A stretch of DNA of 20,501 bases from the IMG/VR virus record IMGVR_UViG_3300030101_002406, positions 328 to 20,828 of that record. One strand, given 5' to 3'. A model generated the notes under the pieces. The model was not told where the DNA came from, searched no databases, and worked only from the letters and a program-made list of their open reading frames with translations. Below, in pieces: positions 1-20,501 of the stretch. Position 1 is the stretch's first letter. The number at the start of each line of letters is the position of its first letter. The position numbers and the translations under genes are program-made. The DNA comes from a virus.

Positions 1-1175
1 GGATTTAATTCATATGGACAAACTAGATAAGGTATTCTAACTGGTGTAAATGGATTTTCAACCATTCTTAAAACTTTATTACCACAGATCCAAACATTAA
101 CATGTATGTTATCTGATTCAGTTTGATACATTAAACCACATTCATCTGCAGTTTCTCTATCTATTATACCCCAATATTCTAAAACTTCAAATCTATTTTT
201 ATAAATTGTTTGTATATTTTCTCTATCATACAGAGAAGATTCAAATCCTCTTGTTTGATAATTAGGCCCCATCTCTAAACATTCCATCACTGCTTCTCTA
301 TCAAACATAGGTTTATTTGCTAGATCTTCAAACTGTGCCTTATTGTATGAGTGTCTTTGAATTACATAATCACAATCATGTATAGTTGTAGCATTTGGAT
401 CTGGGTAAAAATCCCAACATGATACAGCTTCTATACTTGGAATAGATTTTACTTTTGTTGCATGAACTCTCTGCACGTTACCTTCATCATCTTCTGCTGA
501 AGAGAATGCATGATATTCTTTTGTGTCTGTAAAAGGCCCTTTTAAAATTCCTGTACCCATCAATGCCATTTCAAAAAATACATGACGCATAATAGTAATA
601 GCTCTACTTTCTTCAAGCTGATCATGTATTAGTTTCTGCATTTGTTCTGCAGCCATTCTAGCTGGTTCTATCTGTGGAGAACCTGTATATGATGGGCCAT
701 CTTTAAAACCAAGACTATCATAATCTTGATTTAAATTTTTCATTAATTCATTTACTGTAGCACCAGGAGGTATAGATCCCCCATCTCCAGGAAAGCCATA
801 TGGACTTTCCATCTCTTCTTGTGGTTGCTGTGGATTCTTTGGATCTAAGTGAGCTCTTTCTGCAATATCTTCTGGCACAGATGTAGGAGATACTCCTAAT
901 GGAAACTTACCTTGTGAAAATAATACTTCAATGATTTGTCCAAATGAAGCAAGAACTTTAGTCTTTGTAATCTTTACAAATACTCTAGACTTTTCATTTT
1001 CTCTAAATGCAGTTTCTGGGCCGTATAAACCTCTGTAATTTCTATATGCTTTCAACCATCTTTTTTCATCATATATCTTTGATGTTTCAGCTTGTTGAAA
1101 TTTTTCTCGTATAAAACCTACTAAAGAGTTACCTTCAGCTTCATACCCACTACTATCTTTTTTTTCTTCATCCAT
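1..1175 (-). CDS. Portal (head-tail connector) protein, C-terminus cut by window edge
   Basis: The reverse-strand frame is open from the ATG at 1175 to the window edge, giving about 391 residues without a stop. The protein starts MDEEKKDSSGYEAEG and contains stretches I recognise from podovirus portal proteins: an early YRGLYGPET segment, a region around IMRHVFFEMALMGTG followed by a beta-rich part with VSCWDFYPDP, and FEVLEYWG later on. Portal proteins form the dodecameric ring at one capsid vertex through which DNA is packaged and to which the tail attaches. A long low-complexity Pro/Gln/Glu loop (around residues 115-150) sits between the N-terminal part and the core. It lies downstream of terminase in the same minus-strand operon, 3 bp after the preceding gene, the usual order terS-terL-portal. 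The C-terminal part lies outside the window. Confidence 0.88.
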   Translation of the reverse strand, partial: MDEEKKDSSGYEAEGNSLVGFIREKFQQAETSKIYDEKRWLKAYRNYRGLYGPETAFRENEKSRVFVKITKTKVLASFGQIIEVLFSQGKFPLGVSPTSVPEDIAERAHLDPKNPQQPQEEMESPYGFPGDGGSIPPGATVNELMKNLNQDYDSLGFKDGPSYTGSPQIEPARMAAEQMQKLIHDQLEESRAITIMRHVFFEMALMGTGILKGPFTDTKEYHAFSSAEDDEGNVQRVHATKVKSIPSIEAVSCWDFYPDPNATTIHDCDYVIQRHSYNKAQFEDLANKPMFDREAVMECLEMGPNYQTRGFESSLYDRENIQTIYKNRFEVLEYWGIIDRETADECGLMYQTESDNIHVNVWICGNKVLRMVENPFTPVRIPYLVCPYELN

Positions 1176-1178
1176 ATT

Positions 1179-1493
1179 CTATATTGGTTTTTCTTTACCT
1201 AATCTTTCTTTAAGTGGATCTTTGCCTCGTTTTTTTAACTTTTCATTAATTTGATAATTTTTTTTAATTCTATCAATTTTATAATCTAAGTCAGAAGTAT
1301 CAAATCCTTTTTCTTTAAGTCTTAAATACTCATCTTGTAAAAGTTTAAGATCACCTAAATCTACATCAGAACCCATGTTCATTGATCTTTGTACTAACGA
1401 AGCAAAAGTATCAACTTGTTTTGCTCTTTTTTTCTCTTCGTAGCTAAGATTATCTTCTGGTTCTTTTCTTGGTTTATTGGCAAAATCAGCCAT
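1179..1493 (-). CDS. Small charged protein of unknown function, upstream of portal
   Basis: This gene encodes 104 residues, very rich in Lys, Glu and Asp, with no Cys or Trp. It is probably largely helical: residues 15-90 alternate charged and hydrophobic residues in a pattern compatible with coiled coil. I do not recognise a family. The ATG overlaps the stop of the upstream gene by one base (TAATG), so translation is probably coupled, and the portal start follows 3 bp after its TAG. Position between terminase and portal suggests a head-assembly or packaging accessory role, but this is inference from context only. No signal peptide or membrane segment is visible. Confidence 0.8.
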   Translation of the reverse strand: MADFANKPRKEPEDNLSYEEKKRAKQVDTFASLVQRSMNMGSDVDLGDLKLLQDEYLRLKEKGFDTSDLDYKIDRIKKNYQINEKLKKRGKDPLKERLGKEKPI

Positions 1494-1681
1494 TAAGAAT
1501 AGTCTCGTTCTTCAGCCATTCTAAAGATTGCTGGATCTACTTTGTTATTAGGTTTCTTAGCTTTACCTTCTACATCTGGCCCTAATTTAGGCCCACTATA
1601 TCCCCCACTAAACTCTAAAGGTTCATTAGGTCTTTTAGGTGCATCAGGTGCAAGTTCCCCTTCCATATATCTTTTCATCAT
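1493..1681 (-). CDS. Small Pro/Gly-rich protein with C-terminal FRMAEERDYS tag
   Basis: The protein has 62 residues and starts at the first of two adjacent ATGs, with a strong GAGGAGG ribosome site about 9 bases upstream. The middle is rich in Pro, Gly and Lys and probably disordered. The last ten residues (FRMAEERDYS) closely match the end of the small protein encoded at 1996-2217 (FRMADEKDY), while the rest of the two proteins does not align. That suggests a short linear motif recognised by a shared partner, perhaps portal, capsid or terminase. No function is known to me. The stop overlaps the next start as TAATG. Confidence 0.8.
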   Translation of the reverse strand: MMKRYMEGELAPDAPKRPNEPLEFSGGYSGPKLGPDVEGKAKKPNNKVDPAIFRMAEERDYS

Positions 1682-1695
1682 AGTTGTTATCCTCC

Positions 1696-1920
1696 TCAGT
1701 CTATTTTATTTTTTAATAAATCTACGACTCCGTAGAATTTCTTCTTACCTTTTTTAACAATATTTTTTGTCTTATCTTTTATGACAGCAAGACCTTGATC
1801 TTTTCTAAACTCTATTCCAATTTTAAATTGATCTTTTAAAGTTGGATCTGTAGCCATAGCTTTATCTTTTTTTTCTGCTGCTGCTTTTAGATCTTTGTCT
1901 AATTGATTTTCTTTGTCCAT
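1696..1920 (-). CDS. Small lysine-rich protein of unknown function
   Basis: The protein has 74 residues, is strongly basic (Lys about one quarter), and shows no recognisable domain. The N-terminal 30 residues are predicted helical by eye, and the C-terminus (KKKFYGVVDLLKNKID) is amphipathic. The ATG at 1920 lacks a good Shine-Dalgarno sequence (only an A-rich stretch precedes it), and its first 59 bases overlap a small ORF at 1862-1996 in another frame. It may therefore depend on translational coupling. It lies within the packaging/head operon. No transmembrane segment or cysteine motif is seen. Confidence 0.7.
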   Translation of the reverse strand: MDKENQLDKDLKAAAEKKDKAMATDPTLKDQFKIGIEFRKDQGLAVIKDKTKNIVKKGKKKFYGVVDLLKNKID

Positions 1921-1996
1921 TTTTTTTATTATACTTACTTTTTCTTGTACCTGCGTATACTACAGGTATAAAATTACTACTAGGCCCAAGACTCAT
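1862..1996 (-). CDS. Candidate micro-ORF, very basic C-terminus
   Basis: This 44-residue ORF begins MSLGPSSNFIPVVYAG and ends in a run rich in Lys, Arg and Ser. Its ATG overlaps the stop of the 1996-2217 gene as TAATG, the same coupling used elsewhere in this operon, and it fills a gap of about 75 bp that would otherwise be empty. Against it, the C-terminal half overlaps the 1696-1920 gene by 59 bp, and the low-complexity KR/S tail could be an out-of-frame reading of that Lys-rich gene. Function is unknown. I consider it slightly more likely real than not. Confidence 0.5.
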   Translation of the reverse strand: MSLGPSSNFIPVVYAGTRKSKYNKKNGQRKSIRQRSKSSSRKKR

Positions 1997-2217
1997 TAAT
2001 AGTCTTTTTCATCAGCCATTCTAAACAATGAATCTTCTACATGCTCAGAACCAGATTTAGTTGGAACAGTAACATCATATTCAAACTCCTGGTATTTTCT
2101 AGGTGCATGTTGAGAAAAGTCAATAGTATTGTGTGGCCTGTTAGGCTGTTTGCCTTCAGGTGAATCACTAAACTGACCTTGTTTAACTTTAGCTTTTGGA
2201 TCAAATTTTGTTTCCAT
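1996..2217 (-). CDS. Small hydrophilic protein with C-terminal FRMADEKDY tag
   Basis: The protein has 73 residues and a good ribosome site (AGGAG about 7 bases upstream of ATG). It is Pro/Gln/His-rich and probably unstructured for most of its length. The extreme C-terminus, SLFRMADEKDY, matches the end of the protein at 1493-1681 (FRMAEERDYS), while the two proteins otherwise differ. Shared C-terminal tags in two neighbouring structural-operon genes suggest a common docking site. It is not a recognised family to me. The gene lies between the gene at 2230 and a coupled micro-ORF starting at 1996. Confidence 0.8.
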   Translation of the reverse strand: METKFDPKAKVKQGQFSDSPEGKQPNRPHNTIDFSQHAPRKYQEFEYDVTVPTKSGSEHVEDSLFRMADEKDY

Positions 2218-2229
2218 TGCTGTCTCCTA

Positions 2230-2520
2230 TTATAGTTTTATTTTTTTAATCTTTAATATATTTTTAGTTGGTATGGTTGTATGACCACCACCTTGTTTTA
2301 TTTCTCCGTTTGATTCAAAATTAAAATCAGACATTAAAATCGTAACCTTATCATCTTGTTTCATAAGCCAACCAACAGTACAACAGATTGCTGTAGTTGA
2401 TTTTTTTATATCAGGTATATCAATCCAAATTGAATCAGCCACGATATCTTCCCACCACGTGATTACCAAATCATATGGGAAAATTTTTTTATTTACTTCT
2501 GGAAGTTTTCTTTTTGACAC
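2230..2520 (-). CDS. Conserved small phage protein, GTG start
   Basis: The protein has 96 residues. Its layout, an early WWEDIVADSIW segment, a central CTVGWLMKQDD and a final IPTKNILKIKKI, matches a widespread uncharacterised family of small phage proteins (pattern W-x-D-I-x-x-D-S-x-W ... GWL-x-x-x-D ... IP-x-x-x-I-x-x-I). The start has to be GTG at 2518-2520, because a TAA lies one codon further upstream than the preceding AAG and no ATG follows early. This start lies inside the upstream 47-residue ORF (32-bp overlap), so expression is probably coupled. The role of the family is unknown. Its place near terminase is typical. Confidence 0.8.
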   Translation of the reverse strand: MSKRKLPEVNKKIFPYDLVITWWEDIVADSIWIDIPDIKKSTTAICCTVGWLMKQDDKVTILMSDFNFESNGEIKQGGGHTTIPTKNILKIKKIKL

Positions 2521-2632
2521 CTTTTAATTTACCAGAATTTTCCATAGCATAAAATACGGCTTCACCTTTTTTCTTGCCGTATTGTTTTACCATAGACTTT
2601 TTAATTTTTTTACCTTTTTTATTTAGTGGCAT
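2489..2632 (-). CDS. Small basic phage protein (MPLNKKGKK family)
   Basis: This 47-residue ORF has the sequence start MPLNKKGKKIKKSMVKQYG and a central GEAVFYAMENSG. I recognise this as a small, highly basic protein type common in marine phage structural clusters (PLNKKGKKI, YGKKKGE, VFYA, N-G), with no assigned function. The start overlaps the terL stop as TAATG and the stop lies inside the next gene, so the three genes form an overlapping chain. The high Lys content suggests nucleic-acid or acidic-protein contact, which is inference. Confidence 0.8.
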   Translation of the reverse strand: MPLNKKGKKIKKSMVKQYGKKKGEAVFYAMENSGKLKGVKKKTSRSK

Positions 2633-4263
2633 TAATATCCAAATTTGTTATCTGCTGCATGAAAATCATTTTGAGAAATAAATGATCTAAATCTTTGTGC
2701 ATATTTAGGATGTGTAGGTCTACTCATACATCCGTAACGCAATGCATCATAAGCGTGATCTTCAGCATTAGTGTCTACATCTTCAGGGTTTCTATCGTCT
2801 GTTGGTAATGACCCTAAAGTTCTAATTAAATTCTTACAGGTTTTAAATACTCTAATACCTGGTTCTTTATCAACTATCTTTAATCGTTTGTGAACTTCTA
2901 GTTTACCATTAATTCTACTTTTAGGTGATCTATCTGATGGCCTCCATCTACAACCATTCTGTATCATCGTCTCTGCAATACTAGGGCCTACATCACCTCT
3001 CTTTGCCCATGTGCTAGAATCTAATACTCCGTAATGAATATACTCATCATTCTCTAGCATTCTTACTTGTTTTGCAAAATTATCTGCTGTGACTTTTTTG
3101 GTATATAGTTCTCTATAAATCCATAGATTATTATTGTAATCAACAGCGAACCATAAAACACAAGCAGGAGAAGAATAACCCCAGTCAGCAGCACGAAACT
3201 TATACCAACCTTTAGGTATCTCAAAAGGCTCAACCACATGTGTTGTTTTACTAAATTCTGGAAAAGCTGAGTCTTCATATGCATCCCAATCTCCATCTAA
3301 AAATTGTTTACGTTGTACTTCAGGTAAAGATGCCAACATGATATAATAATCATCAGTCTGCATCAGATAAGGATTATCTTGTAACTTAGCTGGAATAAAT
3401 CTTCTAGTAATATACTTCTTTCCGTTGGGTGTATCTATCCCTACATCAAACGCTGTATTTGGTTCTGCTGGTTCTACGAACATTTCTCGTACCCATTGCG
3501 AACCTACATTGCCTGGATTACCTGTAGCTCTCATGTAAACAGGTATATCTTTATCAACGGATCTTAAAGAAGATCTTAAAAAATTATAAATATCTGGCGA
3601 AGGATATTGTGGAAGTTCGTCTATTCCTATCCATGTGTAAGATTGACCTTGGTATCTTAACGCATCCGTCATGTTTTCTGCGTAACCAAACTCTATCTTT
3701 GCCCCTGATGGGAATCGCCACTCTTTTTCTTGTTCTCTCCATTTGGCTCCAGGATATGCTTTAGAGTATAATAGTTGAGACTTTTGAATTAAGTCTCTTA
3801 ACTCTGGCATAGTCCTCCTCACTAGTAGTGCCCTATGATTAGCACTTGAGCAATAACGAAGTGGATCTACTAGCATCGCATATGATTTTCCTCCACCTCT
3901 TGCTCCACCATAAAATACTTCTCTTTCAGAAGCTGCAAGAAATTGTGTCTGTGGGCCACTGTTAGGCTTAAAGATAACTTCTTGCTGGTCTATATGCTCT
4001 TGTACATTTTTAGGAGCACTATCAATTATATCTTCCGTAAGTAGTTGTGTGTCTTTACCAGTAAGTGCTTTGTCAATAGTTAACAATTTCTTTTTGGTAT
4101 TTTCTGCAGACATCTTAGCAGAACGTAAAGTTTGTTCTGCCTTTGCAACCTTCTTACGGCTACGAGCTAGAATCTGTTTGACTGACTTCTTGGCTTTCTG
4201 TTGAACTATCTTCTTTGGTTTGGGTGGTGCTATTTCGTTCAAGTCTTTTTTTAAGTCCGACAT
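2632..4263 (-). CDS. terL: Terminase large subunit (packaging ATPase and nuclease)
   Basis: The protein has 543 residues. It is the motor that pumps DNA into the prohead through the portal and cuts the concatemer. The ATPase domain shows a Walker A GGARGGGKS at residues 119-127 and a Walker B WIGIDE at 211-216 with the catalytic Glu. The RNase H-like nuclease domain shows its acidic residues in RAADWGY (Asp360), GVLDSS (Asp415) and EDHAYDALRYG (Asp502/Asp506). Residues 1-90 form a Lys-rich extension ahead of the ATPase core. An AGGAAG site lies about 12 bases upstream of the ATG. The first 104 bases overlap the upstream HTH-like gene and the stop overlaps the next start (TAATG), consistent with a coupled terS-terL operon. 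Confidence 0.96.
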   Translation of the reverse strand: MSDLKKDLNEIAPPKPKKIVQQKAKKSVKQILARSRKKVAKAEQTLRSAKMSAENTKKKLLTIDKALTGKDTQLLTEDIIDSAPKNVQEHIDQQEVIFKPNSGPQTQFLAASEREVFYGGARGGGKSYAMLVDPLRYCSSANHRALLVRRTMPELRDLIQKSQLLYSKAYPGAKWREQEKEWRFPSGAKIEFGYAENMTDALRYQGQSYTWIGIDELPQYPSPDIYNFLRSSLRSVDKDIPVYMRATGNPGNVGSQWVREMFVEPAEPNTAFDVGIDTPNGKKYITRRFIPAKLQDNPYLMQTDDYYIMLASLPEVQRKQFLDGDWDAYEDSAFPEFSKTTHVVEPFEIPKGWYKFRAADWGYSSPACVLWFAVDYNNNLWIYRELYTKKVTADNFAKQVRMLENDEYIHYGVLDSSTWAKRGDVGPSIAETMIQNGCRWRPSDRSPKSRINGKLEVHKRLKIVDKEPGIRVFKTCKNLIRTLGSLPTDDRNPEDVDTNAEDHAYDALRYGCMSRPTHPKYAQRFRSFISQNDFHAADNKFGY

Positions 4264-4456
4264 GTGATATGTATCTTCCTGTTTTTCTATGTAGCCAAGA
4301 TGCTGTCTCTCTTAATGAACAAGTCTTTGAATATTCTCTTGCTTGATTAAGAGCATCTAATTCTTCTCTTATTGGTTCCAGATATTCTGGATTATCAGCT
4401 TGTTTAAAACCAAAAGGTATAGTCCTAGCTCTTTTCTTTATCCGTATTGGTTCCAT
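4160..4456 (-). CDS. Small HTH-like protein between terS and terL
   Basis: The protein has 98 residues from the ATG at 4456. An upstream ATG at 4483 would add nine residues but lies deeper inside terS. The sequence runs MEPIRIKKRARTIPFGF, then YLEPIREELDALNQAREY, then CSLRETASWLHRKTGRYIS, then HVGLKKRLER, followed by an acidic Ser/Thr/Gln tail. The SLRETASWLHRKTGRYISHVG part looks like a helix-turn-helix (helix, turn with Gly, recognition helix), and this N-terminal PFG...YLEPI...E...A block is a conserved small-protein type next to terL in marine phages. It may help the terminase recognise DNA. It overlaps terS by 32 bp and terL by 104 bp, so its tail is constrained by both. Confidence 0.82.
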   Translation of the reverse strand: MEPIRIKKRARTIPFGFKQADNPEYLEPIREELDALNQAREYSKTCSLRETASWLHRKTGRYISHVGLKKRLERNSTTQTKEDSSTESQEVSQTDSSS

Positions 4457-4838
4457 CTTTTGCTGGTAGTATAAATATTCCATGCATTGCTTTCATATTT
4501 ATATCAAGTGAATCTTTTTTTGCTAATCCCACCCTATCTAATATCGAGTTAGCAGCTGCTAGACGAATACTTGCCTGTGGTGTAGTGCCGTCTTCGTCTA
4601 GTAAGGTGATTAACCTATTAACTGCTTTTGCAGAATGTGTAGATAAGTGAGTTTCTGCTAATTCTGTTATTTCTTTTTTGAGATTACGCACAACCTTTGG
4701 GTAACTATGCTCTGAGTAACCTGCTATTCTTGCTGCTTCTCGTGGATTTCCTTGCGCTTCTGTGAAAAGAACGTCTAGGAACTTCTCTTGCATATCTGTC
4801 AAGTTTCTTTTTTGAGTTTTTGTTATAGAAGAATCCAT
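4425..4838 (-). CDS. terS: Terminase small subunit (DNA recognition)
   Basis: The protein has 137 residues. The N-terminal region LTDMQEKFLDVLF followed by GNPREAARIAGYSEHS is the helix-turn-helix of phage terminase small subunits, which bind the packaging site and stimulate the large subunit. The middle (residues 70-115) is helical, with IRLAAANSILDRVGLAKKD, the usual oligomerisation part, and the C-terminus is short and charged. It is the first gene of the minus-strand packaging operon, about 150 bases downstream of a perfect sigma70 promoter. A GGAG lies rather far (about 14 bases) from the ATG at 4838. Adjacency to terL supports the call. Confidence 0.85.
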   Translation of the reverse strand: MDSSITKTQKRNLTDMQEKFLDVLFTEAQGNPREAARIAGYSEHSYPKVVRNLKKEITELAETHLSTHSAKAVNRLITLLDEDGTTPQASIRLAAANSILDRVGLAKKDSLDINMKAMHGIFILPAKDGTNTDKEKS

Positions 4839-4994
4839 TGTTTGCGTTTATTATCTCCATTATTTCCTTAAAAGGAAGTTTTTTTACTTTGTTTATGTTT
4901 AAATTTACCATAATTTCTATATTATTCGTGATGACCCTTGTTTTCTTATTAGAATATGCGTGTATGTGTGTCCTTTGAATAATATATAGTACCT

Positions 4995-5023
4995 ATTATA
5001 AGGGTGATTAACACTTTTGTCAA
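4995..5023 (-). promoter_or_regulatory. Perfect-consensus sigma70 promoter for packaging/head operon
   Basis: On the minus strand TTGACA (5018-5023) and TATAAT (4995-5000) are separated by exactly 17 bp, so both hexamers and the spacing are ideal. The start site would be near 4988, giving a leader of about 150 nt before terS. It indicates transcription by the host RNA polymerase, in line with the absence of a phage polymerase gene in the window. Confidence 0.88.
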
Positions 5024-5029
5024 GGAATT

Positions 5030-5440
5030 TTTGAGGTTAAATTTCATATGCGACATTATGGCAATAGACAAATGGAGTTAAGAGGTGTATAATGTTATTA
5101 GGCACTGCCAGGGGGGTCTAACATGTATACCTTAGGTAAATTTACAGCTACCCCCTAGGGTATTCCCTAGTACATTTACTAGAATATTCCCTAGCCCCCC
5201 AGTGGTTTACAGGGGATCCTCAGATTTTCTGGTAACTGCGTATATACATATAGGGGGAGTAGGGGTGGCACTGGTGCACCCTTGTGTTTCTTAGGTTTTT
5301 TGCTTGTTTCTTTTTTTATTTCTTTTGGGGTTCCCTTGGGTTGCCCTTGGTTTACACTTGGGATTGATCGAGGTAGTTTAAAATTTTGTACCCTGAAATA
5401 AACTGGTAACTACTTTTGAATTATACTCAGGCACAAAAAA
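5030..5440. other. GC-richer, hairpin-rich stretch without a convincing gene
   Basis: About 410 bp lie between the operon terminator at 5441-5469 and the terS promoter. The plus strand carries repeated G runs and the region is clearly richer in G+C than its flanks. Visible dyads include a G/C stem (5110-5115 with 5151-5156) enclosing the palindrome GTAAATTTAC (5136-5145), CTAGGG-TATT-CCCTAG (5155-5170), CTAGTA-CATT-TACTAG (5167-5182), GAATATTC (5182-5189), CCCC/GGGG (5197-5200 with 5212-5215) and a GGGT...ACCC hairpin near 5264-5282. One minus-strand frame is open for about 70 codons here but has no ATG, and its only in-frame GTG lies late. Being next to terS, it could hold the packaging or genome-end site, or encode a structured RNA. 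This is inference. Confidence 0.5.
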
Positions 5441-5469
5441 AAAGGCCCCCGTATCGCTACAGGGGCCCC
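5441..5469 (-). terminator. Rho-independent terminator of the 5488-6204 operon
   Basis: Read on the minus strand, a GGGGCC...GGCC(C) stem (plus-strand GGCCCC at 5444-5449 pairing with GGGGCC at 5462-5467) is followed by a run of at least nine T. It lies about 20 bp past the stop of the gene at 5488-5691. Orientation is clear because the poly-A on the plus strand lies on the low-coordinate side. Confidence 0.92.
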
Positions 5470-5487
5470 TTAATTTATTACTTAATA

Positions 5488-5691
5488 TTATTTTAAGATA
5501 TTAAATAAATCTAAAATTGACGGCTTATTTTTTTTAATATTTCTGACAACATAATCAGAGTTTAAATGTACAAGTTTAGCATTGGCCAATACATTCACAG
5601 CTTGACTAATTTCTTTTAATGACGTTGCCATGGAATTCACATCATCTAAAATTTGTTTTTCCATTTTGTTAGGCTTGTATTCTTTAGTCAT
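5488..5691 (-). CDS. Small protein of unknown function
   Basis: The protein has 67 residues, starting MTKEYKPNKMEKQILDD. It is largely helical by eye, with ISQAVNVLANAKLV in the middle, and has no Cys motif or membrane segment. It is the last gene before the terminator. Its start overlaps the stop of the preceding gene (TAATG), and its ribosome site, a GGGGG run about 10 bases upstream, is encoded within the end of that gene. This initiation region is nearly identical (22 of 24 bases) to that of the preceding gene, and both proteins begin MTK. Function is not recognised. Confidence 0.82.
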   Translation of the reverse strand: MTKEYKPNKMEKQILDDVNSMATSLKEISQAVNVLANAKLVHLNSDYVVRNIKKNKPSILDLFNILK

Positions 5692-5975
5692 TAGTAATTA
5701 CCCCCTTTATAAATTATATTATTAAGTTTATTTAAATTAAATTTTAAAACCATTTCCGAATTGCTACGATCAGGATTAATTTTATCCCCTTGAAGATCCT
5801 GTACAGTTACAATTCTTATTGGTTCAAAATGATATTTCATATTTGGATGATTATACCCATTATGATCTAGGTTCACTCTTCTACTAAAATTTGATAAAGC
5901 CTGTTTTAAATTATCAGTCTCAGTATAACAATAATTTCCAATATCAAATGTATACAAACTGAATTGCTTAGTCAT
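5691..5975 (-). CDS. Small protein of unknown function
   Basis: The protein has 94 residues. The N-terminus MTKQFSLYTFDIGNYCYTE, then LKQALSNFSRRVN, then a segment with HFEPIRIVTVQDL, resembles an alternating strand/helix fold of small phage proteins, but I do not recognise a named family. It overlaps the upstream gene by 8 bp and the downstream gene by one base (TAATG), so the three genes 6204-5488 are translated as one coupled unit. A G-rich ribosome site precedes the ATG. Function is unknown. Confidence 0.82.
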   Translation of the reverse strand: MTKQFSLYTFDIGNYCYTETDNLKQALSNFSRRVNLDHNGYNHPNMKYHFEPIRIVTVQDLQGDKINPDRSNSEMVLKFNLNKLNNIIYKGGNY

Positions 5976-6204
5976 TATTAGTTACCCCCTTATTCCAGAT
6001 TAAATCATTCTCTTTTTCAATTGCTTTTTTAAAAGTAACCTCATTAAAATTTGGATTATCTTTTTTAAAAAAATTACAAAGTAAGTTTAATAATTTTTTA
6101 TCATCATACTTATGTAAATTATTTTGATAAGACTGGCCCAAAATTTTAGCTATATCCTCGTAATGTCTTCTTGAGAATTTAGGCTTTTTCTTTTTTGTTT
6201 CCAT
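5968..6204 (-). CDS. Conserved small phage protein (RRHYEDIAKIL type)
   Basis: The protein has 78 residues. A basic N-terminus (METKKKKPKFS) leads into RRHYEDIAKILGQS, and later FFKKDNPNFNEVTFKKAIE. This pattern, RxHYExIAxxL followed by a DNPxF-xxxxFxxA block, is a recurring small phage protein of unknown function. It is mostly alpha-helical and has no metal site. The ribosome site AGAGGA lies about 6 bases before the ATG. It is the first gene of a three-gene minus-strand unit running to the terminator at 5441-5469. Confidence 0.83.
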   Translation of the reverse strand: METKKKKPKFSRRHYEDIAKILGQSYQNNLHKYDDKKLLNLLCNFFKKDNPNFNEVTFKKAIEKENDLIWNKGVTNND

Positions 6205-6309
6205 TTGTCCTCTTTTGTTAAGTTAATTTAATTTTATTATAGTTATAATTATGGCCAAATATTGTTTTAAATCCATGTTCTCTTTATGTTCTATTAAATG
6301 GCCTCTAGT

Positions 6310-6353
6310 TGAGAATGATTCTCAGTCATACAGCTATTTTAAAGGGGGTTCAA
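6310..6353 (-). promoter_or_regulatory. Candidate promoter with operator-like dyad
   Basis: On the minus strand TTGAAC (6348-6353) and TATGAC (6325-6330) are 17 bp apart, four of six matches each. The palindrome TGAGAA-TGA-TTCTCA (6310-6324) follows immediately, covering the expected start site as a repressor operator would. It lies between the upstream terminator and the 6204 gene start, about 110 bp upstream of that gene. Moderate support only. Confidence 0.42.
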
Positions 6354-6380
6354 TTATTTTTTGATACTCTGGTACCCATA

Positions 6381-6410
6381 AAAAAAGGGCCCATATTTCA
6401 GGGCCCCTTT
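6381..6410 (-). terminator. Rho-independent terminator of the 6431-7456 gene
   Basis: On the minus strand an AGGGGCCC...GGGCCCT stem (GGGCCC at 6387-6392 and 6401-6406, loop about 8) is followed by a run of T. It lies about 20 bp after the stop of the 341-residue gene. Its core resembles the terminator at 5441-5469. Confidence 0.92.
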
Positions 6411-6430
6411 AATGTTTATTATTAATTATA

Positions 6431-7456
6431 TTATATTGCGATCTTAAATTGTTTATTGAATTTACTTTTTAACTCTTCAATTGAGTTACTTTTTAATTCA
6501 ACACTTGACGCATTGTCCACAACCCAAGAGCCATAAATATCTTTTAAAATACTATTCTTAGATTGTTTTCTTCCTGTTTCAACTATTTCTTCCAAAGTGT
6601 TTCCATAGTTTGTTAATGTTCTCAAATGGTTTTCAATTTGAAGAATTGCATCTAAGCCGTTGTTATCATCTAAGTATGTTAATTGTTTTTTAATACTATC
6701 AGACATGGCTTGTGCTTTTTCAGGTGTGTATTCACCTTTAGTTAAATCCTCAGTTACAACCTCTAAGTCTTCGCTGTCTTCAGTGGCTGTAATTCCACGT
6801 TCAACTGTTACATTAAACATATATTTCTGAGTTAATTTTTCTAACAAACTAAAATTACAATCCATGAAATAAACTTTGCCCTCAGGGTTTGCTTTTTTTA
6901 AATTGTCGTTATCAACACCAAAAATAGATTTAACTATTTCATTTTTTAAACAAAAGACATTTATCCTGACAATCTTTTTATCAAATTTATAATTTGATTT
7001 ATCAAGCGTCATTATAAATAAAGATGGATACAAAACTCTATTGGCTGTGGTTCTAATAGCGTTTGCCCTGATCTTATCATCACTCTTTTTTACTGTGTGA
7101 TCTGGTTCAGGCTTTGCTTTGTTATCTTCTTTTGCTTTTTTCTTATCTAGTTTAGTTGCTTTTGATTTATCAATTTCAACTAGATTTTTAAAATTGGCTA
7201 AAGGTAAAATTATTCTATCAACCAATCTTTTTCTCTCAGTGTTTATTCTATCAACATTTAAAAAGCCTCTAGTCTCAGTTAATATCTGATTTGGGGCCTT
7301 AATTCCTAACATAGAATAGACACTGTCATTTCCATATTTAAAGTTACCTTTATGAAATAATTCATTATTTCTCTGAACTATCCCCATGGAAGTAACTTCA
7401 TTTTGGATATGATTATTTCCAATGCTTGTTAACATTGTATTTAATTGCTTATCCAT
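6431..7456 (-). CDS. Protein of unknown function, 341 residues
   Basis: I place the start at the ATG at 7456, which has GCGAGG 5-10 bases upstream, rather than at 7495, because the promoter at 7502-7529 would start transcription at about 7495. The protein begins MDKQLNTMLTSIGNNHIQNE. A Lys/Glu-rich stretch (about residues 95-125) looks like a flexible linker between an N-terminal helical part and a C-terminal domain. That domain contains a beta-rich LFIMTLDKSN...IVRINVFCL segment and an acidic stretch TATEDSEDLEVVTEDL. I do not recognise the family or any catalytic motif. It is transcribed divergently from the early genes and has its own terminator, so it may be an early protein acting at the control region. 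That is inference. Confidence 0.85.
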   Translation of the reverse strand: MDKQLNTMLTSIGNNHIQNEVTSMGIVQRNNELFHKGNFKYGNDSVYSMLGIKAPNQILTETRGFLNVDRINTERKRLVDRIILPLANFKNLVEIDKSKATKLDKKKAKEDNKAKPEPDHTVKKSDDKIRANAIRTTANRVLYPSLFIMTLDKSNYKFDKKIVRINVFCLKNEIVKSIFGVDNDNLKKANPEGKVYFMDCNFSLLEKLTQKYMFNVTVERGITATEDSEDLEVVTEDLTKGEYTPEKAQAMSDSIKKQLTYLDDNNGLDAILQIENHLRTLTNYGNTLEEIVETGRKQSKNSILKDIYGSWVVDNASSVELKSNSIEELKSKFNKQFKIAI

Positions 7457-7501
7457 ATTTCCTCGCTTTCTTTTTTTATTTATATTTTTAAGCATAATAA
7501 C

Positions 7502-7529
7502 TTTATATAGATAAATAATTATAAGTCAA
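7502..7529 (-). promoter_or_regulatory. Minus-strand promoter for the 6431-7456 gene
   Basis: On the minus strand TTGACT (7524-7529) and TATAAA (7502-7507) are spaced 16 bp. The predicted start near 7495 leaves a leader of about 40 nt containing the GCGAGG ribosome site. It is divergent from the plus-strand promoter at 7701. Confidence 0.7.
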
Positions 7530-7554
7530 ATTAATATTATATTTATTCGTTATT

Positions 7555-7636
7555 TTAAATAACCCCTGTAAAATATAGGTTTTTTAACACTTATCCACAC
7601 ATTTGATTTATCTTAAATAACCCCTGTAAAATATAG
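7555..7636. repeat. 24-bp perfect direct repeat (two copies)
   Basis: Identical 24-mers lie at 7555-7578 and 7613-7636, 58 bp apart start to start. Each contains TAACCCCTGTAAAATATAG and is followed by G or C and then six T. Such iterons between divergent promoters are typical of replication-initiator or repressor binding sites. Confidence 0.9.
7591..7599 (+). promoter_or_regulatory. DnaA-box match
   Basis: TTATCCACA matches the bacterial DnaA-box consensus TTATNCACA exactly. It lies between the two 24-bp direct repeats in a very AT-rich region. One 9-mer alone could be chance, so the support comes from its position in the repeat array. Confidence 0.5.
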
Positions 7637-7682
7637 CTTTTTTACATTAACGAATAAATAAGCCATTTATTTAAGGTATTCC

Positions 7683-7729
7683 ATTTTTGCATATACTAAC
7701 TTGACCTATGCAATTTTTGCATATACTAA
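7683..7729 (+). repeat. 17-bp direct repeat overlapping the early promoter
   Basis: ATTTTTGCATATACTAA occurs at 7683-7699 and again at 7713-7729, 30 bp apart (about three helical turns). The second copy carries the right arm of a palindrome and the -10 region of the promoter at 7701. This spacing on one DNA face suggests a regulator binding twice. Confidence 0.85.
7701..7729 (+). promoter_or_regulatory. Early plus-strand promoter with internal palindrome
   Basis: TTGACC (7701-7706) is followed after 17 bp by TACTAA (7724-7729). TATACT at 7722 is an alternative -10. The spacer holds the perfect palindrome TATGCAA-TTT-TTGCATA (7707-7723), a likely operator. The start would be near 7736, about 28 nt upstream of the first early gene. 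The -10 beginning TACT resembles those of the downstream promoters at 8450 and 9193. Confidence 0.6.
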
Positions 7730-7763
7730 TGAGTTATTAATTAACTTAAAAGGGAAATACAAA

Positions 7764-8045
7764 ATGAAAAAAAATACAGTAGTTATATTTGAGGATAAAA
7801 AAATAAAGATACCATTTGATATAATAGTTGATCCAAAAAAAGCAAACGAATTAGAGACAGTAACTAATTGGGCCTCAGGCCAAAAGGCTATAATACCTAA
7901 GTTTGCTGTGGCTGTTTATGATGTGATTAAAGGGTCTGAATTATTTTATAACAATGGACAATTTCAAATGGCAACGATTATTAATCAGGGCCGTTATTGG
8001 TTCCAGAAATATTTTATAAAAGAATATTATACTTTATTGGATTAG
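7764..8045 (+). CDS. First early protein, unknown function
   Basis: The protein has 93 residues. The ATG at 7764 is preceded by AGGG about 10 bases upstream. A longer frame from TTG at 7701 would start on the promoter itself and is rejected. The sequence starts MKKNTVVIFEDKKIKIPFD and later has FAVAVYDVIKGSELF and a C-terminal KEYYTLLD. It probably has a beta N-terminus followed by helices. No known motif is recognised. As the first gene after the divergent control region it is a candidate host-takeover or regulatory protein, by position only. Confidence 0.8.
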   Translation: MKKNTVVIFEDKKIKIPFDIIVDPKKANELETVTNWASGQKAIIPKFAVAVYDVIKGSELFYNNGQFQMATIINQGRYWFQKYFIKEYYTLLD

Positions 8046-8048
8046 GCC

Positions 8049-8129
8049 ATGGATTTTGAAACATTAGTATTTAATTTATTTTTTATATTGGTTGTCATTA
8101 TTGGCTTAACCTTAGTTGGGATTTTATGA
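8049..8129 (+). CDS. Micro-protein with one membrane helix (26 aa)
   Basis: The ORF reads MDFETLVFNLF followed by a hydrophobic run to GIL, so almost the whole protein is one membrane-spanning helix with an acidic N-terminus. It starts 3 bp after the preceding stop and its TGA overlaps the next ATG (ATGA). Tight spacing and the series of similar ORFs nearby support it. Function is unknown. Confidence 0.6.
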   Translation: MDFETLVFNLFFILVVIIGLTLVGIL

Positions 8130-8233
8130 TCGAACTATTAACTGAATTATTTATTGGCTTAGACACTATTCCTAAAGTTTTAATAATGTCACTACCAGTA
8201 TTGATAGCCTTATCTTTTTTTAAAAAAATCTAG
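8126..8233 (+). CDS. Micro-protein, hydrophobic (35 aa)
   Basis: The ORF starts MIELLTELFIGLDTIPKV and ends with a hydrophobic segment and a FFKKI terminus, consistent with a short membrane anchor with basic cytoplasmic end. The start overlaps the previous stop by four bases. A terminator follows about 20 bp after the stop, closing this unit. Function is unknown. Confidence 0.6.
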   Translation: MIELLTELFIGLDTIPKVLIMSLPVLIALSFFKKI

Positions 8234-8251
8234 CCGTATATACAAGGACGC

Positions 8252-8294
8252 AGTCGAGGCCCCAAATGATAGGGCTTGACTTATTTTTATTTTA
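8252..8294 (+). terminator. Terminator-like hairpin closing the 7764-8233 unit
   Basis: AGTCGAG(G)CCC (8252-8262) pairs with GGGCTTGACT (8272-8281), ten pairs with one bulged G, followed by a T-rich but A-interrupted tract. The 3' arm contains the TTGACT of the next promoter. Confidence 0.65.
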
Positions 8295-8304
8295 GTTGTA
8301 ACGT
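8276..8304 (+). promoter_or_regulatory. Promoter embedded in terminator arm
   Basis: TTGACT (8276-8281) is followed after 17 bp by TAACGT (8299-8304), with start near 8311 and gene start at 8330. The -10 is weak on its own. The GTAACGTATA context parallels GTACTGTGTG and GTACTGTGTA at the two following promoters. Confidence 0.5.
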
Positions 8305-8329
8305 ATACCTATAACAACGGAGTAAAAAT

Positions 8330-8401
8330 ATGAAAGCAATAATGTATGTATCTTTATTATGGATTACGCTTGGAATATTGATAAGTTTCGTTGGTGTATA
8401 A
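8330..8401 (+). CDS. Micro-protein with one membrane helix (23 aa)
   Basis: The ORF encodes MKAIMYVSLLWITLG and a further hydrophobic stretch to FVGV. One basic residue at the N-terminus is followed by a continuous membrane segment. A clear CGGAG ribosome site lies 8 bases upstream. It sits alone between its own promoter (8276) and terminator (8433), which argues that it is a real gene. Function is unknown. Confidence 0.65.
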   Translation: MKAIMYVSLLWITLGILISFVGV

Positions 8402-8432
8402 CCATAGTAAAGTGAGGTAGTTATAATGTACC

Positions 8433-8471
8433 GAGGGGGGTGTGTCGTATTGACATACCCCTCTTTTTTTT
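8433..8471 (+). terminator. Rho-independent terminator
   Basis: GAGGGG (8433-8438) pairs with CCCCTC (8458-8463), and TGTGTC (8441-8446) with GACATA (8452-8457), around a GTATT loop and a two-G bulge, followed by eight T. It terminates the 8330-8401 unit and contains the -35 box of the next promoter in its 3' half. Confidence 0.85.
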
Positions 8472-8478
8472 GTACTGT
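8450..8478 (+). promoter_or_regulatory. Promoter overlapping terminator, TACTGT -10
   Basis: TTGACA (8450-8455) starts in the loop and runs into the 3' arm of the terminator. After 17 bp comes TACTGT (8473-8478), giving a start near 8485, 18 nt upstream of the gene at 8503. The identical -10 hexamer and spacing occur at 9193-9221. Confidence 0.62.
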
Positions 8479-8502
8479 GTGTATATAACAGGAAAGGACA
8501 CA

Positions 8503-8709
8503 ATGCCAGATCAAACTAGTAACGAGATATCCCACGTTCAATCAGTTAATCGTGGAAGACAGGGTCAACGTAACAAGATAAAAACAAACTTATCAAAAGA
8601 GACACAGGCCGTACTTCAAAAGAACACTGAAGAGTTGGGTGTGGACAAAGTTAAAAACCAGATAAGTTTATTCTTTAGAACACCGATTGACAAAGTAAAT
8701 AAACTATAG
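8503..8709 (+). CDS. Small hydrophilic protein of unknown function
   Basis: The protein has 68 residues from the ATG at 8503, which has AGGAAAGG 5-12 bases upstream. The in-frame GTG at 8440 lies inside the terminator and upstream of the promoter and is rejected. The sequence begins MPDQTSNEISHVQSVNRG, followed by a basic stretch RGRQGQRNKIKTNL and an amphipathic C-terminal part with LGVDKVKNQISLFF. It may bind nucleic acid, from the charge only. The long structured RNA at 8720-8915 follows in the same transcript. Confidence 0.78.
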   Translation: MPDQTSNEISHVQSVNRGRQGQRNKIKTNLSKETQAVLQKNTEELGVDKVKNQISLFFRTPIDKVNKL

Positions 8710-8719
8710 TATAAAGTAA

Positions 8720-8915
8720 TTGTACACGTTCAAGTCAGGCGAGATCAGTATAGCTTAACTACTTGAATCAGGGGGGTGGGTAGTTGCAACATACAATTCC
8801 TACTGCGAGACTTTGGTTAGTACGATTAATGAAACCCAAAGTTGTTTGAAACCTATGCGTAAGATCAGCTATGTTAGGCCATTATATACACGTCTAATAT
8901 CCTTACGCATCAGCC
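8720..8915 (+). ncRNA. Large structured untranslated RNA element
   Basis: The 236-bp gap between the genes at 8709 and 8946 has no ORF of note but several nested stems: TTCAAGT/ACTTGAA (8729-8735 with 8761-8767), GGTAG/CTACT (8779-8783 with 8800-8804), ACTTTGG/CCAAAGT (8810-8816 with 8836-8842), and the long-range ATGCGTAAG/CTTACGCAT (8855-8863 with 8902-8910), which encloses ATGTTAG/CTAATAT (8871-8877 with 8894-8900). A G-rich 14-mer (8767-8780) is nearly identical to one opening the RNA domain at 9640. It could be a riboswitch-like leader of the next two micro-genes, or a free-standing RNA. No known class is recognised. Confidence 0.65.
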
Positions 8916-8945
8916 CGAATAGTAACAATTAAATGGAGGAAAACT

Positions 8946-9032
8946 ATGTCTTGGTTATTGTATAAAGTAGAAGTGGTTGGAACTTACACTTTTATTTATG
9001 CTCAAAAGTTATGGGGATTACTACCCTTTTAA
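8946..9032 (+). CDS. Micro-protein (28 aa)
   Basis: The ORF encodes MSWLLYKVEVVGTYTFIYAQ and ends KLWGLLPF. It is aromatic and hydrophobic, possibly membrane-associated. A strong GGAGG site lies 6-10 bases upstream. It directly follows the structured RNA and is followed 6 bp later by another micro-ORF, then by a terminator, so the pair may be controlled by the upstream RNA fold. Function is unknown. Confidence 0.65.
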   Translation: MSWLLYKVEVVGTYTFIYAQKLWGLLPF

Positions 9033-9038
9033 ATTAGT

Positions 9039-9128
9039 ATGAGAGACTTCTATTGGCTATTAATATATTTTGCAATCATGGCCACGTTAAGTTATCTAGT
9101 AGCGTGGTATAATGGTTATGTAATTTAA
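9039..9128 (+). CDS. Micro-protein with one membrane helix (29 aa)
   Basis: The ORF encodes MRDFYWLLIYFAIMATLSY, then LVAWYNGYVI, so one membrane helix covers most of it. It starts 6 bp after the preceding stop, and the terminator at 9160-9190 lies 30 bp beyond its end. It has only a weak ribosome site and is probably coupled to the upstream ORF. Function is unknown. Confidence 0.6.
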   Translation: MRDFYWLLIYFAIMATLSYLVAWYNGYVI

Positions 9129-9159
9129 GAATCTTTTTATCCCTCTTAGTTAAAAAGAC

Positions 9160-9190
9160 ACCCCCTTGTAGAAATACAGGGGGGTTTTTT
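9160..9190 (+). terminator. Strong rho-independent terminator
   Basis: ACCCCCTTGTA (9160-9170) pairs with TACAGGGGGGT (9175-9185) around a GAAA tetraloop, 11 pairs including one G-T, leading into a run of six T (9185-9190). It closes the 8503-9128 unit. Confidence 0.93.
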
Positions 9191-9192
9191 AT

Positions 9193-9221
9193 TTGACCTA
9201 TACAATTATTTAATGTACTGT
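9193..9221 (+). promoter_or_regulatory. Promoter with TACTGT -10
   Basis: TTGACC (9193-9198), 17 bp, TACTGT (9216-9221). It starts two bases after the terminator's T run. The predicted start near 9228 is 22 nt upstream of the gene at 9250. The -10 and the GTACTGTGT context are the same as at 8450-8478. Confidence 0.65.
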
Positions 9222-9249
9222 GTAATTACTTTAAAGGAAGGAAACACAT

Positions 9250-9549
9250 ATGTCGTTAGAAAACATAGAAGCAAACACACACGATACACCTACAGTTGAT
9301 ACTACCCACGAGTTAAAGTGGAAGAGAACTGTACGTAGACATGCGATTAATATTCTTGCTCTGATTGAGAATGATGGGAAACCTACCCAGAAGATGAACT
9401 ATCAGATAAGAAAATTGCATGAGGCCTTTACCTATTGGAACAGTGACGTGGCAACGTGGGTCAAGCATAGATTAGTCTTACCGACTACTCAGCCTGTACC
9501 ACAGACCGAGTTACAAAAGCCAGAGGTAGATCCTATCAAAATGGATTGA
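9250..9549 (+). CDS. Protein of unknown function, 99 residues
   Basis: The start ATG at 9250 has an AAGGAAGGAAA ribosome site. The N-terminal 20 residues are acidic and Thr-rich (MSLENIEANTHDTPTVD). Residues 23-75 form a basic, Trp-containing helical region with LKWKRTVRRHAINILALIE and MNYQIRKLHEAFTYWNS. The C-terminus is Pro/Gln-rich and probably unstructured. I recognise no family. The basic helices allow nucleic-acid binding, which is inference. It lies alone between the promoter at 9193 and the terminator at 9576, and its stop codon overlaps the TTGACA of a further promoter. Confidence 0.8.
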   Translation: MSLENIEANTHDTPTVDTTHELKWKRTVRRHAINILALIENDGKPTQKMNYQIRKLHEAFTYWNSDVATWVKHRLVLPTTQPVPQTELQKPEVDPIKMD

Positions 9550-9574
9550 CATACTCAATCTTAAGTGTTATAAC
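9546..9574 (+). promoter_or_regulatory. Near-consensus promoter firing into a terminator
   Basis: TTGACA (9546-9551), 17 bp, TATAAC (9569-9574): a perfect -35 and a five-of-six -10. The -35 overlaps the TGA of the preceding gene. The expected start (about 9581) falls on the 5' arm of the hairpin at 9576-9611. Transcripts must read through to reach the RNA elements and the gene at 9895, or end as an RNA of about 30 nt. Confidence 0.7.
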
Positions 9575-9575
9575 T

Positions 9576-9611
9576 AAAGGGTAGTCAGCGAGAGTTGGCT
9601 ATCCTTTTTTT
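9576..9611 (+). terminator. Terminator/attenuator hairpin
   Basis: GGGTAGTCA (9579-9587) pairs with TGGCTATCC (9596-9604), nine pairs including two G-T, with loop GCGAGAGT and seven T (9605-9611). AAA before the stem pairs with the first T residues. It ends the gene at 9250-9549 and may attenuate the promoter at 9546. Confidence 0.85.
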
Positions 9612-9639
9612 GTAATGGCTGTTTAACAATACTTTACAG

Positions 9640-9698
9640 ATCAAGGGGGTGGGCCATGTGATGAGCATCACTATAAGTTAATTAACTATGGCCCATCT
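9640..9698 (+). ncRNA. Three-way-junction RNA element A
   Basis: The outer stem pairs 9647-9657 with 9688-9698 (core GGGCCAT/ATGGCCC, 11 pairs with two G-T). Inside, a hairpin GTGAT-GAGC-ATCAC (9658-9671) is followed by TATA and by AGTTAATTAACT (9676-9687). Element C has the same plan with different outer and third-stem sequences that still pair, while the inner hairpin is almost unchanged. The element begins with the 14-mer ATCAAGGGGGTGGG. Confidence 0.72.
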
Positions 9699-9703
9699 AA
9701 AAC

Positions 9704-9752
9704 GGGGGTGGTATGCAGGTACCGATAAAACAACCAATGCAACACCACCCTT
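9704..9752 (+). ncRNA. G-rich stem RNA element B
   Basis: GGGTGGT (9706-9712) pairs with ACCACCC (9744-9750), extendable by two G-T pairs. Inside, GCAGGT (9715-9720) can pair with ACC...TGC (9733-9735, 9738-9740) leaving two bulged A. Its 3' side CCACCCTTTAAA is shared with element C. It lacks the conserved GTGAT hairpin of A and C. A run of six T follows nine bases after the stem, so it may also act as a weak terminator. Confidence 0.6.
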
Positions 9753-9805
9753 TAAACCTTTTTTGTTTGCCCTGTACTACGTCCTAAGACAATAGCTACA
9801 TCACA

Positions 9806-9871
9806 ATCAAGGGGGGTGGACTATGTGATAGCATCACTAGAAGATAGTCAGCTGACTATGTGTCCACCCTT
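9806..9871 (+). ncRNA. Three-way-junction RNA element C
   Basis: The outer stem GGGTGGAC (9814-9821) pairs with GTCCACCC (9862-9869), extendable by G-T pairs. The inner hairpin GTGAT-AGC-ATCAC (9825-9837) is nearly identical in sequence to that in element A, and the third stem is the palindrome ATAGTCAGCTGACTAT (9844-9859). It ends 23 bp before the gene at 9895, so it is probably its 5' leader. It is preceded by the shared G-rich opening motif. Confidence 0.72.
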
Positions 9872-9894
9872 TAAAATTAATCAACGGAGGAAAT

Positions 9895-10332
9895 ATGATA
9901 TACGCAGATATACAGCATGGTAAGGTATCAGATTTTATTATAACACTGATGACACAAACCAAAGCTAAGAAGATCCGAGCAGGATTTATAAAAAAAGATG
10001 GTAGCTACAGAGTAGGTAAGTTTGATTTGAAACACAGAAAAACTTGGAAACAATTAGATGGCACCATGTATAAACGTAAAGGTAAGAAGAGAACCACAAA
10101 CCCAGATGAGAATATACTTGTGCATGACCTTGTTAAAAAAGCACCGAGGAATATTCCTGTATCTAGATTGTTATGGTTCAGTGTAGGTAAAAAGATATAC
10201 AAAGTACAAAAGATAAAAGATGATAATACCAGTAGAATATTTATGTTCGAGAGAGTTAAGTTTAATCATCTAAAAATATTAATGAGTACAAAAGAAATCA
10301 ACGCTAAGTTTGGTTTAAAGTTTTTACACTAA
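9895..10332 (+). CDS. Basic protein downstream of tandem RNA elements, unknown
   Basis: The protein has 145 residues and an excellent CGGAGG site 6 bases before the ATG. It is strongly basic (Lys-rich throughout). A segment KKIRAGFIKKDGSYRVGKFDL (split here only for reference: the FIKKDGSYR core at about residues 32-40) resembles a short beta motif, FxKKDGxxR, found in small uncharacterised phage proteins. A later part LLWFSVGKKIYKVQKI is also beta-like, so an SH3-like barrel is possible. It follows three structured RNA domains (9640-9871), so it may bind or be regulated by them. That is inference. No catalytic motif, membrane segment or cysteines are visible. Confidence 0.8.
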   Translation: MIYADIQHGKVSDFIITLMTQTKAKKIRAGFIKKDGSYRVGKFDLKHRKTWKQLDGTMYKRKGKKRTTNPDENILVHDLVKKAPRNIPVSRLLWFSVGKKIYKVQKIKDDNTSRIFMFERVKFNHLKILMSTKEINAKFGLKFLH

Positions 10333-10333
10333 T

Positions 10334-10438
10334 ATGATTACAGTAAGTTATGGCCTAGGCATGTTTGCCTACAATATGATTTGCCTATTTATAGGGGCCA
10401 TCATAGCATATAAGATAATAAATAAATTTAATAAATGA
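10334..10438 (+). CDS. Micro-protein with one membrane helix (34 aa)
   Basis: The ORF starts MITVSYGLGMFAYNMICL, continues with a hydrophobic FIGAIIAY and ends in a basic KIINKFNK tail, as expected for a single-pass protein with cytoplasmic C-terminus. It starts one base after the preceding TAA and its TGA overlaps the next ATG. Function is unknown. Confidence 0.6.
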   Translation: MITVSYGLGMFAYNMICLFIGAIIAYKIINKFNK

Positions 10439-10524
10439 AACTATCATATTTAATTTATTCAATTCTTATAATGTACTGGACAGTGTTATTAATTTTAACT
10501 AATAATCACTATGGTATATACTAA
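10435..10524 (+). CDS. Micro-protein with one membrane helix (29 aa)
   Basis: The ORF starts MKLSYLIYSILIMYWTVLL and ends NNHYGIY. It has a single membrane helix and overlaps the preceding micro-ORF by four bases (ATGA). A 94-bp spacer follows it; the CCCTG/CAGGG hairpin there has no T run, so I do not call a terminator. Function is unknown. Confidence 0.6.
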   Translation: MKLSYLIYSILIMYWTVLLILTNNHYGIY

Positions 10525-10618
10525 CCCCCCCTGCAACGACAGGGTACCTTATCATAGATCCGATTAAAATTCAATGCGTCATGTTGACCAAATAAAAAAA
10601 TTATGTTATTGAGGTAGT

Positions 10619-10924
10619 ATGGAAAAAGCAGTTACAGAAACAAGAACAAGATCTCCAGAAGAGAAGATATGGATTGCAGTTATTCAACAGAAATTTGAAG
10701 ATGCCTTTGAGTTAGGTATGGGCCACAACTTATCTATGGCCGAAGTACAGAAAGCAAGAAACTGGTTTTACACAAAAGATTGTGCTATAACTTGTGACTA
10801 CGTTGGCACAACTAGAGATCACATACAAAAGTTATATAATAAATTATCTGGTAGGTGGAAGTCAGGATTGCTAACTAAAGATGAGTTAAGGTTTGCAATA
10901 AGAAAGTTAGAGTTAAAGATATGA
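10619..10924 (+). CDS. Small conserved-type phage protein, unknown
   Basis: The protein has 101 residues. Pattern: PEEKIWIAVIQQKFEDAF, then VQKARNWFYTKDCAITCDYVG and a C-terminal helical KLYNKLSGRW. The W-x-AVI...A..WF....C..C...G arrangement recalls a family of small phage proteins with a putative HTH-like end (ARxWF, CxxAG), whose function is not established. A GAGGT ribosome site lies 5-8 bases upstream of the ATG. Its TGA overlaps the next start. Confidence 0.82.
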   Translation: MEKAVTETRTRSPEEKIWIAVIQQKFEDAFELGMGHNLSMAEVQKARNWFYTKDCAITCDYVGTTRDHIQKLYNKLSGRWKSGLLTKDELRFAIRKLELKI

Positions 10925-11019
10925 AAAAACTAATTAGTAAAATAAATGTATGGTCATTGTATTATAGAACAGAGATTGTCTGGTTTACCATTGGCCTTGT
11001 AGTAGGGATTATATTGTGA
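10921..11019 (+). CDS. Micro-protein with one membrane helix (32 aa)
   Basis: The ORF encodes MKKLISKINVWSLYYRTEIV followed by a membrane helix WFTIGLVVGIIL at the C-terminus, a tail-anchored layout with a basic cytoplasmic part. It overlaps the genes on both sides by four bases (ATGA at the start, GTGA at the end), which strongly suggests it is translated. Function is unknown. Confidence 0.68.
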   Translation: MKKLISKINVWSLYYRTEIVWFTIGLVVGIIL

Positions 11020-11651
11020 GAATAAAAGAATTAGAAAAAAAGATAGGCACACTATCAAACCCTAGTAAGATGCCCTCTTATGCGTGGGGTATATCAGCAA
11101 AGAAATGTATTACTGGCAGTAAGTTAGCAAAGATCCCAGGTACTATTTGTAATAAATGTTATGCACTCAAAGGCCATTATGCTTTTAGAAATGTATTTGA
11201 TGCCCATGAGATAAGACGTAAGGCCATAGAGTTACCAGAGTGGGTAGATTATATGTCAGAACTATTGACCTTAAAGTATAAAAACCTAACAAAATCAAGG
11301 AGATACCACAGGTGGTTTGACTCTGGGGATATACAATCCTTTGCACATTTAATGAAGATATTCGAGGTGTGTGAGTTGACACCACATATAAGATACTGGT
11401 TAGCAACAAGAGAGTATCAGTTTATAAAAAATATTAAAGAAGAAGATGTGCCAAAGAATTTATGTTTGCGTGTATCAGCAATAAAAGTAGATAGCCCACC
11501 ACCTAGTTTTTGGAAGTGGACATCTGGTGTACACAAAGATAAAAAAGCAATAGGTAGAGAATGTCCTGCTTACAAACAAGATGGTGAGTGTGGTAGTTGT
11601 CGTTCCTGTTGGAATCGTAAAGTTAAACAAGTAAGTTATAAGGAACATTAG
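11016..11651 (+). CDS. Gp88-like cysteine-rich protein
   Basis: The protein has 211 residues with a GTG start that overlaps the previous stop. Cysteines fall in two groups: C31 and C45-x2-C48 in PGTICNKCYALKGHY, and C183, C192, C195, C198 in RECPAYKQDGECGSCRSCW. A conserved middle motif RWFDSGDIQS (99-108) and LRVSA (151-155) follow the pattern of phage Gene-product-88 type proteins, which also recall the Cys-x3-CYA proteins of the DUF5131/Gp37 group. The clusters suggest bound iron-sulfur or zinc and a TIM-barrel-like enzyme, but no activity is established. It heads the run of replication-associated genes. Confidence in the family is good, in the function low. Confidence 0.8.
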   Translation: MRIKELEKKIGTLSNPSKMPSYAWGISAKKCITGSKLAKIPGTICNKCYALKGHYAFRNVFDAHEIRRKAIELPEWVDYMSELLTLKYKNLTKSRRYHRWFDSGDIQSFAHLMKIFEVCELTPHIRYWLATREYQFIKNIKEEDVPKNLCLRVSAIKVDSPPPSFWKWTSGVHKDKKAIGRECPAYKQDGECGSCRSCWNRKVKQVSYKEH

Positions 11652-11652
11652 A

Positions 11653-11970
11653 ATGGTAAAAAATATAGTACTAGAGATACGGAGTATAATAAATGATTAT
11701 CAAGATGTATTGTCAAAAGATATTGAGCAGTCATTAAAAAATCTTATTGACTTTGTAGAAAAAAATAATTCAATAACAAAAGGCCAGTTAATTACTGAAA
11801 CTTTTAGAGGTAATTATTATGCCAACAAAAATGCAGTGATGTTTGATTTACAAAACGGAAAACAAAATGTAGTTTGTTTCTGTGATAATATTTATACAGC
11901 ACAAGGTATTGTTGAAGGACTAAATGCATTAGATAAACTAGAAGCAGATGGGATAGAATTAAAAAAATGA
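11653..11970 (+). CDS. Small protein of unknown function
   Basis: The protein has 105 residues. The N-terminal half is helical (VLEIRSIINDYQDVLSKDI, LKNLIDFVEK) and the C-terminal half has beta-like FDLQNGKQNVVCFCD followed by IYTAQGIVEGLNALDKL. A possible AAGGA ribosome site, within the preceding gene, lies about 10 bases upstream. The ATG is one base after the previous TAG and the stop overlaps the next ATG by four bases. I do not recognise a family. Confidence 0.82.
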   Translation: MVKNIVLEIRSIINDYQDVLSKDIEQSLKNLIDFVEKNNSITKGQLITETFRGNYYANKNAVMFDLQNGKQNVVCFCDNIYTAQGIVEGLNALDKLEADGIELKK

Positions 11971-12611
11971 TAAAACATTATGAAGTACAAACTAAATTTA
12001 CTTATGGTTGGGAAAATGTTTGGCGTGATGAAAATGGTAATTTAGAATATTTTAAAACTAAAGAACAAGCTATGAAAGCATTAAAAGAGAATGTTGATGA
12101 TTGGAATAATGACCCAAACACAACAGAGATATATTCTTATGACGATTATCAAGTTGTATATACTGATAAAAATAATAATAAATTTTTAGTTTTTAAAACA
12201 TTGCAAGAAAGAAATAAACAAATTATGAGAGATGATTTAATGGTACAACAACAAGTAGATAATGCATGGCAACACATGGTGGGTGTCATATGTTTAAACC
12301 AGACAGGCCGTAAGAAAGTTAAGAAAGTATTACCAAACTTTTTTAAAAAATTTCCTAGGCCAGACATATTACTAGAGTCAGACAGAGATACGATAGCAAG
12401 TATGATTAAAACTTTAGGTATGCATAATGTTAAGGCCCAAAGGATCTGGAGAATGTCAGAGGATTATTTAAGATGGGATGGGGAAGATGCAACACAATTA
12501 CATGGTATTGGTAAGTATGGTAGTGACAGCTATAGAATATTTTACAAGCATGAGATACCAGATAATGTAGAAGACAAAGAACTCAAACGATATATAAGGG
12601 AGGAACTATGA
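11967..12611 (+). CDS. MBD4-like HhH-GPD DNA glycosylase with N-terminal phage domain
   Basis: The protein has 214 residues in two parts. Residues 1-66 (YEVQTKFTYGWENVWRDENG...FKTKEQAMKAL...YDDYQVVY) match a small domain that often occurs alone in phages. Residues 98-214 look like the helix-hairpin-helix glycosylase of MBD4: WQHMVGVICLNQTG, VLPNFFKKFPRPD, MIKTLGMHNVKAQRI and, decisively, LHGIGKYGSDSYRIF (178-192), which contains the hairpin and the catalytic Asp (Asp187). MBD4 enzymes remove thymine or uracil mispaired with guanine. There is no methyl-CpG-binding domain and no FeS-cluster cysteines, as in MBD4. It may repair phage DNA or attack modified host DNA. Overlaps of four bases with both neighbours place it in the replication operon. 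Confidence 0.88.
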   Translation: MIKHYEVQTKFTYGWENVWRDENGNLEYFKTKEQAMKALKENVDDWNNDPNTTEIYSYDDYQVVYTDKNNNKFLVFKTLQERNKQIMRDDLMVQQQVDNAWQHMVGVICLNQTGRKKVKKVLPNFFKKFPRPDILLESDRDTIASMIKTLGMHNVKAQRIWRMSEDYLRWDGEDATQLHGIGKYGSDSYRIFYKHEIPDNVEDKELKRYIREEL

Positions 12612-12817
12612 GAGAGTATACATTTTTAAGAAACGATGGAGATAAAAAAATAATAGAAGCTAGAAGTTTAAAGAAAGCACTGATAAAATATGATGGTAAA
12701 CCTAAAGATCATGACAACCATGTGTTCATAGCTTGGGTTAGTAAGAAAAAAACTCAATGCAATAAACTTGTAAAGCTACCATACATAACTAGAAAAGAAA
12801 GAAAAGGTAAACTATGA
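12608..12817 (+). CDS. Small basic protein of unknown function
   Basis: The protein has 69 residues, starting MREYTFLRNDGDKKIIEA, with FIAWVSKKKTQCNKLVKL in the second half and a basic end. It probably has a short beta-alpha fold. It overlaps the glycosylase gene and the next ORF by four bases each. AGGGAGG serves as ribosome site inside the end of the upstream gene. No family is recognised. Confidence 0.8.
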   Translation: MREYTFLRNDGDKKIIEARSLKKALIKYDGKPKDHDNHVFIAWVSKKKTQCNKLVKLPYITRKERKGKL

Positions 12818-12966
12818 GGTTAAGATACGGAAATCAGATAAGGCAAATCTTAGAGAATCATTATGAATGGTGCAAACAAAATGGTAGAGATGTTTCATGG
12901 TATAAAAAATATAAGGAGGATAATGTATTACTGGTCGCCACAAAAGATAAAGGAACTAAAAAGTAG
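12814..12966 (+). CDS. Small protein, 50 residues, unknown
   Basis: The ORF starts MRLRYGNQIRQILENHYEWC and ends in a Lys-rich VATKDKGTKK. The ATG overlaps the previous TGA (ATGA). Its last 44 bases overlap the next gene, whose AAGGAGG ribosome site lies inside this ORF. A good coupling signal at its start and an amphipathic N-terminal helix support it. Function is unknown. Confidence 0.66.
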   Translation: MRLRYGNQIRQILENHYEWCKQNGRDVSWYKKYKEDNVLLVATKDKGTKK

Positions 12967-13153
12967 AGGTTACAAACTGCGACAAATGACTCTCGCAGAG
13001 GCTAACAGAGAATATGATTTGACAAATAATAAAAAATATGATAACGGAATAGACAATGAAAAAATACAAAGTAAGATTAACAGGATTAGGAATAGAGGCA
13101 GTAGCAATAATTCCATTCGAGGAAGAGCCGACAATAGAAAAAGTAGAAAATAA
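12923..13153 (+). CDS. Small protein, overlapping its neighbours, unknown
   Basis: I start this 76-residue protein at the ATG at 12923, which has a perfect AAGGAGG six bases upstream; the earlier ATG at 12863 has none. The N-terminal half, MYYWSPQKIKELKSRGYKLR then MTLAEANREYDL, looks like a real helical domain. The C-terminal 32 codons overlap the 13056 gene in another frame and are of low complexity (Arg, Asn, Ser), so the tail is probably shaped by the other gene. Function is unknown. Confidence 0.68.
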   Translation: MYYWSPQKIKELKSRGYKLRQMTLAEANREYDLTNNKKYDNGIDNEKIQSKINRIRNRGSSNNSIRGRADNRKSRK

Positions 13154-13259
13154 CGTAGCTTATTATCTGAATCACAACTTAATGAAAGTTGAGCAAAATG
13201 ATTTTGTGAGAACAGATAGATATTTAATTACATACGAGGAAGTGCAGGTTGAACTATAG
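13056..13259 (+). CDS. Small protein upstream of primase, unknown
   Basis: The protein has 67 residues, starting MKKYKVRLTGLGIEAVAI and ending YLITYEEVQVEL. The strand-rich pattern KKYKVRLTG...VAIIPFEEEPTIEKVENNVAYY...RYLITYEEV suggests a small beta-alpha domain. It overlaps the previous gene by 98 bp and the primase by 11 bp. Its ribosome site is poor, but a TTGACA (13019) lies 37 bp upstream of its ATG. Codon positions and composition look more protein-like than the overlapping tail. Function is unknown. Confidence 0.75.
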   Translation: MKKYKVRLTGLGIEAVAIIPFEEEPTIEKVENNVAYYLNHNLMKVEQNDFVRTDRYLITYEEVQVEL

Positions 13260-14067
13260 ACAGCAATTAGAAGTTATCAAAGGTTTAAGCATACCACCAG
13301 ATACTCAAACAAGAATGGATTGTCCATTTTGTAGTGGAAGAAACACACTGTCTATAGATACAACTGAAAATAAATTAGGGTGGTATTGCTTTCATGCATC
13401 ATGTAACGCAAAAGGTAAACAAGAGGGGGAAAAGAATATGCAATATGTTGAGAGAGTATTTCATGGAAATAAATCATTACACATAGAAGATGTAGAGTTT
13501 AAGATACCAGATAGTTTTCAATCTATATACTCAAATGAAAAGGCCATGCGTTGGTTATCAAGTAATAATTGTTGGGAGTCTTGGTCTTGGGGTAGAGCAG
13601 ATTTTAAATATGATGTGAAGCAAGATAGAGTTGTATTCCTAATAAAGAATAGACATTCACATAAAATAGTAGGTGCAGTTGGTAGGGCACTAAATAAAAA
13701 CGATTATCCAAAGTGGTATATGTATGGCAACAAAGATGTACCATTTAAATGTGGGGAGTGTAGTGATGCAGTAATTGTTGAGGATTGTCCATCAGCCTGT
13801 GCAGTATCAAACGTATTGACTGGTATATCAATTATGGGTACGAAGTTAAAAGCATTACACAAGAGTCACCTACAACCATATAAAAATTTGTACATATGTT
13901 TAGATAGGGATGCTACAACAAAAGCGTATGACATGGCCAAAGATTTAAGATCATCTGGATTTAATAATATAATTGTTAAACCTTTAGAGGATGACTTGAA
14001 ATACTATAACACAGAACAAATAAGGAGGATGTTTTATGGACTCGAAAATGATGCAAGAGATTCTTGA
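13249..14067 (+). CDS. DNA primase (zinc finger plus Toprim), T7 gp4 N-terminal half
   Basis: The protein has 272 residues and makes RNA primers for lagging-strand synthesis. The zinc-binding domain has CPFC (25-28) and C47-x4-C52 in GWYCFHASC, as in T7-like primases that recognise template bases. The Toprim domain shows VIVEDCPSA (175-183) with the catalytic Glu178 and CLDRDAT (217-223) with its Asp pair. I use the TTG at 13249, which has GAGGAA about 9 bases upstream and keeps the conserved lead-in before the zinc finger. The next in-frame ATG (residue 23) would start right at the finger. Unlike T7 gp4, the helicase is a separate gene downstream. The start overlaps the upstream gene and the end overlaps the next. 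Confidence 0.9.
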   Translation: MNYRQQLEVIKGLSIPPDTQTRMDCPFCSGRNTLSIDTTENKLGWYCFHASCNAKGKQEGEKNMQYVERVFHGNKSLHIEDVEFKIPDSFQSIYSNEKAMRWLSSNNCWESWSWGRADFKYDVKQDRVVFLIKNRHSHKIVGAVGRALNKNDYPKWYMYGNKDVPFKCGECSDAVIVEDCPSACAVSNVLTGISIMGTKLKALHKSHLQPYKNLYICLDRDATTKAYDMAKDLRSSGFNNIIVKPLEDDLKYYNTEQIRRMFYGLENDARDS

Positions 14068-14206
14068 TAATTGGAATAGTTGGAAGTATGATATAATAGA
14101 TTGTAATACTTCCACTTGGAATCAAAGAGATCAAAGCCAATTAGATAGGATAACTGTTATATTAGAAGAACAATTAGCTTGTCAGAAAGAGAAAGAGAGA
14201 AGATGA
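14036..14206 (+). CDS. Small protein between primase and helicase (56 aa)
   Basis: The ORF starts MDSKMMQEILDNWNSWKYD and ends in a charged CQKEKERR. The ATG has GGAGG 8-12 bases upstream, located inside the primase gene (32-bp overlap), and its TGA overlaps the helicase ATG (ATGA). Mostly helical with several Trp. It could link or load the split primase and helicase, but that is only position-based. No family recognised. Confidence 0.72.
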   Translation: MDSKMMQEILDNWNSWKYDIIDCNTSTWNQRDQSQLDRITVILEEQLACQKEKERR

Positions 14207-15417
14207 TAGAAAAACAAATGATTAGGCTCATGCTTAATAAAAAATTTTATACTCAATATAAAGGTACACTATCTCCCACTGTATTTGCAGGAGATATAAG
14301 TTCTCTGTATGATACAATACAAAAAGCACATGATAAGTATGAGGAGGATATAAAAGTTGATGAGTTATATTCTTTACATACTACAATATTTAATCCTGCA
14401 TTAACACGAGCTGCGAAAGAAAAATTTAGTGAGCTAGTAGAAGATATAAAAGAAGTACAAGAACCTAGTAAAGAAATAGCCAAAGATATTATGCGTATCT
14501 TATCTGATAGAGATCTTGCACAGAGGATAGCAGTTGAGGCCACAGAAATATTTAATGGTAAACAGGCTAACTTTGCAGAGATTACTAGCATGATAGACAA
14601 GCATAAAATAAATATTAGTGAAGATAAAAACCCTGCAGTTACAAATAATATTGATGAAGTAATGAAGTTACTAGATGTAACTACTAGATGGAAATTTAAT
14701 ATACCTGTACTAAAAGAAAATGTAGGTGGTATAGGTGGTGGCAATCTTATGATTGCTTTTGCAAGGCCAGAGACTGGTAAGACTGCTTTCTGGGTTAGTC
14801 TTTGTGCAGGGCCAGAGGGTTTCTGTTCTCAAGGTGCAAAGGTACATGCATTTATAAACGAAGAACCTGCTATTAGAACACAGATTAGGGCAATATCTTG
14901 TTATACTGGTATGAATAGGGAAGAGATAATTGCTGATAAAAAATTAGCCCAGCAATACTGGGGTGATATAAAAGATAATATATTTATGTTTGATACAGTT
15001 GACTGGTCTATTGAGGATATAGATGCACACTGTGAAAAAAATAAACCAGATATAATTGTAATAGATCAGTTAGATAAAATAAATGTTAGTGGTACATATG
15101 CTAGAACAGATGAGAAATTAAGGCAGATCTATACAAGTGTGAGAGAGATAGCTAAACGTAGAAACTGTGCAGTGATTGCAATATCACAAGCATCTGCTGA
15201 TGCACACAATAGAAACAGTATTTCATTTGATCAAATGGAAAACTCTAAAACTGGTAAGGCAGCCGAAGCTGATTTAATTATTGGTATAGGTAGAAATGCT
15301 AACAGTGATTTAGAAAATAAAATAAGAACTTTATGTATAAGTAAAAATAAAATAAATGGTTATCATGGTGAACCTGTGTGTACCATTAGAAGGGCGATAA
15401 GTAGGTACGAGGTATGA
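14203..15417 (+). CDS. Replicative DNA helicase (DnaB/T7 gp4 type)
   Basis: The protein has 404 residues and unwinds DNA at the fork as a hexameric RecA-fold motor. I place the start at the ATG at 14203 (ATGA overlap with the preceding gene) rather than the TTG at 14179, which would add eight residues. Residues 1-150 form a helical N-terminal domain. The motor has a Walker A FARPETGKTAF (186-196), with Ala instead of the first Gly of GxxxxGKT, and a Walker B DIIVIDQLD (283-291). AVIAISQAS (about 323-331) is the H3/sensor segment and the Lys/Arg-rich C-terminus carries AISRY. The gene follows the primase and overlaps the polymerase start by four bases, as expected for a coupled replisome operon. 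Confidence 0.92.
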   Translation: MIEKQMIRLMLNKKFYTQYKGTLSPTVFAGDISSLYDTIQKAHDKYEEDIKVDELYSLHTTIFNPALTRAAKEKFSELVEDIKEVQEPSKEIAKDIMRILSDRDLAQRIAVEATEIFNGKQANFAEITSMIDKHKINISEDKNPAVTNNIDEVMKLLDVTTRWKFNIPVLKENVGGIGGGNLMIAFARPETGKTAFWVSLCAGPEGFCSQGAKVHAFINEEPAIRTQIRAISCYTGMNREEIIADKKLAQQYWGDIKDNIFMFDTVDWSIEDIDAHCEKNKPDIIVIDQLDKINVSGTYARTDEKLRQIYTSVREIAKRRNCAVIAISQASADAHNRNSISFDQMENSKTGKAAEADLIIGIGRNANSDLENKIRTLCISKNKINGYHGEPVCTIRRAISRYEV

Positions 15418-17462
15418 TAACAACAGTAGACGTAGAGACATCTTGGCAAAAAAATGAGAATGGTGGGTATGACCCATCACCTTTTCATCCAGATAATATA
15501 TTAGTTAGTGTGGGTTTAAACTCTTATTGGGGTGATGAATACTATTTTACTAATCATAGTGAAAGAATAGATAAAGGTTGCTTTCATAGGATACAAGAAA
15601 CTCTTGATAAAACAACTTTACTTGTAGGCCACAATATAAAATTTGATTTGATGTGGCTACTAGAAGCAGGATTTAAATACAAAGGAAGAGTATATGATAC
15701 TATGTTGGGGGAGTATATACTTAACAGAGGTATAAGAAAAAGTTTAACACTTGAGATGTGTTGCCGTAGAAGAAGGATAGGATCTAAAGATAGCAGTATA
15801 AAAGAATATATGGACAGGGGTATATCTTTTGAGAACATACCTGCAGATGTGGTAGAGGAATATGGTAAGATAGATGTACAAATAACTAGAAGTTTATTTG
15901 ATTCTCAAATGGCTGATCTTAAATTAGATAAAAATAAAAATCTTTTGATGACAGTTAAAATGATGAATGAGTTTTTAATAGTACTTGCTACAATGGAACG
16001 TAACGGAATCAATATAGATACAACTGAATTAGATAGAGTTGAGAAAGAATTTAGGGCAGAGTTTGCATATCTAAAACAAAAGATAGATAAGATTGTATAT
16101 AGGCAGATGGGTGATACTAAAATTAATTTATCTAGTCCAGAACAATTATCTTGGTTAATATATTCTGCAAAACCAAAAGATAAAAAACATTGGGCTAAAA
16201 TATTTAATGTTGGTATAGACAAAAGCACAGGTAAAAATAAGAGAAGACCTAATTATTCTAGACAACAATTTAGAAACTTAGTTTCTGATAACACAGATGT
16301 AATACATAGAACTGTAGCAGAACAATGCACAGGTTGTAAAGGTAAAGGTGTAATCAAAAGAATAAAAAAAGATGGTAGTCCATTTAAAAATTATAGTAAA
16401 TGTTCTGAGTGTGATGGAGACGGATACATTTATACACCAATGGCAAAGATTGCAGGGTTTAGGCAAAGACCTAGAAGTGTATATGATATTGCAGAGTCTG
16501 GCTTTAGAACTGATAGATTAACTTTAACTAAGATTGCATCTGAGGCAGAGGGTGAGTTTAAAGAATTTATTGATGCGATAGTTAGACACAACGCAGTTGA
16601 TACATACTTAAATACTTTTGTAGAAGGATTAAAAAATTTTACAAATGAAAAAGGTTTCTTACATCCTAAATTTATGCAATCAATAACTGCAACTGGTAGA
16701 TTATCTAGTAGAGATCCTAACTTTCAAAACCAACCTAGGGGTAAAACATTTCCTATTCGTAAAGTTGTTACATCTAGATTTGAGGGTGGTAAAATATTAG
16801 AGATAGATTTTGCACAGTTAGAATTTAGAACAGCAGTATATCTTGCACAAGATAAACAAGGTATGGAAGATATAAAAAATAAAATAGATGTGCACCAATA
16901 CACTGCAGATATAATAGGTGTATCAAGGCAAGATGCAAAGGCCCACACTTTTAAACCTTTGTATGGTGGTGTTACTGGTACAGAAGATGAAAAAAGATAT
17001 TACTCTAAGTTTTTAGAAAAGTATAAAGATATAAAAAAATGGCATGAGAGTTTACAGAGTGAGGCCATTAAATATAAACGAGTTAAACTACCAACTGGTA
17101 GAGAGTATGCGTTTCCCTATGCAGAGAGAACACCTTGGGGTGGGTCTACATACGGAACACAAATAAAAAATTATCCTGTACAAGGTTTTGCAACAGCTGA
17201 CATTGTGCCATTAGCGTGTATAAATATACATAAGTTAATGAAAGAACAGGGTGTAAAAAGTTTGCTTATAAATACAGTCCATGATTCTATCGTGGCAGAT
17301 ATTTATCCTGGTGAAGAAGATGTGATGAGTAAAATATTTAAGCAGGGCACATCAAACGTAATACCATCCCTCAAAGAGTATTACAAAATTAACTTTAACG
17401 TACCACTAGATACTGAAACAAAGATAGGTATTAACTGGTTACAAATGGAGGATATAAAATGA
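15414..17462 (+). CDS. Family A DNA polymerase with 3'-5' exonuclease and zinc insertion
   Basis: The protein has 682 residues and replicates the phage genome. The exonuclease domain has TVDVET (Asp6, Glu8), GHNIKFD (72-78) and YGKID (Tyr150, Asp154). The polymerase shows motif A DFAQLEFR (Asp465), motif B SRQDAKAHTFKPLYG (Arg505, Lys509, Phe513, Tyr517) and motif C VHDS (Asp624). Phe513 aligns with E. coli Pol I Phe762. Between the domains, residues 305-337 hold CTGCKGKG and CSECDGDG, two CxxCxGxG motifs of the DnaJ zinc-finger type, absent from T7 and E. coli polymerases. ATG overlaps the helicase stop, and the TGA overlaps the next start. The core domains are complete. Confidence 0.96.
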   Translation: MITTVDVETSWQKNENGGYDPSPFHPDNILVSVGLNSYWGDEYYFTNHSERIDKGCFHRIQETLDKTTLLVGHNIKFDLMWLLEAGFKYKGRVYDTMLGEYILNRGIRKSLTLEMCCRRRRIGSKDSSIKEYMDRGISFENIPADVVEEYGKIDVQITRSLFDSQMADLKLDKNKNLLMTVKMMNEFLIVLATMERNGINIDTTELDRVEKEFRAEFAYLKQKIDKIVYRQMGDTKINLSSPEQLSWLIYSAKPKDKKHWAKIFNVGIDKSTGKNKRRPNYSRQQFRNLVSDNTDVIHRTVAEQCTGCKGKGVIKRIKKDGSPFKNYSKCSECDGDGYIYTPMAKIAGFRQRPRSVYDIAESGFRTDRLTLTKIASEAEGEFKEFIDAIVRHNAVDTYLNTFVEGLKNFTNEKGFLHPKFMQSITATGRLSSRDPNFQNQPRGKTFPIRKVVTSRFEGGKILEIDFAQLEFRTAVYLAQDKQGMEDIKNKIDVHQYTADIIGVSRQDAKAHTFKPLYGGVTGTEDEKRYYSKFLEKYKDIKKWHESLQSEAIKYKRVKLPTGREYAFPYAERTPWGGSTYGTQIKNYPVQGFATADIVPLACINIHKLMKEQGVKSLLINTVHDSIVADIYPGEEDVMSKIFKQGTSNVIPSLKEYYKINFNVPLDTETKIGINWLQMEDIK

Positions 17463-17677
17463 GTAAGGATATAGATGCATTAGAAACTTTAGATGAGTAT
17501 TCTGATGATGAGTATTCAGCTTTTTTAGAATACACACAATTAAAAGATCAATGCATAATAGAACCTACTACACTATACATAAATGAAAAGCATGAGTTTT
17601 TATCAGAGTGGGAATACTTTGCTAAAGCTGATGGTTTAGACGTTAAACATACAGATTGTGAGACTAGAATATGTTAG
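17459..17677 (+). CDS. Small acidic protein of unknown function
   Basis: The protein has 72 residues, starting MSKDIDALETLDEYSDDEYS. It is strongly acidic in the first 25 residues, with two Cys near the end. The ATG overlaps the polymerase stop (ATGA) and has GGAGG about 8 bases upstream. An acidic protein next to the polymerase might be a processivity or DNA-mimic partner, but there is no motif to support this. Confidence 0.8.
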   Translation: MSKDIDALETLDEYSDDEYSAFLEYTQLKDQCIIEPTTLYINEKHEFLSEWEYFAKADGLDVKHTDCETRIC

Positions 17678-17754
17678 AAAATATACTTTTTATTATGTCA
17701 TGCATATACTTTTTTTATTTAATAATTAAAATAATATATGGTGTGTCAAAATAA
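17671..17754 (+). CDS. Micro-protein with one membrane helix (27 aa)
   Basis: The ORF encodes MLENILFIMSCIYFFYLIIK and ends IIYGVSK: one membrane helix followed by a short basic tail. It overlaps the previous gene by seven bases and fills most of the gap before 17811. No clear ribosome site. It resembles the other micro-ORFs at 8049-9128 and 10334-11019 in type, not in sequence. Confidence 0.5.
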   Translation: MLENILFIMSCIYFFYLIIKIIYGVSK

Positions 17755-17810
17755 CCTGTGGTTTTTTTCTTAAAATATGATATACACAACGGCTAATATA
17801 AGGAGGACAA

Positions 17811-18659
17811 ATGTCTGATAGCAATATAATAGTAAAAGGAATGTCCAATGAGCAGATAATGCAAGTGATAGGACAAGATGATGGGTCTAGCATGGGTACT
17901 AATATACCTAGGTTAGCAATAAATCGTAGCCCAGAAGATGACGAAGGTAATCAATTACCTGTTGGCCATTTTTATACATACGATTCTAACACAGGACAGA
18001 ATGTATATTCAAAGCCTGTAACTTTAAGACCATTTATAAGTGCAATGCAATACATGCACTATGATGCACTTAAAGGTGAATACATAAATAGATCTATAAT
18101 TTTTAAAAGTTGGAGAGAAGAAGCCATAGATATTTTAGGTGGTACTAAGTGTGGTAAGATACCTTTTAAAGAAAGGTCAACCTTGACTCCAGAAAAATTA
18201 GAAGAGCAAAGAACAATTAGATGTTACAAATTAGTTTATGGTTTGTTAAGTTTTGATAAAGGTGTTACTGCAAAAGGTGAACCTATATCAATAGAAAATT
18301 TACCTGTGTTATACAGAGTAACTGGAACAGCTTTTTCACCAGTAAGTTCTGCTCTTGATCAGCTTAATAAAAGAAAAAAACTTATGTTTAATTGTACGTT
18401 TTCTTTAAATACAAAGAGACAGAAGAAAGGTGGTAATGTTTATTACACACCAGATATACTTGTAAATTCTGATGCTAATTTACAGTTATCTGATGATGAT
18501 ATGCAAACAATAAAACTGTTTCAAGAGTCTATTGATGTGGAAAATAAAGAAGTAATAGATCTTTATAATTCAGCTAAATCTAAATCTGCTAATTCTGATG
18601 ACACTGTTGATGCTAAAATTGTCAAAGAGTTAGATCCAGAGGAAGTATTATCAGCGTAA
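17811..18659 (+). CDS. Putative ssDNA-binding protein
   Basis: The protein has 282 residues with a perfect AAGGAGG site before the ATG. Position between polymerase and exonuclease is where many podoviruses carry their single-strand-binding protein. Features agree: a beta-rich core with GHFYTYDSNTGQNVYSKPV, RCYKLVYGLLSF, LPVLYRVTG and GGNVYYTPDILV (aromatic and basic residues suited to ssDNA stacking), and an acidic C-terminus (DAKIVKELDPEEVLSA) like that used by SSBs to recruit partners. No diagnostic signature lets me assign a named family. The 56-bp spacer upstream has TATGAT and TATACA but no matching -35. Confidence 0.72.
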   Translation: MSDSNIIVKGMSNEQIMQVIGQDDGSSMGTNIPRLAINRSPEDDEGNQLPVGHFYTYDSNTGQNVYSKPVTLRPFISAMQYMHYDALKGEYINRSIIFKSWREEAIDILGGTKCGKIPFKERSTLTPEKLEEQRTIRCYKLVYGLLSFDKGVTAKGEPISIENLPVLYRVTGTAFSPVSSALDQLNKRKKLMFNCTFSLNTKRQKKGGNVYYTPDILVNSDANLQLSDDDMQTIKLFQESIDVENKEVIDLYNSAKSKSANSDDTVDAKIVKELDPEEVLSA

Positions 18660-18682
18660 CACATCAAACAACTAGGTATTAA

Positions 18683-19447
18683 ATGGAATTAAAAAATATA
18701 ATTAAATCAGACTTTAAGCATAGCTTTAGTTCTATCAATAAATTTAAACATAATCCTAGTGAATGGTTAGTTCACTATGGTTTGGGTTTAAGAATATCTA
18801 GTAGTCCTGCCATGGTTAGGGGTAATCTAGCAGAGTTTGGTGCTTACTATAAAATAAAAAGAGGGATGTCTCAGAAAGGACATAAACACTTTGAAAAGTT
18901 ATTAACTCATAAGTTTAAAAAAAATAATTTTTCTAATTCAGAAGAAGAATTATATAATGCTATAAACATAGCTAATAAATTTGAAGAGAAGTTATATGAG
19001 AGACAGCTAAGAAATATAGTAAGTTATCAAAAAGAAAAAGTAGAAAATATTAAAGGTCTTAAATATCCAGTTAGATTATTTACAGATTTTGAATATGATA
19101 ATTTAATAGTTGATTTAAAATCAACTTTAAGATTGCCCCATAAACCAAAGGTAGATCACATAAGACAACAGGCTTTGTATTCTACTTTACATAATAAACC
19201 AATATCTTTATTGTATGCTACACCAAAAAAAACAATGTGGTATGATCTTACAAAACAAGATGTAAAAAATGGTTATCAAGAATTACTTAGAGATTTTAAA
19301 TCTTTAGAAAATTATATTGATATGTGTAATAATGATATACAAAAGGCCATAAAGGTAACACCTTTAAACACTGATCCTAGCCCTTTTTACTGGGATAATA
19401 ATATTAAAAAAGCAGCTATAAAAGTATGGGAAAGTATAAACAAATAA
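18683..19447 (+). CDS. PD-(D/E)XK exonuclease (RecB/Cas4-like)
   Basis: The protein has 254 residues. Motifs in order: HSFSSINKFKHNPSEWLV (14-30), the helical entry typical of RecB-like nucleases; RGNLAEFGA (46-54) with a conserved Glu; TDFEYDN (134-140) with the metal-binding Asp; VDLKS (143-147), the (D/E)XK core with Asp144 and Lys146; and RQQALYS (161-167), the motif-IV Gln and Tyr. Phage enzymes of this type degrade host DNA or process phage replication intermediates, like T7 gp6 in function. It starts 23 bp after the putative SSB gene. The ribosome site is weak. Confidence 0.86.
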   Translation: MELKNIIKSDFKHSFSSINKFKHNPSEWLVHYGLGLRISSSPAMVRGNLAEFGAYYKIKRGMSQKGHKHFEKLLTHKFKKNNFSNSEEELYNAINIANKFEEKLYERQLRNIVSYQKEKVENIKGLKYPVRLFTDFEYDNLIVDLKSTLRLPHKPKVDHIRQQALYSTLHNKPISLLYATPKKTMWYDLTKQDVKNGYQELLRDFKSLENYIDMCNNDIQKAIKVTPLNTDPSPFYWDNNIKKAAIKVWESINK

Positions 19448-19488
19448 TAAAACAGAATTATAGATTTCCTTTCTACAAGGAGACAAAA

Positions 19489-19533
19489 GAGTTCAGTGGT
19501 GATTAGTTTGAGGGGTCTAGTCATCATTGACTC
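19489..19533 (+). promoter_or_regulatory. Long intergenic hairpin with SD-like loop
   Basis: TCAGTGGTGATTAG (19493-19506) pairs with CTAGTCATCATTGA (19517-19530), 14 consecutive pairs including three G-T, extended by GAG/CTC across a bulged T. The ten-base loop contains GAGGGG. There is no T run, so it is not a terminator. It lies 7 bp upstream of an ATG that lacks its own ribosome site and may control its translation or mRNA stability. Confidence 0.7.
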
Positions 19534-19539
19534 TATGTT

Positions 19540-19722
19540 ATGCATTTATATTTTATAGTATTTAAAAATAAAAAAGATAAAGATTATAAACTATTTACTA
19601 ATACTATCTTTGATAAAGAAAAAGAAGCAGATGAATTTGGTAGAAAAAGTATGAAAAGAGGATACGAACATAAAGTATTAGATTATAATAGTGAGAATCA
19701 TAATAGGTATTGGAATGAATAA
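19540..19722 (+). CDS. Small protein of unknown function (60 aa)
   Basis: The ORF begins MHLYFIVFKNKKDKDYKLF and contains EKEADEFGRKSMKRGYEHKV and a C-terminal NHNRYWNE. The fold is probably beta-beta-alpha-beta; similar short proteins (beta start, then EAEAxxFAxxSxKR and YDxENxxRYW) occur in marine phages. The ATG has no Shine-Dalgarno of its own; an AAGGAG lies more than 55 bases upstream, across the hairpin at 19489-19533. It overlaps the next gene by eight bases. Confidence 0.75.
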   Translation: MHLYFIVFKNKKDKDYKLFTNTIFDKEKEADEFGRKSMKRGYEHKVLDYNSENHNRYWNE

Positions 19723-20050
19723 AAAAGATAAACTTAATGCAATTAACTCAGTTAAAGTAATAATTACACCTTGGGCAAAAGGTTTTACTTGTGGAATTAT
19801 TATGGATAGTCAATCTAAAATGACAACTGAAGAATATGAATTATGCTCTACAATAGCTAGAGGCATGATAAAGATGGCAACTACAGACCCTCATTCAACA
19901 TTCTTGTGGGGCCTTCGTGGGTTTGCTGAAGACAAAAAAAAGAATGATAAAACTATGACAATTAGTTCTGTTGCAGAATTTGATGATGATTCTAATGTTG
20001 TAGATTTTCTTGAGTTCTTAAAACAAAAACGTGATAAGGAGTTAAACTAA
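19715..20050 (+). CDS. Protein of unknown function, 111 residues
   Basis: I use the ATG at 19715 rather than the GTG at 19691. The protein begins MNKKDKLNAINSVKVIITP and contains GFTCGIIMDSQSKMTTEEYELC, ARGMIKMATTDPHSTFLWGLRGF and an acidic AEFDDDSNVVDFLEFLKQK C-terminus. This looks like a small alpha/beta domain, with the conserved-looking ARGMIKMAT...P helix, but I cannot name it. It overlaps the previous gene by eight bases, and its stop overlaps the phosphoesterase ATG (TAATG). Confidence 0.82.
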   Translation: MNKKDKLNAINSVKVIITPWAKGFTCGIIMDSQSKMTTEEYELCSTIARGMIKMATTDPHSTFLWGLRGFAEDKKKNDKTMTISSVAEFDDDSNVVDFLEFLKQKRDKELN

Positions 20051-20501
20051 TGGCAACGCACTTAGTTATAGGTGACCCTCATTGTACACCTAAAGCAAAC
20101 AATGATAGATTTCTGTGGGCAGGTAGAGTAGCAGCAGATTATAAAGTTTCTCATGTAATATGTATGGGTGACTTTTGTAGTATGGATTCTTTATCCTCTT
20201 ATGATAGAGGTAAAAAATCTTTTGAAGGTAGAAGATATCAGAAAGATATGGAACATTCACATGAAGCATTATCTTTATTTAACAAAGGATTAGGTAATCA
20301 TAAACCTAAAAAGATTATGATTCATGGTAATCATGAGGATAGAATTGATAGATTTGTAGAAGATAATCCAGAGTTAGAAGGATCTATAAGTATAGATGAT
20401 CTACAATTTAAAAAATATGGTTGGCAAGAAGTCAGATATAAAGCTATAAAAGTTGTAGATGGTGTTCATTATTCTCATCACTTACCATCTGGTATTATGG
20501 G
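20050..20501 (+). CDS. Calcineurin-like metallophosphoesterase, cut by window edge
   Basis: About 150 residues are visible from the ATG at 20050. The motifs of the two-metal phosphoesterase fold are present in order: GDPHCTP (8-14), MGDFCS (about 40-45), GNHEDR (about 96-101) and HYSHH near the right edge. Such enzymes hydrolyse phosphomono- or diesters. In phages they may act on nucleotides, DNA ends or protein phosphates, and the substrate cannot be read from the sequence. The start overlaps the preceding stop (TAATG). The C-terminus, expected to carry the last metal-binding His, lies outside the window. Confidence 0.9.
   Translation, partial: MATHLVIGDPHCTPKANNDRFLWAGRVAADYKVSHVICMGDFCSMDSLSSYDRGKKSFEGRRYQKDMEHSHEALSLFNKGLGNHKPKKIMIHGNHEDRIDRFVEDNPELEGSISIDDLQFKKYGWQEVRYKAIKVVDGVHYSHHLPSGIM

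Follow-up and report, generated by a model that had tools for sequence, protein, structure and literature searches.

Exchangeable cassettes of putative structured RNA in a gene leader of HMO-2011-type pelagiphages

Structured RNA between a promoter and a ribosome-binding site (RBS), with a terminator hairpin within the leader, is an arrangement that the leaders described here share with the 5′-leader RNAs and riboswitches collected in Rfam; here, in contrast, the terminator precedes the variable domain and dozens of unrelated cores occupy one position. Early-transcript leader RNAs that differ between phages are also familiar from the nut/boxB and put leaders of lambdoid phages, where nut variants go with their N protein and put elements are few and conserved, whereas in the present leaders unrelated cores precede near-identical proteins. 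The P4/P1 immunity RNAs and RNAI/RNAII of ColE1 are short structured RNAs that exist as discrete alleles and diversify under selection, and discrete short structured RNA alleles are likewise found here, but the 22 cores compared with phage records have no antisense match there. In type III toxin-antitoxin systems and retrons a promoter is followed by a structured RNA with paired ends and a small protein gene downstream, a layout repeated in these leaders, although here a particular RNA does not go with a particular protein, and the fold predicted for the protein is WYL_2-like. Integron and CRISPR arrays hold variable cassettes between constant boundaries and grow as arrays, as the leaders do, but the cassettes here are structured untranslated RNAs and no linked recombinase or adaptation gene occurs in the data seen. 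To our knowledge, the swapping of many unrelated structured RNAs at one leader position, independently of the following gene, is found in none of the known arrangements compared, and by comparison with open-access papers the cassette-leader arrangement appears to be new. The novelty lies in the organization and not in a function; were the cassettes passive, the arrangement would be a variant of structured phage leaders.

The window analysed here (20,501 nucleotides, inside a 24-kb virus record) derives from an HMO-2011-type pelagiphage related to HTVC033P, its DNA polymerase being 87% identical to that of this Pelagibacter phage. Pelagiphages of the HMO-2011 type are common ocean phages, and a cultivated phage and host pair, HTVC033P and HTCC1062, exists for testing. 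HTVC033P is an HMO-2011-type phage that infects SAR11 and, as reported in PMC9038755, ranks among the most abundant isolates of pelagiphages; promoter, terminator and intergenic are words absent from the text of that report. The locus is the 345-nt gap that separates a 99-aa ORF (9250-9549) from a 145-aa ORF (9895-10332). A cassette is taken here to consist of a core, which would come from a shared pool, closed by a clamp with a G-rich 5′ arm and a C-rich 3′ arm. The features of the leader are as follows.

9546..9574, + strand: putative sigma70-like promoter, TTGACA-17-TATAAC, overlapping the stop of ORF 9250-9549
9576..9611, + strand: terminator-like hairpin AAGGGTAGTCA-GCGAGAG-TTGGCTATCC with GAGA tetraloop and T7 run, kept in 77 leaders
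9612..9637, + strand: module 1, a spacer module GTAATGGCTG...TTTAC, exchangeable between phages (from a sorted list of module-1 types)
9640..9698, + strand: cassette A, clamp 9647-9657/9688-9698
9658-9671, + strand: hairpin 1 of cassette A
9676-9687, + strand: hairpin of cassette A with the palindrome AGTTAATTAACT
9704..9753, + strand: cassette B, clamp GGGTGGT/ACCACCC, core TGCAGGTACCGATAAAACAACCAATGCA
9757..9804, + strand: footprint region, CCTTTTTTG (terminator 3′ half) and then a second module 1, of the type in contigs L027 and L057
9805..9871, + strand: cassette C, with the constant AATCAAGGGGGG and clamp 9814-9821/9862-9869
9825-9837, + strand: hairpin 1 of cassette C
9844-9859, + strand: hairpin ATAGTCAGCTGACTAT of cassette C
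9872..9894, + strand: constant 3′ flank TTAATCAAC and ribosome-binding site GGAGG, kept in leaders
9895..10332, + strand: gene for a basic 145-aa protein (35 K/R, 12 D/E), a WYL_2/DUF2693-like, Sm-like SH3 barrel by structure prediction

The hairpin at 9576-9611 is predicted to lie at the 5′ end of the transcript. In a BLAST search of the leader against phage records HTVC033P alone was matched, with 45 nt at the terminator-like hairpin 100% identical between the window and this isolate. Regions upstream of the homologous gene were drawn from IMG/VR contigs and HTVC033P, giving 77 distinct leaders in a set biased by its selection towards the WYL_2-like gene, and a single layout was found in all of them, the isolate included: promoter, GNRA-loop terminator hairpin, module 1, AATCAAGGGGGG, cassettes, 3′ flank, RBS and gene. 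In 71 of 73 leaders TTGAC is placed exactly −31 relative to the hairpin, and a −10 box follows; the hairpin has the consensus AAGGGYARYCA-SGAGAS-TTGGYTRYCC and is followed by a T run. Module 1 extends over about 8 to 90 nt, mostly starting with GTTT or GTAT and ending with AC or GC, and the constant AATCAAGGGGGG then precedes one to four structured cassettes, 3′ of which lie CCCC-GAAAA or CCACCC-TTTAAA, AATCAA repeats and the RBS. From the T run to the ATG the distance is 73-466 nt (median 151). A riboswitch or attenuator with its sensor upstream of its terminator was rejected, as the hairpin precedes the cassettes in the 77 leaders.

Clamps were counted by an anchored search, an unanchored one having yielded many spurious helices; 64 were detected, against 10-20 in shuffled leaders. 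At these clamps G.U pairs (22) exceed A.C combinations (9; p 0.03), and the cores occur 89 times in sense and never truly in antisense orientation, the two antisense matches representing one palindrome. The excess of G.U over A.C and the sense-only cores together favour pairing in the sense RNA; folding energy shows no excess of the + over the − strand beyond that due to composition (p 0.24).

The locus had been singled out by a sequence-only reading, which described A and C as tandem three-way-junction RNAs of a common plan, and its sequence and coordinates for the two elements proved accurate. A (9640-9698) folds at −21.3 kcal/mol (z −3.45, none of 200 dinucleotide shuffles as good), B (9700-9756) at −19.0 kcal/mol (z −2.84, 1/200) and C (9806-9871) at −25.3 kcal/mol (z −2.82, 4/200), so that all three surpass shuffled sequence in the folding-energy check that it had proposed; the region as a whole has a z of −2.34. 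All three helices of the plan, namely outer stem, GTGAT/ATCAC hairpin and self-complementary third stem, are present in the minimum free energy folds of A and of C, and the two elements are homologous. An alignment of A and C with five homologues from further contigs (n=7; three helices, 19 pairs) has 96.4% of its pair cells standard, against 92.0% in shuffles (reached by 0/500) and 35-57% when the alignment is slid. Both-sided changes with G.U intermediates between them affect 3 of the 19 pairs, among them UC..GA in the third stem of C against UU..AA in two homologues (L178 and L217), and the covariation score was reached by 9/500 shuffles. Covariation is clearest in the core family F225, with 9 both-sided cells compared with 3.7 in shuffles (0/500), whereas F2, which is 97.8% paired and also folds as an outer stem and two inner hairpins, lacks both-sided changes. 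The earlier proposal of selection for paired structure is thus borne out by the A/C covariation, the anchored clamps and F225. Its contention that the outer stems differ in sequence and nevertheless pair is right as to pairing, but the extent of the difference was overstated, as GGGCCAT and GGGTGGAC are different parts of the stem. In the correct register the stem of A reads GGGTGGGC(CAT)/(ATG)GCCCATCT and that of C GGGTGG[A/G]C/GTCCACCC, and few of the outer-stem differences are both-sided: one position varies between A-U, G.U and G-C, and there is one further change of this kind. B has, as had been noted, a similar G-rich outer stem; its clamp is of the same kind and its core, present in 11 distinct copies, forms a separate family unrelated to A/C.

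When the outer 11 nt were removed from each side of 37 elements, the inner parts had a mean z of +0.07 (A −0.68, C −0.57). Unusual stability is confined to the outer clamp, the inner cores being no better than shuffles, and a three-way junction for every element is for that reason unproven; support for a defined fold within the clamp is limited to the covarying families, A/C and F225. The cores may have tertiary contacts, a bound partner or no structure. The three-way-junction plan may apply to A and C, in keeping with their folds and covariation, but is not supported as a description of the whole repertoire, in which A and C represent a single member, present twice, among about 43 unrelated cores, most without a shown plan of this kind.

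By core sequence the inserts form about 43 mutually unrelated families, of which 41 were counted in the 77 leaders (19 singletons, 12 doubletons; Chao1, calculated by hand, about 56). Within most families the cores are >90% identical, and 14 leaders contain two to three recognized cores. Pairs of leaders share a core in 14/33 cases at >=97% protein identity, in 6/75 at 90-97% and in 28/1113 below 50%; a type III toxin-antitoxin system was rejected on the second of these figures, the RNA not being tied to the protein. The contig L002 encodes a 145-aa protein identical to that of the window, and its flanks are 99.6-99.8% identical over 1.7 and 2.1 kb, but it carries a different cassette in place of B and C. 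Other contigs carry A alone (L004), A with F5 (L005) or A with C (L007). Together with the replacement in L002, these combinations indicate that the pieces are exchanged as units. Between B and C lies CCTTTTTTGTTTGCCCTGTACTACG..., which is the terminator 3′ half followed by another module 1; judged from this order, the footprint looks like the joining of a second leader at the terminator, and 9757-9804 is a likely recombination junction. L005 has a junction of the same kind.

Outer stems also differ around the same core and still pair, as in F28, F225 and F26. The clamp of F28 is GTAGTATC/GGTGCTAC (GGTAGTATC..) against TGTGGGG/CCCCACTA in the leader of another gene (L205), that of F225 is GGGGTGGG/CCCACCCC against GTGAATAAG/CTTATTCAC in L240, and F26 has three clamps. 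Each of F26, F79, F146 and F5 is found both as module 1 and as a clamped cassette. Cores in the leaders of other genes were located at L205:2609-2666, L230:575-679, L240:469-551 and, on the minus strand, L079 2054-2128, some of them beginning directly after the −10 box. The window itself contains a further leader ahead of another gene:

8766..8945, + strand: second leader of the same kind, AATCAGGGGGG ... CCCGAATA ... RBS, from alignment with L007 and L002

This leader is G-rich, and its inner stem is ATGCGTAAG/CTTACGCAT in the window, ATGCCTTGG/CCAAGGCAT in L007, where the enclosed domain is replaced and the rest is nearly identical, and GCGTTGG/CCAACGC in L108; further copies are found in L004, L005 and L108. 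In the aligned sequences it is a case of the same cassette exchange ahead of another gene, with a compensating change in the stem.

These leaders are best explained, with about even chances that the explanation is right, as cis-acting 5′-UTR RNA domains that are exchanged by recombination and whose core identity is selected. Transcription would start at the sigma70-type promoter, placing the GNRA-loop terminator hairpin at the 5′ end of the transcript; some transcripts would end at the hairpin and others read through, the read-through mRNA carrying in its 5′ part a chain of one to four clamp-closed domains, with the RBS of an early gene directly after them. Whole domains would be swapped by recombination at the short constant stretches that bound them (CCTTTTTTG, AATCAAGGGGGG and CCCC-GAAAA-AATCAA). 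Most likely the domains would control the transcript in cis, by attenuation, by protecting the 5′ end or setting read-through, or by governing access to the RBS, and the identity of the core could be selected through, for example, recognition by a factor of the host or of a rival phage. Fast turnover of discrete cores suggests that core identity itself is selected, and the conservation of cores across phages and the stacking of several suggest that identity matters and that not just any filler will do; the cassettes are probably under diversifying selection. A leader whose structured RNAs are replaced more quickly than the genes beside it would provide dozens of new RNA families at a stroke and would suggest that early phage RNA is under a selective pressure not yet recognized.

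Against this cis-acting explanation, mosaic exchange could be neutral, mosaicism at short homologies being common in phages. It is this commonness, along with the finding that the clamp and not the inner core is unusually stable, that would fit passive 5′-UTR hairpins, in which any clamp-closed insert protects or insulates the early mRNA and the cores are neutrally swapped fillers. Fillers should decay, however, and cores keep >90% identity between phages whose proteins are <50% identical, have moved to other genes with a new clamp and, in F225 and A/C, contain hairpins that covary, which makes passive hairpins rather unlikely. Alternatively, each core may be an allele of an RNA-based recognition system serving superinfection exclusion among related phages or escape from an RNase or RNA sensor of the host, a possible if somewhat questionable role; it overlaps in part with the cis-acting and the passive explanations. 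Favouring of rare alleles would lead to a finite pool of discrete cores, stacking and rapid exchange, in keeping with the family counts and multiple-core leaders described above and with cores that are nearly unlinked from the gene phylogeny. A precedent for the sensing of phage structured RNA by host defence is provided by cabRNA and CBASS (PMC10686824). On the other hand, no target, antisense partner or sensor emerged when 22 cores were compared with 50,697 phage records, in which they match HTVC033P only, in sense orientation; promoter-like antisense matches to a loose pattern occur in 19/77 leaders, and these are accounted for by the constant flank, whose complementary strand has the sequence TTGATT. 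That several dozen discrete clamp-closed domains, common to an entire group of marine phages that are abundant and both stacked and exchanged in their early leaders, act as the specificity determinants of an allelic recognition system of untranslated RNA is put forward as a doubtful proposal; if true, the cassettes would set who co-infects or which host sensor is escaped.

Autoregulation, in which the basic, putatively Sm-like protein encoded downstream would bind to the leader, was suggested by the properties of that protein. A single gene family follows the leaders, and its 27 aligned members are strongly basic (mean net charge +16). Sequence searches of Pfam and PDB with the 145-aa protein gave no match, Pfam WYL_2 being reached by 1/27 family members at an E of only 0.092. 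The AF2 model has a modest pLDDT of 71 and no good structural match in PDB, and its matches to predicted phage WYL_2/DUF2693 proteins in BFVD have a probability of 1.00 but E values of 0.002-0.004; neither a ToxN-like nor a reverse transcriptase match was found in these structure searches. WYL/DUF2693 domains are counted among the Sm-like SH3 barrels, for which binding of nucleotides or of fragments of nucleic acid has been predicted (PMC4012209), and RNA binding by the modelled protein is plausible. Nevertheless, proteins >=90% identical are preceded by unrelated cores and the same cores lie ahead of other genes, so that autoregulation would need binding to shape only or to the clamp only and is distinctly unlikely; a sensor for the basic protein, as earlier suggested, is weakened on the same grounds, while the position as 5′ leader of the gene at 9895 is supported. 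Self-complementary loops might instead let two leader RNAs pair by kissing loops. Perfect palindromes of >=10 nt are enriched (12 against 3.65 in shuffles, p 0.002), and palindromic centres switch between AGCT, TTAA and TCGA (F2), TTAA and TCGA with a U.G intermediate (F12), GGCC and TGCA (F22), TATA and CATG (F2s) and AATT and AGCT (A vs C). Such homodimers are very unlikely even so, since self-complementarity of 4-nt hairpin loops is not significantly enriched (15 against 11.3, SD 3.5), the loop variants were chosen once the sequences had been inspected (p 0.02 under a lenient null, with 6/10 kept), and F136 and hairpin 1 of F2 are counterexamples. The enriched palindromes would also suit a DNA-level element (cruciform, protein site or mobile hairpin), but the 89:0 sense orientation, the constant position between promoter and RBS and the excess of G.U over A.C speak for RNA; an assembly artefact conflicts with the arrangement in an isolate genome and with the recurrence of the same cores in many independent assemblies. 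Either is highly improbable.

That no known RNA class had been recognized in the elements agrees with searches of the window and 20 related loci (53 kb), in which Rfam gave 0 matches at the gathering cut-off; the sub-threshold matches (E 0.16-3.3) lie outside A-C. No Rfam ribozyme family was matched in the window and these loci, a result whose reach is that of known self-cleaving ribozymes, and a tRNA/tmRNA search found none. A scan of prokaryote genomes for CAATCAAGGGGGGT was uninformative, with 119 chance-like matches and one loose candidate lacking the layout. A packaged RNA, among the roles first considered, is unsupported, and antitermination or a decoy role would be possible. Cassettes as peptide genes were rejected, as variants of B differ by a frame-changing 1-nt insertion (GGTACC/GGATTCC), and so was AAGGGGGGT as a ribosome site, which pairs well with the anti-SD (−15.3 kcal/mol) but is missing from the leaders of other genes. 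An antiterminator of AAGGGGGG with CCCTTTTTT is possible (−9.2) but would form only after the terminator is made.

Three further elements were observed around the locus. A terminator-like hairpin, ACCCCCTTGTAGAAATACAGGGGGGTTTTTT (9164-9230), is directly followed by a sigma70-like promoter, TTGACC-17-TACTGT, ahead of ORF 9250. Downstream of the WYL_2-like gene, at 10514-10543, the element GTATATACTAACCCCCCCTGCAACGACAGG followed by CATATCATA-like sequence is kept in dozens of related contigs and in HTVC033P; a palindrome near 10541 was set aside, as its palindromic character is not itself conserved. A GP88 family protein (PF17338, E 1.4e-21) is encoded at 11016-11651.
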